A stretch of DNA of 64,000 nt from an uncultured bacterium. Lineage in GTDB: Bacteria; Cyanobacteriota; Vampirovibrionia; Gastranaerophilales; Gastranaerophilaceae. The translations under genes and the position numbers were made by a program. Within the stretch, counting starts at the first letter, position 1; every line of letters starts with the position of its first letter. Shown in pieces: positions 1 through 64,000 of this stretch. The notes beneath the pieces are model-generated. The model was given only the letters and a program-made list of their open reading frames with translations, was not told where the DNA came from and did not search any database. The stretch covers positions 62,001 to 126,000 of the forward strand of contig CASDWY010000015.1 of assembly GCA_949284985.1 (NCBI GenBank). Reading direction: 5' to 3'.

Positions 1-54
1 AAACTTGGACGAAACGTCGACAAACCCCTAGGCTTAAACAAAGTTGTAAAATAA
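1..54 (+). CDS. possible 3' end of an upstream gene (partial)
   Basis: Frame 1 is open from the first base to a TAA at 52-54 and would end a protein with ...RNVDKPLGLNKVVK. The stretch is richer in GC than the spacer that follows it, which suits coding sequence. It is too short to identify, and the same bases are also open in frame 3, so this is a tentative call. Confidence 0.3.
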   Translation, partial: KLGRNVDKPLGLNKVVK

Positions 55-93
55 CACCCCCCAACAATTGCCCACTTGACTTTCTCGCAAGGC

Positions 94-122
94 TTAACTA
101 TTTCAAAAAATTAAGCTATAAT
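94..122 (+). promoter_or_regulatory. sigma70-type promoter giving a leaderless transcript
   Basis: TTAACT (94-99), a 17-nt spacer and a perfect TATAAT (117-122). The expected transcription start, about 7 nt after the -10 box, falls on the ATG at 129. No Shine-Dalgarno sequence lies before that ATG. Confidence 0.55.
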
Positions 123-128
123 GTTCGC

Positions 129-1097
129 ATGGAAAAAATTTTTGAAATAAAAAATCTACAAGTAAAATTTCCACTCTCAGAAAGCTTTTTTAACTCATCA
201 AAAGAGTTTATACATGCTGTAAATAATATTGACCTGGATATTTACAAAAATGAAATAATTTCTATCGTAGGTGAATCCGGATGCGGCAAATCTACTTTTG
301 CTCGTACTATCTTAGGTCTTGAACAAAAAACAGCAGGAACAATCTTGTTTAATGGAGAAAATTTTGACAACTTTTCAAAAAAGCAGAAAAAAATTTTTCG
401 TAAAAAATGCCAACTAGTTTTTCAAAACCCATTTTCTAGCCTTAATCCAAGAATGACAATCTATGAAATTTTAAAAGAACCTCTAATTGTTAACAACATA
501 CATTCTAAAAAAGAAATTAACAACAAGATAAAAAAAGTTATAACAATAGTAGGATTAGACGAATTAATACTAAATCGATTTCCACACGAGTTTTCTGGAG
601 GACAACGACAAAGAATTGCAATTGCACGTGCACTAATTCTTGAACCGGAAGTAATTGTTGCTGATGAACCTGTAAGCGCACTAGATGTAAGCATTCAAGC
701 TCAAATAATAAATCTTTTACTAGAATTAAAAGAAAAACTTAACCTTACAATAATTTTTATTTCTCACGACCTAAGCGTAGTAAAACACATCTCAGATAGA
801 ATAGCTGTTATGTATCTTGGTGAAATAATTGAACTAGCCGACAAAAAATCACTTTTCGACTCTCCAATTCATCCCTATACAAAAGCTCTTCTATCTTCAG
901 TCCCCCAAATAAACCCAACAAAAAAATTAACTTCACAACCTCTTCAAGGTGAACTTCCTTCAGCCAAAGAACTTCCTTTAGGCTGCTACTTTAGCAGCAG
1001 GTGTCCCTTTGCTACAAAACCTTGTTATATAGAACATCCTCAATATATAGATATCTCCCCAACTCATAAAGTTGCCTGTCACAATATAAACCAATAA
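129..1097 (+). CDS. oligopeptide/dipeptide ABC transporter ATP-binding protein (OppF/DppF type)
   Basis: A 322-aa cytoplasmic ATPase that would power peptide or nickel-type import together with permeases encoded elsewhere. It shows Walker A GESGCGKST (about 48-56), signature SGGQRQRIAIARA, Walker B VIVADEP and the switch His in FISHDLSVV. The C-terminal oligopeptide-family extension has GCYFSSRCPFATKPC, the Cys-containing tail typical of OppD/F and DppD/F. Length fits the family (about 320-330 aa). No permease, binding protein or second ATPase lies in view; they may be upstream of the window. The N-terminus begins directly at the canonical ABC beta strand, so the ATG at 129 is secure although it lacks an SD. 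The substrate cannot be told from sequence. Confidence 0.9.
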   Translation: MEKIFEIKNLQVKFPLSESFFNSSKEFIHAVNNIDLDIYKNEIISIVGESGCGKSTFARTILGLEQKTAGTILFNGENFDNFSKKQKKIFRKKCQLVFQNPFSSLNPRMTIYEILKEPLIVNNIHSKKEINNKIKKVITIVGLDELILNRFPHEFSGGQRQRIAIARALILEPEVIVADEPVSALDVSIQAQIINLLLELKEKLNLTIIFISHDLSVVKHISDRIAVMYLGEIIELADKKSLFDSPIHPYTKALLSSVPQINPTKKLTSQPLQGELPSAKELPLGCYFSSRCPFATKPCYIEHPQYIDISPTHKVACHNINQ

Positions 1098-1098
1098 A

Positions 1099-1127
1099 AA
1101 AACCGTTCCCTTAAAAGAAACGGTTTT
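1099..1127. terminator. bidirectional intrinsic terminator
   Basis: AAAACCGTT pairs with AACGGTTTT around a short loop, with A/T tracts on both sides. It sits between two convergent genes (ends at 1097 and 1148), so it can serve both strands. Confidence 0.75.
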
Positions 1128-1147
1128 AAATAAATGTTTAAATGTTT

Positions 1148-2869
1148 TTACTGATACAGCGGCGCAAGTTTTGCTTCCTGCTGCGGTATCACCCCATCTT
1201 CAATAGTAGAATAAACTCTATAGTCTATAACAGGGAAACAGTTATCGATAGCTTCAATTTCGCGCAATTTTGCCTCATCAATATTTCCAGCCTCAATCAT
1301 GTCGCAAATAAGTTCAAACCTATCCACATGTTCTCTAAATCTTTCTGTAGCATAATCCTTAGCCTGCCAAGTCGTAATTAAGAAAGGCCAATCAGAACTT
1401 TGCAACAATAAATTTTCACGTGCCATTTGATTCAACGCTCTATGCAAAAGTTTATCTTGAGGAATTTCTTGATATTTATCTGCAATAGCCATAATACGTT
1501 TTTCACAACCATGTATAATAGGCCACATCCACTCAGTTAAATGGTTCATCCAAACATAGAAATGACCACCTGCGCCCCAAGAACTTTCTGGAATTTGAAT
1601 AGCCTCAACAGGCGGATGCTTTTCAAGATATTCTCCTGCAGTAAGTCTTTCAACCTCTGGTAAATAATTATTAAATTTTTTAATAACCTGCTTGATAAAC
1701 TCTACGCCCTCAAACCACCAATGGCCAAAAAGTTCCGTATCAAAAGACACCATAACAAGTCCTTCTTTACCATTATGAGCATTTTTATAATCATTAAGTA
1801 AATGATAAATGAGAGTTGTATAATGATCAGAGTTTGAACCAACTTGATTGTATGCTAAAACCGGATCATAAAGCATTTTATCGCCAAGATCAGTTTTTTC
1901 ACTTGTTATTCTCCAATAGTGCATTCCGGACTTATCATCTTTTTTGTGAAACTCACGATAACAGCCATCACCCGGATAACCATCCGCAGCAGACCAAACT
2001 TGAAATCCTGCACGATCATTTCTTCCCATTACCGCAACCTGTGCATCAGGCAACCAATATGCACTATATGTATCATAACCTGTTGGCGCACGATCAGGAA
2101 GCGGAATATATTCAATATTTCCGTATGGACCAATTACTCGCCTGTCACCAATAGAGTTTCCACCCTCAATAACATGCGATTCCGTAAAGAAATATTCAAT
2201 TCCATTATTTTGAAGAGTTACTTCAATAGCAGGACGCCAATGTTTTTTACCATCTTTGCCTACATATTCGTACCCCTGTCTATAAGCACATTCAGGAAGC
2301 CAACATCCTTTTGCTTTCTTTCCAAAAAGACGTTTCGTTGTATCAGATCCAACTTTAAATTGAGCATTTAAATTACTATCCGTAGCTAAAAGCGGGGAAA
2401 ATCCATGAGTAGCCCCGGAAGTTGTAATTTCAATACATCCAAGATCTTGATACTTTTTAAAAGCTTGGACTAAATTTTTATTATATTTATTAACAAATGT
2501 GTCTTTAATATGATTAAACCACTTGTAATAATACTCGGCTAAGTAGCGTTTATGCTGTGAATGAGCTACTTCAGGATCAGGATAACGCTCCAAATCTTTT
2601 GATACCGCTTCAATACGAGTATCCAGATACTTAACAAAGCCATTTTGCAAATGTTCATCATTTAACTGTTCAGCAAGAATAGGTGTAATACCTATCGTCA
2701 ATTTAGCCTTAATGCCTTCCTCATAAAGTTCAGAAATTGCGTTTAAAAGCGGGACATAAGTTTCACCCATACATTCATAAAGATTTTCCTCTCCGAACGG
2801 CCACATGCCTGCTTTTCTGTAATATGGCAGGTGCGAGTGCAACATAAATACAAATGAACCAACTGTCAT
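1148..2869 (-). CDS. GH57 family glycosidase, probable 1,4-alpha-glucan branching enzyme
   Basis: A 573-aa cytoplasmic protein with the GH57 layout: HSHLPYYR at the N-terminus (11-18), GITPILAEQL (60-69), ATHGFSPLL (153-161), WLPECAY with the likely nucleophile Glu193, and SFDTELFGHWW with the likely acid Asp377. A C-terminal helical part contains SSWGAGGHFYVWMNHLTEW. These motifs and the length match the GH57 branching enzymes of Thermus and cyanobacteria, which make alpha-1,6 branches in glycogen. GH57 also holds amylases and transferases, so activity is inferred. A strong SD (AAGGAGAG, 2877-2884) precedes the ATG. It is monocistronic and faces away from the next leftward gene's terminator. 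Confidence 0.85.
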   Translation of the reverse strand: MTVGSFVFMLHSHLPYYRKAGMWPFGEENLYECMGETYVPLLNAISELYEEGIKAKLTIGITPILAEQLNDEHLQNGFVKYLDTRIEAVSKDLERYPDPEVAHSQHKRYLAEYYYKWFNHIKDTFVNKYNKNLVQAFKKYQDLGCIEITTSGATHGFSPLLATDSNLNAQFKVGSDTTKRLFGKKAKGCWLPECAYRQGYEYVGKDGKKHWRPAIEVTLQNNGIEYFFTESHVIEGGNSIGDRRVIGPYGNIEYIPLPDRAPTGYDTYSAYWLPDAQVAVMGRNDRAGFQVWSAADGYPGDGCYREFHKKDDKSGMHYWRITSEKTDLGDKMLYDPVLAYNQVGSNSDHYTTLIYHLLNDYKNAHNGKEGLVMVSFDTELFGHWWFEGVEFIKQVIKKFNNYLPEVERLTAGEYLEKHPPVEAIQIPESSWGAGGHFYVWMNHLTEWMWPIIHGCEKRIMAIADKYQEIPQDKLLHRALNQMARENLLLQSSDWPFLITTWQAKDYATERFREHVDRFELICDMIEAGNIDEAKLREIEAIDNCFPVIDYRVYSTIEDGVIPQQEAKLAPLYQ

Positions 2870-3008
2870 AATCGTCTCTCCTTTTGCTTTTAGCGAGATT
2901 GTTTGTAATATATATATAAAATTTCTTGATTAATTATAAATTATCATAAAAACAGAAATAATATAACCTACTTAGGCTAAATTATTTGTATAATTTAACA
3001 ATAAGGAT

Positions 3009-3042
3009 AAAAGCAGGCGGCAAAGAGATCTTCACCGCCCGC
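3009..3042 (-). terminator. intrinsic terminator of the GLUG prepilin-like gene
   Basis: Read on the minus strand, GCGGGCGG pairs with CCGCCTGC (one G-T pair) around a 14-nt loop and is followed by TTTTATCC. It lies about 20 nt past the stop at 3063 and is strikingly GC-rich for this DNA. Confidence 0.65.
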
Positions 3043-3062
3043 TTTAAGTGTAAAAAGAACAC

Positions 3063-5609
3063 TTATAAGAAAGAGTATTTGCTTATATAGTTAACTTTGT
3101 TTGGGTAATTCCCCTCCATCGCCGGACATGTTGGAATTCCATTACCAAGTGATCCTGTTCCATGCCATTTAGGTATACAACAATCAAAGCCGTCTGAGCG
3201 ATATGGTTTACATTGCCAAAAGAGAACAGGGTGAGTTACCCCCCCCCCCCCGCTATTGGGGTTTCGCCACACAAAATCAAATTCTAAATTGTAATCTGTA
3301 TTAAGCACATCATAGCATCCTCCAAGAGCACTTGGATCAATCCGGCAATCTCTATGCAGCTGAGGCGGCAAATAATATGGATGAATTGTAGGCCAAGGAT
3401 TTTCTTTTTTATACCAGGCACCTCCCGGGTTAAAACTATTACTGCTGGATATATATTGAACCCCATTAGACTGGTCATTTTTTACAGCAACATTCACACT
3501 ATAAGCGTTAGTAATCGTAGAAGTAACATATCCTGTAATACCACCAAGCCGCACTACCGGATCAGCTTCTGTGGCAGTAATCGAACCCAGATTATATACA
3601 TCGCTAATAGTTGGTTCTTCGTCACTACCGCCCAATATTCCACCAGTATGAGTCAAGCTCCAATCTGTTTTATAAGTACTGCTTATATTACCCGAGTTAT
3701 AAGCATACTTAATATCATTATACCCAAAAGAATTCCACATGAGCCCAGCGATCCCACCTGTATAAATATAAGCAGCTTCCTTGTTATTGTTATGTATTAC
3801 AGTTCCAACATTATACCCTCCTTGCACAGTTCCGTTAAGCTCGCCAAAAAGCCCGCCAACAAGCAACCACTCGGATATTGAATTTGAATTTACTGTTATA
3901 TTTCCTGTATTGTAAACACCTACCTCATTTACACCCGAATGCGAACCAGCTATTCCACCGGCAAAAACCGAGCCATCATTGGCATCTACTGTTATATTTC
4001 CTGTATTATACATGGGCATATAAATATCTGAACTAATTTGACTGTCCCCCACCAATCCACCAACATATATCCGTGAATAATAACTGCCTCCGGTAGTTTT
4101 AATATTAATATTGTTATAGCTTAAACCAAACCTATCAGTCGTATTTATTCCTATAATACCTCCCACTCTAATATTTTTATTTGGAGGTATAGCAGTAATG
4201 TTCATCTTACCTGTTGTATATATGCCTTCAACAACAGCACTTCCATGCATTCCACTATAAGAAGCCAAACTTCCAATCCAAGTTTCCTTATCGTGACTAG
4301 CGTCAATAGTTATATCGACATCTTCAAGCCCCATATTTTCTACGGTTCCGTTAACTTGTGAAAACAAACCAAATTTAGTTAAGGTAGAATTATCGGTATT
4401 TATTTTTAATTTCTTAATTATGTGTCCGTTTCCGTAGAATTTTCCACCAAAACTGCCGCTCTCACCGCCAATTGGCTGCCAGCTGCCGTTTACAAATCCA
4501 TCTTTGGTTTCATCAAGCTCTATATCCTCCATAAGGCAGTAAGTTCGCCTCAAGTCATTATTAACATTAGCAAGGTCTTTTTGGTTGTATATGGGCACAC
4601 AGCAAATAGGTTTTGTATACCCCCCAAGTCTTAAAACGCGTCTTTCACCATTATCACAAAGTTCCGGACATTTAAACGTACTTGGGTCATATTCCCCTAC
4701 TTTGCATTTTATAAGATAACAAGCTTCATTTTGGATATCATCTTTTTTTATAAGACTATCATTATTTTGCTGCTCCAATTTATGCATTAAATCCATATCA
4801 TACGGACAAACAAATGGCTTTTCACATGCCCCTGTAGCAGGATTAAACTGCGTATCATCAGAACAAACCAATTTGTCCAAATAATTCGATTTTACAAGTC
4901 CGTTAGGAGTAATTGCAATCAAAAACCTATCAATTACTTTATTTTCATCAATTATAAGATGATTAGGTTTTTCTCTGCCATTTACATCAACCACAAAAAC
5001 TCCGCAACCCTTAACAGTTTCAATTTCATCATTATACTTATTTACTGGTATTTCTAATTCGCAAGCTGAATCTAAATACGAAGCAAGAATGGAAACACCT
5101 CCACTCATCCTAAACGTCACTAATTCATCAGTTTTCATAGTAGGAATAATACTTTTTAAATCTTCTTTTAATTTATCCAAACCACTAAAACACTCCTCAT
5201 CACTTACACAGTCTTTAGGGATTGAGGAGACAGACATGAGCGCTGTTTTTAAACACAAAGACTTATTTTCAACATCATTGCCATGTTCATCCTTACAAGA
5301 TAAATTACTTAAAGCATGTACATCTGCAATCCAATTACTTTTAGATTTAGAAGCTTGCATTGCACTTTCAGTTATTCCTGAAAGATTATTAAATGTAATA
5401 TTAAACCTACCAAGCAAATCTTTTTGCTTTATCTTATTAAACTTAATTACTCCAATAACAAGAGCAGCAATAACTGCAATAATCGCCAGTGTAATCATAG
5501 TTTCTGCAAGAGTAAAAGCTTTACATGTACGTTTTAAAGAACTCAAAGACTTATTTTTTGTAGCGTTTAAACGTATTTTTTTAAAAAAAAGCTTTACTAT
5601 TCTTAACAT
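3063..5609 (-). CDS. prepilin-like protein with GLUG-repeat surface region
   Basis: About 848 aa from the chosen start. A basic leader of about 30 residues is followed by AFTLAETMITL and a hydrophobic helix, the class III signal of type IV pilins and pseudopilins (cleavage would be after Ala, with Glu at +5). A Cys-containing middle follows, then a long Gly-rich region with repeated GG[IL][AFIV]G units (GGIIG, GGLVG, GGIAG, GGLFG, GGIAG, GGILG, GGITG) and neighbouring Y-NxGNI strands. This matches GLUG-type repeats that form beta-helical adhesins. The C-terminal part is Cys/Trp-rich. I chose ATG 5609 because GGAG lies 8 nt before it; an in-frame ATG at 5672 has no SD. A run of 13 G in the gene (3239-3251) lies 58 codons before the stop. 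Likely exported and surface exposed; exact role unknown. Confidence 0.75.
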   Translation of the reverse strand: MLRIVKLFFKKIRLNATKNKSLSSLKRTCKAFTLAETMITLAIIAVIAALVIGVIKFNKIKQKDLLGRFNITFNNLSGITESAMQASKSKSNWIADVHALSNLSCKDEHGNDVENKSLCLKTALMSVSSIPKDCVSDEECFSGLDKLKEDLKSIIPTMKTDELVTFRMSGGVSILASYLDSACELEIPVNKYNDEIETVKGCGVFVVDVNGREKPNHLIIDENKVIDRFLIAITPNGLVKSNYLDKLVCSDDTQFNPATGACEKPFVCPYDMDLMHKLEQQNNDSLIKKDDIQNEACYLIKCKVGEYDPSTFKCPELCDNGERRVLRLGGYTKPICCVPIYNQKDLANVNNDLRRTYCLMEDIELDETKDGFVNGSWQPIGGESGSFGGKFYGNGHIIKKLKINTDNSTLTKFGLFSQVNGTVENMGLEDVDITIDASHDKETWIGSLASYSGMHGSAVVEGIYTTGKMNITAIPPNKNIRVGGIIGINTTDRFGLSYNNINIKTTGGSYYSRIYVGGLVGDSQISSDIYMPMYNTGNITVDANDGSVFAGGIAGSHSGVNEVGVYNTGNITVNSNSISEWLLVGGLFGELNGTVQGGYNVGTVIHNNNKEAAYIYTGGIAGLMWNSFGYNDIKYAYNSGNISSTYKTDWSLTHTGGILGGSDEEPTISDVYNLGSITATEADPVVRLGGITGYVTSTITNAYSVNVAVKNDQSNGVQYISSSNSFNPGGAWYKKENPWPTIHPYYLPPQLHRDCRIDPSALGGCYDVLNTDYNLEFDFVWRNPNSGGGGVTHPVLFWQCKPYRSDGFDCCIPKWHGTGSLGNGIPTCPAMEGNYPNKVNYISKYSFL
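3239..3251 (-). repeat. homopolymeric tract, 13 G on the coding strand
   Basis: Thirteen consecutive C on the plus strand, read as four Gly codons plus the first base of a Val codon in the minus-strand gene. With 12 G the next codon is TAA. With 14 G the frame meets TAA after ten further codons. The tract is therefore placed as a length-dependent switch for the last 58 residues. Confidence 0.9.
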
Positions 5610-5736
5610 TATCAACACTCCGTTATTAACTCCAAGCTCAATAATAACAAACTTATACGCATTAATCAACAACTTAAATAATTAAGAATAAAACATCAAC
5701 TTTTCTCAATTAACTAGTCTATTTTTTAAAAAAGAC

Positions 5737-5765
5737 TTGTCAAAAAAAGTTTTTACATATAGAAT
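5737..5765 (+). promoter_or_regulatory. sigma70-type promoter of the rimM-trmD operon
   Basis: TTGTCA (5737-5742), 17-nt spacer, TAGAAT (5760-5765). The start would be near 5772, leaving a leader of about 125 nt before the ATG at 5897. The leader contains a small hairpin AAGGAT/ATCCTT (5852-5868) shortly before the SD AAGGGG. Confidence 0.6.
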
Positions 5766-5896
5766 ACAAGTGAGGTTGTTTGCCTGTTTCATTTACAATA
5801 TAAGCAAGGACTTTAGTTAAATTTAGTTAAAAGAGAGATTATTATTGTTTTAAGGATAGGAAATCCTTGTACTAGTCAAAAAGGGGCTATAAAAAA

Positions 5897-6814
5897 ATGT
5901 ATATTAATAAATGTACCAAATGTGGCGCAGAGTTCGAAACAAAAAATCCCAAAAGAGTAATTTGTCCTAATTGTTTGTATCCGGATAGAAAACCAATCCT
6001 CGATGCAAACAGTGATTCCACACAAGAGAAGCCGCAAATGCGATCTTCCTACAGTTACGACGGAGGAGCTGACGGACCGCAAAGAGCATATTCAGCTCGA
6101 CCACGACAAAACTACCAAAGACAAAACAATAATAACCGTTCACAAGGTAGCTACAACCAAGGAGGCTACAATCGCTCACAAGGTAATTACAATAGACCCC
6201 AACAAAGAACAAACAATTACAACAGATCACAAAATGACAAAAATAAATACAACCGAACAAATCGTTCACAACAAGGCAGACGTCCTCAACAAAGACGACC
6301 TCAAAATACAAGGCAACACAAAGAACTATTAATTAATAAAGAACAACTTGCACAAATTGAAGCACTATACAAACTAATGCTTCCTTTGCCAAACTATAAT
6401 GCACATGAAACAATAGGTGCACAAGTTGGACTTGAACCACGTAAGGTATTTTTTGGCATTAATCTTATCAGACAAAAAATGTTTTTACCTAAATTACCTT
6501 ACCCTAAAAGAAAATTAGCAGTATCTCCGGATCAGCTTTCAGCCATCAAAAACCTTTATGAACCTTTACTGCCACTTCCACCAATAGGCTGCCATAAAAT
6601 TATTGCAAATCAGCTTAAAATGGATGAATGGAGAGTTCATGTCGGCATTGGACTTATAAGAAAACAAATGGGATTGGATCGTTGGAACGAAAACCGTGAA
6701 GACGCTCCGGCTCAAATTATTCGACCAAGAAAAGGTTTAAGCGAAGCGGACAAAGTACTTGAAAACGATGAACGCTTGAACAACAACGCCGAAACTAAAG
6801 AGCAAGAACAGTAA
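5897..6814 (+). CDS. unknown protein: zinc ribbon, low-complexity RNA-binding-like region, duplicated C-terminal domain
   Basis: I do not recognise this 305-aa protein. Residues 6-26 form a rubredoxin-type knuckle, CTKC...CPNC (Cys 6, 9, 23, 26). Residues about 65-140 are a low-complexity stretch of Asn, Gln, Arg, Tyr, Gly and Ser with YNRSQG-like units, resembling disordered RNA-binding or condensate-forming tails. Two related units of about 50 aa follow: 147-197 (EQLAQIEALYKLMLPLP...FGINLIRQKM) and 210-262 (DQLSAIKNLYEPLLPLP...VGIGLIRKQM), probably a duplicated helical domain. The stop codon is directly followed by the ATG of rimM, so it is the first gene of the rimM-trmD operon, a place often held by rpsP/khpA. 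A role in RNA or ribosome biology is an inference. Confidence 0.85.
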   Translation: MYINKCTKCGAEFETKNPKRVICPNCLYPDRKPILDANSDSTQEKPQMRSSYSYDGGADGPQRAYSARPRQNYQRQNNNNRSQGSYNQGGYNRSQGNYNRPQQRTNNYNRSQNDKNKYNRTNRSQQGRRPQQRRPQNTRQHKELLINKEQLAQIEALYKLMLPLPNYNAHETIGAQVGLEPRKVFFGINLIRQKMFLPKLPYPKRKLAVSPDQLSAIKNLYEPLLPLPPIGCHKIIANQLKMDEWRVHVGIGLIRKQMGLDRWNENREDAPAQIIRPRKGLSEADKVLENDERLNNNAETKEQEQ

Positions 6815-7336
6815 ATGAGTGCATTAATTTCTATAGGTAAAATTCTTAATTTTCATGGAATAAAGGGAGAAGTAAAGCTTGGTTACACAAAAGGAAAAGA
6901 AAACCAACTTGAAAATTTGTCGACAGTTTATGCACAAAAAAATAATGAAAATATTGAACTTAATATAACATCAATAAAATTTCACAAAGGTTTTGCTATT
7001 GTAAAATTTAAAGAAATTAATTCTATCAATGAAGTAATGGAACTAAAAGGTTCAATTCTATACACAGGCAAAGACATTGTAACAAATGAACTCCAAGAAG
7101 ATGAATATTTAACATCAGATCTTAAAGGCATGGATGTCTATGACACAGAAGGTAATAAACTTGGAATTGTCACAGGAGTATCTGAAAATGGTGCCACCGA
7201 TCTACTTTCTGTTAAAATCCGAGACAATTCGACTCACTTGGTTCCTTTTGTAAAAGAACTTGTTCCCAGCGTAAATATCGAAAAAAATAAAATTATTGTA
7301 AAAAATATCGATGGATTAATCCCTAAGCTTAATTAA
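6815..7336 (+). CDS. rimM: ribosome maturation factor RimM
   Basis: A 173-aa assembly factor for the 30S head that binds S19. The N-terminal RimM barrel shows GKILNFHGIKGEVKL and the C-terminal PRC-like barrel shows VYDTEGNKLGIVTGV and LVPFVKELVPSVN. Length fits the family. The ATG follows the upstream stop with no gap, so its translation is probably coupled to the zinc-ribbon gene; its SD region lies in that gene's end. trmD follows by 15 nt, the usual rimM-trmD order. Confidence 0.95.
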   Translation: MSALISIGKILNFHGIKGEVKLGYTKGKENQLENLSTVYAQKNNENIELNITSIKFHKGFAIVKFKEINSINEVMELKGSILYTGKDIVTNELQEDEYLTSDLKGMDVYDTEGNKLGIVTGVSENGATDLLSVKIRDNSTHLVPFVKELVPSVNIEKNKIIVKNIDGLIPKLN

Positions 7337-7351
7337 CGGAAAAGGAGAAAT

Positions 7352-8047
7352 ATGCAATTTGACATAATAACACTTTTTCCAAAAATGATAGAAGATGCAT
7401 GTACACACAGCATTATATCTCGGGCAATAACTGATAACTTAATTAAAATAAATACCATTAATCCTCGAGATTATACTCATTCAAAGCATAAAAAAGTCGA
7501 TGATACTCCTTATGGAGGCGGCGCAGGCATGGTTTTAATGTGTCAACCTTTTTTAGATGCATTAGCTTCAATAAAAAAACAAAAAAACACCCAAACTATA
7601 ATTTTAACCCCTCAAGGTCAAAAATTTAATCGTAATATGGCGAAAGAATTCTCACAAAAGGACCAACTAATAATGATTTGTGGACATTACGAAGGGTTTG
7701 ACGAACGTATAAGAACTTTAAGCCACGCTCAAGAAATTTCAATCGGCGATTTTGTTTTAACCGGTGGAGAATTACCTGCATTATGTATTTTAGACAGTAC
7801 CATCCGGTATATAGATGGCGTTTTAGGCAAACTTGATTCAGCGGACTATGACAGCTTTGAAGATGGGCTGCTCGAATATCCGCAATATACTAAACCAAGA
7901 ATTTATAATAATCTTGAAGTTCCTGAAGTTTTGCTAAATGGCAACCATAATGCAATAGCAGAATGGAGAAAAAATCAACAAATTTCTAAAACCAAAAAAA
8001 ATCGCCCAGATTTGTGGGAAATATACCAAAATAATCATAAAATATAG
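7352..8047 (+). CDS. trmD: tRNA (guanine-N1)-methyltransferase TrmD
   Basis: A 231-aa SPOUT methyltransferase that makes m1G37 in tRNA from SAM. It begins MQFDIITLFPKMI and carries DDTPYGGGAGMVL, GHYEGFDERI and the knotted SAM site SIGDFVLTGGELP. Length matches the family. SD AAAGGAGA lies just before the ATG. It follows rimM and precedes acpS by 12 nt within one operon. Confidence 0.97.
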   Translation: MQFDIITLFPKMIEDACTHSIISRAITDNLIKINTINPRDYTHSKHKKVDDTPYGGGAGMVLMCQPFLDALASIKKQKNTQTIILTPQGQKFNRNMAKEFSQKDQLIMICGHYEGFDERIRTLSHAQEISIGDFVLTGGELPALCILDSTIRYIDGVLGKLDSADYDSFEDGLLEYPQYTKPRIYNNLEVPEVLLNGNHNAIAEWRKNQQISKTKKNRPDLWEIYQNNHKI

Positions 8048-8059
8048 GATATTATTATT

Positions 8060-8437
8060 ATGAACTTTGAAAATCTCTCAATTGGAATTGATATAGAAGA
8101 TATAGAACGTTTCAAAAACAAAGATGAAGCGTTTATAAACAGAATTTTTTCACCGCTCGAAATTAAATACTGCAACTCAAAACCATTCCCTCATCAACAT
8201 TTTGCAGCAAGATACTGTGCAAAAGAAGCAGTCTTTAAAGCTTTAAGTGCATTTAACGTACAAGGTATCAAGTTCAACAAAATAGAAGTTTTTCATAACA
8301 ACAAAATTCCCAGTATCCGATTTCTTTCAGAGCTGGATAATCAATATGAAACAAAATTAAGCTTATCTCATGACAAAACTAAAGCAATAGCTTATGTTAT
8401 AATTAAGAAAAAAGAAAAAAGCGGAGAAACCAAATGA
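8060..8437 (+). CDS. acpS: holo-[acyl-carrier-protein] synthase
   Basis: A 125-aa phosphopantetheinyl transferase that loads coenzyme A's 4'-phosphopantetheine onto ACP for fatty acid synthesis. It shows GIDIEDIERF (the Mg-binding Asp), FAARYCAKEAVFKAL (the catalytic Glu-Lys block) and a C-terminal LSLSHDKTKAIAYV strand. Typical size. The last four bases overlap the start of rmlA (ATGA), which indicates translational coupling. Confidence 0.93.
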   Translation: MNFENLSIGIDIEDIERFKNKDEAFINRIFSPLEIKYCNSKPFPHQHFAARYCAKEAVFKALSAFNVQGIKFNKIEVFHNNKIPSIRFLSELDNQYETKLSLSHDKTKAIAYVIIKKKEKSGETK

Positions 8438-9324
8438 AAGGCATCGTTCTCGCAGGAGGAGCAGGGACAAGACTTTATCCCGCATCACTGCCAATATCAA
8501 AAATACTTTTACCTATTTATGATAAACCAATGATATATTACCCAATATCAATTCTTATGCTTGCAGGAATAAAAGATATTTTAATTATCACAAATGCTAC
8601 AGACTATGACAATTTCAAAAAGCTCTTAGGAAATGGCTCCCAATTTGGTATTCGTTTTGAATATAAAATCCAAGAAATTCAACGAGGAATAGCAGATGCT
8701 TTCATAATTGGTGAAGATTTTATTGATGGTGATGAATCCGCATTAATTCTTGGCGATAATATTTTTCATGGACATAATTTTTGTAATCTTCTTCAAGAAG
8801 TAGCAAAAAGAAAAAATGGTGCAACAGTTTTTGGATACAGGGTTAGCGATCCTGAAAGGTTTGGAGTTGTTGAATTTGATAGAAACAATTGTGCTATTTC
8901 ATTAGAAGAAAAACCGCAAAAACCTAAATCCCACTACGCCGTAACAGGATTATATTTTTACGATAAAAATGTATGCAACTATGCAAAATCGCTAAAACCT
9001 TCTGCAAGAGGAGAACTTGAAATAACTGACCTTAACAAAATATACCTCAATAATGGGAATCTTCATGTTGAAGTTCTTGGACGTGGTTTTGCATGGCTTG
9101 ATACAGGAACACATGACTCACTTTTACAAGCAAGCAATTTTGTACAAACAATGCAGACTACAAAAGGTGAAAAAATTGCCTGTCTTGAAGAAATTGCATA
9201 TGAGCAAGGTTTTATAGACGGAAACTTACTAAAACAATACCTAAAAAAATATTCCGGAAAAAATGCCTACTATGACTACGTATTAAACACTATAAACGAA
9301 ACATCACCTGTTAGAATGTTTTGA
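8434..9324 (+). CDS. rmlA: glucose-1-phosphate thymidylyltransferase
   Basis: A 296-aa nucleotidyltransferase that makes dTDP-glucose, the first step of dTDP-rhamnose and related deoxysugars. The nucleotide loop is GIVLAGGAGTRLYP, followed by the RmlA-specific SKILLPIYDKPMIYYP, LILGDNIFHG, EEKPQKPKSHYAVTGLYFYD and GRGFAWLDTGTHDSL. Length is that of RmlA (about 290). rmlB, rmlC and rmlD are not in the window. It ends the operon and is followed by a strong terminator. Confidence 0.93.
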   Translation: MKGIVLAGGAGTRLYPASLPISKILLPIYDKPMIYYPISILMLAGIKDILIITNATDYDNFKKLLGNGSQFGIRFEYKIQEIQRGIADAFIIGEDFIDGDESALILGDNIFHGHNFCNLLQEVAKRKNGATVFGYRVSDPERFGVVEFDRNNCAISLEEKPQKPKSHYAVTGLYFYDKNVCNYAKSLKPSARGELEITDLNKIYLNNGNLHVEVLGRGFAWLDTGTHDSLLQASNFVQTMQTTKGEKIACLEEIAYEQGFIDGNLLKQYLKKYSGKNAYYDYVLNTINETSPVRMF

Positions 9325-9350
9325 TTGATAATATAAAACCAATCCGATAA

Positions 9351-9377
9351 ATTAAAAGCCCCGATGGGGCTTTTAAT
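9351..9377. terminator. bidirectional intrinsic terminator between rmlA and trxA
   Basis: A 12-bp perfect stem, ATTAAAAGCCCC with GGGGCTTTTAAT, around the loop GAT. Genes converge on it from both sides (ends at 9324 and 9388). Confidence 0.85.
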
Positions 9378-9387
9378 TTATAAATAA

Positions 9388-9711
9388 TTATAAATGTTTT
9401 TCTATGTTTGAAACAAGTGCAGACTTTTGCATTAACCCAACCATCCTTTCAACGGCTTGTCCGTTTTTAAATACCATAATAGTAGGCAACCCACTTATAG
9501 AATATTCCTTGGCTGTTTTTAAATTTTCATCAGTGTTCAATTTAACAACCTTAATTTTATCCGCCAATTCAGAAGCAACTTCATCCAGAACAGGACCGAG
9601 TTTTCTGCAAGGACCACACCAAGGGGCCCAAAAATCTACAACTGTTACACTTGAAGAGTTTAAAACCTCCTGCTCAAACATAGCATCCGTTATTTCTATA
9701 GCATTTGACAT
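9388..9711 (-). CDS. trxA: thioredoxin
   Basis: A 107-aa cytosolic disulfide reductase with the active site WAPWCGPCRK, the cis-Pro loop SGLPTIMVF and the usual length. SD AAGGAGG precedes the ATG closely. Monocistronic, divergent from uvrA and convergent with rmlA. Confidence 0.97.
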   Translation of the reverse strand: MSNAIEITDAMFEQEVLNSSSVTVVDFWAPWCGPCRKLGPVLDEVASELADKIKVVKLNTDENLKTAKEYSISGLPTIMVFKNGQAVERMVGLMQKSALVSNIEKHL

Positions 9712-9817
9712 AATATCCTCCTTTTACAACTTTATTATATCACATATACTAAACCAAAGTATACTCCGATTTTCTATATACAAAATGTTGTTTAAAATAT
9801 ATTGTGTTATCATATTT

Positions 9818-9838
9818 ATGAAAGCAAATTCACAATGA
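9818..9838 (+). promoter_or_regulatory. six-codon upstream ORF overlapping the uvrA start
   Basis: ATG AAA GCA AAT TCA CAA TGA (MKANSQ) overlaps the uvrA start codon as ATGA. Neither ATG has a clear SD. It could couple translation or be chance. Confidence 0.25.
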
Positions 9839-12660
9839 ACGACAATATTATAATAAGAAAAGCTAATCAACATAACTTAAAAAATATTGATTTAGAACTT
9901 CCTAAAAACGAATTAATTGTATTTACGGGTGTATCCGGATCAGGAAAAAGTTCTTTAGCTTTTGATACAATTTTTGCAGAAGGGCAAAGAAGATATGTTG
10001 AAAGTCTTTCTACCTATGCAAGACAATTTCTTGGTCAAATGGACAAACCTGATGTAGAAAGCATAGAAGGGCTTTCTCCGGCAATTTCAATTGACCAAAA
10101 ATCAACCTCTAATAACCCTCGATCTACGGTTGGAACAGTTACAGAAATATACGACTACTTAAGATTATTATATGCAAGAATAGGCACGCCATTTTGCCCG
10201 GAATGCGGTGAACCTATTAAACCTCAAACACTTGATGAAATTGTAGACAAAATCTTAAACCTTAAAGAAGGTACAAAAATTCAAATTATTGCACCAATTA
10301 TACGAGGCAAAAAAGGAGAATTTATCTCTCAAATTGAAGAACTCAAGCAAGAAGGCTTTATAAGAATACGTATAGATAACAAAATTTATAATCTTGACGA
10401 AGATGAAATTGAACTTGCAAAAACCAAAAAACATGATATTGATATTGTGGTTGACAGAATCGTTGTAAAAGAAAACGCAAAATCCCGTATTGCAGACAGC
10501 GTACAAATTGCATTAGAAAAAGCTAACGGACTAGTAATTGCAGATATAGTCGGTGAAAAAGAAATTTTGTTTAGTGAAAAACTTGCATGCGCAAAATGCA
10601 ATTTAAGTTTTGAAGAACTCGCACCAAGGATATTTAGTTTTAATAGTCCATACGGTGCTTGTGAAAAATGCGCTGGACTCGGTGCTGACTTCAAAATCGA
10701 CCCGGATTTAATTATTCCTGATAAAACAAAATCACTTCGAGACGGTGCAATATATCCTTGGGCAAAATCCGGAGCAGATTTTTACACAGATTTAGTAAAA
10801 TCCGTTGCCAATGCATATAATATTGACCTAAATACACCATTTGAAAATCTGCCTTTAGAACATCAAAAAATCATTTTATATGGTTCAAATGAACCAATTA
10901 AAATTAGAGTAAAACAATTTGGTACACAAAATTATCAATCTCGCCACTCCTACTACCCAGGAGTAATACCATATCTTGAAAAAAGATACAACGAATCCAA
11001 TGGTGAATACTGGCGTGAAGAAATTCAAAAATACATGGTTACAACTCCATGCCAAGCTTGCCATGGGGCAAGACTAAAACCTTTTGCACTAAGTGTAAAA
11101 ATAAAAAACTTAAACATTCATGAATTTTGTATGCTATCTATTGAAAAAGCTTTCGAATTCATTTCAAACTTATTTTTAGAACTTTCAGACTACGAAATGA
11201 AAATTGCTAAACAAGTTCTTGAAGAAATTCGAGCACGACTAAAATTTTTAATGGATGTAGGGTTAAGTTATCTCAACTTAGCTCGTATGGCAGGAACACT
11301 ATCCGGTGGAGAAGCTCAACGAATTAGGCTAGCGACACAAATAGGAAGCAGACTTTCAGGCGTATTGTATGTCCTTGATGAACCTTCAATCGGTTTGCAC
11401 CAATACAACAACGACATGCTCATAAAAACATTACTCAAATTAAGAAATCTTGGCAATACTCTTATCGTAGTTGAGCACGACGAAGATACAATCAGAAATG
11501 CCGATCACATTGTTGATATCGGACCAAAAGCAGGACGTTTCGGCGGACACGTAATCGCTCAAGGCTCCCTTGAAGATATTAAAAATGCCCCCAAGTCTAT
11601 CACAGGTAAATACTTAAGCGGCGAAAAACAAATTGCAGTTCCTCAAAAACGCCGTAAAGGAAATGGCAAATACTTACAAATAATCAACGCTCATAAAAAT
11701 AATTTAAAAAATATTAATCTTGATATCCCGTTAGGAAAAATTATAACACTTACCGGGGTTTCAGGCTCAGGTAAATCAACCCTAATGCAAGATTTAATCT
11801 ATGAATTTGCCCTGCATAAACTCAGAGGTAACCGCCCAAAACCGCAAGGCGTTGAGGATATTAAAGGATTTGAAAATATTGATAAAGTAATAGACATTGA
11901 CCAATCACCAATCGGTAGAACTCCTCGTTCAAACCCTGCAACATATACTGATGTTTTTACTCATATTAGAGATTTATTTGCAAAAACTAATGAATCAAAA
12001 CTCAGAGGCTATAAACAAGGACGTTTCAGTTTTAATGTAAAAGGTGGAAGATGCGAAGCTTGTAAAGGCGATGGCGTTATCAAAATTGAAATGAATTTTC
12101 TTTCTGATGTTTACGTAAAATGCGATGTCTGCAAAGGTAAACGCTACAATCGTGAAACACTTGAAGTAAAATATAAAGGGAAAACAATCTACGATGTTTT
12201 AGATATGACTGTATCTGAAGCAATGGAATTTTTTGAAAATATTCCTAAAATTCACAGTCGACTAAAAACCCTAAATGATGTTGGATTAGATTATATTAAA
12301 TTAGGTCAAAGTGCAACCACACTCTCCGGTGGAGAAGCACAAAGAATTAAACTAGCAGCAGAACTCAACAAAAAAGCAACAGGAAAAACACTTTACTTGC
12401 TTGATGAGCCATCTGTTGGTTTACACTGGTACGATTTGGATAAACTGATAAAAATTATTCAAAAATTAGCCGATAATGGTAACACTATTATGATTATTGA
12501 GCATAATCTTGATATTATTAAGACCTCAGATTATATAATAGACCTCGGACCAGATGGCGGTGATAACGGCGGACAAATAATTGTAGCAGGAACCCCAGAA
12601 GAAGTTGCAAAATGCAAAAACTCTAAAACCGGTCAGTATCTTAAAAAAATGCTTAAGTAG
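9835..12660 (+). CDS. uvrA: excinuclease ABC subunit A
   Basis: A 941-aa damage-recognition ATPase of nucleotide excision repair. It has two ABC halves: Walker A GVSGSGKSSLAFDT and GVSGSGKSTL, signatures LSGGEAQRIRLA (both halves), and Walker B VLDEPSIGLH and LLDEPSVGLH. The zinc fingers are present as CPECGEPI...CQACHGARL and CEACKGDG...CDVCKGKR. I start at ATG 9835, where NIIIRKANQHNLKNI matches the family's N-terminus; a TTG 33 nt upstream is in frame but adds residues outside the family. No SD is visible. It ends 5 nt before a convergent gene with no terminator in between. Confidence 0.96.
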   Translation: MNDNIIIRKANQHNLKNIDLELPKNELIVFTGVSGSGKSSLAFDTIFAEGQRRYVESLSTYARQFLGQMDKPDVESIEGLSPAISIDQKSTSNNPRSTVGTVTEIYDYLRLLYARIGTPFCPECGEPIKPQTLDEIVDKILNLKEGTKIQIIAPIIRGKKGEFISQIEELKQEGFIRIRIDNKIYNLDEDEIELAKTKKHDIDIVVDRIVVKENAKSRIADSVQIALEKANGLVIADIVGEKEILFSEKLACAKCNLSFEELAPRIFSFNSPYGACEKCAGLGADFKIDPDLIIPDKTKSLRDGAIYPWAKSGADFYTDLVKSVANAYNIDLNTPFENLPLEHQKIILYGSNEPIKIRVKQFGTQNYQSRHSYYPGVIPYLEKRYNESNGEYWREEIQKYMVTTPCQACHGARLKPFALSVKIKNLNIHEFCMLSIEKAFEFISNLFLELSDYEMKIAKQVLEEIRARLKFLMDVGLSYLNLARMAGTLSGGEAQRIRLATQIGSRLSGVLYVLDEPSIGLHQYNNDMLIKTLLKLRNLGNTLIVVEHDEDTIRNADHIVDIGPKAGRFGGHVIAQGSLEDIKNAPKSITGKYLSGEKQIAVPQKRRKGNGKYLQIINAHKNNLKNINLDIPLGKIITLTGVSGSGKSTLMQDLIYEFALHKLRGNRPKPQGVEDIKGFENIDKVIDIDQSPIGRTPRSNPATYTDVFTHIRDLFAKTNESKLRGYKQGRFSFNVKGGRCEACKGDGVIKIEMNFLSDVYVKCDVCKGKRYNRETLEVKYKGKTIYDVLDMTVSEAMEFFENIPKIHSRLKTLNDVGLDYIKLGQSATTLSGGEAQRIKLAAELNKKATGKTLYLLDEPSVGLHWYDLDKLIKIIQKLADNGNTIMIIEHNLDIIKTSDYIIDLGPDGGDNGGQIIVAGTPEEVAKCKNSKTGQYLKKMLK

Positions 12661-12665
12661 TTAAG

Positions 12666-14243
12666 TTATTTGCTTTTTCGCACTTTGGTAAACTTAAGTC
12701 TAGAATCAAAAAGCGTATCATTATAATATTTTATATCTTCTTCCGGCTGTAAATATACCTTTTTGGATATTTTTTTATCTACATATACAGAATAATTTTC
12801 ATCACTATAAGCTTTTTTATAAGTTTTATCTCTACTCAAAGATTTTTCAGCCTCAAACTCATGCTCAACAACTATTACGTCTGGCTTAAACATATCAATT
12901 AACATATTCGGATTATCCCCTACCTGCATAAAAAAATTATTAAACATTGGAAGCATATAATCAGGATAAACCTCTTCATATCTACCATCCATAGCTATCA
13001 AATTAGATGGATATAACTTATACGCCGCATAACTCCCATAATGAAAATTAACTAAAAGATTGCCGGCTAATTTATTCTTCCTTATAAATTCAATTGGTTT
13101 TACTGGAAACTTATAGTTATCTACAACTATTTGCGGTTTATTTACAACAAAATACGATAACGTTGCAATTGCAACAAAAATAAAAATTAAAACTTCTTTC
13201 CATAAAAACAGTTTTGACATAACCAAATCTGACTTTATAATTTTTTTAGTCACACGAGACAAAACAAAATAAATATCATCATATAAAAACACAACTGCAC
13301 ATATAACAAAAAATGGCTGATGTCTGGTATACCTAAGTGAGAGATAAGTCATAACCATTATAATAATTAGCTTAGTCCAATCTAGAGTTTTTAATTTAAT
13401 CTTATTAAAGCACATCAAAAATCCGGCAAACACCCCTAAAGCAATTGCAACCAAAAAAGACTTAAAAACGATATAATTTCCTGTATTTAACCCTCCAAAA
13501 GTTGGTTGCCACTCAATTATAAGTTTGCGAGACATTGTTGCAGCCATAGCCAAAAACTTCACATACGCTACCCCCCAAGGATTTGCAAACATTATCAAAA
13601 TACAGCCTATAATTGTAAAAATATAATACTTAAATGGTTTTCTATTAAATAACTCTCCCAATGCATATAGTACAAGTAACCCCAAACCGGCTACACAACC
13701 GCCATGTATATTTGACCAAAAAAGCATCATAGGAACAAACGTTATAAGAAGATAATACTCACCTCTAACGCGGACTCTCTCTAAAATATACAACCAAATT
13801 ACAAAAAACAAATAGGTAAAAAGTTGACATCTTATAGCACCTATAAAACCAGATTGTGCAGCAGCGTGATATGCAAAGAAATAAAACAAAAAATTATAAG
13901 GAGAGTTCCCAACTTGCAATCCACGCAATTTAACAGTTTCAATAACAAGGAAAAATATAGCAAAAATCATCAAAGCTTTTAAAAATAAAAGCCCAAACGC
14001 ACTAAACTTTGCAAAAATACCATAAAAAACTACACTAGCACCCCATTCATGATCAAACCACGTATGGGTAGGTGTATATGAAAAAATATCATGATGCAAA
14101 ATATTGCCCAAATTCCAAAAAGCTTGTCCTTGTAATAATCTTGCAAATAAATCATAATCTGCCATATTTGACTGAAAACTTACAAGTAAAATAAACAAAA
14201 ATAAGGTAATATAAAATAAATAAGGTCTTATTTTTTCACTCAT
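12666..14243 (-). CDS. polytopic membrane protein, GT-C glycosyltransferase-like
   Basis: About 525 aa with roughly nine or ten hydrophobic segments, then a soluble C-terminal domain of about 130 aa. The first long loop contains LLQGQAFWNLG and TWFDHEWGA; acidic/His residues after the first membrane span are typical of GT-C enzymes that use polyprenyl-phosphate sugars. The C-terminal part (NLLVNFHYGSYAAYKLYP, AMDGRYEEVYP) is found in this type of membrane protein. I chose ATG 14243 because GGAG lies 5 nt before it; a GTG at 14249 is too close to the SD. It overlaps the fumarase stop by 4 nt, so the two are co-transcribed. Exact activity unknown. Confidence 0.6.
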   Translation of the reverse strand: MSEKIRPYLFYITLFLFILLVSFQSNMADYDLFARLLQGQAFWNLGNILHHDIFSYTPTHTWFDHEWGASVVFYGIFAKFSAFGLLFLKALMIFAIFFLVIETVKLRGLQVGNSPYNFLFYFFAYHAAAQSGFIGAIRCQLFTYLFFVIWLYILERVRVRGEYYLLITFVPMMLFWSNIHGGCVAGLGLLVLYALGELFNRKPFKYYIFTIIGCILIMFANPWGVAYVKFLAMAATMSRKLIIEWQPTFGGLNTGNYIVFKSFLVAIALGVFAGFLMCFNKIKLKTLDWTKLIIIMVMTYLSLRYTRHQPFFVICAVVFLYDDIYFVLSRVTKKIIKSDLVMSKLFLWKEVLIFIFVAIATLSYFVVNKPQIVVDNYKFPVKPIEFIRKNKLAGNLLVNFHYGSYAAYKLYPSNLIAMDGRYEEVYPDYMLPMFNNFFMQVGDNPNMLIDMFKPDVIVVEHEFEAEKSLSRDKTYKKAYSDENYSVYVDKKISKKVYLQPEEDIKYYNDTLFDSRLKFTKVRKSK

Positions 14244-15601
14244 TTCCACTCCACTTTCAAAGGTAATTTTTCAACTTTTAATTTATAAATAGCCTCAGCC
14301 CCCAAATCTTCAAACGCTACAATTTGAGCCTCCTTAACACATTTTTGCAATAATGAAGCCACACCGCCTTGAGCAGTAAAATAAAAAGCATTATTTTTAG
14401 CTATACATTCACAAACCTCTTTTGCTCTTAAACCTTTGCCAATAGTAGCCAAAAGTCCCATATCATATAAAGTACAAGCAAACTTGTCCATCCTCTTTGA
14501 AGTTGTAGGTCCAATTGGTCCTATTATTTCATTTTCATTTTTCGGACAAGGACCTGCATAAAAAATTACTGCATTTTTTATTTCAAACGGTAATTTTTCT
14601 CCATTTTTAATTAATTGAATTAATCTTTGATGTGCCGCATCTCTGGCAGTATAAATTGTTCCACTAAGCAATATATCTTCCCCTTGTTTTAAACCTTTAA
14701 AAGAAGATATATCCTCCACATTAACTTCTTTTATATCACTATCATAAAAATCAACCTGTTTAGGCTTTACAAACTTTGTTAAAATTTCAAAATCATTTTT
14801 TTTCACAACCATACTTGCATGACGGCAGCTATGGCAATTAAGCGTAACACAAAGCGGCAAACTTGCAATATGAGTAGGAGCGCTTAAAACCCCTGCCCAA
14901 GCTATTTTTACCGGAGAAACCTCATTAATAAACTGTTTCAATTTTTTAGAAAATTCTTGTTCACGCTCTACAAAAAAAGCTTTTTTAGACAAAACTGAAG
15001 CATAATCTATTGTGCCACCTATTCCAACACCCAAAAACAATGGTGGACATGCGTTTTGACCTGATTTTTTCACTATTTCCGCAATAAAGTCCATAATTTC
15101 TGATTCTGAAGCTGATGGATTAAACATTTTAGTTGCCGACATATTCTCGGCACCTCCACCTTTTATTAACAAATCAACTTTTATTTCATCATCATCGCCA
15201 TATTCTGTATAAACTATTGCAGGTAAATTATTCCCCGTATTACTACGATCGAAAATAGCATCTTTTACAACAGATTTTCTAAAAAAATTTTCTTTATAAC
15301 AATCCTCAACAGCTTTGCTTATAACACTTAATGGCGTTCCCTTATCCAACAAAACATTTTCACCTATCTTAACAAAAGCAATAACTTGTCCTGTATCTTG
15401 ACACAAAGGTCGCTTATTTTCTGCTGCAATTAACGCATTTGCGTTAATTTTACTAATTTTTAATTTATCCTCTATATTTTGACGTCCCAACTCATTAATG
15501 GAATTATAAACCACTTGCGGAAGATAAACATTAGCACTAAAACAAGCTTGATAAACTGCCTTATATAAATTTTCTGCACTAATCTCAACAACTTCTCTCA
15601 T
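14240..15601 (-). CDS. class I (iron-sulfur) fumarate hydratase, fused alpha and beta parts
   Basis: A 453-aa hydro-lyase interconverting fumarate and malate. The alpha part shows RPLCQDTGQ (cluster Cys), VKDAIFDRSNTGNN, KGGGAENMSATKMFNP, CPPLFLGVGIGGT and CHSCRHASMVV. The beta part shows GTIYTARDAAHQRL, YAGPCP, GPIGPTTSKRMD and QGGVASLL. Thus the two-subunit form is fused here, as in E. coli FumA though shorter. L-tartrate dehydratase is related and cannot be wholly excluded. Cluster oxygen sensitivity suits an anaerobe. The ATG at 15601 has no clear SD. Confidence 0.88.
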   Translation of the reverse strand: MREVVEISAENLYKAVYQACFSANVYLPQVVYNSINELGRQNIEDKLKISKINANALIAAENKRPLCQDTGQVIAFVKIGENVLLDKGTPLSVISKAVEDCYKENFFRKSVVKDAIFDRSNTGNNLPAIVYTEYGDDDEIKVDLLIKGGGAENMSATKMFNPSASESEIMDFIAEIVKKSGQNACPPLFLGVGIGGTIDYASVLSKKAFFVEREQEFSKKLKQFINEVSPVKIAWAGVLSAPTHIASLPLCVTLNCHSCRHASMVVKKNDFEILTKFVKPKQVDFYDSDIKEVNVEDISSFKGLKQGEDILLSGTIYTARDAAHQRLIQLIKNGEKLPFEIKNAVIFYAGPCPKNENEIIGPIGPTTSKRMDKFACTLYDMGLLATIGKGLRAKEVCECIAKNNAFYFTAQGGVASLLQKCVKEAQIVAFEDLGAEAIYKLKVEKLPLKVEWK

Positions 15602-15676
15602 AATGGAATTTTACAATAAACTATTGATTTTAGCCATAAATAATTATATATGAGGAATTATTTTTTATACTCAAAA

Positions 15677-16075
15677 CTAAAAACCGCCTACTCTATGATA
15701 AATATCGTACTCTACAGGTTCATTAGCAGTTTCATCGTGATCAAGCATATATGTTAATGCCTTAGCATAAGTTTTTGCTATAAACTGTTTTACATCATCA
15801 AGACAGTTTAGTTTAGCTCGCATTTTTCCGAGTGGATTTTTATCGTCAGTAGTAGGATTAGAAATCTTGGCAGTAACATAACCATTTCTTTCAGCGTTAT
15901 AGCCTGTTTCACCTTCAAAATCAAAATCTACATTAAGTTTTTCAAATCCATCTGTAATAATAGCTATAACTGGATCTTTTTGCGCTTCTTCAAACAAAAT
16001 ATCCTGCTTGGTAGACAAATTATAAGTATTTATACTTCTAAAAGATGTTGAATTTTTTATAGGGTTAATTCTCAT
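15677..16075 (-). CDS. conserved-looking hypothetical protein with MRINPI...SFRSI N-terminus
   Basis: 132 aa, unrecognised. It begins MRINPIKNSTSFRSINTY, which resembles the start of the gene just upstream (MKINSI...NVSFGTGF). The rest is a soluble alpha/beta-like sequence with the acidic segment DFDFEGETGYNAE and no membrane segment. GGAG lies about 7 nt before the ATG. Size and SD support a real gene. Its neighbour is a possible Cys/His hydrolase, and the two may be co-transcribed (gap 52 nt). Confidence 0.7.
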   Translation of the reverse strand: MRINPIKNSTSFRSINTYNLSTKQDILFEEAQKDPVIAIITDGFEKLNVDFDFEGETGYNAERNGYVTAKISNPTTDDKNPLGKMRAKLNCLDDVKQFIAKTYAKALTYMLDHDETANEPVEYDIYHRVGGF

Positions 16076-16127
16076 ATTTTTCTCCTATTGATTAAACCTA
16101 TTATAACAAAAGAACTAAAGTAAAACA

Positions 16128-16976
16128 TCATTCTAAAAAACAAAGTTTCTTAGTTTGTTCATTATAATGCCACTTGTCTGACAAACGATAAGCTTTAAAC
16201 CATCCGTCCTTATGGTCTTTTAACCACTGCATATTACCTGTATGATCGCTCATTTCTTGTCCTAAACCATTAGTTATTGCGATATGTCCGGGATGATTTT
16301 TACAGCCATATACAATTATCCTGCCTGCTGGAAGCTGATTTAAGTTATCAGCTGTAATTTTTTCTTGTACAAATTTTTCTTTATTATCATCAAAATATTT
16401 TACCGCGTTTTTGGCATCTCCCAAAGGCATATCGCTATATGCATCAAGTACCCCTGCAGAAAGCAGGGCATGCTTTACTCCTGAATAACAATAATCGGCT
16501 GTTTTCATATAATTTGCAACTTCTAACGCATATCTGGCTAAACATATATCTGCTTCAGTTGCTAACAAATCTTCTTCATAAATTCCTTTATTTTCAACTA
16601 TTTGATAGCATAATGGGCTCATATCATGAAGATAATAAAAAACTTTCCCTTTTATCATTGCCGGAGAAAAATCATTATAGTTATCATTATTTATAGACAA
16701 TGGAGCAAGCTCTGTATTATAATGTGCTCGTTTATATTCCTGTGAAATTTTATGCTCTCCCAATGCAACAGCACCACTTAACCCCAATAATTTTAAAACA
16801 TTACACAATATTTTGACTGTATTTTTTTGTTTTTTGGGAGTTTTGTGCTTCGGTTCATAATAAAAACCGCTAGAAGCATAATTAAAACCTGTTCCAAACG
16901 ATACATTTTTATTAGATTTGTTTTGAATATTATTATAATTATTATTACTACAAGTTAAAATTGAATTTATTTTCAT
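16128..16976 (-). CDS. putative cysteine hydrolase (CHAP/NlpC-P60-like fold), function uncertain
   Basis: About 282 aa. The N-terminus is MKINSI, Asn-rich, then NVSFGTGF; a short hydrophobic segment (about 57-72) follows a basic KTPKKQKN stretch and may be a membrane anchor. The C-terminal domain has DYCYSGVKHALLSAG, where a Cys starts a helix, AGRIIVYGCKNHPGHIAITNG, with a His in a strand, and an Asp/His in QEMSDHTGN. This Cys-His-polar order fits papain-like peptidoglycan amidases or peptidases. I prefer ATG 16976 because it aligns with the neighbour's MRINPI start and has AAGG about 10 nt upstream; ATG 16985 is 1 nt from the same SD. Confidence 0.55.
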   Translation of the reverse strand: MKINSILTCSNNNYNNIQNKSNKNVSFGTGFNYASSGFYYEPKHKTPKKQKNTVKILCNVLKLLGLSGAVALGEHKISQEYKRAHYNTELAPLSINNDNYNDFSPAMIKGKVFYYLHDMSPLCYQIVENKGIYEEDLLATEADICLARYALEVANYMKTADYCYSGVKHALLSAGVLDAYSDMPLGDAKNAVKYFDDNKEKFVQEKITADNLNQLPAGRIIVYGCKNHPGHIAITNGLGQEMSDHTGNMQWLKDHKDGWFKAYRLSDKWHYNEQTKKLCFLE

Positions 16977-17065
16977 TTTCTTCATGCCTTTATTCTATTT
17001 TTTTAATATCAAAACATACAAATTTTTGCGCAAAATATGCTTTTAATAAAATCTTTTTACAAAAG

Positions 17066-18703
17066 TTAATCTGCAACAACTATTTCTTGTTCATTTTTAT
17101 AAGTTACATACCCGGCAGGAGTATTTGGCGGACGTTTTAAATATTTTCGTTTTGTATATATAACTAATGCTTTAGTTGCAGCAGCTTGCTTTGAATATTT
17201 TTTAGCTATTTTAGCTGCTTCCAACAAAGTATCATTATCTACTATTCGGCGTTCTTTTACTTTAATCAGAACATGCGCACCTGGTGAGTTTTGAGCATGA
17301 AACCACAAATCCTCGGGAGAAGAAAGTTTAGAAAAAATATAATCATTTTGTCTATTATTTCTGCCAACATAAATTTTATAACCATTAACTTCTACTTCTT
17401 CCACAATTGAAACTAAAGATTTACTCTGTTTAGTGGAATTTGGCATTATTTCTTCTTTAATCTCAATAAGACTTTCGTAATTTGTTGCAGATTCTATTTG
17501 ATATACTATATTTTCAAAATATAAAAGTTTTTCTTTTGTTTCATTCATCATTTTCAAGGCAATTTCATATGCTGTCTTTGCTTTGTTATAAAGCTTATAA
17601 TACCGATTAGCATTTTCTACCGGTGAAAGCATAACATCCATATCTATCTCAATAGGCTTTCCTGTTTCAAAATCATTAAGCGTAATTTTAGAAATTCCAT
17701 TTTTAATCTGATACAAATTTGCCATAATTACATCTGCTTTATGTTTTTGAAGCATTGCCTTATCAAATTTTCCTACTTGTTGTTGTTGCTTTGTCAAAGT
17801 TACTTGGTTTTTCTTAAGTTCTTTATAAGCAACCCCATAAAGTCCTTGCCTCAATGCATTCATAACATATTTTTCCATATAAAATGAAAAATAATCGTCT
17901 ATCATTTCATTAACCGTTGCTTTATAAACTCTATTATTTTTAACAAAAGAAAAAAGTGAAAAATCACAATAACTTAAATCTACAGATGGATTAATTTTTT
18001 CATGCTTTGCAGCTATAAAGAGATTTTTTTCTATTTCATTACTTTTTATAATTTCACTCATCAAAGCTCGTGAGATATATTGAAAATTATTTGCAAAAGA
18101 ATCCAAAAGATTGTTTCTATCAATATTTAAACGTGCCCTAACAACTTCAACATTTGTTTCTAACAAATTTTCACGTCTTACTCTAGGTGGATAAACATAA
18201 GTTAATCCCCCAGCCATTTCTCTCAATCGACTTTTTTCTGCACCAATATTATGCATACAACCTAAAATAACATTAGTTTCATAATTATACAAAACAACAT
18301 TACTATGCTTCCCCATAAGCTCAACTGTTAAACACAGAGGAATAATTTCACCAATTTCTGAAAATGTTTCAAAATACATTTCAAAAATACGCTCATCTTC
18401 CGGGACATTAACTCTAACTATACGAGATCCAACCATATATTTACGCAAAAGCATGCAAAACATTGGAGGTTGCTTAGGAATTTCCAAATGTCTTCTTTTG
18501 GCATTATCTACACTCATAAAGCACATATGATAAACAGCAGGATTAATGTTAATGTAGAGTTTTCTAGTTTCCCCTGCATTATGAAATTGAATTATCAAAT
18601 CTCTTCTTGTCGGCTGCTGAATTTTTTGAATGCGTGCATCCTCAAAATAGTCCAAATTTTCTATTGCAAAAAGTTTTAATGTTAAACTGTCCAAATTAAT
18701 CAT
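17066..18703 (-). CDS. rqcH: RqcH, NFACT-family ribosome quality-control factor
   Basis: 545 aa, the usual length for bacterial RqcH (FbpA/NEMF). The NFACT-N domain starts at LTLKLFAIENLDYFEDARI. A helix-hairpin-helix and coiled-coil middle follow (about 290-430), then the NFACT-R domain with IYVGRNNRQNDYIFSKL and DLWFHAQNSPGAHVLIK near the C-terminus. The family binds obstructed 50S subunits carrying peptidyl-tRNA and adds Ala tails for degradation. It lies 22 nt behind the helicase-like gene on the same strand, so they probably share a transcript. No SD is evident. Confidence 0.9.
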   Translation of the reverse strand: MINLDSLTLKLFAIENLDYFEDARIQKIQQPTRRDLIIQFHNAGETRKLYININPAVYHMCFMSVDNAKRRHLEIPKQPPMFCMLLRKYMVGSRIVRVNVPEDERIFEMYFETFSEIGEIIPLCLTVELMGKHSNVVLYNYETNVILGCMHNIGAEKSRLREMAGGLTYVYPPRVRRENLLETNVEVVRARLNIDRNNLLDSFANNFQYISRALMSEIIKSNEIEKNLFIAAKHEKINPSVDLSYCDFSLFSFVKNNRVYKATVNEMIDDYFSFYMEKYVMNALRQGLYGVAYKELKKNQVTLTKQQQQVGKFDKAMLQKHKADVIMANLYQIKNGISKITLNDFETGKPIEIDMDVMLSPVENANRYYKLYNKAKTAYEIALKMMNETKEKLLYFENIVYQIESATNYESLIEIKEEIMPNSTKQSKSLVSIVEEVEVNGYKIYVGRNNRQNDYIFSKLSSPEDLWFHAQNSPGAHVLIKVKERRIVDNDTLLEAAKIAKKYSKQAAATKALVIYTKRKYLKRPPNTPAGYVTYKNEQEIVVAD

Positions 18704-18725
18704 TTTATTATTATAAACAAAACGA

Positions 18726-21700
18726 TTAATTAAACAATGCTGATTTTATTCTCTCTATACATGCCGTTGGACTATAATACCACTCACGATAAGTCAAACG
18801 CAAAACCTTTAGTCCACATCTTTCTAATATAGCTTGCTTTTTCATATTAGTATTATAAGTTTTTATACTATCTTCAACCCCATCAATTTCTACAAGCAAA
18901 GAATGTCCCTCATTATCACTAACAGATAAATCAGTCGAAAAGCCTGCGGTTTCTACACCGGCAAGAACTTCTAAGCCCTCTGCCCTAATCGCTTTGGCAA
19001 CTTCTTTTTCAAATGCATTTTTATATACATTTTCATCAAATCTATCTGCTGTTTGAGATTTATTTAAATAACTTTGAATATATTCAATATAATCTCGAAG
19101 CAATCCTTCAGGAAGAGATTTTGGGTTTTTAGACAAAAAACAAATAAGCTTTTTACGTGCACGTGTAATTGCAACATTAAACAAGTTTGGTTTTTGTAAA
19201 AACGTTAAACTCTGCGTAAAACTATTATCTGCAACACACCAAGACAAAATCATTATATCTTTTTCATCTCCTTGAAAGGTATGTGCAGTTCCAACTTCAA
19301 TTTTATGTTTTTTTATAATATTTTCCGAAAAAACCTGCATTAAGGCTTTTTTAATCAACTCCACCTGTCCTCTAAACGGTGAAACAATTCCTATTGAAAC
19401 CGGTTCAGAATCAGATTTTTCGTCTTCAAGTATAAGTTCATGCAAACGTTTTATTACAGCTTCTGTCTCTGGCATATTCCTAGTTACATCAAAATCCACT
19501 TTGCCATCAAGAACAAGACATAACTCCAGAACATCATTTGAAGCACTATTTTTCTTCATTATCCTAATTCGGCCACCATAAAACTCCTTATTCGAAAACT
19601 CAATTATAGGCGGTAAACTTCTAAAATGTTCATCTAACATTATAGGCGAAGTTGAATAATAATTAGCCAAATCAAACATAGAATTAGTTCTAAACCGCCA
19701 AATCAACTGATATTTATCAGGAATATTATATTGAGATAAAAATGACTGTTCTTTTGTTTTTTCAAGAAAAGATAAATGTGGAAGTTGTTTATCATCACCT
19801 ACTATAACAGCTTTTTTTGCGCGGAAAAGAATAGGAAAACAACTTGCAATATCACATTGTGACGCTTCATCTATGATAGCTACATCAAAAAGTCCCGGTC
19901 TCATAGGCAAAGATCCCGAAACAGCATAAGTCGTAACACACCAACAAGGAAAAGCCTCCAATAACGGTTTAAAATCCTCAGTTTCCAAAAGCCTAGTTTG
20001 TTGTTGGCGTTTTCTTGCAACCAATGATTTTGAATGAACAAACAACCTTTGACGTTTTGTTTGATCGCGCAAAAGCCCCTTAAGCGCTTCTCTGCGTTTT
20101 CCCTTTAAAATTTCCACAGCAAGCTTTGACTGCTTCCGTTTTAAATTCCTGATATTTTCTAATAATTGATGCAAATTACCTATTTTATGTATTTTTGCCT
20201 CTACCATACGTGCTTTACAAGCAAGATTTTCTGTATAAAGCTCATTTTTAAGTCTCTCAATATCCTCAAGACAAACATCAAAATTTGTAATTTTAAGAAT
20301 TTTTTTAAGTTTTGAAGCTCTAAATTTATTAAAAATATTTGCCCAAAAATTTGATTTTTCTAAATCTTTTTCTAGCTTTCTTATCAGCCCCATAACTACA
20401 TCAAGCTCATCTTTTTTAAGTTTTTTATTAATAAACTCCGTTTTTTTAAGCTCTAAAAGACTTTTATCTTTTTCCTCAATTAAACTTCGCCACTCATTTT
20501 CCAACTCAATAATTTCTTCACATTTTTTTTCATTATCACGAATTGTTGACACCAAATCATGCATATCATCAACATCGACCAAAATAGCATTGTCATAACC
20601 TTTATCCAATTCAACTTTATTATTTAAAAGGTCTTGAAGTTTAAAATTAAGCTGTTTTTGATAATTTTGTCTTCCTGCTCGCAAAGCTAAAAATGGAGCA
20701 CCCAGTTCATTCAATCTTTCTGCTACAACATCTGTAGCCTTGTCCATTCGAGAAGCAACCAAAACCGTCTTTCCATTAGCAATCAAATGAGCTACTAAAT
20801 TAACTATAGTTTGGGATTTACCTGTGCCAGGAGGTCCTGCAACAGAAACTATAGCATTTTCTTCAATACTTTTTATTACTCCTTCTTGACTATCACTTAA
20901 AGACAATGGGGTTGTTGCAACAAAATCCTCTAAATTTTTTTTGGGTTTTGACATTTTTTCACTCATTTTGCCACAAGTTCTCATATATTCTTCGTTAATA
21001 GTAGAAAGTGACGTTTCTCTAAAAATTCCAGATGGTTTTTCTGCAATTTGTGTAAGTTCATGCAAAACGCCAGCCGTTACTTGGGGTCTTTTGGTAAGAA
21101 TAATTGCGCTCTGATTAGTTACACAAACTTTTTCAATCTTAACTTTTTTAGGTTTTGAAGTTTCATCATCATCTATAACATCATGCAGATTATCATAATT
21201 TATCTCATCTTCATTAACAGCCTCATCCATTGAGACATTATTTTCTAAAGCATCATCTTCATGATCAAGTTTTAACTCTATCCCCGGAACAATAGAACGC
21301 AATGTTGTTAGGAATATTTCCATTTTTTCTTCACTCAAAGGCAAATCAGGAACAACTTCAAGCAACCCATCCAAAAGATGCTCCATCTCATCTTCATCAT
21401 CACTTTTATTCATAAGTGCCGTTAACGCCCCGGTATTTAAAGATAAAACCTCATCTTGCAAAGTACATTCAATATTTTTCCCAACCCTCTCAAGTTTTGC
21501 AGGCATATATAAAAGCGGCGTTAAAAATTCATTAGATCTTTTATTGCGACCACCTTTACCAACTAAAAATAAATAACCATAAATAAGATATTTATCTTTC
21601 TGGCTCATTTCCGATTGAATCATAAGTTCAGTTAAAAGAGGATCTGCCCCATCAAGTTTTAAAGAAGAACCAAAATTTGTAAACAACTCTTCTTCACCTT

Positions 21701-21857
21701 GTAAAAATATCCATTTGTTATCTTTATCCTGTTTAAGATTACGAAAAGTAGAACTCTGGACTTCTTCCCTTACACAATCATGCAAATATAAAGACAACCT
21801 TTTTATAAAGCTGTCATGAAACGCTGAACTTATTATTTTACCGGCTTCTTGAAGCAT
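18726..21857 (-). CDS. superfamily 1 helicase-like protein with C-terminal nuclease-like domain
   Basis: 1043 aa. Helicase motifs in order: GPPGTGKSQTIVNLVAHL (I), AIIDEASQCDIASCFP (II), VGDDKQLPH (III), the LDEHFRSLPPIIEF segment, VGTAHTFQGDEKDIMILSW (V) and VAITRARKKL (VI), as in the DNA2/Upf1-like AAA_11/AAA_12 group. A coiled-coil insert lies between motifs I and II. The last about 110 residues (FEKEVAKAIRAEG...LVEIDGVEDS...LERCGLKVLRLTYREW) look like a DUF559/Vsr-type PD-(D/E)XK nuclease. The first about 250 residues are unrecognised. Such proteins act in DNA repair or defence. SD GGAG precedes the ATG. Not part of a recognisable defence island. Confidence 0.8.
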   Translation of the reverse strand: MLQEAGKIISSAFHDSFIKRLSLYLHDCVREEVQSSTFRNLKQDKDNKWIFLQGEEELFTNFGSSLKLDGADPLLTELMIQSEMSQKDKYLIYGYLFLVGKGGRNKRSNEFLTPLLYMPAKLERVGKNIECTLQDEVLSLNTGALTALMNKSDDEDEMEHLLDGLLEVVPDLPLSEEKMEIFLTTLRSIVPGIELKLDHEDDALENNVSMDEAVNEDEINYDNLHDVIDDDETSKPKKVKIEKVCVTNQSAIILTKRPQVTAGVLHELTQIAEKPSGIFRETSLSTINEEYMRTCGKMSEKMSKPKKNLEDFVATTPLSLSDSQEGVIKSIEENAIVSVAGPPGTGKSQTIVNLVAHLIANGKTVLVASRMDKATDVVAERLNELGAPFLALRAGRQNYQKQLNFKLQDLLNNKVELDKGYDNAILVDVDDMHDLVSTIRDNEKKCEEIIELENEWRSLIEEKDKSLLELKKTEFINKKLKKDELDVVMGLIRKLEKDLEKSNFWANIFNKFRASKLKKILKITNFDVCLEDIERLKNELYTENLACKARMVEAKIHKIGNLHQLLENIRNLKRKQSKLAVEILKGKRREALKGLLRDQTKRQRLFVHSKSLVARKRQQQTRLLETEDFKPLLEAFPCWCVTTYAVSGSLPMRPGLFDVAIIDEASQCDIASCFPILFRAKKAVIVGDDKQLPHLSFLEKTKEQSFLSQYNIPDKYQLIWRFRTNSMFDLANYYSTSPIMLDEHFRSLPPIIEFSNKEFYGGRIRIMKKNSASNDVLELCLVLDGKVDFDVTRNMPETEAVIKRLHELILEDEKSDSEPVSIGIVSPFRGQVELIKKALMQVFSENIIKKHKIEVGTAHTFQGDEKDIMILSWCVADNSFTQSLTFLQKPNLFNVAITRARKKLICFLSKNPKSLPEGLLRDYIEYIQSYLNKSQTADRFDENVYKNAFEKEVAKAIRAEGLEVLAGVETAGFSTDLSVSDNEGHSLLVEIDGVEDSIKTYNTNMKKQAILERCGLKVLRLTYREWYYSPTACIERIKSALFN

Positions 21858-21882
21858 ATCTTACCTGTTCTCCTATATATTT

Positions 21883-21888
21883 ATTATA
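21883..21888 (-). promoter_or_regulatory. -10 box of the helicase-rqcH transcript
   Basis: TATAAT on the minus strand about 26 nt before the ATG at 21857. No convincing -35 element lies at 16-18 nt, so the call is weak. Confidence 0.35.
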
Positions 21889-22031
21889 CACAATCACTAA
21901 ATTTTAAAATAATCCATTTACTCGATATTACTGTTTTTTCATGTTAAGAAACTTTAAATTCTGTAAATCATAAAGACAAATTTTCATAAAATATATTTTT
22001 TATATACATGAGGAGTATAAAAATATTAGAC

Positions 22032-22232
22032 ATGACTAGAGAAAATAATTTATTTAAAAGCCTAGCATCAACACAAAAAATTGCCGCACAACCAAGCATT
22101 TTTTCACCAGATGCCGCCTTAGGAATTAAGACCATGGCAGAAAAAGGTATCTCAGATAACAAAAATGCCCTATATGCTAAATTTAGCATGTATAGAAACA
22201 TAAAAAACTTAGAATGCTTTTTGAAAAGTTAA
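22032..22232 (+). CDS. possible small protein (66 aa)
   Basis: In the gap of about 470 nt between the divergent helicase and DegT genes there is one plausible small frame: MTRENNLFKSLASTQ...IFSPDAALGIKTMAEKGI...LYAKFSMYRNIKNLE. A GAGGAG at 22010-22015 lies about 16 nt before ATG 22032, somewhat far; ATG 22008 overlaps the SD. An antisense frame over the same bases looks less protein-like. Function unknown. Confidence 0.4.
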   Translation: MTRENNLFKSLASTQKIAAQPSIFSPDAALGIKTMAEKGISDNKNALYAKFSMYRNIKNLECFLKS

Positions 22233-22259
22233 AATTGTTATAAAACCTGTATAAAGAAT

Positions 22260-22290
22260 TTGTAAAGACTTCCCAAATTAGTGCTAAAAT
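22260..22290 (+). promoter_or_regulatory. promoter of the DegT aminotransferase gene
   Basis: TAAAAT (22285-22290) with an extended -10 TG one base upstream, and TTGTAA at 22260-22265 (19-nt spacer). The extended -10 would compensate for the poor spacing. Confidence 0.4.
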
Positions 22291-22327
22291 TAACATATAC
22301 ACAAGCATAAAAGTGGGAGATTTATAA

Positions 22328-23449
22328 ATGAAAGTACCAATTCTAGACACAAAACGTCAATACGCAACAATAGGAAAAGAATTAGAAGAAAAAGTTATTG
22401 AAGTTATGCGCTCCGGAGCGTATATTCTTGGACAAAACAATAAAGCACTAGAAGAAGATTTTGCAAAATACTGCGACTGTAAATATGGCGTTGCATTAAA
22501 CTCAGGTACAGACGCACTTCATCTGGCACTTCGAGCACTCGATATAGGTCCGGGAGATGAAGTTATTACCGTAGCATTTACCTTTGTTGCAACAACAGAA
22601 GCTATTGGAATTGTCGGTGCAAAACCTGTTTTTGTAGATATCAACCCAGATACCTTTAATATTGATGCATCAAAAATAGAAAACCTAATTACACCAAAAA
22701 CAAAAGCTATTATACCCGTTCACTTATACGGACAACCTTGCGAAATGGATAAAATTATGGACATTGCAAAACGCCATAATCTATATGTCATAGAAGATTG
22801 TTGTCAAGCAGTTGGATCAACTTTCAACGGACAAAAAGTAGGCTCATTTGGTGATATCGGTTGTTATAGTTTTTACCCAACAAAAAACCTTGGTACTATG
22901 GGCGACGGAGGCATGGCTGTAACAAACAGCGAATATCTTAAAAATAGAATGATTGCTTTAAGAAACCACGGTGGAGCTGTAAGATACTACCATGATGAAA
23001 TTGGCGTTAACTCAAGACTTGATGAAATTCAAGCTGCAATTTTAAGAGTAAAATTTAATTATATCGATAAATGGAATAAACAAAGACGTGAAAACGCATA
23101 CCGATATAACGAATTATTCTCTAAATACCCGGAAATAGAAACCCCAAAAGAACTAGATAAAGCATATTGTGTTTATCACCAATACACAATCAAAATTGAA
23201 AATCGTGATGAAGTTCATAAACTCTTACAAGAAAACGGTGTTGGGGCAATGATATACTATCCGGTTCCATTACACTTACAAAAAGTCCATGACTACTTAA
23301 ACGTAAAAGAAGGGGCACTACCAATTACAGAAAAAAATACTAAGCTTGTAATGAGCTTGCCAATGTTCCCTGAAATAACTGAAGAAGAACAAAAATACGT
23401 TGTAGATACTGTTATAAAATGTTTAAATCAAACAAAAACCTCCATATAA
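22328..23449 (+). CDS. DegT/DnrJ/EryC1/StrS family PLP-dependent sugar aminotransferase
   Basis: A 373-aa fold-type I aminotransferase that adds an amino group to a nucleotide-linked keto-sugar for surface polysaccharide. It shows ALNSGTDALHLALRALDIG, DEVITVAFTFVATTEAI, PVHLYGQPCEMD, IEDCCQAVGS and the Lys-bearing FYPTKNLGTMGDGGMAVT, then NSRLDEIQAAILRVK. Length is typical. SD GGGAG lies 8 nt before the ATG. It stands alone between its own promoter and terminator. The exact sugar cannot be told, though dTDP-sugars are possible given rmlA in the window. Confidence 0.93.
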   Translation: MKVPILDTKRQYATIGKELEEKVIEVMRSGAYILGQNNKALEEDFAKYCDCKYGVALNSGTDALHLALRALDIGPGDEVITVAFTFVATTEAIGIVGAKPVFVDINPDTFNIDASKIENLITPKTKAIIPVHLYGQPCEMDKIMDIAKRHNLYVIEDCCQAVGSTFNGQKVGSFGDIGCYSFYPTKNLGTMGDGGMAVTNSEYLKNRMIALRNHGGAVRYYHDEIGVNSRLDEIQAAILRVKFNYIDKWNKQRRENAYRYNELFSKYPEIETPKELDKAYCVYHQYTIKIENRDEVHKLLQENGVGAMIYYPVPLHLQKVHDYLNVKEGALPITEKNTKLVMSLPMFPEITEEEQKYVVDTVIKCLNQTKTSI

Positions 23450-23476
23450 TCATTAATTAATTAAATTAATGATTTA

Positions 23477-23503
23477 AAATCCCGGCTAAAACCGGGATTT
23501 TTT
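23477..23503 (+). terminator. intrinsic terminator after the DegT gene
   Basis: AAATCCCGG and CCGGGATTT pair around CTAAAA and are followed by a run of T. It lies about 30 nt after the stop. Confidence 0.88.
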
Positions 23504-23677
23504 CTTACTCAACAACACTTAATTACAATTTTTTCACCACGCTAAAAAGTTTAAAAGACAAGACAATCAATAATTTTAGAAGCTGCATATGGCTGTGCAT
23601 TAAAAATTTTTAACGACGGTTGGCAGATAAAAACCAACTATCCTTGGTAATTAAAATCGAGTTTATACAAACAAAAA
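23504..23677. other. intergenic spacer, nothing recognised
   Basis: This AT-rich stretch between the DegT terminator and the rnpB promoter holds no open frame of note. A short complementary pair, GGTTGG and CCAAC (about 23618-23640), is the only structure I see. Confidence 0.5.
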
Positions 23678-23707
23678 TTTACTCAAGATACCAATTTATG
23701 CTACAAT
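23678..23707 (+). promoter_or_regulatory. promoter of rnpB
   Basis: TTTACT (23678-23683), 18-nt spacer, extended -10 TGCTACAAT with TACAAT at 23702-23707. The predicted start is near 23714, which coincides with the first base of the P1 helix of RNase P RNA. Confidence 0.6.
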
Positions 23708-23712
23708 ATTTC

Positions 23713-24049
23713 GGGAAGTAACCGAACCGACGCGTCTTTTTTAAGATGAGGAAAGTCCGAACACCTAAGGGCAGATCGACTGATAACGTCAGCCGCGAGT
23801 AATCGCCGGACTAGTGCCACAGAAACACACCGCCGATGGCTTTATTGCACAGGTAAGGGTGCAATGGCGGGGTAAGAGCCCACCGCGAATATCGTGAGAT
23901 ATTTGGCAGGTAAACTCCGATCGGGTGCAAGATTAAATGAAAGGTTAAGGTGACCCGCCGTCTTTCAAAATATCGCTTGAGGCGCACAGTAATGCGCGTC
24001 CCAGATAGATGTCGGTTTAAAACAGAATTCGGCTTACGGGTTGCTTCCC
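23713..24049 (+). ncRNA. rnpB: RNase P RNA (type A)
   Basis: The catalytic RNA that trims the 5' leader of tRNAs. The terminal P1 helix pairs GGGAAGTAACC at 23713 with GGTTGCTTCCC ending at 24049. Universal core blocks are present: GAGGAAAGTCCG (23748 on), ACAGAAA (23820 on), CCAGATAGATG (24001 on) and ACAGAATTCGGCTTA (24022 on). Length about 337 nt fits type A. Its 3' end is only 24 nt from the ATG of the Nudix gene and no terminator lies between, so the Nudix operon is probably transcribed from the same promoter. Confidence 0.95.
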
Positions 24050-24073
24050 ATTATTTTGGTTGAGGTATTTATT

Positions 24074-24601
24074 ATGAATAAGTTTTACGAAAAGACTCTT
24101 TCTTCTGAAATAGTTTTTAAAGGAAAAATTTTTGATATAAAACATGACGAAGTCCAACTTTCTAATGGTGCAAACTCTTTTCGAGATATAATTTTACACC
24201 CGGGCGGAGTAGTTGTTGTTCCACAAAAGGGTAACAAAATTATTCTTGTTAAACAATTCCGTTATGCTATTTCTGAAGCTATTTTTGAACTTCCTGCAGG
24301 AAAACTGGAACTTGGAGAAGATCCATTTATAGCAGCAAAACGTGAACTCTTAGAAGAAACAGGATACCAAGCTCAAAATTGGCAATGCTTAGGGTTTATA
24401 AATACTTCTGCAGGCATTTGCAACGAAAAACTTTATCTGTACAAAGCTGAAATTACGGATTTTATCGGACAAAATCCGGATGAAAATGAAATTATTGATT
24501 ATTACGAATTTGACATACAAGAAGTGTTTGATATGATTAAAAACGGAAAAATTAATGATGCCAAAACAATCTGCGGACTAATGAGGGCATATAAATTATG
24601 A
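24074..24601 (+). CDS. Nudix hydrolase, ADP-ribose pyrophosphatase type
   Basis: 175 aa. The Nudix box is complete: GKLELGEDPFIAAKRE followed by LLEETGY. The upstream LPAGKLE and HPGGVVVVPQ strands are typical of ADP-ribose pyrophosphatases (NudF/YjhB-like), which split ADP-ribose to AMP and ribose 5-phosphate. I start at ATG 24074, which has TTGAGGT before it; an upstream TTG at 24041 lies inside RNase P RNA. It overlaps the next gene by ATGA. Confidence 0.88.
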   Translation: MNKFYEKTLSSEIVFKGKIFDIKHDEVQLSNGANSFRDIILHPGGVVVVPQKGNKIILVKQFRYAISEAIFELPAGKLELGEDPFIAAKRELLEETGYQAQNWQCLGFINTSAGICNEKLYLYKAEITDFIGQNPDENEIIDYYEFDIQEVFDMIKNGKINDAKTICGLMRAYKL

Positions 24602-25398
24602 TAAAATTACTTGTTCTTGATATTGATGGAACAATTATAAAAAAGGATTTTACCTACTCTAAGGTTTTGCATGAAAAGCTTTTAGAACTACAAAACAAAG
24701 GTATAAAAGTAGTTATTGCAACAGGCAGAATGCATGATGGTGCCGTTCCGTTAGTTAAAGAACTTGGGCTAAATACCCCAATTATTTCTTATCAAGGCAG
24801 TATGGTGCGCAATTGGAAAGAAAATAACAATATCCTCTATTCTAAACGAATGAGCGCTCAACAAGCTTCAGAAATTATAGATTATTTTCGCAATAAAAAT
24901 ATTCATATAAATGCCTATTCGGGTGACAAACTGTATGTTGAACAAGACGATGAATTAATAAAAGATTATGTTAACAACAGATATGTCAATTACAACGTAT
25001 TATCTGACCTTAAAACTTTAGATTTATCTAAATTAGATAAACTATTATGCATTGAACCTAATCAAGAGAAAATGCAACAAGTCGTCAAAGATCTATCATT
25101 AAAATATAAAGGTAAGCTTGAAATTGTAAAATCAATGCAACACTACTGTGAAGTTACACATATAGAAGCAACAAAAGGAAAAGCTATAGAATTCTTATGT
25201 AAATATTGGGGAATAGATTTATCAGAAACAATGGCTATAGGAGACCAAGATAACGATATTGCAATGATTAAAACTGCACAGATAGGTGTAGCTATGGGAA
25301 ATGCCACCAAACAACTTAAAGAAGCAGCTGATTTTATTACAAAATCTGTAGAAGATGACGGAGTAGTCTTTGCTATTAAAAAATTTATAGGAGTATAA
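24598..25398 (+). CDS. HAD-superfamily Cof-type phosphatase
   Basis: 266 aa. Motif I is LDIDGTI with the nucleophile Asp, motif II is VIATGR, and motif IV is GDQDNDIAMI, all of the HAD Cof/YidA group with a C2B cap between about 85 and 190. These enzymes dephosphorylate sugar phosphates, PLP or flavin intermediates; the substrate here cannot be told. It overlaps the Nudix gene by 4 nt and is followed by ispF after 1 nt. Confidence 0.88.
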   Translation: MIKLLVLDIDGTIIKKDFTYSKVLHEKLLELQNKGIKVVIATGRMHDGAVPLVKELGLNTPIISYQGSMVRNWKENNNILYSKRMSAQQASEIIDYFRNKNIHINAYSGDKLYVEQDDELIKDYVNNRYVNYNVLSDLKTLDLSKLDKLLCIEPNQEKMQQVVKDLSLKYKGKLEIVKSMQHYCEVTHIEATKGKAIEFLCKYWGIDLSETMAIGDQDNDIAMIKTAQIGVAMGNATKQLKEAADFITKSVEDDGVVFAIKKFIGV

Positions 25399-25399
25399 A

Positions 25400-25876
25400 A
25401 TGTATAGAATTGGGCAAGGTTTTGATATACATAGACTAGTAGAAGGACGCCCTCTTATTTTAGGCGGCGTTAAAATAAATCACACAAAAGGACTATTGGG
25501 GCACTCCGATGCGGATGTACTTATTCACGCAATAATTGACAGCCTTCTAGGAGCACTTTGTCTTGGAGATATTGGGCAGCATTTTCCAGATACAGACTCC
25601 AGATATAAAAATGCAAACAGCTTGGAACTGTTAAAAAATGTTTTAGCTATGGTTGAAAAATCAGGTTATAAAATAGTTAACATTGACTCTACAATTCAAG
25701 CCCAAGAACCTAAACTCATGCCACACATAAATTCTATTCGAGAAAACTTATCCCAAAATATGCTAATAGGACTAAAACAAATTTCAGTGAAAGCTAAAAC
25801 CTATGAAAAACAAGATAGCATAGGAAAAGGTGAAGCTATTGCAGTATACTGTAACACACTGCTTATGAAAGCCTAA
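25400..25876 (+). CDS. ispF: 2-C-methyl-D-erythritol 2,4-cyclodiphosphate synthase
   Basis: A 158-aa trimeric enzyme of the MEP isoprenoid pathway. Metal ligands appear in GFDIHRL (Asp8, His10) and GHSDADVLIHAI (His42). GDIGQHFPDTD and the Lys/Glu-rich C-terminal GKGEAIAVYC are also typical. GGAG lies in the end of the HAD gene, so the pair is coupled. The 3' end overlaps the convergent membrane-protein gene by 4 nt. Confidence 0.96.
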   Translation: MYRIGQGFDIHRLVEGRPLILGGVKINHTKGLLGHSDADVLIHAIIDSLLGALCLGDIGQHFPDTDSRYKNANSLELLKNVLAMVEKSGYKIVNIDSTIQAQEPKLMPHINSIRENLSQNMLIGLKQISVKAKTYEKQDSIGKGEAIAVYCNTLLMKA

Positions 25877-28050
25877 TTGCGCTTATATACATTTAACTCT
25901 TCTACATCCTCACCATTAGGGTTTTTTGATGCATGTTCACCATACAAAACTCGTATAATTTTATGATAACCCATTTTCTCCAAAATTGTTGTCGGAATTT
26001 CACATGTTACTTGTGTTGGTGTTATTTTACCATAATCCGCTTTTGTTAAAAGAATGCTCTTGCTCCCTTTTGTATTAGAAACAATACAAAACGGTAAACT
26101 ACTGTCCTTTAATTTAAGTTGGCCATTATCTATGTAATAATTATCGAAAATTTTACTGTAAGATTTTGCATAACTTGAATCAATAATACGTTTTGTAAAA
26201 ACAAGATAATCATAAGATTTTAAATCATAATTAAAAATTTCAGAAACCAACAATGTATCAATCTTATAACCATCCGCTTCCATAAGCTTTAAAACAGCAA
26301 CATTATCAGTATTAGCTGAAAAAATACCAATTTTAGATCCCTTTGGTAATTTATACAAAATTGAACGAAAAGTACAATATGGCATTTTTCCTGTATAACC
26401 AATATATCTTGTACAAAGATGTTTTGTTCGGACATCAGATATTGTTTGACCTTTAACAAGTTCTTTAACCATATTCACAACATGTCGAGACCACATATGA
26501 GTAGAAATTAATAGAAAATATGACATTACATAAAATAAAATCAAATACTTAAATATGTTTTTATTGCTCTTTATGTAAGATAAAACTAATACAGGAGCAC
26601 TTAATGCCAAAAAAGTATTTAAAAATCTTGCGCTAAAAAGCATAAAACCAATAACTCCCGACATAACAGCAATACTTAAAAATAAACTTAAGCCAAAAAG
26701 AGCAAGCATTTGATTATTTTTACATTTTGGGTAAAAAATACCTTTAAAAATGGCAATAATAGCACAAGGAACTAAAACTAATATTCCAATAACACCTCCA
26801 CCGACAACAGAATCGTTAAGTGCAAGATTTAATGTGTTTTCATTACTAAATATAACATTTAAATCTAACGGAATGCCTAACATAGTAAGCAACTTATCCT
26901 GTACCCCAAAAACCCATTTTTGCAAATAAATCGAATATGAAAATCCGGAAAAATCAAACAACAAAATACAATGTCTAATAAATCCGGATAAATACCCCTT
27001 TAACCCACCGCTCATACAATGATGCAATATAGATTCAGGTGAGCCGGCAAAATTACCAAATTCTATAAAGTTTAAAACATAATTATAAGCAGAAAAAATT
27101 AAAAAATTTATAATCGCAAAACCTATAAAAGAACCACTATAACACCAAAATTTTTCTTTCTGATAACGTAAAAGGAAATAAATAAAAATTAATGCAACAG
27201 ACGGCATTATAAAAAATGAAGTTGTTTTTGTCCCGACTGCAAGAGCAAAAGCAAGGGAAGAAAAGTATATAGGCGTAATCTTTCCGCTTTTTGTTCCTTG
27301 CAAAAACAAACTTATACAAGCAAGTGCAAGCCCTGATACTATAATATTTGTCTCAACTCCAGATGCCTCCATCAAAATACCTGCAATTGAAGATATTAAA
27401 AATACCGCCCAAAGTCTTTTGCGTACACAAAATCCATTTATTTCCAAAAAGGAATAAAGAGACACTATCATTAAAATGTATCCTGCAAATGAAAAAAAAC
27501 CAATAAACCAGTTTTTTGGAACAAATGTTAAAAACCATGTGTAAAGAATTTCAGAATTTATTGGCATAACAATATTTCTATCATCTGCTATATCAAAATG
27601 CGCCAAGCTGCCTTGTGAAACCCAAAATAATGCACGATTAAAATGATACGCAAGAGCATCATACGAAACAACAGGCATTATTATGCACAAAACTATGCTA
27701 ACCAAAATAAAAAATATAAAACCGCTACCTAGAATATAAAGCATTTTATCACGGTTACAAGCACCTATTATTTTTTTTAAAAACTCTTTAAATTTTGGTC
27801 GATATAATTTCTTACCATTCTTAACCCATATCATTAACACAACTAAAAAACATACTATGTTAATAAACAAAATACCAATTTTGGAAATTGCCTTGAATAA
27901 TGAAAGCACCTCTATAGTCAAAACAACCTGCGCAAAAGTAATTAACATTGTATAAATCAAACCGCTCAAATATTTTTTAGCCTCAAAAACTGATGCCAAC
28001 AGGTAAGAAGAACAACATATCAACAAAAATGAAATCAAAAAAAGTATCAT
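25873..28050 (-). CDS. large polytopic membrane protein, GT-C glycosyltransferase-like
   Basis: 725 aa with about a dozen hydrophobic segments and a soluble C-terminal domain of about 190 aa. The first large loop has VVSYDALAYHFNRALFWVSQGS, with an acidic residue near His as in GT-C enzymes, followed by DIADDRNIVMPINSEILYTWF. The C-terminal domain contains GSKIGIFSANTDNVAVLKLM, a Rossmann-like strand-helix. It may move sugars from lipid carriers to surface glycans, but no specific family is certain. Convergent with ispF (4-nt overlap). Confidence 0.55.
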   Translation of the reverse strand: MILFLISFLLICCSSYLLASVFEAKKYLSGLIYTMLITFAQVVLTIEVLSLFKAISKIGILFINIVCFLVVLMIWVKNGKKLYRPKFKEFLKKIIGACNRDKMLYILGSGFIFFILVSIVLCIIMPVVSYDALAYHFNRALFWVSQGSLAHFDIADDRNIVMPINSEILYTWFLTFVPKNWFIGFFSFAGYILMIVSLYSFLEINGFCVRKRLWAVFLISSIAGILMEASGVETNIIVSGLALACISLFLQGTKSGKITPIYFSSLAFALAVGTKTTSFFIMPSVALIFIYFLLRYQKEKFWCYSGSFIGFAIINFLIFSAYNYVLNFIEFGNFAGSPESILHHCMSGGLKGYLSGFIRHCILLFDFSGFSYSIYLQKWVFGVQDKLLTMLGIPLDLNVIFSNENTLNLALNDSVVGGGVIGILVLVPCAIIAIFKGIFYPKCKNNQMLALFGLSLFLSIAVMSGVIGFMLFSARFLNTFLALSAPVLVLSYIKSNKNIFKYLILFYVMSYFLLISTHMWSRHVVNMVKELVKGQTISDVRTKHLCTRYIGYTGKMPYCTFRSILYKLPKGSKIGIFSANTDNVAVLKLMEADGYKIDTLLVSEIFNYDLKSYDYLVFTKRIIDSSYAKSYSKIFDNYYIDNGQLKLKDSSLPFCIVSNTKGSKSILLTKADYGKITPTQVTCEIPTTILEKMGYHKIIRVLYGEHASKNPNGEDVEELNVYKRN

Positions 28051-28191
28051 AACTTTAATCCTTTTTATATAGTAGTAATCATACCTACTACTATAAGATA
28101 AAAATAATCACCCAACCAGCTAATGTACTAAAAAAATACAAACATGTAATATAAAACTTGTGCATATTCCACTCTCACTCAAAATTATTAC

Positions 28192-28217
28192 ACGACCCCT
28201 CAAAGGTCGTTTTTTTT
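28192..28217 (+). terminator. intrinsic terminator oriented to the plus strand
   Basis: ACGACC and GGTCGT pair around CCTCAAA and are followed by eight T on the plus strand. Both flanking genes run leftward, so the orientation is unexpected; on the minus strand only GTAATAATTTT follows the stem. Confidence 0.6.
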
Positions 28218-28240
28218 AGTTTAAAAACAGCACAAAATGA

Positions 28241-29050
28241 TTAATAATTCATCGCATCTTCTTCTAAAACTCTACCGGCACAATAAGCACCTTTACCACC
28301 TTCACCATTTTTATTAACATTTTCAGTTGTGCAATAGTTGTTATTTTTCCAATATTCGGTTGGTAATTTCTGCAAGTCTGAATATAATTTTGAGCCAGTA
28401 GGCAAAACAAGTCCCATAGGGATTTTTAAAGCTCGTTCTGCCGCTAAATCTGTTATAAAAAATGAAAACTGATCCCTACCCAACTTATTAGGTCCCCTAA
28501 ATCCATTTATATCGATTATTTGGAGATCGCCGTTCCATATCATTCCATCATTTGTAACAAAAGATGTTCCACTATTAGTTGCGTAATTAAAGTTATTTTT
28601 AATTTTTTCACATGTTTTATCTGTTGAGTTGTTGTAGTTATAACACAATTTATTAATTTTAAACTGCTTAGAAAGAAGATACACTTGTTTGTTTTCTAAG
28701 TATCCGTTAAACTCCTGTCCTTCAATGTTTGTAACATTGCTAGCCCAATTCCCATTTATATTTTGCCCACCTTGATCCCATCCCACACAATCAAAATCAC
28801 CAGCGGGGCAGCCTTGGGTAATAGGAATCATCTTCATAGCGTTTTGTAATTGGGAGTAAGCTTTTTTTAGCCCAACAACGTAGCTATGTTTTTGATATTT
28901 GGAAATTAAATTCGGAATGGTTAAAGCAGCAATAACTCCAATTATAGTTAGAGTAATTAATGTTTCTGCCAATGTAAAAGCATTTTTCTTATTAATACTA
29001 TTTTTATCAAGTATTTTAAGTGTTTTCGCAAGTTTTATTTCATTTGACAT
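28241..29050 (-). CDS. prepilin-like (type IV pilin/pseudopilin) protein
   Basis: About 269 aa. A basic leader is followed by NAFTLAETLITLTIIGVIAAL, split here as the leader Ala, Phe at +1, Glu at +5 and a hydrophobic helix, then QKHSYVVGLKKAYSQLQNA. The C-terminal part has Cys pairs, DINGFRGPNKLGRDQFSFFI and a short tail. The pattern DxNG..PN......D.F.F resembles VDVNG...PN...DRFLIAI in the larger prepilin-like protein at 3063-5609. I prefer ATG 29050 (weak GAGAT upstream) to ATG 29080. Probably displayed at the surface by a type IV or type II-like system not encoded beside it. Confidence 0.82.
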   Translation of the reverse strand: MSNEIKLAKTLKILDKNSINKKNAFTLAETLITLTIIGVIAALTIPNLISKYQKHSYVVGLKKAYSQLQNAMKMIPITQGCPAGDFDCVGWDQGGQNINGNWASNVTNIEGQEFNGYLENKQVYLLSKQFKINKLCYNYNNSTDKTCEKIKNNFNYATNSGTSFVTNDGMIWNGDLQIIDINGFRGPNKLGRDQFSFFITDLAAERALKIPMGLVLPTGSKLYSDLQKLPTEYWKNNNYCTTENVNKNGEGGKGAYCAGRVLEEDAMNY

Positions 29051-29146
29051 AAAATATCTCAATTCTTTCAAACTTAACATTACTATCTGGCAGTAGTTTT
29101 GTCAATATTATTAATAGTACATTTGGTGGTATTTTTTATTACAATG

Positions 29147-29160
29147 ACTATTATAATAGT
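29147..29160. promoter_or_regulatory. 14-bp palindrome over a -10 box before the ABC permeases
   Basis: ACTATTATAATAGT is a perfect palindrome that contains TATAAT (29152-29157), about 26 nt before the permease ATG. It could be an operator, but the sequence is simple. Confidence 0.3.
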
Positions 29161-29182
29161 AATTATTATTTGAAATCGTCTA

Positions 29183-30049
29183 ATGATTAGTTATTACAAG
29201 AAATACGCACCATATTTATTTTTATTGCCTGCCGCAATAGTTTTGGGGCTGTTTTTCTTTTTACCGTTTTTCGATACAATGATTTTAAGTTTTAAGGATT
29301 ATTCAACAAACATCTACAATCCAAGTTGGATAGGGGTTTCAAATTATATTTATTTAATGAAATCGCCGGAATTTTACAAAATTATATTAAACACATTCAT
29401 TTTTTTAGTATGTGCGGTTCCACTTCTTGTAATAATACCATTAATCCTAGCAATAATGATTAATCAAAAAATAAAAGGAATCACAATATACAAATTACTT
29501 ATTTATCTTCCAGTTATTGTATCAATTGTTGTTGCAGCAATTGCTTTTAAATGGTTATACGCCCAAAACGGGATTTTAAACTATGTAATTGGTTTAATTG
29601 GTTTAAAACCTATCGGATGGCTTACGGATCCGAGATTTTCTTTATATTCCGTAATTATTGTAACCGTATGGAAAGGGCTTGGATATTATATGATGATATA
29701 TCTAGCCGCACTAATGTCTGCACCAAAAGATCTTTATGAAGCATGTGAAATAGATGGAGCAAACTTTATACAAAAGCATTTAACGGTATCAATCCCTCAT
29801 TTAATGCCCACTTTAGCTCTTGTTACAACGATAAGTTCTATTTCTGCACTAAAAGTTTTTGCTGAAATATATGTTATGACAAAAGGTGGTCCGCTTAACT
29901 CCAGTAAAACAATAGTTTACTATATCTATGAAAGAGCTTTTGAAAATCTCGATCTTGGGATAGCTTCTGCTGCTGCGGTAATTTTATTATGCATAGTTAT
30001 GGTATTTTCAATAATTAATGTTGTATTTTTTGAGGGGAAAAAATATTAA
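29183..30049 (+). CDS. sugar-type ABC transporter permease (MalF/UgpA family)
   Basis: 288 aa with about six membrane spans. The cytoplasmic EAA loop is present as DLYEACEIDGANFIQKHLTVSIPHL (given in full family form EAA..DGA...IP). N-terminal YAPYLFLLPAAIVLGLFF is typical of CUT1 permeases. It would pair with the next gene to import oligosaccharides or sugar alcohol phosphates. No SD precedes the ATG at 29183. The stop overlaps the next ATG by one base (TAATG). Confidence 0.9.
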   Translation: MISYYKKYAPYLFLLPAAIVLGLFFFLPFFDTMILSFKDYSTNIYNPSWIGVSNYIYLMKSPEFYKIILNTFIFLVCAVPLLVIIPLILAIMINQKIKGITIYKLLIYLPVIVSIVVAAIAFKWLYAQNGILNYVIGLIGLKPIGWLTDPRFSLYSVIIVTVWKGLGYYMMIYLAALMSAPKDLYEACEIDGANFIQKHLTVSIPHLMPTLALVTTISSISALKVFAEIYVMTKGGPLNSSKTIVYYIYERAFENLDLGIASAAAVILLCIVMVFSIINVVFFEGKKY

Positions 30050-30894
30050 TGCAAAAATTTCAAATAAAAAATTTAATGGTTCATTTTTCACTAATTTTGG
30101 TATCATTGCTTTGCATTTTTCCTTTTCTATGGTTACTTTCTACTGCATTAAAGGGTAGTGGAGAAAATATTTTTCAATATCCGCCGCAATTAATTCCGAC
30201 CAAAGCAACTTTAGCAAATTTCAAATCAGCTTGGACTCAAATTCCATTTTTAACTTATTATATTAATAGTTTTATAGTGGCATTTTTTACTGTTATTTTA
30301 AACCTTATTTTATCGTCGCTGGCAGCATATCCTCTTGCAAGAATGGAATTTCGCGGAAAAAAGATAATATTTTACGCAATTTTATCGACAATAATGATTC
30401 CTTTTCAAGCTATAATGCTTCCTGTTTATCTAATTGTACTAAAATTAAACATGGTAGACACAGTTAACAATTTTATGGGATTTTTAGGACTAATTTTACC
30501 CTTTGCTGTTAATGCTTTTGGAATATTCCTTATGAGACAAGCATTTATGGCAATTCCCAGAGAACTCGAAGAAGCAGCATTTGTAGATGGATGTAACATT
30601 TTTCAAATCTGGTACAAAATTTTAATTCCAATGGTAAAACCAACACTGGCAACTCTTGCAATATTTACTTTCATTGGTTCTTGGGGAGAGTTTTTATGGC
30701 CAAGTATTGTATTAACAAACAAAGCAATGTATACTTTACCTGTCGGAGTTAATGATCTTCAAGGTATGTTTTCAGCGAATTGGCGAATTATAGCAGCCGG
30801 TTCATTAATCTCAATTATACCTATCATCATTTTCTTTCTGGCATTACAAAGATACTTTATATCAGGCGAAAACGAAGGTGCCGTAAAAGGCTAA
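30049..30894 (+). CDS. sugar-type ABC transporter permease (MalG/UgpE family)
   Basis: 281 aa with about six spans. N-terminal FLWLLSTALKGSGENIF, the EAA loop ELEEAAFVDGCNIFQIWYK and the end GSWGEFLWPSIVL are typical of MalG-type CUT1 permeases. It partners the preceding gene. A binding protein and an ATPase are absent from the neighbourhood; in CUT1 systems a shared ATPase encoded elsewhere is common. The next gene starts one base after the stop. Confidence 0.9.
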   Translation: MQKFQIKNLMVHFSLILVSLLCIFPFLWLLSTALKGSGENIFQYPPQLIPTKATLANFKSAWTQIPFLTYYINSFIVAFFTVILNLILSSLAAYPLARMEFRGKKIIFYAILSTIMIPFQAIMLPVYLIVLKLNMVDTVNNFMGFLGLILPFAVNAFGIFLMRQAFMAIPRELEEAAFVDGCNIFQIWYKILIPMVKPTLATLAIFTFIGSWGEFLWPSIVLTNKAMYTLPVGVNDLQGMFSANWRIIAAGSLISIIPIIIFFLALQRYFISGENEGAVKG

Positions 30895-30895
30895 T

Positions 30896-31924
30896 ATGAG
30901 TATAATTTCAACAATAGACTGTACACTACGTGATGGCGGATATTTAAATAACTGGGAATTTGACCAAAATTTCCAAGTTTCGCTTATAAAAGCGCTCATA
31001 AACTCCAATATAGATATTATTGAATGCGGCTTTATCAACGAAAACTCAGGCAATGATAATTTTGGCACACACTTCAAATCTATTGAAAAAGCAAATTCAA
31101 TCTTAAAAGATAATTCACTCAATAAATCTTGTGCAAAGTTTGCAGTTATGATGAGGCTAAATGAATACAATCCCGATAAAATGCCAATCTGCGATAAGGC
31201 TGAAAATTGTATTAGCATTATAAGAATCATGGTATCTAAAGAGGAACTTTCATATGCGCCTCAAATTATACAAAAAATTATCAAAAAAGGATACGAAGTT
31301 CATATTCAACCTACAATAATAAGTTACTACACAGATGAAGATATTGTTAAAATGCTACAACATTTTCAATCAATAAAATATCAAGCGATAGCTATTGTAG
31401 ATACATTTGGTGCATTAGACGAAACAGCAATAAAAAGAATTACGCTTCTTTTTGACAAATACGCAAACAAAGAAGCACATTTATCTTTACATTGCCACAA
31501 CAACCTTGCACAAGGGCTTCAAAATGCATATGCGTTTTGTTCCTCTGTAAATCTAAATCGTGATTTATATATAGACAGCGCAGTAAACGGCTTAGGCAGA
31601 GGAGCAGGCAATATTGCAACTGAAATTTTATTAACTCATTTAAAAAATAAAAAAAATGCAAACTACTTAATTTTACCTATCAATGAATTTTGTCAAAAAT
31701 CTATGCAAAATTTTAAACAAACTATTTGCAGAAACAATCTTTATGCGTATATAATTACTGCTAAAAAAAATATGCATCCGAATTACGCAACATACTTAAT
31801 TTTAAATAATTATTCCAGACAAGATATTTGTAAAATACTTCAAATTATTACCCCCGAAAAATACTATAAATTTGACTATAACTACATAAAAAGCTTATGT
31901 GAAGTTTACATGCTTAAAGTTTAA
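30896..31924 (+). CDS. HMGL-like (DRE-TIM) aldolase domain protein
   Basis: 342 aa. STIDCTLRDGGYLNNWEF carries the DRE-type metal/catalytic site (here T-L-R-D-G), with IIECGF, HLSLHCHNNLAQGL and VNGLGRGAGNIATEIL as the family's later strands. Members include 4-hydroxy-2-oxovalerate aldolase, homocitrate synthase and enzymes in surface-polysaccharide clusters. The catalytic pair LHCHNN supplies metal-binding His residues. Being one base behind two sugar permeases suggests a linked substrate, but this is inference. The C-terminal about 80 residues are Lys/Asn/Tyr-rich and unrecognised. Confidence 0.75.
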   Translation: MSIISTIDCTLRDGGYLNNWEFDQNFQVSLIKALINSNIDIIECGFINENSGNDNFGTHFKSIEKANSILKDNSLNKSCAKFAVMMRLNEYNPDKMPICDKAENCISIIRIMVSKEELSYAPQIIQKIIKKGYEVHIQPTIISYYTDEDIVKMLQHFQSIKYQAIAIVDTFGALDETAIKRITLLFDKYANKEAHLSLHCHNNLAQGLQNAYAFCSSVNLNRDLYIDSAVNGLGRGAGNIATEILLTHLKNKKNANYLILPINEFCQKSMQNFKQTICRNNLYAYIITAKKNMHPNYATYLILNNYSRQDICKILQIITPEKYYKFDYNYIKSLCEVYMLKV

Positions 31925-31937
31925 ATATACACAAAAC

Positions 31938-31966
31938 TTGCAGAAAATAAAGAAAGAGTGTATTAT
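31938..31966 (+). promoter_or_regulatory. sigma70-type promoter of the aminotransferase gene
   Basis: TTGCAG (31938-31943), 17-nt spacer, TATTAT (31961-31966). The start would be near 31973, giving a leader of about 22 nt that contains the SD GGAG. Confidence 0.6.
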
Positions 31967-31994
31967 TAACAATAAATAAATTTGGAGTATGAAA

Positions 31995-33236
31995 ATGAAA
32001 GAATTATTTAATAAATACGTTCAAGAAATTGAAACCTACATTATGGTGCAAATTAAACAACGCACTCTTGAGTTAACACCTGAATTAACCGCTAAAAATA
32101 GAGCACCTATTTCACTCGATATTGGTGCACCTACTGATAACCCGCCAAGATTTGTAATTGAAAAGCTTAAAGAAGCACTTGATATGGACGGGATGCATAA
32201 GTATTCTACTCCAAAAGGTGAAGCATTTTTTCTTGAAGCAGTAGCAAAAAGGATGAAAAATCGTTTTGGTGTAGATGTTGACCCTAAAACAGAAATATGC
32301 TCACTTATTGGTTCAAAAGAAGGACTAGCTAATATAGTTAGAGAACTGATTAACCCCACAGAAAATATTAAAGATAAAGAAATTATACTGGTTCCAGATC
32401 CAGGATATGCATCATACAGTCAAATGTTAATGGTTTCAGGCGGTTTGGCATACCCAATCCCACTAACAATTGAAAACAATTATATGCCGGATTTAGAAGA
32501 TGTCTTGGTTTCACTTAAAAAAGATGGTTATGACGAAAAAAAAGTTAAAGCCGTAATCATCAACTATCCAAATAATCCTCTTGGTGCAACAGCCCCAAAA
32601 GAATATTACGAAAAAGTTGTTGCTTTCTGTAAAAAACATAGAATTCTACTAATTTCTGATGCAGCATACTGTGATATGTACTTTGATGAAGACAAAAAGC
32701 CAATATCTGCTTTAGAAATAGAAGGCGCAAAAGATGTAACTTTAGAATTTCATAGTCTTTCTAAACCATATGCCATGACAGGTTGGCGTTTGGGATGGGT
32801 TTGCGGCAACAAAGAGGCTTTAGCTATGTTTGCAAAACAAAAATCCACAATTGATACAGGATTGTTTAAAGCACTCCAATATGCTGCGGCACAAATCCTT
32901 AATTCTAAAGAAGGTGACGACTATATCAAACAAGCAAATACAAATTTTAAAGAAAAACAACAAATCCTTGTTAACGGACTAAAAAAGTTAGGCTGGAACG
33001 ACAAAAATTTTGTTATTCCACAAGCAACATTTTATCTTTGGTTGCCAATTTCACGTAAATATAAAACATCAAAAGAATTTACAACTGCCTTACTTGAAAA
33101 ATCCGGTATCGTAGCAGTACCTGGCGATGCTTTTGGCCAATACGGCGAAGGATATGCAAGAATTTCAATAGTTGCTCCAAAAGAAAAACTTCACGAAGTA
33201 ATCGAACGAATGGAAAAAGATGGATTTACATATTAA
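31995..33236 (+). CDS. class I/II aminotransferase, LL-diaminopimelate/aspartate aminotransferase-like
   Basis: 413 aa. PLP enzyme with IGAPTDNPPRFVIEKL, YSTPKGEAFFLEAVAKRM, LVPDPGYASYSQMLMVSGG, INYPNNPLGATAP, ISDAAYCDMYFD and the Schiff-base Lys in FHSLSKPYAMTGWRLGW. The layout resembles DapL-type enzymes, which make LL-diaminopimelate from tetrahydrodipicolinate in cyanobacteria and relatives, but aspartate and other aminotransferases share it. I prefer ATG 31995 (GGAG at 7 nt) to ATG 31989 (1 nt). It has its own promoter and terminator. Confidence 0.82.
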   Translation: MKELFNKYVQEIETYIMVQIKQRTLELTPELTAKNRAPISLDIGAPTDNPPRFVIEKLKEALDMDGMHKYSTPKGEAFFLEAVAKRMKNRFGVDVDPKTEICSLIGSKEGLANIVRELINPTENIKDKEIILVPDPGYASYSQMLMVSGGLAYPIPLTIENNYMPDLEDVLVSLKKDGYDEKKVKAVIINYPNNPLGATAPKEYYEKVVAFCKKHRILLISDAAYCDMYFDEDKKPISALEIEGAKDVTLEFHSLSKPYAMTGWRLGWVCGNKEALAMFAKQKSTIDTGLFKALQYAAAQILNSKEGDDYIKQANTNFKEKQQILVNGLKKLGWNDKNFVIPQATFYLWLPISRKYKTSKEFTTALLEKSGIVAVPGDAFGQYGEGYARISIVAPKEKLHEVIERMEKDGFTY

Positions 33237-33271
33237 AGAAGAAAATCTCCCAAATGGGAGATTTTCTTCTT
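33236..33271 (+). terminator. intrinsic terminator after the aminotransferase gene
   Basis: A 16-bp perfect inverted repeat (33236-33251 with 33256-33271; core AATCTCCC/GGGAGATT) around AAAT, with a T-rich distal arm. It separates this gene from the Tad operon. Confidence 0.88.
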
Positions 33272-33298
33272 TACATTAGCAACAAAGCGTAAAAAATG

Positions 33299-33327
33299 TT
33301 GTACTATATTGTTATAATAGCTATAAT
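33299..33327 (+). promoter_or_regulatory. sigma70-type promoter of the Tad pilus operon
   Basis: TTGTAC (33299-33304), 17-nt spacer, TATAAT (33322-33327). A second TATAAT at 33313 lacks a -35. The start would be near 33334, about 29 nt before the cpaB ATG. Confidence 0.65.
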
Positions 33328-33362
33328 TAAAATGGAAGATTTTTGAGAGATTACTTTTGTAA

Positions 33363-34277
33363 ATGGCAAACAAAAATGCACGAAAAATATTTATAGCACT
33401 GGTTATTGGGGTAATTGCTACCTGCATTTCACTAAATGCCTTCTCAAGCTTAAAAAAGCAAATAAAGGAAAAAGATCAACTCATACAAGTTATGCAGCTA
33501 AGAGATAAACAAATAGAAAGTGGTAAATACAGCTACTTAACTGCAACGCATGATATGGAAGCCGGCGAAACAATTGCGCAAGAAGACATAACAAAAACTT
33601 CATTTGCAACTGAACAAGAAGACGCACTTAGCTCATCTGAAATGGTAATTGGGAACGTCTTACTAGAACCTGTTAAAAAAGGGCAAATTCTTACCGGATA
33701 TGTTTTTACTGGTGTATTAGCCTCCAAATCAGATAATAAAGGATTACGTGAAGGATATCGTGCATTGACTCTATCAACTTCATCTTTAGATGGTCTTTCT
33801 TCTGAAATGAAACAAGGTTCAATGGTTGATGTATTTTCCAAAAGCAAGGATAACTCTTTTGTTTTGTCAAAAGTAAAAATTCTATCACTAGAACCCACTG
33901 AAACAAATGAACAAACTAATGAAAATATTTCTATAACCAAAGCTAAAAGTGCAACGTTTGAAGTGCCTGTTAACAAAATTCAAGACTTAGTTGAAATATA
34001 TTCTTCGGGTAAAATTTTGTTAGTAATGCGTCCGATAGGAGATGACACTGTTATTGTAGGGAAAAAGCCTGCTCAAACATCAGCACAAACTTCTAACAAA
34101 ACATATTCAAATATAAATTACACTTATACCCCGGCGTCTTTACCATCACTACCGATTGTACAAACATACGAAGAACCAGGAATAAATGAAATGCCAGCAC
34201 CTGTCGTACCTAAAAAGCAACAAAAAACAGTTGAAATAATTGAAGCCAGCAATAAAACTCAAATCAGTTTTGATTAA
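33363..34277 (+). CDS. cpaB: Flp pilus assembly protein CpaB/RcpC
   Basis: 304 aa. An N-terminal membrane anchor (about 8-27) precedes a coiled segment and a SAF/CpaB domain: SYLTATHDMEAGETIAQEDI, LLEPVKKGQILTGYVF, EGYRALTLSTSSLDGLSSEMKQGSMVDVFS. The Pro-rich tail (about 245-285) is low complexity. CpaB sits in the periplasm and works with the secretin CpaC in the Tad system. The ATG at 33363 has only a weak GAGAGA about 14 nt upstream. First gene of the Tad operon. Confidence 0.85.
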   Translation: MANKNARKIFIALVIGVIATCISLNAFSSLKKQIKEKDQLIQVMQLRDKQIESGKYSYLTATHDMEAGETIAQEDITKTSFATEQEDALSSSEMVIGNVLLEPVKKGQILTGYVFTGVLASKSDNKGLREGYRALTLSTSSLDGLSSEMKQGSMVDVFSKSKDNSFVLSKVKILSLEPTETNEQTNENISITKAKSATFEVPVNKIQDLVEIYSSGKILLVMRPIGDDTVIVGKKPAQTSAQTSNKTYSNINYTYTPASLPSLPIVQTYEEPGINEMPAPVVPKKQQKTVEIIEASNKTQISFD

Positions 34278-34289
34278 TAAGAGGTAAAA

Positions 34290-35621
34290 TTGAAAAAACT
34301 AATTACAAAAATTTTAATAATTACAATAACTACACTCGGCATAGCTTGCGAGCAAAAAGCTTTTGCAGACAGAAAAATTGACTATGATTCAGTTATCGCT
34401 GAGCCTGATTACAATAACAATATTACACAACCTCAAAATACTAAACTGAATTCAAAAAATGTAAAACTCTCTGCAGAAATTAAAGACAAAAACGAAAAAT
34501 TATACGCTATTGTTGGCAAATCCCAACTTTTAAAATTTGATGAGCCCGTAACAAGAGTATCAATAACTGAGCCACAATACGCTGATCTGGTTTTACTATC
34601 ACCTCGCGAACTACTTTTAAATGGTAAGAAATCCGGACGAACAAGTCTTATATTTTGGGGTAGCAACAATAAACCTGTTTTCTATAACCTGGTAGTACAA
34701 CAAGATGCTGATGCTTTTTTGCAAGCAGTCGAAGAAATTGCCCCAAATGAAAATGCAAATCTAATTTTTACTGATGATGGAGTTATTCTTTCCGGCCATA
34801 TTTCTTCAACCGGCACAAAAGACAAAATAAAAAACATAGCAAAAGCATATAATTTTAATCTTGTTGATATGTCAGAAAGCCCAACAAAACAAGTCCTCTT
34901 GGAAGTAAAAATAACAGAAGCCTCACGAAACTTTACCAATGAACTTGCAACACAATTTTCCTTTGGTCAAGGCACACAAAATTTTATGCAAAATACATTT
35001 GGTACTATAGGGAATATAAGCCAAGGTGCATTTGATGGCACCATAAACGGATTTCAATACATTTTTGCTAACAATTCTGCCAAATTAGCATTTTCTATTC
35101 GGGCAGGCGAAAAAAACGGAACTATAAAAATTCTGGCAGAACCGAAATTGCTTGCGCTTGATAATGCAGAAGCAAGTTTTAACGTTGGCAACGAAGTTCC
35201 TGTTCCGTCTGATATAGGACAATACGGTCAAGTTTCATATCAATTTAAAAATACTGGAGTTATTCTTAACTTTAAACCACAAATTTTAGAAAAATCTAAC
35301 CGAGTAATTTTAAAACTCTCTCCAGAAGTTAGCGAAGTTGATGATTCACTCGCTATTCAACAACAAGGAGGCGGAAGAATTCCAGGATTTAAAACAAGAA
35401 AAGTTGACACAACGGTTGAACTTGGCGATGGAGAAACTCTTATTATAGCCGGTTTATTAAAACAAACCAGCAGCAAAAGTAAAACCAAAGTGCCTTGGAT
35501 TTCAAACATCCCTGTTCTTGGGCTATTGTTTACTAACCTAAGCGATACAAAAGATGATACAGAACTCGTTATATTTATAACACCTAGAATCGTTGAAATG
35601 AACTCTACAGAAACACTTTAA
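34290..35621 (+). CDS. cpaC: Tad pilus secretin CpaC/RcpA
   Basis: 443 aa outer-membrane channel. A signal peptide (ITKILIITITTLGIACEQKAFA) precedes the pilus N0-type domain with KSQLLKFDEPVTRVSI and LNGKKSGRTSLIFWG, a BON-like segment (DDGVILSGHISS) and the secretin domain with ISYQ-type VSYQFKNTGVILNFKPQI, VELGDGETLIIAGLL and SNIPVLGLLF. It starts with TTG at 34290, with AGAGGT 6 nt upstream; no ATG fits. Presence of a secretin implies a two-membrane envelope. Confidence 0.9.
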   Translation: MKKLITKILIITITTLGIACEQKAFADRKIDYDSVIAEPDYNNNITQPQNTKLNSKNVKLSAEIKDKNEKLYAIVGKSQLLKFDEPVTRVSITEPQYADLVLLSPRELLLNGKKSGRTSLIFWGSNNKPVFYNLVVQQDADAFLQAVEEIAPNENANLIFTDDGVILSGHISSTGTKDKIKNIAKAYNFNLVDMSESPTKQVLLEVKITEASRNFTNELATQFSFGQGTQNFMQNTFGTIGNISQGAFDGTINGFQYIFANNSAKLAFSIRAGEKNGTIKILAEPKLLALDNAEASFNVGNEVPVPSDIGQYGQVSYQFKNTGVILNFKPQILEKSNRVILKLSPEVSEVDDSLAIQQQGGGRIPGFKTRKVDTTVELGDGETLIIAGLLKQTSSKSKTKVPWISNIPVLGLLFTNLSDTKDDTELVIFITPRIVEMNSTETL

Positions 35622-35630
35622 GGGGATAAA

Positions 35631-36833
35631 ATGAATAATTTAGTCAGCGTAGTAATAATAGATAAAGAAGAAGCTTCAAAAAAAATTATAAAAAACTTCT
35701 TGCAAAATGTTTCAGATATTTTTATTGATAAAGACTTTGCAGACTCATTTGAAGCTTATAACTACGTTATTGAAAATAGAACAAATATTATCATTGCAGA
35801 TATTACAGAAGAGCCTGACGTTACTTTTGAATTAATAAATAAAATAACAACAATAAACAAACAAGCCAAAATTATAGTAACTTCATACAGTACAGATGCC
35901 GAACTTGTTATAAAAGCAATGAGAATAGGTGCAAGAGAATTTTTAACAAAACCAATAAAAGAAGAAGAATTAATCAATGCAGTAACAAAATTGCGCGATT
36001 TATCACTCGGAAATATGTCCGATAACAATAAATGCAAAATCATATCCACATTTTCAAACAAAGGTGGTATCGGAAAAACTGCCATTGCAGTAAATTTAGC
36101 ATTAGAACTTGCAAATTTAACAAAAGAAAAAGTTGCATTAATTGATCTTAATCTTCAATTAGGAGATGTAACAACATTTTTAGATTTAAATCCGAGTTTT
36201 GATATTTCATACGTGGTAAATAATATAAACCGTGTTGATGAAACATTTTTACTATCAACTTTAGAAAAATACAAAGATACAAGTTTGTACGTTCTTGCGG
36301 ATCCGCCATATTTAGAACAGGCTGAAGACATTACTTCCGATCAAATTTCAAAACTTTTTGATGTACTAAAAGACACTTTTTCATATATAATTGTAGACAC
36401 AGGATCTAATTTTGACGGCAAAACAATAACAGTATTAGATAACTCTGATCTTATACTGTTAGTAACAATTGTAAATCTTCCGGCAATACGCAATTGCCAA
36501 AGATGCTTAGAACTCTTTGAAAGACTTGGATATGGTAAAGACAAAGCCAAAATTATTCTGAATAGATACATGGATAATGAAGAAATAAAAATAGAAGACG
36601 TAGAAGACGTTTTAGACAGAAAAATATACTGGAAAATTCCTAACAATTATTTTACTATCATGTCATCAATAAACAAAGGTATTCCTGTAGGAATTGTAAA
36701 TCCCGACTCAAATATCGCACACAACTACAGAGAACTGGCAGCAATGCTTTCTGATAACATTGGTTCCATAAAATACACAACTAAACAACAAAGAACAAAT
36801 AACTTTAATTTCTTAAATATATTTAAAAAATAA
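35631..36833 (+). CDS. cpaE: CpaE/TadZ-like pilus localisation ATPase
   Basis: 400 aa. Residues 1-125 form a receiver-like domain that keeps likely phospho-site residues (Asp57 in IIIADITEE, Lys107 in FLTKPIKE). A MinD/ParA-type ATPase follows with the deviant Walker A SNKGGIGKTAIAVNLA (P-loop Lys about 144-149) and VALIDLNLQLGDVTTFLDL. CpaE/TadZ places the Tad machine, often at the pole. SD GGGGAT precedes the ATG. Between secretin and CpaF, the usual order. Confidence 0.88.
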   Translation: MNNLVSVVIIDKEEASKKIIKNFLQNVSDIFIDKDFADSFEAYNYVIENRTNIIIADITEEPDVTFELINKITTINKQAKIIVTSYSTDAELVIKAMRIGAREFLTKPIKEEELINAVTKLRDLSLGNMSDNNKCKIISTFSNKGGIGKTAIAVNLALELANLTKEKVALIDLNLQLGDVTTFLDLNPSFDISYVVNNINRVDETFLLSTLEKYKDTSLYVLADPPYLEQAEDITSDQISKLFDVLKDTFSYIIVDTGSNFDGKTITVLDNSDLILLVTIVNLPAIRNCQRCLELFERLGYGKDKAKIILNRYMDNEEIKIEDVEDVLDRKIYWKIPNNYFTIMSSINKGIPVGIVNPDSNIAHNYRELAAMLSDNIGSIKYTTKQQRTNNFNFLNIFKK

Positions 36834-36844
36834 AGGAAAAAACA

Positions 36845-38320
36845 TTGTCACTAAAAGACCGATTAAATCGAACACCGGAAAAACAACTTCAACAAGAAAA
36901 ATCATATGAACTCTTGTTCCAAACAGGAGAAGTTAGTAGTGAATTTTTACAACTCAAAGAACGTATTCACAATCTTTTAATAGAAAAAGTTAATGCAACC
37001 CCAACATGGATAAACTTTAGTGACGATGAACAAAAAGATCTTATAAGAGAATTTATTGATAACCAATTAGAAACAAACTTTAAATCAGTTCCGCTTAATC
37101 GAGCAGAAAAAGAAAGGCTTATCAGAGAACTTGTTCAAGAAACAAAAGGATACGGTCCGCTTGATCCTCTTTTGGAAGATCCTGACATATCAGATATTCT
37201 CGTTAATGGTGCCAAAAATATCTATATTGAAAAAAATGGAAAATTGCACAAAACGCCAATAACATTTAAAGATAATAACCACCTAAAAAATATAATTGAA
37301 AGAATTGTTTCAAAAGTAGGAAGGAGAATAGACGAAAAGTCACCTATGGTAGACGCAAGATTACCTGACGGAAGCCGTGTAAATGCAATTATTCCACCTC
37401 TAGCAATAGATGGACCATCTCTTTCAATAAGAAAATTTAAAGGCGATGCAGGTTCTTTAAATAGTCTTTTAAAATGGGGCTCAATTACTGTTGAAATTGC
37501 TGATTTTCTATCTTCAATTGTAAAAGCCAGAGCAAATATTGTTATAAGTGGAGGTACCGGCTCGGGTAAAACCACACTTCTAAACAGTCTTTCTGACGAA
37601 ATTCCTCATGACGAACGAATTATTACTATAGAAGATTCTGCCGAATTATCCCTAAAACAAGAACATATCGTTAGACTAGAGACACGACCTGCAAACATTG
37701 AAGGTACAGGACAAATTTCTACACGGGACTTGGTAATAAATGCACTGAGAATGCGTCCTGACAGAATTGTCATAGGAGAATGCCGCGGTTCAGAAGCTTT
37801 AGATATGCTTCAGGCTATGAATACCGGACATGATGGCTCTTTAACAACACTTCACGCAAATTCTCCACGTGATGCGCTTTCTAGACTTGAAACTATGGTG
37901 CTGTTTGCAGGAATTAATTTGCCTGATAGAAACATAAAATCTCAAATTGCATCTGCAATTGACTTCATTATTCAAACAAACAGACTTGAAGATGGATCAA
38001 GAAAAGTTATTTCTATTTCTGAAGTAACAGGTATGGAAGAAGACATTATATCAATGCAAGAAATCTTTCATTTCGAACAAGTCGGACTGGAAAATGGTAA
38101 AGTTGTAGGCGTACATATATCTACAGGAATTAGACCTGAATTCATTGAAAAAATGCTCACAAAAGGTATTAATATTGATGTTTCAATATTTAATAAAGAA
38201 CACAGACACACTTATGCTAGTAAAGATGCAAACAATTTGGTTCGTGAGCTTGAAAAAAATGCGCCGGTAAAAACAAGATTAATGCAAAATAATGCTCTTG
38301 CTCAAAGGTTAAGAAAATGA
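36845..38320 (+). CDS. cpaF: Tad pilus motor ATPase CpaF/TadA
   Basis: 491-aa type II/IV secretion ATPase that powers pilus assembly. N-terminal ETKGYGPLDPLLEDPDISDILVN is typical of CpaF. Walker A is ISGGTGSGKTTLLN, the Asp box IITIEDSAEL, Walker B RPDRIVIGECRG, and the His box LTTLHANSPRDALSRLE. It starts with TTG at 36845 with AAAGGA 7 nt upstream. The 3' end overlaps tadB by ATGA. Confidence 0.95.
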   Translation: MSLKDRLNRTPEKQLQQEKSYELLFQTGEVSSEFLQLKERIHNLLIEKVNATPTWINFSDDEQKDLIREFIDNQLETNFKSVPLNRAEKERLIRELVQETKGYGPLDPLLEDPDISDILVNGAKNIYIEKNGKLHKTPITFKDNNHLKNIIERIVSKVGRRIDEKSPMVDARLPDGSRVNAIIPPLAIDGPSLSIRKFKGDAGSLNSLLKWGSITVEIADFLSSIVKARANIVISGGTGSGKTTLLNSLSDEIPHDERIITIEDSAELSLKQEHIVRLETRPANIEGTGQISTRDLVINALRMRPDRIVIGECRGSEALDMLQAMNTGHDGSLTTLHANSPRDALSRLETMVLFAGINLPDRNIKSQIASAIDFIIQTNRLEDGSRKVISISEVTGMEEDIISMQEIFHFEQVGLENGKVVGVHISTGIRPEFIEKMLTKGINIDVSIFNKEHRHTYASKDANNLVRELEKNAPVKTRLMQNNALAQRLRK

Positions 38321-39282
38321 ATACTGTAATAATTAGCCTAATAGTAGGTATGTCAAGCTTTTTTATCTCAATTCTTTTATTTTCCTCTGCAACTAAAAGA
38401 AAAGGCGCAGAACAAAAACGATTAGAAAAAATAAAAAATAAATCTTTTAAAAAAGAAAAAGAATTAGAAAAAAAAATTTCACTCATTGTTTCTGATACAA
38501 CCTACCGCTTAAAATTTATGGGGAATTTTTTGCGTCAATTTAAAATAACAGAAAAAATAAAAAATGCCCTATTTTTAGCAGATTCAAAAATGTATTTAGA
38601 TACTTTTTTATTCATAAGTATTTCATTAGGTATTTTAGCTTGCTGCTTAATAGCAATAATATCAAAACCTTTTGCCCCAATCGGACTGTTTGCAACAGCA
38701 ATTCCATTTATTATATTAAAAGTTAAAATAAATAAACGATTACATATGTTCACACAACAATTTCCGGATGCATTAAATATGATATCCAGTTCTCTAAGAG
38801 CAGGACACCCGTTAATGTCATCATTTGAAATAGTTGTACAGGAAATGCCGCAGCCGGTAAATATTATTTTCAAAACTGCTGTAGATGAAATTTCATTAGG
38901 CGTTGACGTAAAAGATGCACTTAACAACATGGTTAAAATTATACCGGGCAGTATAGATTTAAAATTTTTTGTTACAGCTGTTTTAATCCAACGTGATGTC
39001 GGAGGAAATCTTGCCGAACTACTAGATGGTCTTTCCACAACTATTCGCGAACGGTTTAAACTGTTAGGACAATTAAGAGCTCAAACCGCTCAAACAAGAT
39101 TTTCAGGAATCGTTTTAAGTATAATGCCTCCACTTGTAGGAGGAGGAATATTTTTACTCAGCCCAGAATATATGGAACCACTGCTTAAAACACAGCAAGG
39201 TAATTTAGCTCTTTTAAGTGCTATTTTTTTAACACTTCTGGGTCTGTATTTTATTAATAAAATTACAAACATTGAAATGTAG
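38317..39282 (+). CDS. tadB: Tad pilus inner-membrane protein TadB
   Basis: 321 aa of the T2SSF family, with an N-terminal span, two central spans (about 85-125) and a C-terminal span. Motifs include FPDALNMISSSLRAGHPLMSSFEIV and the QRDVGGNLAELLDGLSTTIRER signature. With TadC it forms the platform above the ATPase. It overlaps cpaF by 4 nt and is followed by tadC after 8 nt. Confidence 0.92.
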   Translation: MNTVIISLIVGMSSFFISILLFSSATKRKGAEQKRLEKIKNKSFKKEKELEKKISLIVSDTTYRLKFMGNFLRQFKITEKIKNALFLADSKMYLDTFLFISISLGILACCLIAIISKPFAPIGLFATAIPFIILKVKINKRLHMFTQQFPDALNMISSSLRAGHPLMSSFEIVVQEMPQPVNIIFKTAVDEISLGVDVKDALNNMVKIIPGSIDLKFFVTAVLIQRDVGGNLAELLDGLSTTIRERFKLLGQLRAQTAQTRFSGIVLSIMPPLVGGGIFLLSPEYMEPLLKTQQGNLALLSAIFLTLLGLYFINKITNIEM

Positions 39283-39290
39283 GAGAAAAA

Positions 39291-40184
39291 TTGGAAATTA
39301 TAGTTTCATTAATATTAGGAATATCAATTGCTTCAATCATATTTTTATTGTTTTTCGACAAAAAGAGTTTGCTTGAAACCCGTATTAAAAAAATAGCAAA
39401 GCAACAAAGACAATATACTAAAAGTATTGCCAAAAATATTGCGGAAATAATAGGAAGTTACGGCAAGAAAAACAAAAAAAACCAAGAACAAATTGCAAAA
39501 AACAAGCTACTTCTTATGCAAGCAGGAGAAGACTCAAATGAAGATACAGTTATGATTTTTGAAGGACAAAAAATCATCGCACTAATTATTACTCTTATAA
39601 TTTGTCTTATTCTAATGTCCATACTCGGATTTACAAAAATAAATTTGCTAATTACAATTACTATTCTTCTGCTTGTTTACAAGCTACCAAATCTAATACT
39701 AAAACAAAGAATTGCAAAACGTCAAAAAGAATTTATCCGCAATTTACCTGATGCCATCGATTTGCTATCTATATGCATAAAAGCAGGACTAGGACTCGAT
39801 GCTGCACTTAATAGAGTATCAAATGAATTTGCTCTTACCTCCAAAATTGTAGCCAAAGAATTTGATAGACTAAATCGTGACGTCCTATCAGGCTTAACAA
39901 AACAAGAAGCATATCGAAATATGGCAATTTGCAACCCAAATGCCGAAGTAAAATCATTTGTCGCACTATTAATTCAAACAGAAAAACTTGGTACAAGCAT
40001 TACTCAATCACTGGATGCATATTGTGACTCTGTTCGAACCAGAAAAAGACAACGAATTGAAGAACTTGCTCAACAAGCTGCAGGGAAAATGACTATCCCA
40101 ATGGTTTTGTTTATGTTGCCTGCAATCTTTTTAATTATTCTCTACCCGGCTATAATTAAAATAAGCACAAACATGTCTTTTTAA
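39291..40184 (+). CDS. tadC: Tad pilus inner-membrane protein TadC
   Basis: 297 aa of the T2SSF family, the shorter partner of TadB. It shows RNLPDAIDLLSICIKAGLGLDAAL, LIQTEKLGTSITQSLDAYCDSVRTRKRQR and a last span MVLFMLPAIFLIILYPA. Start is TTG at 39291 with AGGAG 5 nt upstream; no ATG fits. Last gene of the operon. No Flp pilin, TadE/F minor pilin or CpaA/TadV peptidase follows. Confidence 0.92.
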   Translation: MEIIVSLILGISIASIIFLLFFDKKSLLETRIKKIAKQQRQYTKSIAKNIAEIIGSYGKKNKKNQEQIAKNKLLLMQAGEDSNEDTVMIFEGQKIIALIITLIICLILMSILGFTKINLLITITILLLVYKLPNLILKQRIAKRQKEFIRNLPDAIDLLSICIKAGLGLDAALNRVSNEFALTSKIVAKEFDRLNRDVLSGLTKQEAYRNMAICNPNAEVKSFVALLIQTEKLGTSITQSLDAYCDSVRTRKRQRIEELAQQAAGKMTIPMVLFMLPAIFLIILYPAIIKISTNMSF

Positions 40185-40195
40185 AAAAGATGACA

Positions 40196-41098
40196 TTATT
40201 GATTTATAGATGCAATATCTTTTGCAATTTGCTTTTGCAATTCTTTAACAGAAAGAAATTTAATTTCATTTCGCAAAAACTCTATCACCTCAACTCTAAC
40301 AGCTTCACCATAAATATTTTTTGAAAAATCTAACAAATGTGCTTCAAATGTAGGATTTAACGTATTATTAACAGTAGGCTTTAACCCCCAATTAGCGAGT
40401 GCTTTATATCTTTTAGACTCAACTTCTACCTCAACGGAATAAACGCCATACGGTATTTTTACCATACTCATAGGATACTCTAAATTTATTGTCGGAAAAC
40501 TGATTGTACGACCTATTTTTTGACCGCTTTGAACTACTGATTCAAACGCAAACCTATGTCCCAAAAGTTTGTTTGCTGTGTATATATCACCTTTTGACAA
40601 AAATTCCTTTATAACAGAAGAACTTATAACCGTATCTTTATATGTAATTGGTGGAATTTCAAAATATTTATACCCAAATTCATCTTGATGCTCATATAAA
40701 AATTTTGTATTACCCTGTCTGTGCATACCAAAAAAATGATTAAAACCTGTTGTAATAGATTTAGGTTTAAAATTATCTATCAAAACTTCTTTTAAATAGT
40801 TATATGCCGTTTTATCAGCCAACTCACGATTAAATTCCAAAACATAAACAAAATCAATTCCTAACCCTTCAATAAGACTTAATTTTTCCTCTAAAGTTGA
40901 AATATAACCAATTTCAAAACCATGCAGCAAACATAAAGGATGCTCAATAAATGTTATTAAAGCAGATTTTCCACCATTTTGCCTCGCATAATTAACTGCA
41001 TTTTTTATTACAACTTGATGCCCCAGGTGAACTCCGTCAAAAAAACCAAGACACAGGGACATATCAGTTTGTTTATTCAGCTCGTAGTAAACTTCCAT
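40196..41098 (-). CDS. ribF: bifunctional riboflavin kinase/FAD synthetase RibF
   Basis: 300 aa. The N-terminal FAD synthetase part has LGFFDGVHLGHQVVIKNAV (nucleotidyltransferase HxGH-type) and TGFNHFFGM-like TTGFNHFFGMHRQGN. The C-terminal kinase part has VQSGQKIGRTISFPTINL and NWGLKPTVNNTLNPTFEAHLLDF. It makes FMN and FAD from riboflavin. It follows minE by 6 nt on the same strand, so it may be in the Min operon. Convergent with tadC. Confidence 0.94.
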   Translation of the reverse strand: MEVYYELNKQTDMSLCLGFFDGVHLGHQVVIKNAVNYARQNGGKSALITFIEHPLCLLHGFEIGYISTLEEKLSLIEGLGIDFVYVLEFNRELADKTAYNYLKEVLIDNFKPKSITTGFNHFFGMHRQGNTKFLYEHQDEFGYKYFEIPPITYKDTVISSSVIKEFLSKGDIYTANKLLGHRFAFESVVQSGQKIGRTISFPTINLEYPMSMVKIPYGVYSVEVEVESKRYKALANWGLKPTVNNTLNPTFEAHLLDFSKNIYGEAVRVEVIEFLRNEIKFLSVKELQKQIAKDIASINQ

Positions 41099-41104
41099 TT
41101 TTAA

Positions 41105-41773
41105 TTATTTACTACCTTTTTTGTTTACTTTTGATGAACTGTTCTTTTTTTGACTCTCAGCTTCACCATCAAGTTTTTCTATATTATCTTCAGGCTGTAC
41201 TTCAGAATTTACTTCATCTTCTTCATTTTTATCAACTTCAATCGAAACATCCTCCATACAAGTACAAGAGTTTTCTTGCTGACAACCACAAGAACATTGT
41301 TCATCACAAGGAGGCTCAATTTCATCTATTGCTCCTTCAGAAAATTCGATTATAGTTTCTTCAACTTCCTCTGACTCTTCAGAAGTTGGTTCTGACTCTT
41401 GCTCATTTAATTCACTTTCCTCACCTTTTTGAGCAAGTTCCTTAGCCTTTTTAGCTTCTTCCAAAGCCTCTTGAATTTCCTCTGGTTTTTTTGCTCTAAT
41501 TACAGGAATATTAAGCATTAAAGCCATAGACTCCCCATCACCGTCAAGATTCAAGCCCAACGCCTCTTTATCAATCACAATATACTTTGAAATAACCTCT
41601 ATTAATTCTTCTCTAAGCTGGGCCATAACTTCCGGTTCCAAATTAGATCTATCCTGCATCAAAACAAGTTTAAGACGATTCTTAGCGGTTTCTTTTGTAT
41701 TTTCACCCTCAACTTTTTCAGCTTGAAAGAAGTTGATAACTTTATTATAAAAATCTGTTAAAAAATCCCTCAT
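41105..41773 (-). CDS. minE: MinE cell-division topological factor with long acidic, Cys-bearing tail
   Basis: 222 aa, more than twice the usual length (about 85-100). Residues 1-95 are a normal MinE: amphipathic MRDFLTDFYNKVINFF, NRLKLVLMQDRSNLEPEVM, LREELIEVISKYIVID and LNIPVIRAKK. Residues about 97-155 are Glu-rich with a helical EALEEAKKAKELAQ start. Residues 156-172 hold six Cys (156, 160, 162, 164, 170, 172) in a spacing that could bind metal. The tail ends with Lys/Ser-rich residues. It lies 3 nt behind minD. MinE drives pole-to-pole oscillation of MinD; what the tail adds is not known to me. Confidence 0.93.
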   Translation of the reverse strand: MRDFLTDFYNKVINFFQAEKVEGENTKETAKNRLKLVLMQDRSNLEPEVMAQLREELIEVISKYIVIDKEALGLNLDGDGESMALMLNIPVIRAKKPEEIQEALEEAKKAKELAQKGEESELNEQESEPTSEESEEVEETIIEFSEGAIDEIEPPCDEQCSCGCQQENSCTCMEDVSIEVDKNEEDEVNSEVQPEDNIEKLDGEAESQKKNSSSKVNKKGSK

Positions 41774-41776
41774 AGC

Positions 41777-42589
41777 TTATTCTCCTTTACCCAAAGATTT
41801 AAAAAATCTTTTAATCTTATCCAGAATATTTTTAGGTTCATCAAGATCTATAAAAGGAACATCTTCACCCATAATTCTTCTTGCAATATTCAAATAAGCT
41901 TTTCCTGCAAGTGATTTTTCCTCATTGACAGCAGGAATACCTTTATTGGTAGAAGTAATAATATAAGTATCATCCGGTACAACCCCAAGCAAATCGCAAT
42001 GTAAAGTATTTATAACATCATCAACACTTAACATATCATTTGTTTGAACCATTTGTGGACGAACACGATTTATTACAAGTTTATAACTATCTATTTCTTC
42101 CCTAGCTTGTAATAAACCAATAATTCTATCTGCATCACGAATTGCCGAAACCTCAGGAGTAGTAACAACTATAGCCTCAGATGCACCGGCAACAGCATTT
42201 TGAAAACCTTGCTCAATACCTGCCGGACAATCTAAAAGAACAAAATCAAATTCTTCTTTAAGTTCATCACATAATTCTTTTAACTGGTCTTGTGAAACAG
42301 CAGATTTATCACGAGTTTGAGCAGCAGCAAGCAAACACAGATTGGGGTTTCGTTTATCTTTTACCAAAGCCTGTTTCAGCTTACATCTTTCTTCTACAAC
42401 ATCAACAAGTGTATATACAATCCTATTTTCTAACCCAAGCAACAAATCTAAATTTCTCAATCCAATATCAGTATCTATAAGCACAACACTTGAACCATTT
42501 TTTGCCAGTGCTGTACCTATATTGGCACTTGTGGTAGTTTTCCCAACACCACCCTTTCCTGATGTAATTACAATTACGCGACCAGACAT
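41777..42589 (-). CDS. minD: septum-site determining ATPase MinD
   Basis: 270 aa. Deviant Walker A ITSGKGGVGKTTTSANIG, LIDTDIGLRNLDLLLGLENR, FVLLDCPAGIEQGF and VTTPEVSAIRDADRIIGLL. The C-terminal KNILDKIKRFFKSLG is an amphipathic membrane-targeting helix. MinD recruits MinC to block FtsZ near the poles. SD AGGAG lies before the ATG. It is 17 nt from minC and 3 nt from minE. Confidence 0.97.
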   Translation of the reverse strand: MSGRVIVITSGKGGVGKTTTSANIGTALAKNGSSVVLIDTDIGLRNLDLLLGLENRIVYTLVDVVEERCKLKQALVKDKRNPNLCLLAAAQTRDKSAVSQDQLKELCDELKEEFDFVLLDCPAGIEQGFQNAVAGASEAIVVTTPEVSAIRDADRIIGLLQAREEIDSYKLVINRVRPQMVQTNDMLSVDDVINTLHCDLLGVVPDDTYIITSTNKGIPAVNEEKSLAGKAYLNIARRIMGEDVPFIDLDEPKNILDKIKRFFKSLGKGE

Positions 42590-42606
42590 TACTATCTCCT
42601 TATATA

Positions 42607-43773
42607 TTAATCATTTATTTTAAATATTACAATTTCGTCATTAATAATTCTTGCTTCTTCCGGAGTAAAGGTAGAACTTCTTTCCGGGAAAATGGTATTC
42701 ATGCCATCTGGCTTCCTAGCATAACAATTAGCTATTCTCAGCTGAATAGCATTCATTTTTAATGCACGAACTCTAGCTCTCTCATTACCTTTAGCTCCTG
42801 CATGCGCAATACCGCTAAGCACACCCCAAACTGTTATATCACCAGATGCAATAACCTCACTACCAGGATGACAATCTCCTATTATTACTACATTCCCATC
42901 ATAATTAACTATTTGACCAGAACGAAGAGTTTGCTTTATATAAGTTGTTGAAAAATGATCTATTTCAAAATCAGCTTCAGTATATTTTTCCTCTTTTAAA
43001 ATTGCCCTTTTAACCTGAGCTTCTGAAATAATTCCTTCTTCATTTTGCACTTCACTTTCTAAAATTGATTCCAATTTAACTTCCGAAGCATAAATATTAT
43101 CTAATGCATCTTGAATATCTTCAGATTTTGCTTCAAAAATTTCATCAGCTTTTTCGTCTGAAATTAAATTATCTTGTTTAAGTTCTTCTAATTTTTCAAT
43201 ATTTTCACTCAAAACTTCTTCATTTTTAACTTCATTATTCATAACATCTTGTTTATCATCAGCAACATCTTCCGATTTAAAACCAGCTTTGGAAGCAAAA
43301 TCTTCAACAATTACGCTTGCATTTTTTTCATCATTTGACATTTTTGTATCTTTGCAAACACTATCCTCTGATTTATTATCTTCTTCATTATCGTTAGGCA
43401 AATGATCTTCTAATTTAACATAACCGTATGATTGCACATATGTAGGCTCTGGTAAAGAAGATTCAACTGAAGATGTTTGCTCTGCTTCCAATGATTTCAT
43501 TTCCGAAACCACTATCCCCAAGTTAATAGCCGCAAGTTCTGTTTGTTCAGAATTTGTTTCTAAAATTTCAACAGTGGAATTAATACTGTTTATCAGTGAC
43601 CTAATACTCAATAACTGTGATTGATTTAAATCTACATCACCAAGTTTTAAAACAATTTTCTGATTCTTTGCTCTATCGTTATCTATAATCGAACTAAGCT
43701 CATAAACAATATCACTTGCTGTTACAGCATAGCTTAAATCAATTACATATGAATCATTATAATTTTGTTCCAT
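42607..43773 (-). CDS. minC: septum inhibitor MinC with expanded acidic linker
   Basis: 388 aa against about 230 in most bacteria. The N-terminal domain (1-93) holds YVIDLSYAVTASDIVYEL and IVLKLGDVDLNQSQL. The C-terminal beta-helix domain (about 278-385) has LRSGQIVNYDGNVVIIGD, VIASGDITVWGVLSGIAHAG and NAIQLRIANCYARKP, with the RSGQ and GxIxVxGxLxGxxHAG repeats that bind MinD. Between them lie about 175 residues rich in Glu, Asp, Ser and Lys with several EVxNEE-like repeats. First gene of the Min operon. Confidence 0.92.
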   Translation of the reverse strand: MEQNYNDSYVIDLSYAVTASDIVYELSSIIDNDRAKNQKIVLKLGDVDLNQSQLLSIRSLINSINSTVEILETNSEQTELAAINLGIVVSEMKSLEAEQTSSVESSLPEPTYVQSYGYVKLEDHLPNDNEEDNKSEDSVCKDTKMSNDEKNASVIVEDFASKAGFKSEDVADDKQDVMNNEVKNEEVLSENIEKLEELKQDNLISDEKADEIFEAKSEDIQDALDNIYASEVKLESILESEVQNEEGIISEAQVKRAILKEEKYTEADFEIDHFSTTYIKQTLRSGQIVNYDGNVVIIGDCHPGSEVIASGDITVWGVLSGIAHAGAKGNERARVRALKMNAIQLRIANCYARKPDGMNTIFPERSSTFTPEEARIINDEIVIFKIND

Positions 43774-43807
43774 TTAAACACATCCCATCTAATCCCTCAA
43801 CAATAAA

Positions 43808-43836
43808 ATCGTATATTAAAGAGTAAAGAATTACAA
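43808..43836 (-). promoter_or_regulatory. promoter of the minCDE-ribF operon
   Basis: On the minus strand TTGTAA (43831-43836), a 17-nt spacer and TACGAT (43808-43813). The leader would be about 28 nt and contains GGGAT before the minC ATG. Confidence 0.5.
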
Positions 43837-43953
43837 TTAATTTCTTCAAATTGTATCAAATTGTAAGGATTAATTTATCTTTTTACCCAAACTGGGGGGC
43901 TGGAATTTGCAAAATTTCCGTATTAAAATAAAGCTACAAAAGAAAGGAAAACT

Positions 43954-44895
43954 ATGAAAAAAATTTTTAATAACATTATTGTTTTTACAATAGCACTTTT
44001 ACTCGCAAGCAATTTGCAAGCACTTAGTCTACACGATTCACTAAAATTTGCACAAATTTCTGATTCCCACTTAACAACAACTCGCCAAGATACCACTTTT
44101 AAAGCTTTAAGCAGCTCAAAAGACCTCTTAGCAGATGCCATTGATCAAATAAATCAAACCAAAGGACTTGATTTTGTAATACAAACCGGCGATACAGTTG
44201 ACATACCAAATGAATCAAGCATTATGCTATATATGGGAATAATGAATAACTTAAGATATCCTTGGTTTGTAGCCTTTGGCAACCACGATTTATCCGTAAA
44301 CGGTGACATTACTCGTGAAAAATACCTCCAACTGCTTAATTCTCATAATAAAAATTTTAACTTTGACAAATCTTACTACTCATTTAAGCCTAAAAAAGGA
44401 TACAAAGTTATTGTTTTAGACGCAGTAGATAACTCCAAAATTACAGGAAATGGAATTTTTCCAAAAGAAGAACTTGAATGGTTAGACGAACAACTTAAAA
44501 CCTCTAAACGTGATACCGTTTTAATATTTTTACATCATCCAATTATAGAACCTTTTTCAAGTTCATACCACAAAATACTTAATACAGAAGATTTTTATCA
44601 AATAGTTGATAAGTATAAAAACCCAATTGCAATTTTTTCAGGACATTATCACGCAACAAAAATTACTCAAGAAAAAAATATTGTGCATGTTTCTTCTCCT
44701 GCACTCGTAACTTATCCAAATGCCTTCAGAATAGTTTCTGTAACTAATTACCGAAATAAAACAATTTTTGATTTTTATTTTAAAAATACAAATATAAAAA
44801 CAGTTCAAGCAAAGGCTCAATTAAATTCCATTATATCCAGCCCATGCGCAGGAACAGAATCTGATCAAACAACTACTATTGTTGTAGACAAATAA
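43954..44895 (+). CDS. secreted calcineurin-like metallophosphoesterase
   Basis: 313 aa. A signal peptide (KIFNNIIVFTIALLLASNLQA) precedes a metallophosphoesterase domain with the five motifs: QISDSHL, QTGDTVD, FGNHDL, LHHPII and SGHYHATK. Such enzymes cut phosphoesters such as nucleotides or phospholipids outside the cytoplasm; the substrate is unknown. AAAGGAAA lies before the ATG. It reads away from minC and is followed by an MBL gene with its own promoter. Confidence 0.88.
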   Translation: MKKIFNNIIVFTIALLLASNLQALSLHDSLKFAQISDSHLTTTRQDTTFKALSSSKDLLADAIDQINQTKGLDFVIQTGDTVDIPNESSIMLYMGIMNNLRYPWFVAFGNHDLSVNGDITREKYLQLLNSHNKNFNFDKSYYSFKPKKGYKVIVLDAVDNSKITGNGIFPKEELEWLDEQLKTSKRDTVLIFLHHPIIEPFSSSYHKILNTEDFYQIVDKYKNPIAIFSGHYHATKITQEKNIVHVSSPALVTYPNAFRIVSVTNYRNKTIFDFYFKNTNIKTVQAKAQLNSIISSPCAGTESDQTTTIVVDK

Positions 44896-44913
44896 AGAAA
44901 AATAAAGTACGAT
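44885..44913 (+). promoter_or_regulatory. promoter of the MBL-fold hydrolase gene
   Basis: TAGACA (44885-44890), 17-nt spacer, TACGAT (44908-44913). It overlaps the end of the preceding gene. The short leader carries GGAG. Confidence 0.45.
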
Positions 44914-44944
44914 ATTAACAATAAAAGAATAACTGGAGTTGAAG

Positions 44945-45895
44945 ATGAAAGAGTCTAAAGAAAAGTTTTATGTAAAATTTAGAGGTATTAGAGGTAGTTT
45001 CCCAACTCCCGGAAAAACAACTGTTGAATACGGAGGAAATACTGCTTGTGTTGAAATTAATGTAAATAATAATCTCATTATTTTAGATGCAGGCACAGGA
45101 ATTATTAGCCTCGGTGAAGATTTGGTGCTCGAACATATTGCATCTGCAGCTGATGCATATGAACGTACACCAATTACTGCCACTTTGCTTTTAAGTCATA
45201 TCCACCAAGACCACATACAAGGTTTTACTTTCTTTAAACCCGCGCATATTTCATCTACAAACTTGGAAGTTTTTGGGTATTCAGATTTTGATGAGGGTTT
45301 AGATATAATATTATCTGATTTACTCTTTAGTAAATCCTTTCCCCTAGATTTAGGTGACATAGCATCTAATCTAAATATAACCAATATTTCCGGTAACAAT
45401 GAAATTATTATCCTTTCGCCAAAATATGGACAACCAGTTCTAAAAACAGTTACATCAAAAGATGATTTTGAACCTAAAGGTGAAGAAGTAATTATAAGTT
45501 GCTATAAATCATACGCTCATCCTCAAAATGGAGTAATGGCATACAAAATAGCTTACAAAGATAAATCAGTCGTATATGCTACAGATAGAGAAGGATATAT
45601 GGGTGGGGATAAGAAATTGGCAAGATTTGCTCGCAATTGCAATCTTCTTATACATGACGCGCAATATACTGAAGAAGATTACAGCTCAACTGTTTCCCCA
45701 AAACAAGGTTTTGGACATTCAACTTTTGAAATGGCAATTGAAAGTCAACATCTTTCTCATGCCGAACAACTTGCTTTCTTCCATCTCGAACCATCCTACT
45801 GTGACAAAAAAATTGCAGCTCTTGACGAACACTATAAAACTATAGAGCCTAACTGCTTTGTCGCAAAAGAGGGGATGGAAATTGAAATTATTTAA
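44945..45895 (+). CDS. MBL-fold metallo-hydrolase
   Basis: 316 aa. Starts RGIRGSFPTPGKTTVEYGGN and continues LIILDAGTGI and LLLSHIHQDHIQGF, the HxHxDH zinc motif, with DREGY and HDAQYTEEDY as later metal or structure elements. The family includes RNase Z-like and cyclic nucleotide phosphodiesterase-like enzymes; the cyanobacterial relatives are often uncharacterised. I start at ATG 44945 (GGAG 6 nt upstream), not at TTG 44939. The 3' end overlaps the TPR gene by 14 nt. Confidence 0.85.
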   Translation: MKESKEKFYVKFRGIRGSFPTPGKTTVEYGGNTACVEINVNNNLIILDAGTGIISLGEDLVLEHIASAADAYERTPITATLLLSHIHQDHIQGFTFFKPAHISSTNLEVFGYSDFDEGLDIILSDLLFSKSFPLDLGDIASNLNITNISGNNEIIILSPKYGQPVLKTVTSKDDFEPKGEEVIISCYKSYAHPQNGVMAYKIAYKDKSVVYATDREGYMGGDKKLARFARNCNLLIHDAQYTEEDYSSTVSPKQGFGHSTFEMAIESQHLSHAEQLAFFHLEPSYCDKKIAALDEHYKTIEPNCFVAKEGMEIEII

Positions 45896-46448
45896 ATTTT
45901 TTGTTACTGCCTGTGTTTTATTTTTGTTTAATGCTCCATCTTTTAGTGAAATATACGTTATTGATGCTGCCAAAAACTCTGTAAGACACAACAATATTGG
46001 AATGAACTACTTTAACGAAGGTTACTACTACGGTGCAATACAAGAATTTAAAATTGCAATCTCTCTAAATCCTAAATCTCAAGCATCAGCAGGCTATTAC
46101 GATAACTTAGGGCGTAGCTATCTTGTAATTGGTCATCCCTCTTTAGCTGAAGATTGTTTCATTAACGCAATTAGACTTAACCCTATGAATTTTTCTTACC
46201 GCCAACACTTAGCACAAACTTACAGAAAAATGGGAAAAGCTGTTTTAAACTCTAAAATTACCTATTATTTGTCCGTCAAAAATCCTCTTGACAGCGTAAC
46301 TTTAGGGCTGCTTTATATTGAAAAAGGTGATCGCGAAGCAGGTATAATTAAATTAGACGAATTCTGCATAAATAATCCTAATTTAATTCTCACTGAAGGT
46401 GTAAAAACTTTTTTAAAACAATTTGAAGCTAAAGATATTAATTTGTGA
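45882..46448 (+). CDS. secreted TPR-repeat protein
   Basis: 188 aa. I start at TTG 45882, which has GAGGGG 6 nt upstream and leaves a clean signal peptide (KLFKFFVTACVLFLFNAPSFS). TPR-like units include IGMNYFNEGYYYGAIQEFKIAISLNP, DNLGRSYLVIGHPSLAEDCFINAIRLNP and LGLLYIEKGDREAGIIKL. It overlaps the MBL gene by 14 nt, so translation is likely coupled. Function unknown; TPRs mediate protein contacts, here outside the cytoplasm. Confidence 0.75.
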   Translation: MKLFKFFVTACVLFLFNAPSFSEIYVIDAAKNSVRHNNIGMNYFNEGYYYGAIQEFKIAISLNPKSQASAGYYDNLGRSYLVIGHPSLAEDCFINAIRLNPMNFSYRQHLAQTYRKMGKAVLNSKITYYLSVKNPLDSVTLGLLYIEKGDREAGIIKLDEFCINNPNLILTEGVKTFLKQFEAKDINL

Positions 46449-46463
46449 TTGTTAAATTTTGTA

Positions 46464-46501
46464 AAATTATAAGTATATACTGTTATATATACTTATAATT
46501 T
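46464..46501. promoter_or_regulatory. 16-bp AT-only inverted repeat upstream of the ABC-F gene
   Basis: The two arms AAATTATAAGTATATA (46464-46479) and TATATACTTATAATTT (46486-46501) are perfect complements around CTGTTA. It contains TATAAT (46494-46499). It could be an operator, a weak hairpin or part of a promoter. Confidence 0.5.
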
Positions 46502-46512
46502 GGGTACTATAC

Positions 46513-46662
46513 ATGTGTAGCCGATTCTCTTTAATATATTTCTCCACTCCTTTTCTCCATGACAGACTTGTGCCGCAGTGCGGCATTTTTTTTATTTATA
46601 GTAAAATATTAATATTAACTTTTACTAGACATATGGAATTAGAACATGATAACTACAGATAA
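46513..46662 (+). promoter_or_regulatory. possible leader ORF(s) over the ABC-F terminator
   Basis: An ORF of 49 codons (starts MCSRFSLIYFS) runs through the hairpin at 46571-46593 and past the ABC-F start, in another frame. A second, 17-codon ORF (MTDLCRSAAFF...) at 46559-46612 also covers the hairpin. Neither has a good SD. Translation across the hairpin could control termination. Confidence 0.3.
46571..46593 (+). terminator. intrinsic terminator/attenuator before the ABC-F gene
   Basis: TGCCGC and GCGGCA pair around AGT and are followed by eight T. It is about 120 nt after the TPR gene and about 50 nt before the ABC-F ATG, so it may end the upstream transcript or attenuate the ABC-F one. 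Confidence 0.75.
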
Positions 46663-48262
46663 ATTAACAGTAAAGTTTGGAAATCAAACCTTATTTGAAA
46701 ATGTTAGTGTAAAGTTTTCTCCTGGAAACTGCTATGGAGTAATAGGGGCAAACGGAGCAGGGAAAAGCACTCTACTAAGAGTACTATCCGGAGAAATAGA
46801 ACCAACTTCAGGAGAAGTACACATTGGTAAAAACCAACGTATTGCTGTACTCAAGCAAAATCATTTTGAATTTGATAAATATAATGTCATCGACACTGTT
46901 ATTATGGGGCACAAAAAACTTTATGACATAATGAAAGAAAAAGATGCACTTTATATGAAACCCGACTTTAATGATAACGATGGTATGCGCGTTGCTCAAT
47001 TAGAAACAGAATTTGCTGAACTGGATGGCTGGCAAGCAGAAGCTATGGCTGCAACAATGCTCAATGATTTGGGAATAGAAAATGAAAAACATTATCTTTT
47101 AATGAGTGAACTTTCAGGAAGTGAAAAAGTTCGTGTACTTTTAGCTCAAGCTTTATTTGGAAATCCAGACATCCTACTGCTTGATGAACCGACAAACCAT
47201 TTGGACATAAATACAATCGCCTGGCTTGAAGAATTTTTAATAAATTTCCCAAATACTGTTATTGTAGTTTCGCATGATAGAAGATTTTTAGACAAAGTTT
47301 GTACACACATTGCAGATATCGATTACTGTAAAATTCAACTATACACCGGAAACTACTCTTTTTGGTCACAAGCAAGCCAACTAATTCAAAAACAAAAAGA
47401 AGAAATTAATAAAAAAACTGAAGAAAAAATAGAAGAACTTAAAGCTTTTATTGCCAGATTTAGTGCCAATGCATCAAAAGCAAAACAAGCAACTTCCAGA
47501 AAAAATATGCTCGATAAACTAACATTAGAAGACATAAAACCTTCATCTCGCCAATACCCTAGAATTCGCTTTACTTATCAAAAAATGCCAGGCAGAGACG
47601 TTTTACATATTAAAAATTTAAACAAATCTATTGATGGCACTCAACTTATCAAAAATTTTTCACTTGAAGTACAAAAAGGTGATAAAATAGCCTTTATAAG
47701 CCGCGATCCGCTAATAATAACAACTTTATTTCAGATTCTTACAGGTGGAATAGAACCAGACAGCGGAACTTTTGATTGGGGCGTAACTGCTACAGTATCC
47801 TATTTCCCTAAAGATAACTCCAAATTTTTTGATACAAATATAAATCTTATTGATTGGCTTCGTCAATATTCTAAAGACCAAAACATAAACTATATACGTG
47901 GTTTTTTGGGAAGAATGCTTTTTACAGGCGAAGAATCTGAAAAAAGCGCAACAGTACTTTCTGGTGGTGAAAAAGTTCGTTGCATGTTAGCAAAAATGAT
48001 GGTTGCTGAATCAAATGTTTTAATTTTTGATGAACCAACAAACCATCTCGATTTAGAATCAATTACAGCACTCAATAATTCACTCATTGATTTTAACGGT
48101 ACGATTTTATTTACTTCCCAAGACCACGAATTTATACAAACTGTTGCTGACAGAATTGTTGAAATTTCTCCAAAAGGCTGGATAAACGCCTATGACAAAT
48201 ACGATGATTATCTTGTGAATCCACAATATGCTAAGAAAAAAGAAATGATGTACAAAGAATAA
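46646..48262 (+). CDS. ABC-F ATPase, YbiT-like, with a degenerate second ATP site
   Basis: 538 aa, two ABC domains and no membrane part, like ribosome-binding ABC-F proteins. Domain 1 has a normal Walker A GANGAGKST (34-42) and LLLDEPTNHLD, with the signature LSGSEK. The interdomain linker FIARFSANASKAKQATSR matches the YbiT branch. Domain 2 keeps LSGGEKVR and IFDEPTNHLD but its Walker A is SRDPLIITT (352-360), with no P-loop Lys, and the switch His is Gln (TSQDHEF). ABC-F proteins remodel stalled ribosomes or protect against antibiotics. Only a weak GGA lies before the ATG. Confidence 0.9.
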   Translation: MITTDKLTVKFGNQTLFENVSVKFSPGNCYGVIGANGAGKSTLLRVLSGEIEPTSGEVHIGKNQRIAVLKQNHFEFDKYNVIDTVIMGHKKLYDIMKEKDALYMKPDFNDNDGMRVAQLETEFAELDGWQAEAMAATMLNDLGIENEKHYLLMSELSGSEKVRVLLAQALFGNPDILLLDEPTNHLDINTIAWLEEFLINFPNTVIVVSHDRRFLDKVCTHIADIDYCKIQLYTGNYSFWSQASQLIQKQKEEINKKTEEKIEELKAFIARFSANASKAKQATSRKNMLDKLTLEDIKPSSRQYPRIRFTYQKMPGRDVLHIKNLNKSIDGTQLIKNFSLEVQKGDKIAFISRDPLIITTLFQILTGGIEPDSGTFDWGVTATVSYFPKDNSKFFDTNINLIDWLRQYSKDQNINYIRGFLGRMLFTGEESEKSATVLSGGEKVRCMLAKMMVAESNVLIFDEPTNHLDLESITALNNSLIDFNGTILFTSQDHEFIQTVADRIVEISPKGWINAYDKYDDYLVNPQYAKKKEMMYKE

Positions 48263-49063
48263 CTACTTAGACAAGCTCGACAAAAGAATTGACGCACGAT
48301 TCATAATATTTTCACGCAACGCAACAGGGTCCTCAATTTCTATGTTCGAATTTTTCATAACATCATCATCCAGCTCTATTTCTCCGGTCTTGTCTTGGGT
48401 CAATTTATCTGCTATATAAACAATATAAGCAAAATTGGACATACTGGAAGCCTGAGGATTATGATGATATTTTATACCATTTATTACAACAATCGGAAGC
48501 TGCCACTTTTTAGCCAGTAAAAAACCTACATCACTATGATTTGTGCCAAAAAACATATTCTCTACATCAAGAATATTTGCACCTTTATTAACAAGCTCTA
48601 CAACCTTACGATATACTATAGGATTTTTTGTATTAAGAACTATTTTACCAATATCATGTAAAAACCCTATTACAAAAGCTTCTGCTGGATCCATAAGTTT
48701 AAATTGTTTTGCAAGCCACTCACAACCAACTGCAGTTCTTATCGAATGCTCCCATAAAACTTTTCCGCCTCGAGACGTCAACATCGGCTTCATCGCAAAT
48801 GTTATTATAATATTCTTAGCTTGCTCCATACCCAAAAGCGGTAATGCCTTACTTATTGATGTTATTTGCTGTGCAAAACCATAATAAGCCGAATTAACAA
48901 GCTTCAAAACTTGCGTAGTCAATGCTTGGTCATAACACATTACATCCGCAAGATCATTCAAACCCGACCCTTCGTCTTTTATGACACTTAACGCCTTTAC
49001 CATTACATTTGGCATTGCCGGTATATCGTTATAATTTAATATAAGTTTTTTTGTTACGTCCAT
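48263..49063 (-). CDS. HDOD-domain signalling protein
   Basis: 266 aa. The HDOD core is seen in IPAMPNVMVKALSVIKDEG, CYDQALTTQVLKLVNSAYYG, ISKALPLLGMEQAKNII and VIGFLHDIGKIVL, which keeps an HD pair. HDOD proteins are linked to signal transduction and motility; no enzymatic activity is established for most. It ends the ftsX transcript and abuts the ABC-F stop on the other strand with no gap. Confidence 0.88.
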   Translation of the reverse strand: MDVTKKLILNYNDIPAMPNVMVKALSVIKDEGSGLNDLADVMCYDQALTTQVLKLVNSAYYGFAQQITSISKALPLLGMEQAKNIIITFAMKPMLTSRGGKVLWEHSIRTAVGCEWLAKQFKLMDPAEAFVIGFLHDIGKIVLNTKNPIVYRKVVELVNKGANILDVENMFFGTNHSDVGFLLAKKWQLPIVVINGIKYHHNPQASSMSNFAYIVYIADKLTQDKTGEIELDDDVMKNSNIEIEDPVALRENIMNRASILLSSLSK

Positions 49064-49072
49064 TTATCTATT

Positions 49073-49987
49073 TTACACCTGCAAATGCTTCTTAACTGAC
49101 AAATAACTTCCTAATGCTCCAAATCCTATTGCAACTATAAACATAACAAAAACAACAATGTTTGTCGCTAAGACCGGAGATGGAATCATAAAAAATTGAT
49201 GCACTTTCAAAAGTCCGTTTTGAACCGCATTAAGCGGTACAAGAGATATCAATGCACCAACAAAACCATATATTGCCCCTTGAGTAATCAACGGAGTCTT
49301 AATATACCAATTACTTACACCCATTAAACGCATTATTTCTATTTCATCTTTTTTTAACTGAATAACAAACTGTATTGTATTATGTATAATTGCAATAGTC
49401 AAAAATCCTATAACCACTATTATTAACAATGTAACAGTACTCACTACATTATTAAAGATTTGCATTTTTTGTGCAATATCTTTGGCGTAATTCAAATCCT
49501 CAACACCATTTATCTTTTTAACAGAATCATACACTGCCTCTATATTTTCAGGTTTATCGACTTTTATATGCAATGTATCAGGAAGCGGATTTTCTAAATC
49601 AGCTAAATCAAGCTCTTTCTTCATTTTTGCCCAAGATTTTGACTTTGGAATAAACTGAACTCTTTGGACATGCTCAATTGATTGAATACTACTAATTACT
49701 TGCTTGTTATTTGCATTTTGTGACAAGTACGCTGAAATTTCCAAAACATTACCAAATTCTTTGGCAAAAGATGATACAGACAATGTTGATCTAAACATAG
49801 CACCAAAAATTGTTAAAATTGCAGCCATCGTAGTAATAATAGCTATATTCATAAGTCCTGTTCTTTTTATGCCATTTATGGTTTCCATACCGAGCCTATA
49901 TACTATCCTAAGCTCTGTCAACCAGTCTTTTGGCAGATGAGACTTAACCTTACGTTTTATAATAGTTTTTGCATCTTCATTACTCAT
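49073..49987 (-). CDS. ftsX: cell-division ABC permease FtsX
   Basis: 304 aa. Four membrane spans: one after the basic N-terminus (IAIITTMAAILTIFGAM), an extracellular domain with VLEISAYLSQNAN and VQFIPKSKSWAKMKKEL, then three spans in the C-terminal half (VVSTVTLLIIVVIGFLTIA and following). FtsEX activates peptidoglycan hydrolases at the septum. Its start overlaps ftsE by 8 nt. Confidence 0.93.
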   Translation of the reverse strand: MSNEDAKTIIKRKVKSHLPKDWLTELRIVYRLGMETINGIKRTGLMNIAIITTMAAILTIFGAMFRSTLSVSSFAKEFGNVLEISAYLSQNANNKQVISSIQSIEHVQRVQFIPKSKSWAKMKKELDLADLENPLPDTLHIKVDKPENIEAVYDSVKKINGVEDLNYAKDIAQKMQIFNNVVSTVTLLIIVVIGFLTIAIIHNTIQFVIQLKKDEIEIMRLMGVSNWYIKTPLITQGAIYGFVGALISLVPLNAVQNGLLKVHQFFMIPSPVLATNIVVFVMFIVAIGFGALGSYLSVKKHLQV

Positions 49988-50657
49988 ATGTACCTGCTTG
50001 TATATCTCTGATAATTTGACCGTCTTCCAACGTAATTACCCTTTTCCTAAAATAGTTTACCATAGCATGATCGTGTGTTGAAACAAGAACTGTAATACCT
50101 TTTTGATTAATTTGTTCCAATATATGCATAACCTCTAAAGAGTTTTTAGGGTCGAGGTTACCAGTAGGTTCATCTGCAATCAATAATGGCGGTCCGTTTA
50201 CTATTGCTCGTGCAATAGAAACTCTTTGTTGTTCTCCACCCGAAAGCTCAGATGGTTTAGACTTAATCTTATCTGCAAGTCCTACAACTTTCAAAGCACC
50301 CATTACTCGTGCATTAATTTCTTTTGTACTTATCCCCAAAGTTCTAATTACATATGCCACATTATCATAAACACTTTGTTTCTGTAGAAGTTTGTAATCT
50401 TGAAAAACTATCCCCATATGTCTTCTAAGGTCCGGAACTCTTTCATCCGGCAAATTAGCGACATTAATATTGCCAATCATAACGGTCCCAATTGTTGGGG
50501 TTTCTTCACGGTATAATAATTTCATCAAAGTTGATTTTCCAGCACCGCTTGAACCGGTTAAAAAGACAAACTCACCGGATAAAATATCCAAATTGATATT
50601 TTTCAACGCATATTCATTATTTTTGTATTTTTTTGTAACACCTCTAAGTTGAATCAT
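49980..50657 (-). CDS. ftsE: cell-division ATP-binding protein FtsE
   Basis: 225 aa. Walker A LTGSSGAGKSTLMKLLY, HMGIVFQDYKLLQ, SELSGGEQQRVSIARAIV and LLIADEPTGNLDP are all FtsE-like. It pairs with FtsX. The start lies one base after the transketolase stop, so translation is coupled to that gene. Confidence 0.96.
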   Translation of the reverse strand: MIQLRGVTKKYKNNEYALKNINLDILSGEFVFLTGSSGAGKSTLMKLLYREETPTIGTVMIGNINVANLPDERVPDLRRHMGIVFQDYKLLQKQSVYDNVAYVIRTLGISTKEINARVMGALKVVGLADKIKSKPSELSGGEQQRVSIARAIVNGPPLLIADEPTGNLDPKNSLEVMHILEQINQKGITVLVSTHDHAMVNYFRKRVITLEDGQIIRDIQAGTYE

Positions 50658-50658
50658 A

Positions 50659-51612
50659 TTAAATTTTTCCTAAAAATTTCAAAACTTTTTGTGCCAGCTT
50701 TTCTCCGGTTAACCCATAGTAATTCATAAGCTCCCTTTGTTCACCGCTTTGACCAAATTCATCATTAGTTCCTATTCTCAATACTTTTGCAGGATAGTTT
50801 TCGCTCAAAGCTTCACAAACCGCGCTTCCAACACCACCAATTATGGAATGATTTTCAATCGTAACAACTTTGTTCGTTTTAGCTGCACTTTTTACAATAG
50901 TTTCAACATCTATAGGTTTAACTACAGGCAAATGAATAAGTTCCGCACTAATTCCTTTTTCCTTTAAAATTGCAACGCAGTCAATTGCTTCTGCCAAGGT
51001 TTCACCATTTGTAACCAAAGAAACGTCCAATCCTTCTTCTACAATTAAAGCTTTATCCGGATTAAAACAATATGTTTCCCTGTCAAAAACATCAGGAACA
51101 TTTGTTCTAGCAATTCTAATATACATCGGACCTTTATATTTAGCTGCAAACTTTATAACCTCAGCCGTTTCTGCACAATCAGCAGGAACAATAACCATCA
51201 TGCCGGGAATAGAGCGCATAATTGAAACATCTTCAAGTGCTTGATGGCTAGCTCCATCTTCCCCAACAGTTATTCCTCCATGAGTCGCAACTATTTTTAC
51301 ATTAAAATGCGGATAACCTATAGAATTACGAATTTGATCCCAAGCTCTCCCGGTTGCAAACATTGCAAAAGTTGAGGCAAAGGGAATTTTACCCTCCGCT
51401 GCTAACCCTGCAGCGGTAGACATCATATCCTGCTCTGCTATCCCCATATTAAAAAATCTTTCTGGAAACTCTTTTGCAAACATTGCTGTCTGCGTTGAGC
51501 ATGCTAAATCTGCATCCAAAACAACTATATCCTTGTTTTCTCGCCCCAATGCAACAAGGGTTTTACCATATTCACTTCTTATTGATTTTCTTTCTCTATT
51601 ATTAGTCAACAT
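50659..51612 (-). CDS. transketolase, C-terminal subunit
   Basis: 317 aa, holding the pyrimidine-binding and C-terminal domains: VLDADLACSTQTAMFAKEFPERFFNMGIAEQDM, TFAMFATGRAWDQIRN and THGGITVGEDGASHQALEDVS, then VVTIENHSIIGGVG. With the following subunit it makes a split two-chain transketolase, known in many bacteria and archaea. It is one base from ftsE, an unusual neighbour. Confidence 0.9.
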   Translation of the reverse strand: MLTNNRERKSIRSEYGKTLVALGRENKDIVVLDADLACSTQTAMFAKEFPERFFNMGIAEQDMMSTAAGLAAEGKIPFASTFAMFATGRAWDQIRNSIGYPHFNVKIVATHGGITVGEDGASHQALEDVSIMRSIPGMMVIVPADCAETAEVIKFAAKYKGPMYIRIARTNVPDVFDRETYCFNPDKALIVEEGLDVSLVTNGETLAEAIDCVAILKEKGISAELIHLPVVKPIDVETIVKSAAKTNKVVTIENHSIIGGVGSAVCEALSENYPAKVLRIGTNDEFGQSGEQRELMNYYGLTGEKLAQKVLKFLGKI

Positions 51613-51625
51613 AATTTTCCTTTAA

Positions 51626-52459
51626 CTAAGTTAAATCTTTAATTGCTATTTCAAATTCTTCTGCATTAGGTGCTTTTCCATGCCAGCCTACGTTATTTTC
51701 CATATAAGAAACACCCTTGCCCTTAACTGTATTAGCTATAATAACTGTTGGCTTAGAGTTCAATTTAGCCTGTTCTACTGCATCAAATATTTCTAAAATA
51801 TTGTGACCGTCAATGACTGCACAATCCCATCCAAAAGCCCTAAATTTTTCATTTAACGGCTCTAAACATTTTATATCATTAGTACATCCATCAATTTGGA
51901 GATTATTTTTATCAACAAATGCAATAAGATTATCCAATTTATGATGAGCGGCATTCATTACACCTTCCCACACACTTCCTTCTTGTAATTCACCATCTCC
52001 AAGGTAAACAAAAACATTTGAATCAAGTTTATCAAGTTTTAATCCCAAGGCAATGCCGCAAGCAATAGAAAGCCCTTGCCCAAGCGAACCTGTCGAAACT
52101 TCCACCCCTTCAATATGCTTAGCTGATGGATGTCCTTGAAGTCGAGAACCCAACTTACGAAACGTCATAAGTTCCTTAGAATCAAAATAACCACACCTTG
52201 ACAACACTGAATACAAACACGCAGAAGCATGCCCCTTAGATAGTATAAACCTATCTCTTGTTGCAAAATTAGGATTTCTGTTCCAATCCGGAAAGTGCCT
52301 CATACACTTAAGATAAAGTGTACTAATAATTTCAACAGCCGAAAGATTACCTCCAGGATGACCAGACTTTGCATTATAAATCATGGAGATAATATCTCTC
52401 CTTACAATTTTTGCAAAATCCTTAACGTCTTGTATTTCTTTTTCACTAAGTTTTGTCAT
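51626..52459 (-). CDS. transketolase, N-terminal (thiamine diphosphate) subunit
   Basis: 277 aa. It has the TPP-binding motif GDGELQEGSVWEGVMNAAHHKL ending in NNLQIDG, and SGHPGGNLSAVEIISTLY and SKGHASACLYSVLS typical of the N-terminal domain. It partners the C-terminal subunit 13 nt downstream. The pair shifts two-carbon units in the non-oxidative pentose phosphate pathway. Confidence 0.92.
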   Translation of the reverse strand: MTKLSEKEIQDVKDFAKIVRRDIISMIYNAKSGHPGGNLSAVEIISTLYLKCMRHFPDWNRNPNFATRDRFILSKGHASACLYSVLSRCGYFDSKELMTFRKLGSRLQGHPSAKHIEGVEVSTGSLGQGLSIACGIALGLKLDKLDSNVFVYLGDGELQEGSVWEGVMNAAHHKLDNLIAFVDKNNLQIDGCTNDIKCLEPLNEKFRAFGWDCAVIDGHNILEIFDAVEQAKLNSKPTVIIANTVKGKGVSYMENNVGWHGKAPNAEEFEIAIKDLT

Positions 52460-52464
52460 TTAAT

Positions 52465-53211
52465 TTAATAATCCTTTTCCAACTGTATGGTTTCTATTAT
52501 AACCCTAAATAAAAACAATGGCAAAGTTGGAAATATTCGCTTAAACCTTTCAGGTTGTTTTATTGTTCTATAAAGCCATTCTAAACCAAGCTTTTGCCAT
52601 ACTACAGGTGCACGTTTTGTAAAACCAGACCATACATCAAAGCTACCACCTACACCTATAAGTATTATATCATTTTTTTTAGATTTTAGCTTATCTATAA
52701 AAAATTCCTGCCTAGGAACACCCATTGCCACCAATACAACTTTAGGCTCAGCCGCTAAAATCGCATCTATAATTACATCTTCATCATCATAATAACCATT
52801 ATGTTTGTAAACAACATTTAAGTTTGGCGTTTCTTTTTTGATATTTTCTACCGCACGATTAACAACTTCCTCTTGCGCACCAACAAAAGCTACAGAATAA
52901 TCATTATCTGCACAAATATTAATTAATGAACGCGCAAAATCTATCCCTGCAATTTGCTCTTGCTTTATTCCACGAAATCGCAAAGCAAGTTTTATCCCTA
53001 CTCCATCAGGAATTATTAAATCCGCATTTTTAAGTATTTTGCCAAGCCTTTCATCTTTTTCCCCCATTTCTATCATTTCAGGATTTATTGTAACTATTTG
53101 CGCCCCTTCTTTACTGATAATTTTTTTACTAATATAATCCAAAGCTTCATTTTTAGAACCAAGATCTACTCCATATCCTAAAATATATTCTCTATCCAAT
53201 TCCAATTCCAA
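52465..53211 (-). CDS. WecG/TagA/CpsF family glycosyltransferase
   Basis: 248 aa. It carries IIPDGVGIKLALRF, VAMGVPRQEFFIDKL, GVGGSFDVWSGFTKRAPV and LEWLYRTIKQPERFKR, the full family signature. Family members add ManNAc (or a related sugar) to undecaprenyl-PP-GlcNAc for teichoic acids or enterobacterial common antigen. Start is TTG at 53211 with GGAG 7 nt upstream. It leads into the transketolase pair with a 5-nt gap. Confidence 0.9.
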   Translation of the reverse strand: MELELDREYILGYGVDLGSKNEALDYISKKIISKEGAQIVTINPEMIEMGEKDERLGKILKNADLIIPDGVGIKLALRFRGIKQEQIAGIDFARSLINICADNDYSVAFVGAQEEVVNRAVENIKKETPNLNVVYKHNGYYDDEDVIIDAILAAEPKVVLVAMGVPRQEFFIDKLKSKKNDIILIGVGGSFDVWSGFTKRAPVVWQKLGLEWLYRTIKQPERFKRIFPTLPLFLFRVIIETIQLEKDY

Positions 53212-53270
53212 TTTCTTTCTCCAATTTTATATTCGCATCTTTTCTATAAACTTATTTTATTACAAATCTG

Positions 53271-53861
53271 CTATATTAAGCAATTAAGTAATTCATTATA
53301 AACATCAATTGTAATATGACAAATTCCCAGTTTCCTCTCAACAAGACTTTTTATTGTTTCTGAAAAACATCTAAAAAGAGCTTTATTTAACCCGTTTTCA
53401 CTTTTTAAAATTTCAAGCATTTCTTCCCTATATTCAATTGGTCTCATATTTGGCTCAATTTTATCTGCAAGAAATACAATTTTTTCGAAATCACTCATTT
53501 CGCACCTGCCTAAAGTATGCCAACGAATTGCGGACAAAATCTCTTCGTCATTAACTCCAAAAACTTCTTTGGCAATATACGCACTAACCGGAGCATGCAA
53601 AGTTTTATAATTTAAAAGCTCACTTTTTTCAACATTAGGAATTTTACTATTAATAATACTCACTAACTCTTCGTTAGAAAAACATTTTGCACAATCATGC
53701 AACAAACCAGCTGTCTGCGCCTTTTGTACATCAAGATTAAACATTTGCGCAAGTTCAACTGCACATTTCATAGTACCAAGACTATGAAAATATCTCTCAT
53801 CATTGAGTTTTTCTCGAAGCCACTTATTTATCTCTTCAAAATTCTTACTGGTATAATTCAT
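53271..53861 (-). CDS. yqeK: HD-domain hydrolase YqeK
   Basis: 196 aa. HSLGTMKCAVELA, AGLLHDCAKC, and IRWHTLGRCEMSDFEKIVFLADKIEPN give the HD metal-binding set. YqeK enzymes split diadenosine tetraphosphate symmetrically. It overlaps nadD by 17 nt, the usual nadD-yqeK pairing. rsfS, which often follows, is not here. Confidence 0.93.
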   Translation of the reverse strand: MNYTSKNFEEINKWLREKLNDERYFHSLGTMKCAVELAQMFNLDVQKAQTAGLLHDCAKCFSNEELVSIINSKIPNVEKSELLNYKTLHAPVSAYIAKEVFGVNDEEILSAIRWHTLGRCEMSDFEKIVFLADKIEPNMRPIEYREEMLEILKSENGLNKALFRCFSETIKSLVERKLGICHITIDVYNELLNCLI

Positions 53862-54429
53862 TTTCTTTTATAAACTCCTCAACTAATTTGGGAACAAACT
53901 CAGCTATACTTTGATTATTTTTAACTCTTTTTCTAATTTCGGTAGATGAAATATCTACATATGGCATCTCTGCTTTAATCAACTTAAACCCTCTGTCCAT
54001 AAGTAATTTCACTCTATTATCATCAAAAGAAACTCCTCTTTCAAAAACAATAAAATCTACTAAAGCACGCAATTCTTCAGCATTATACCACTTTTCAAGG
54101 TTTATATATGCGTCTGTACCAATTACAAAACCTATCCGCCCTTCAACCTCATATTCCTTAATTAATTCCTTGACTGTTAAAACAGAATAAGACTTTCCTT
54201 TTAATCTATATTCAATATCACTAACTTTAATATAATCCAAATTCCTCAACGCAAGTTTTGCCATACTCATTCTATCTTTAGCTGAAGCCAAACTATTTTT
54301 AAATGGCGGATTATATGCGGGAATTAAAAGTATTTCATCATAACTAAAATTATTTTTTACAAAATTGGCTAAAGCCAAATGTGAATTATGTATAGGATCA
54401 AATGTACCACTTAATATCGCTAACTTCAT
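53845..54429 (-). CDS. nadD: nicotinate-nucleotide adenylyltransferase NadD
   Basis: 194 aa. GTFDPIHNSHLALANFV carries the (H/T)xGH-type site, GTDAYINLEKWYNAEEL and ISSTEIRKRVKNNQSI follow. It forms NaAD in NAD synthesis. TGGA lies about 9 nt before the ATG. First gene of a leftward run that reaches the HDOD gene. Confidence 0.95.
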   Translation of the reverse strand: MKLAILSGTFDPIHNSHLALANFVKNNFSYDEILLIPAYNPPFKNSLASAKDRMSMAKLALRNLDYIKVSDIEYRLKGKSYSVLTVKELIKEYEVEGRIGFVIGTDAYINLEKWYNAEELRALVDFIVFERGVSFDDNRVKLLMDRGFKLIKAEMPYVDISSTEIRKRVKNNQSIAEFVPKLVEEFIKENELYQ

Positions 54430-54457
54430 ATAAATTCCACTAATAATTTACAATCTT

Positions 54458-54463
54458 ATTATA
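54458..54463 (-). promoter_or_regulatory. -10 box of nadD
   Basis: TATAAT on the minus strand about 30 nt before the ATG. The hexamer at -35 is poor (TTCTAT). Confidence 0.35.
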
Positions 54464-54512
54464 TTACAAAATCTTTACAAATAGAATAATTATAAGCAAC
54501 AATATTTAAGTA

Positions 54513-54539
54513 TATATCTTATTATATATATAAGATATA
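54513..54539. repeat. 10-bp inverted repeat between nadD and a small gene
   Basis: TATATCTTAT (54513-54522) and ATAAGATATA (54530-54539) are perfect complements around seven A/T bases. It lies 18 nt before the ATG of the small gene on the plus strand. Confidence 0.5.
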
Positions 54540-54557
54540 ACGAGTGAGGTTTATTAA

Positions 54558-54836
54558 ATGTCAATATTAGCAGCAACAAATACAGAAAATAATCGCACAG
54601 GAAACGGTAATTATAAACCACTAAAACGCCGCAAAGAAAAAGAAGAAAATGAAGAAAAAGAATTTGACCAAGACATTCTAGATAAAAAAGACAGACGCAT
54701 GCGATTTAAAAATTCAAAAGACCCGATATATGTCGCTTTTGAGTATATTGATAAACAACCTTTAAAAAAATTAGCTATAGAGTTTGTTAAAGATTCAATT
54801 AACGATATGATAATATTTATTTCAAAATTCAATTAA
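54558..54836 (+). CDS. small hypothetical protein, charged N-terminal half
   Basis: 92 aa, unrecognised. Residues about 20-52 are a run of Lys, Arg, Glu and Asp (KRRKEKEENEEKEFDQDI) and the rest is a mild amphipathic helix, KKLAIEFVKDSINDMIIFI. No signal peptide. GTGAGG lies about 8 nt before the ATG, and a strong terminator lies at its stop, so the gene looks real. Standing alone between its leader repeat and terminator, it may be regulated on its own. Confidence 0.7.
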   Translation: MSILAATNTENNRTGNGNYKPLKRRKEKEENEEKEFDQDILDKKDRRMRFKNSKDPIYVAFEYIDKQPLKKLAIEFVKDSINDMIIFISKFN

Positions 54837-54864
54837 AAACGGTATTTAAAATACCGTTTTTTTT
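54836..54864 (+). terminator. intrinsic terminator after the small gene
   Basis: AAAACGGTATT and AATACCGTTTT pair with almost no loop bases beyond TAAA and are followed by T residues. It begins at the stop codon of the small gene. Confidence 0.85.
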
Positions 54865-54900
54865 ATTATTGTTGTAAAATAATATTCCAAGGATAAAATT

Positions 54901-55968
54901 ATGGAAGATTCTAATTACAACAATATACTCATTGAAAACACCAAAAAAGCTATAGAAGATAATCCCCAAAATATAGATAACTATTTTCTATTAGGAAAAC
55001 TTTATATTGTTCAAAATGAGTACGAAAAAGCACTAAATGCCTATCAACAAATCTTAAAAATATTTCCAAATGATCTTCAAGCCCTAGTAAATACAGGTAG
55101 CTTATACTTCTTTTTCGAAGATTTTTACAATGCTATTATAAACTTTAAAAAAGCCGCAGAATTTGAACCAAATAATTTTTCTGTAATTTTCAACCTTGCA
55201 AATGCTTATGCTGAATGTGGAGAATTTAATAAAGCACTAGAAAATTATCAAAAAGCACTATTAATACAAAATGACAACGCGATGGTATATTCGGCAATAG
55301 GTCTTTTATACCAAGATAATAATGATTACATTGAAGCTGAAAAATACTACGATAAAGCACTGTCACTTGATAAAATTAATGCTGAAAACTATATGAATAA
55401 AGCCGGAATTTTAATGAAGCTCTCAAAATATGAAGAAGCTGTGGAAAACTACAAAAAAGCCTTTGAGCTTGAACCTGATAACTATAAAGCATGTTTATGT
55501 ATAGCAAATGCATATTCAGCATTAAAAAGTTACTCTATTGCCAAAAAATATTTTGAAAAAGTTCTTAAAGCCACACCGGATTACTATCAAGCTAATGTTT
55601 GTTACGCTATAGCATTGTCTGACGAGAACAAAACAGATGAAGCTATTAAAATTTATAAAAATGCCATCCAGCTTGAACCAAATACACCAAATGCTTATCT
55701 GCTTTTAGCCAACCTTTTGGTAAGTGAAGAAAAATATAATGAAGCTCTGGATTATTACAATAAAGTTACACAAATTCAACCAAATGATGCAGACACCTAC
55801 AAGCTAATAGGCAATACCCACGCTATTCTCGAGAATTTAGACCTTGCTATCATAAATTATAGAAAAGCAATACAACTTGACAGCACAAGCGATGAGCTTA
55901 AACTAATATATTATGAAATAATAGATGAATTTATTAACAGGAAAGAAAAAATATATGAAAAGCATTAA
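54901..55968 (+). CDS. tetratricopeptide-repeat protein
   Basis: 355 aa made almost wholly of TPR units of 34 aa, about nine or ten, for example NYFLLGKLYIVQNEYEKALNAY, AYAECGEFNKALENYQKALLI and YMNKAGILMKLSKYEEAVENY. No signal peptide, so cytoplasmic. TPR proteins scaffold other proteins; partners are unknown. The gene overlaps the next, a Tic20-like membrane protein, by 14 nt. Confidence 0.85.
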   Translation: MEDSNYNNILIENTKKAIEDNPQNIDNYFLLGKLYIVQNEYEKALNAYQQILKIFPNDLQALVNTGSLYFFFEDFYNAIINFKKAAEFEPNNFSVIFNLANAYAECGEFNKALENYQKALLIQNDNAMVYSAIGLLYQDNNDYIEAEKYYDKALSLDKINAENYMNKAGILMKLSKYEEAVENYKKAFELEPDNYKACLCIANAYSALKSYSIAKKYFEKVLKATPDYYQANVCYAIALSDENKTDEAIKIYKNAIQLEPNTPNAYLLLANLLVSEEKYNEALDYYNKVTQIQPNDADTYKLIGNTHAILENLDLAIINYRKAIQLDSTSDELKLIYYEIIDEFINRKEKIYEKH

Positions 55969-56368
55969 CTATGAACCACTCCCACTTGAAAAAATAATAT
56001 CAGCCCTATCATACTTTACAATGGGCATTGTAGGGTTTATATGGCTTCTTCTAGGCGCAATACTCAAACTCGGACTCAGACCTTTTTTGAGATATCACAT
56101 ATACCAATCTATTTTTCTTTCTTTTTTATTTTTTCTTATTTCTATGGGCTTATCCTTAATTTTAGGGATACTAAGCTATATTCCATTTATTGGAGGAATA
56201 ATATCTACAATAACATTCTTAATTGCAACACCAATCATAGCAACTTTTTCTATTTTAAATATCTTGTTTATTTTATTTATAGGATACCTGGTAATAACTT
56301 CTTTAATGGGAAAAATGACATTTATTCCTTGGGTATCTAACATAATAAAAGCAAACATAAATTATTAG
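55955..56368 (+). CDS. small membrane protein, Tic20/DUF4870-like
   Basis: 137 aa with four hydrophobic segments. It shows LEKIISALSYFTMGIVGFIW, LRPFLRYHIYQSIFLSFLF and the C-terminal GKMTFIPWVSNIIKAN. The order, an Arg-rich middle (RPFLRYH..QS) and a final G(K)..(I)P(W/V)(V)S..., recalls the cyanobacterial and plastid Tic20 family and the bacterial DUF4870 proteins. The match is by eye. ATG 55955 has AGGAAAG 8 nt upstream; the upstream in-frame ATG 55925 has no SD. It overlaps the TPR gene by 14 nt, so it may depend on it. Confidence 0.55.
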   Translation: MKSINYEPLPLEKIISALSYFTMGIVGFIWLLLGAILKLGLRPFLRYHIYQSIFLSFLFFLISMGLSLILGILSYIPFIGGIISTITFLIATPIIATFSILNILFILFIGYLVITSLMGKMTFIPWVSNIIKANINY

Positions 56369-56386
56369 TATTTGGGGAGGGAAAAA

Positions 56387-57655
56387 ATGAAATTCGACAC
56401 AAAAACACTTCACGGCGGACACAATCCAGAAGACAGCAAAAACTGCATTCCGGTCCCAATTTACATGACAACAGCATTTAACTTTAATGACGTTCAATAT
56501 GCTGCTGATTTATTTGATTTAAAAGTAGGTGGAGACATTTATACAAGAATCTCCAACCCTACAACTGCTGTACTAGAAGAACGAATGGCAGCATTAGAAA
56601 AAGGAGTAGGAGGACTTGCAGTTTCTTCGGGACAAGCAGCATCAACACTTGCAATAATGAATATTGCAAAAGCCGGTGACGAAATTGTAGCTGCAGCACA
56701 GCTTTATGGTGGAACCGTAAATCTTTTCGGCCACACTTTGAAAAAATTTGGCATAAATGTAAATATGCTCGCAGACGAAAATCCGGAAGCATATAGAAAA
56801 GCTATTACCCCAAAAACTAAAGCTATTTTTATTGAAGCTTTAAGTAATCCAAAACTTAATGTTCCTGATATTGAGGCAATAGCAAAAATTGCACACGAAA
56901 ACAATATTCCGCTTATTGTCGATAATACGATACCAACCCCATATTTACTTACTCCAATTGATTTTGGAGCAGATATAATTGTACACTCTATTACAAAATA
57001 TATTAATGGACATGGCAACTCAATGGGCGGAGTAATAGTTGATTGCGGAACATTTGATTGGGAAAAAAGCGGAAAATTCCCTGAACTTAGCGCACCGGAT
57101 CCAAGCTACCATGGGGTATCTTACACAAAAACTTTTGGAAAAGCAGCCTTTATTGTTAAAGCCAGAGTCCAACTTCTAAGAGACTTGGGAACTTGTATAA
57201 GTCCAATGAATTCTTATCTTACTTTGCTAGGGTTAGAAACACTTCACCTCAGGGTACAAAGAATGTCTGAAACAGCACTTAAAGTTGCCAAATTCTTAGA
57301 AAATCATGAAAAGGTTACTTACGTAAACTATCCAAAATTAGAAAGCTCTGTATACTTTGAATTAGGAAAAAAATATTTGCCTAAAGGTGGTTCTTCACTT
57401 ATTGGATTCAGAGTAAAAGGCGGTCGTGAAGGCGGTACTCGTTTTGTAGAAAATCTCAAACTTTTAATCCACGCTACAAATCTCGGTGATTCAAGATCAA
57501 TCATCACATATTCTGCCTTAACAACTCATAGACAACTTAGTGATGAACAACTAGAAGCTTGTGGCGTATACAATGACTTTATGCGACTTTCTGTCGGACT
57601 TGAAGACGCAGATGATATTATCGCAGATATTGATTATGCGCTTTCAAAAGTTTAA
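56387..57655 (+). CDS. metY: O-acetylhomoserine sulfhydrylase/aminocarboxypropyltransferase
   Basis: 422 aa. PLP Cys/Met metabolism enzyme: TKTLHGGHNPEDSKNCIPVP, IYTRISNPTTAVLEERMAAL, LFGHTLKKFGI, VDNTIPTPYL and the Lys-bearing VHSITKYINGHGNSMGGVI. Length and sequence match MetY, which makes homocysteine from O-acetylhomoserine and sulfide. ATG 56387 has GGGGAGGG before it; a TTG 15 nt upstream is in frame but lies over the SD. Confidence 0.93.
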   Translation: MKFDTKTLHGGHNPEDSKNCIPVPIYMTTAFNFNDVQYAADLFDLKVGGDIYTRISNPTTAVLEERMAALEKGVGGLAVSSGQAASTLAIMNIAKAGDEIVAAAQLYGGTVNLFGHTLKKFGINVNMLADENPEAYRKAITPKTKAIFIEALSNPKLNVPDIEAIAKIAHENNIPLIVDNTIPTPYLLTPIDFGADIIVHSITKYINGHGNSMGGVIVDCGTFDWEKSGKFPELSAPDPSYHGVSYTKTFGKAAFIVKARVQLLRDLGTCISPMNSYLTLLGLETLHLRVQRMSETALKVAKFLENHEKVTYVNYPKLESSVYFELGKKYLPKGGSSLIGFRVKGGREGGTRFVENLKLLIHATNLGDSRSIITYSALTTHRQLSDEQLEACGVYNDFMRLSVGLEDADDIIADIDYALSKV

Positions 57656-57676
57656 ATAAAATAGTGGGGCAAGAAA

Positions 57677-58786
57677 ATGTCTGAAGCTTTAAAAAGCGAA
57701 TTCTCTTCAAAAATAACTTTACTAAAAGCTCTGGCAATTATGCTTGTTGTGTCAGGGCATTTAGAGTTTTCAATGCTTGGAATTTTCACGCCCTACTCTT
57801 TTCAACTAGCACTATTTTTCTTTATTTCAGGATATTTATTCAAAGAAAAATATCTTGATAATGTCGCAATTTTTATTAAAAGACGTATAAAAAGTCTGCT
57901 TATACCTTATTTTTTATACAACATTTTTTATATGCTTGTAACTATTATAATAGCAAAGCTTACAGGCAAATTTTGGGGAATGCCATTATCGTTAAAAAAC
58001 TTTTTTATAACACCTTTTTTAAATGGGCATCAATTTGATCTGGCTTGCCCACTATGGTTCGTAACACAACTTTTTATTACAATGATTGCATTTCTTTTCT
58101 TTTTTAAAGTACTAAAAAAAACTAAAGACAATAAATTTTTTCATTTAGCATTTTTTTCAATCCTTGGTGTAAGCGCAATTCCACTATCTAAAATAATTAC
58201 TTTAGATTCAATTTCTTTAATTATTATTAGGACTATGTTTTCATTATTTTTTGTATATCTTGGATATTTTTACAGAAACTATATTGAAAACATAATTAAC
58301 ATATTCACAGTAAAATGGTGCGCAGCTGTTATAATTCTTCAATCCATACTCTGGATGTTTAATCGTGATTATAATCCGCAACATGGTATAGGTTTGAGCT
58401 ATGTACTTGTATGGGCAAGGTTTGACGAACAGCTTTTTGTCCCAATTCTAACTTCAATAACAGGAATATGGGCATCCTTATTTGTGTTAAAAATCTCTTA
58501 CCCCTATTTCAAAGATGTAAAATTTTTACAACAAATGGGTGAAAACACCTACCACATAATGGCAAATCATTTATTAGTTATGTATTTAATAACAATTGTT
58601 TTCTTTACAATACTAGGTATTCCAATATCTGAAAGGGCTAATCACAATATATACTGGATTTACAACCCAATTCAAACAACCTATTTGTACTTTATCTTAA
58701 CAATGATAATTTCCACATACATAGGAGTAGGATTAAAATTTATAAAAGCTAAACTAGATAAAATATTTACAATTTCAACCACATAG
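57677..58786 (+). CDS. acyltransferase 3 family membrane protein
   Basis: 369 aa with about ten spans. It has LKALAIMLVVSGHLEF (the His of the family's catalytic motif), LFFFISGYLFKEKYL and RRIKSLLIPYFLYNIFY, the usual order of acyltransferase 3/OafA-type enzymes that acylate sugars or glycans. Donor and acceptor are unknown. SD GGGGC lies near the ATG. The end overlaps the convergent GH13 gene by 20 nt. Confidence 0.85.
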   Translation: MSEALKSEFSSKITLLKALAIMLVVSGHLEFSMLGIFTPYSFQLALFFFISGYLFKEKYLDNVAIFIKRRIKSLLIPYFLYNIFYMLVTIIIAKLTGKFWGMPLSLKNFFITPFLNGHQFDLACPLWFVTQLFITMIAFLFFFKVLKKTKDNKFFHLAFFSILGVSAIPLSKIITLDSISLIIIRTMFSLFFVYLGYFYRNYIENIINIFTVKWCAAVIILQSILWMFNRDYNPQHGIGLSYVLVWARFDEQLFVPILTSITGIWASLFVLKISYPYFKDVKFLQQMGENTYHIMANHLLVMYLITIVFFTILGIPISERANHNIYWIYNPIQTTYLYFILTMIISTYIGVGLKFIKAKLDKIFTISTT

Positions 58787-60824
58787 AACCGTATGGCTCA
58801 AGCTTAACGCTAAGTTTTTTATTTTGAACTCTTGCCCGAACGGCTTTGTCAGTAAATAAATTTTTTAAATAAATATCCTTTGCTTTCTTTCCAAAATCAT
58901 CATCTATAAAGTTTATAGAAGCTTTTTCCCGTTTATCAGACAGGTTATTTATAATCAAAACTCTTTCGTCATTATAACTTCTAACATAAGCAAATATTTC
59001 CGGAGAGTCAGATTTTATCTCAATAAAATCACCTCTGGTCATAATTGGATACTGTTTACGCAAAGCTATAAGCTTTTTAACATGAGCATAAACTCGCCCG
59101 CTATATGTATCCGGCATATTTTTAGCATCATAAAAAGTTTTCTGAGCAATTGGTCCTCTATTAATATCTCTACTATCAAAATAACTTAGCATTTTAACTT
59201 TGTTACGAGAATTTTTTTCAGATTTTTGTTTTTCTTCACGTTTTTTTGCACTATTTTTAGCATTTGCATAATTATTCTGAACGCCAATTTCATCACCATA
59301 ATATACAATTGGCACGCCAGGCATAGAAAGCAATATTGAAAAAGCCATACCTATTCTATCAGGATTTTTATCCAAAAAACTTGCTAATCTTCCGCTCACT
59401 CCATAACCTTTTCTAAAAGCAGCACCTTTAGAAACTAAACCGCCATATATAAGTTCTCTGGTTTTTTCATCGACCATCTCAAGAGTTAATTCATCGTGAA
59501 CACGCAAAAATATAGCCCAAGAAGAAGACGCCGGAATCTTTGGAGTTTGTTTATAAGCATCCCAAAAATAAGTATTATCAGCCGCAATCAACGAAGCCCA
59601 AATTGCAGGCATATACGGAAAATGATATGCAATCTGCACTTCATCAGTTCTAACTATTTCTTTTTCCTTGCCGTCAGTATTCAAAACAACCTTTCGTTCT
59701 GAACCAAAATAAGGTAATATTTTTTTAGGCATCTGACAAGCTTCTGCCTGAATAACAGATCTAGGTGCCGAAGCTTGTAAAAATGCACTAATTAATTTAA
59801 TAATCTGATGCGTTTTAGGCAAATTTTCTGCAGTGGTTCCCTCCTCTTTAATATAATAAGGAATTGCATCCATCCTAAATATATCAACGCCAAGATTTGC
59901 CCACATACCAATTGTATCAAGCATATAATAAAGCACTTGAGGATTTTCCCAGTTAACATCCAACTGAAAAGGATAAAAAGTATGATACAAATAAAAATCT
60001 TTACCGTCTATAGTAACTTTCCTGTAATGATTGTCGCATATTTCAGGGAAAATCAATCTGCGTTTTGTAACAGTACCATCTTTTTCTTTATATTCAACAA
60101 CAATACCAAGTTTTTCATCTTTGTACTTTTTATACTCAGGCATATCTTCACGAACAATAAAATAATTTAATTTTTCAATATCACCCTTTAAAGCTTCTTG
60201 AAACCATTCATGTTGATCAGAAAAATGATTTAATACTAAGTCAGCCTTAATTTTAAATCCTTTATTTCTAGCCGCAGTAACAAACTCTTTAAATTCAGGC
60301 ATACCGCCCAAATCAGCCCTCACGCTACGGGGATTGCGAACGTCAAAGCCTGAATCATTCATTGGTGAATCCGCAAAAGGAAGAACATATATGGTCGTAA
60401 CACCCAAATCCTTTAAATAATCTAGCATTTCAATAAGATTTTTAAAAGTGCCCGGCTTTCCTTCTGCATTTACCCCAAATTGATCAGGATAAAACATATA
60501 AACTACTTCTTCTTTATACCAATCTGCTGTACGGTTATAATCATCATTTTTTAATGTTTCAGAACGTTTAGACCTAACTTTTACAATAAGCTCCTCAACT
60601 TTCGGATATATTACATCTACTTTTTCTTTCCCATATATAGCTCCAATCGACGACTTAAGTTCCGCCTCCAGCTTTTTAGGAACAACAGGTGATGTCTCTG
60701 CCCTTTTAAATAAAACCGGAATACTTTTTGGGGTACTCTCTTGAGCTTGAGCATAAGCTAAAACTCCAGAATTACTTAATAATATAACCGCCGTAAAACA
60801 CAACGCCCATAACTTTTTATACAT
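58767..60824 (-). CDS. secreted GH13 alpha-amylase-type enzyme, TreS-like
   Basis: 685 aa. A signal peptide (LWALCFTAVILLSNSGVLAYAQA) precedes a (beta/alpha)8 catalytic domain: DSGFDVRNP, LNHFSDQHEWFQ, FRMDAIPYY (nucleophile Asp319), IQAEACQMP (acid Glu361) and FLRVHDELTLEM (His443, Asp444). The last, with LDVNWENPQV, recalls trehalose synthase/maltose transglucosidase (GH13_16). TreS is normally cytoplasmic, so the export signal is notable. A C-terminal beta domain ends ...LEPYGSMWLKL. Hydrolase or transferase action is not decided by sequence. Confidence 0.85.
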   Translation of the reverse strand: MYKKLWALCFTAVILLSNSGVLAYAQAQESTPKSIPVLFKRAETSPVVPKKLEAELKSSIGAIYGKEKVDVIYPKVEELIVKVRSKRSETLKNDDYNRTADWYKEEVVYMFYPDQFGVNAEGKPGTFKNLIEMLDYLKDLGVTTIYVLPFADSPMNDSGFDVRNPRSVRADLGGMPEFKEFVTAARNKGFKIKADLVLNHFSDQHEWFQEALKGDIEKLNYFIVREDMPEYKKYKDEKLGIVVEYKEKDGTVTKRRLIFPEICDNHYRKVTIDGKDFYLYHTFYPFQLDVNWENPQVLYYMLDTIGMWANLGVDIFRMDAIPYYIKEEGTTAENLPKTHQIIKLISAFLQASAPRSVIQAEACQMPKKILPYFGSERKVVLNTDGKEKEIVRTDEVQIAYHFPYMPAIWASLIAADNTYFWDAYKQTPKIPASSSWAIFLRVHDELTLEMVDEKTRELIYGGLVSKGAAFRKGYGVSGRLASFLDKNPDRIGMAFSILLSMPGVPIVYYGDEIGVQNNYANAKNSAKKREEKQKSEKNSRNKVKMLSYFDSRDINRGPIAQKTFYDAKNMPDTYSGRVYAHVKKLIALRKQYPIMTRGDFIEIKSDSPEIFAYVRSYNDERVLIINNLSDKREKASINFIDDDFGKKAKDIYLKNLFTDKAVRARVQNKKLSVKLEPYGSMWLKL

Positions 60825-60957
60825 CTATACACTTTCCCTAATTTCAAATTAACTGATTACTAATATTTATACACAAACATGCTCAAAAAAATACTACCCC
60901 ATAAAACCCAGTGGTAAAAACTATTTTAAAAATACATTATGAAAACTTTAATTTTTC

Positions 60958-60986
60958 TTGATTTAAACTTTTGTTTGGGCTATAAA
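60958..60986 (+). promoter_or_regulatory. sigma70-type promoter of gapA
   Basis: TTGATT (60958-60963), 17-nt spacer, TATAAA (60981-60986). The start would be near 60993, with a leader of about 35 nt holding GAGGAG. Confidence 0.6.
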
Positions 60987-61006
60987 TTGGATGTTAATAC
61001 ATGTAG

Positions 61007-62035
<1,029 letters not shown>

Positions 62036-62058
62036 GAAATCTTTTCTATAATTTAAAT

Positions 62059-62088
62059 AAAAAAGCGGTTCAATGAACCGCTTTTTTT
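62059..62088 (+). terminator. intrinsic terminator after gapA
   Basis: AAAAAGCGGTT and AACCGCTTTTT pair around CAATG and are followed by a T tract. It can also serve the leftward MFS gene. Confidence 0.9.
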
Positions 62089-62133
62089 ACTTATAAATTA
62101 CAAAATATTTTAAAACTACACTCTTTTAAAATA

Positions 62134-63495
62134 TTAAAAATCTCTAGGCTTTACACCTTTCATCCAGTTAGTTTCTATTGTTTCCAAAGAAATACCTTTT
62201 GTTTCGGGAACAAAAAAGTAGACAAAAATTATACACAATAAAGAAACTATCCCAAATCCCCAAAAAGTTAATGCACCACCAACCCTATTAAGTAAAACAG
62301 GAAAACTGCTTACAACTAAAAAATTAAAAACAAAGTTAGACACAGTACAAATACTCATCGCACGTCCACGAATACTAAGCGGAAATACTTCTGAAACTAA
62401 TATCCAACCAATAGGTCCCAAACTCATAGCAAAACAAATTATATAAGTAATAAGACTTCCAACAGTAACCCATTTTAAATTATCACCAAAAAAATCTGCA
62501 AATGCAAAAGCACCACCCAAAGCTATTAAACTAAGCATAACACCTGTTAATCCAAAATACAAAAGAGGTTTTCGACCCAATTTGTCAGTAAAAAATAAAG
62601 CCACTATAGTCATAAGAAAATTAATAATTCCAATTCCTGTAGTAGCATAAATAGCACTTATATTACTCTCAAAACCTGCGTTTTTAAATATTGTAGGTGC
62701 ATAATAAATTATAGTATTAATTCCTGTGCATATTTGAGCAAACATTATTCCTATACCAACAACAAAAGGCATAATCATCCACTTTTTCAACTTAAATTGC
62801 ATAACAGAGCCAGAATCGTCAGATTTTAAATTTGCTCGCACATTGTCAATTTCACTATCAATATCAATGTCCGGCTCAATTTTAGCAAAAACACGTCTTG
62901 CCTCATCTTCACGATCTTTACTTAACAACCAACGTGGAGTGTCTGTCATAAAACACATTCCAATTAACAAAACTAATCCGGGCAAAACTCCTGCAAAAAG
63001 CATCCAACGCCAATTATACACAGCTGGAGCAAAAACTGCATTTATAAAATATGAGAACAAAATTCCAGCCGTAATTGCCCACTGGTACAATGAAACCAAC
63101 GTACCTCTCAGATTTTTAGGAGAAATTTCCGACAAATAAAGAGGTACAACAAAATTAACAATACCCACCGCAAATCCAATAAAAAGTCTTGAAGCTATGA
63201 GTACATATATATTAGGTGCAAATGCACAGAAGATTGACCCTAAAATAAAAATAATTGCGGTAGCTATAATAATTTTTTTTCTTCCAAACATATCAGCCAA
63301 GACACCATTAGTTGCCGCACCGATAACCGCACCTATTAATACTGAACTAACCAATATACCTTGAGTTGTGTCTGTAAGATTCCAAGACTCATTTATAAAT
63401 AATAATGCTCCCGATATTACTCCTGTGTCATAACCCGAAAGCAAGCCACCTAAAGATGCAATTACTGCAACAACGTACAACCAAATATATTTCAT
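62134..63495 (-). CDS. MFS sugar:proton symporter (SP family)
   Basis: 453 aa with twelve spans. GGLLSGYDTGVISGALLFI, ADMFGRKK (the D-R-x-GR loop), VPLYLSEISP, PETKGISLETIE and RGRAMSICTVSNFVFN are typical of XylE/GalP/AraE-type sugar porters. The sugar cannot be told. AGGAG precedes the ATG, and its promoter is on the minus strand just upstream. Confidence 0.92.
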   Translation of the reverse strand: MKYIWLYVVAVIASLGGLLSGYDTGVISGALLFINESWNLTDTTQGILVSSVLIGAVIGAATNGVLADMFGRKKIIIATAIIFILGSIFCAFAPNIYVLIASRLFIGFAVGIVNFVVPLYLSEISPKNLRGTLVSLYQWAITAGILFSYFINAVFAPAVYNWRWMLFAGVLPGLVLLIGMCFMTDTPRWLLSKDREDEARRVFAKIEPDIDIDSEIDNVRANLKSDDSGSVMQFKLKKWMIMPFVVGIGIMFAQICTGINTIIYYAPTIFKNAGFESNISAIYATTGIGIINFLMTIVALFFTDKLGRKPLLYFGLTGVMLSLIALGGAFAFADFFGDNLKWVTVGSLITYIICFAMSLGPIGWILVSEVFPLSIRGRAMSICTVSNFVFNFLVVSSFPVLLNRVGGALTFWGFGIVSLLCIIFVYFFVPETKGISLETIETNWMKGVKPRDF

Positions 63496-63521
63496 AAAAA
63501 ACTCCTATTTATACTAATATA

Positions 63522-63550
63522 GTTATAAAGTATATTTAAATATTTATCAA
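63522..63550 (-). promoter_or_regulatory. promoter of the MFS gene
   Basis: On the minus strand TTGATA (63545-63550), 17-nt spacer, TATAAC (63522-63527). The start would be near 63515, before AGGAG. Confidence 0.6.
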
Positions 63551-63724
63551 GCATTAAATTAGCTATATAAAATAGTACAAAACCAAAAAATTATAATTTA
63601 AAACCTAATTTACTTATTGAAGCCCTCATCTTTATTTTTAATTACACCTAATTTATTTATTTTATTTTCGCTACTTTATCAAAAATAAAAAAGTGTCAAA
63701 AAAATCTTATCATCCACTAAAAAA

Positions 63725-63798
<74 letters not shown>

Positions 63799-63811
63799 AT
63801 TTATTATATTA

Positions 63812-63848
63812 ATTAGTCATACAAAGCAACTGGCTCCGTATGACTAAT
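63812..63848. repeat. 11-bp inverted repeat between the tRNA and the last gene
   Basis: ATTAGTCATAC (63812-63822) and GTATGACTAAT (63838-63848) are perfect complements around a 15-nt loop, which itself can pair AGC with GCT. No T tract follows on the minus strand, so it is a weak terminator for the gene at 63878. Confidence 0.55.
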
Positions 63849-63877
63849 ATATCACGTAAATATTTTTGTGCAATATT

Positions 63878-64000
63878 TTATTGCATCGTTTTTCTAATAT
63901 TTGATTTCGTTGACTCTATCTGCTTAATTTTCTTTTCTAAAGTTTTCACAGCTTTAGCAGTAGCTTTTCTTTCTGCTTTGACTTGCTGATATTGAGCATC
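63878..64000 (-). CDS. 3' end of a gene with a coiled-coil C-terminus (partial)
   Basis: The frame is open to the window edge and gives 40 residues before a TAA at 63878-63880: ...VKAERKATAKAVKTLEKKI and then a Lys/Gln/Ser end. The heptad-like Ala/Leu/Ile spacing suggests a coiled coil. The rest of the gene lies outside the window, so no family can be named. Confidence 0.6.
   Translation of the reverse strand, partial: DAQYQQVKAERKATAKAVKTLEKKIKQIESTKSNIRKTMQ

Follow-up and report, generated by a model that had tools for sequence, protein, structure and literature searches.

The window, by which we denote the whole 64-kb stretch of DNA analyzed here, contains on its minus strand a gene for a large prepilin-like protein with a run of 13 G close to its 3' end. 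The features of this gene are the following:

3063..5672, minus strand: prepilin-like gene, 869 aa, TTG start at 5672
5457..5531, minus strand: prepilin cleavage/methylation motif, residues 48-72, KAFTLAETMITLAII (Pfam PF07963, TIGR02532)
3252..3368, minus strand: conserved block before the tract, PPQLHRDCR...CYDVLNT...VWRNPNS, with invariant Cys776 and Cys786 (alignment of four homologues)
3239-3251, minus strand (13 C on the plus strand): 13-G mononucleotide tract coding for Gly808-Gly811 and the first base of Val812
3063..3239, minus strand: putatively switched C-terminal segment, residues 812-869 plus stop, predicted to be lost on -1 or +1 slippage

The true start of the gene is probably a later Met codon, placed before SLKRTCKAFTLAETMITL. 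The initial annotation had described a GLUG-repeat prepilin-like gene, and the prepilin half of this description was borne out: the protein matches PF07963 (N_methyl) with 23.2 bits (cut-off 21.2, E 4.9e-5) and TIGR02532 with 19.4 bits (cut-off 16.3), and it carries the N-terminal motif and hydrophobic helix of a type IV prepilin, with KA-FTLAE and Glu at +5. The GLUG half did not stand in Pfam, as the window protein gave no match to Glug (PF07581). A Glug score of 7.4 bits was obtained for one homologue, and a profile built from four homologues matched IgA1 protease at the repeat region (E 6e-5), which is indirect support; 'GLUG-like' therefore seems a fair name, although the Pfam cut-off is not passed. 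A second prepilin-type gene is found in the window at 28907-29077 on the minus strand, without a long G/C run nearby.

The 13-G tract and its predicted effect on the reading frame

The tract begins at a codon boundary of the ORF at 3063-5672(-), its four GGG codons specify residues 808-811 and the 13th G opens the GTA codon of Val812, so that the position on the coding strand and the frame arithmetic given by the initial annotation were confirmed. Its claim that such a run is very improbable by chance also held up, since a first-order model predicts 5e-6 (G) or 3e-5 (C) runs of at least 13 per window, and the second-longest run of G or C in the 64 kb has 6. Four consecutive GGG codons do not reflect a codon habit, because GGG accounts for 145 of the 1172 Gly codons in the window ORFs. 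The tract is thus a pure repeat far beyond chance expectation within a coding region, as is typical of contingency loci.

Simulated indels reproduced the two predicted truncations. Removal of one G places TAA directly after ...GGGG (811 aa), and addition of one G leads to ten further codons and then TAA (821 aa). Gain or loss of a single unit would hence alter the product, which is a second property of contingency loci, and residues 812-869, a segment of 58 residues that indeed contains 4 Cys and 2 Trp, are lost in two of the three frames. The tract is situated in the last 7% of the gene. It is, as judged from the sequence, a candidate C-terminal switch of an atypical kind rather than the usual 5' ON/OFF switch.

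Homologues retain the C-terminal segment and lack the tract

Only the two other genomes of the genus yielded homologues with this Cys-rich tail. G002 has a single copy, and G001 has a complete copy plus two partial copies at contig ends. In the alignment of four homologues, the C-terminal segment contains the invariant elements PVL, QC, GxxCCxP and CP, with Cys821, 831, 832 and 849. As invariant Cys residues flank the tract on both sides, truncation would split a Cys-rich domain, and since the tail is conserved in the homologues of G001 and G002, its loss should matter. None of the three homologues alignable over the tail has a tract at the linker, which reads GGA GGC GGA (L045), GGI (L041) or NTT (L040). 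The window tract is unique to its own genome among the genomes compared, and its absence from the homologues indicates that the pure G run is derived. SRR15604541_bin.4 was considered as a second strain and rejected, as the gene is absent from it. A search for alleles of the window gene or of the cassettes described below in viral contigs yielded none.

Long G/C runs are concentrated in a dispersed leader cassette

The genome to which the window belongs (G000) contains 34 G/C runs of at least 9 and three runs of exactly 7, a two-peaked length distribution which composition does not produce. Sorted by their flanks, the 34 runs fall into about 30 cassette copies, two prepilins whose leader incorporates the tract directly (L091 and L113), the window gene and one polyprenyl-synthase-like gene. 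At least 28 and probably 30 runs reside in a single dispersed cassette, 28 of them with distinct upstream DNA; this count is approximate, since many contig ends of the 35-contig assembly fall in cassette repeats. The polyprenyl-synthase-like gene (311 aa) carries an in-frame run of 9 C at L012:1501-1509, indicating that such runs can occur in genes without an obvious switching role. The cassettes are located as follows:

G000 loci L079-L112, e.g. L093:3135-3992, minus strand: promoter, poly-C leader ORF, hairpin, prepilin
G000:C15:126848: nearest cassette, about 850 bases past the right end of the window

Each cassette is arranged in the order promoter, Shine-Dalgarno sequence, leader ORF with a poly-C tract of 9-15, hairpin with U-run and prepilin ATG. 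The promoter TTGATT-17-TAAAAT is present in 27 of 28 cassettes and is followed by an AGGAG-type Shine-Dalgarno sequence before the leader ATG. The position of this promoter, upstream of the leader ATG, led us to reject a role of the poly-C as a promoter-spacing switch. The distance from leader ATG to tract is 62 nt in all 26 copies, and the sequence 3' of the poly-C is GAATACTAAGTCGTAGCAAGGG... About 48 nt after the tract, all 24 complete copies contain the hairpin TCAAGCC-N9-GGCTTGA, in which one loop pair varies from C-G to A-U, followed by a U-run. GGAGG and then the prepilin ATG are found 3' of the hairpin. The RNA fold of the whole cassette region is unremarkable (z -0.84) and unusual only locally at the hairpin (-9.6 kcal/mol, z -3.9); a terminator scan of L093 found nothing, as it permits loops of at most 8.

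The distance from CTAAG to the prepilin ATG is 127, 130 or 133, a single class modulo 3 in 20 of 20 copies. Taken together with the constant 62 nt, this implies that out-of-frame indels are restricted to the poly-C tract. The tract lengths are distributed over the three frame classes as 13/8/5, which does not differ from equal proportions (p 0.15). In the class of eight, the leader comprises 71-73 aa, continues through the hairpin and, where the copy is complete and has kept its usual start, ends 11 nt into the prepilin. In the remaining two classes the leader has 26-29 aa and stops at +9/+16, that is 31-38 nt before the hairpin (+48). Direct in-frame fusion of the poly-C to the prepilin was rejected for the main family due to stops in the frame concerned and holds for two copies. 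S/N counts were alike in all frames of the leader, in a count in which four contig-end copies were misframed; protein-level selection on the leader is not clear, so its coding nature rests on the frame and stop-codon arguments.

Cassette flanks share 93% mean identity at tract lengths of 9-15, and copies whose flanks have 0-1 mismatches are 1-2 C apart in tract length, a difference seen between copies and not between cells. Copy to copy, the leader cassettes thus show the variable length in constant flanks that characterizes contingency loci. The encoded prepilins share a median of 96% over their 45 N-terminal residues and 37-70% over the rest, their middle parts being different, and the leader haplotypes are mosaics, which makes recombination among the copies likely.

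The cassettes resemble a translation-dependent attenuator

In Streptococcus gallolyticus pil1, a leader-peptide gene contains repeats whose changes shift the position at which the ribosome stops relative to a terminator; a longer leader keeps the hairpin from forming and activates the pilus operon (PMC3894217). The cassettes contain the same elements, namely a promoter, a repeat-bearing leader ORF and a terminator hairpin before a pilin gene, and their leader frame sets whether the hairpin region is translated. As in pil1, the repeat lies in the leader-peptide gene and the longer frame enters the hairpin, and the distance from the short-leader stop to the hairpin is some 39-49 nt in pil1 compared to 31-38 nt here (PMC3894217). 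The repeat is GCAGA in S. gallolyticus and poly-C in the cassettes, and two sortase-pilus loci (pil1 and pil3) stand against at least 28 type IV prepilin cassettes (PMC3894217). Unlike in pil1, the predicted ON leader of the cassettes runs past the next start codon, with an overlap of 11 nt, and the cassettes are known from sequence.

By analogy, translation-dependent antitermination is the most likely mechanism of the cassettes. In one frame (ON), ribosomes would translate through the intrinsic terminator into the prepilin start, and in the other two (OFF) they would stop before it. Translational coupling at the 11-nt overlap perhaps adds to antitermination. The approximately 30 further runs seem to act as switches for an entire set of pilin genes in this genome.

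G/C tracts in prepilin leaders of other Gastranaerophilales

Other genera of the family carry their tracts, on one strand or the other, within the leader of the prepilin. One example leader, MKKLFFSAYGGGGKRLVSFSNVFRGFTLAEVLITL, is ON with 11 G, and neighbouring copies with 10 G are OFF. Among 31 prepilin genes with a leader tract in other genera, a script count assigned 5 as ON and 24 as OFF and left 2 without a state, with two of the five ON calls using an ATG without a Shine-Dalgarno sequence, for which reason OFF may be commoner still. In nearly all of the 29 assignable prepilins, the present length or a change by one joins a Shine-Dalgarno-preceded ATG to FTLAE. Some of the tracts lie away from prepilins: tracts were located upstream of a prepilin in 5 of 31 cases in one sample of loci and in 15 of 38 in a sample of chosen regions.

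Tracts of at least 10 C are present in 113 of 142 genomes of the family. When the phylum was sampled evenly, the median tract load was 32 per genome within the family (maximum 176, n=62) and 1 outside it (maximum 38, n=84); the tract load is specific to the family. The maximum was reached by G189, with 176 C/G tracts of at least 10 in a genome of about 2.2 Mb. The organism of the window belongs to Candidatus Gastranaerophilales, as do the named MAGs, in agreement with the earlier assignment of the window to a Gastranaerophilales-type bacterium.

Multi-copy poly-C elements were also observed at L072, L176, L188, L189, L193 and L199 (BRZ_E__bin153, BRZ_CP__bin33 and G104). They share a 3' motif consisting of C11-12, 14 nt and AGCAAGGGTTT, and no prepilin was found near them. 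CALVBD and CAOJDT MAGs have a similar motif, which there lies on the opposite strand in the form of MKTIAMT leaders; this may be chance. In G077, two adjoining paralogues of about 1000 aa (L162:6070 and L162:9697, minus strand) share a site with a C run, 10 long in one and 9 in the other, and only one of them is in frame; this pair looks like another phase-variable family of non-prepilin type.

Discussion

The 13-G run probably allows the last 58 residues of the window protein to be switched on and off by copying slips. We consider it rather likely that the window holds a recently grown, length-unstable C-terminal switch alongside a genome-wide set of poly-C leader switches. According to this model, the run would have grown recently in the Gly-rich linker of a large prepilin-like surface protein, and slipped-strand mispairing at replication would add or remove one G. 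With 13 (or 10 or 16) G the full protein would be made, with 12 or 14 G the conserved Cys-rich last 58 residues would be cut off, and one population would comprise a mixture of cells with full-length and truncated protein, i.e. C-terminal phase variation. The window tract would then be an atypical member of a genome-wide set of about 30 leader poly-C tracts. Slippage of a 13-G run in a Gastranaerophilales lineage is very likely; slippage in living cells, the attenuation mechanism and selection for switching are what we infer from the assembled genomes.

The proposal that the locus is a contingency locus was upheld in part: the lineage-wide prepilin tracts and the differing lengths in near-identical copies speak for it. 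The late site makes the switch an atypical one, and since the homologues in the genus have no tract, the run is of recent origin and may be an accident that is tolerated. The Gly linker might have drifted to a pure G run whose slips and truncations are non-adaptive and will be lost, which supposes a lineage polymerase and repair tolerant of long G/C tracts. The position of the tract late in the gene, its absence from all homologues and the frame-intact 9-C run in the polyprenyl-synthase-like gene are compatible with such drift. However, a run of 13 G greatly exceeds the background of the genome outside the cassettes, where three runs of exactly 7 occur, the window gene encodes a surface prepilin, as do the other genes that bear tracts, and the tail that would be switched is conserved, so that we regard mere tolerance as unlikely.

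It is also conceivable that transcriptional slippage or frameshifting by ribosomes at the G run yields full-length and truncated protein in fixed proportions from one DNA allele, without any switching of the DNA, as homopolymer runs are generally able to cause slippage. Yet near-identical cassettes differ in length, which points to change at the DNA level in this lineage, and the sequence bears no sign of a programmed frameshift site; we judge this explanation to be very improbable. Least probable of all is that the length of 13 is an artefact of assembly or sequencing. The tract is part of the consensus of an unfinished 35-contig assembly, in which one poly-C contig end (L083, the end of G000:C3) resembles junk sequence, but it is located in the interior of a 127-kb contig, both its flanks match homologues, and 13 is the in-frame length; the conserved frame would be lost if the count were off by one.

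The preferred reading, a recent C-terminal switch next to leader switches, has precedents. The mononucleotide contingency loci of Neisseria, Campylobacter and Helicobacter are pure G/C tracts in surface genes. The Gastranaerophilales tracts resemble them in being pure G/C tracts of 9-15 in surface genes and, in other members of the order, in their predicted translational ON/OFF control by leader frameshift. They differ in belonging to uncultured, non-photosynthetic gut relatives of cyanobacteria with up to 176 tracts in about 2.2 Mb. C-terminal phase variation is known from Helicobacter canadensis, where eight genes show length variation at the read level (PMC2823697). As there, a poly-G of at least 10 lies near the 3' end, a change by one alters the C-terminus only, and the organism also has many 5' tracts; in contrast to those eight genes, the present case concerns one gene, a large prepilin, known from assembled sequence (PMC2823697).

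The larger result is the lineage-wide occurrence of G/C tracts in prepilin leaders together with an amplified attenuator-like cassette. Genomes of 2 Mb contain tens to more than 100 long G/C tracts, many of them in prepilin leaders where the context was examined, and a mechanism described in two S. gallolyticus pilus loci would exist in many-copy form in one gut species. The proposed repertoire consists of leader frameshifting in many genera, about 30 mosaic attenuator cassettes and the C-terminal switching in the window. Tract-based switching has so far been described mainly in pathogens, and our literature search found no paper joining Gastranaerophilales with phase variation. On balance, we lean towards the view that gut Gastranaerophilales possess one of the largest known simple-sequence phase-variation repertoires, centred on type IV prepilins, with stochastic pilin expression in a non-pathogen. 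If this is true, surface pili would differ from cell to cell, with consequences for phage, immune and adhesion interactions.
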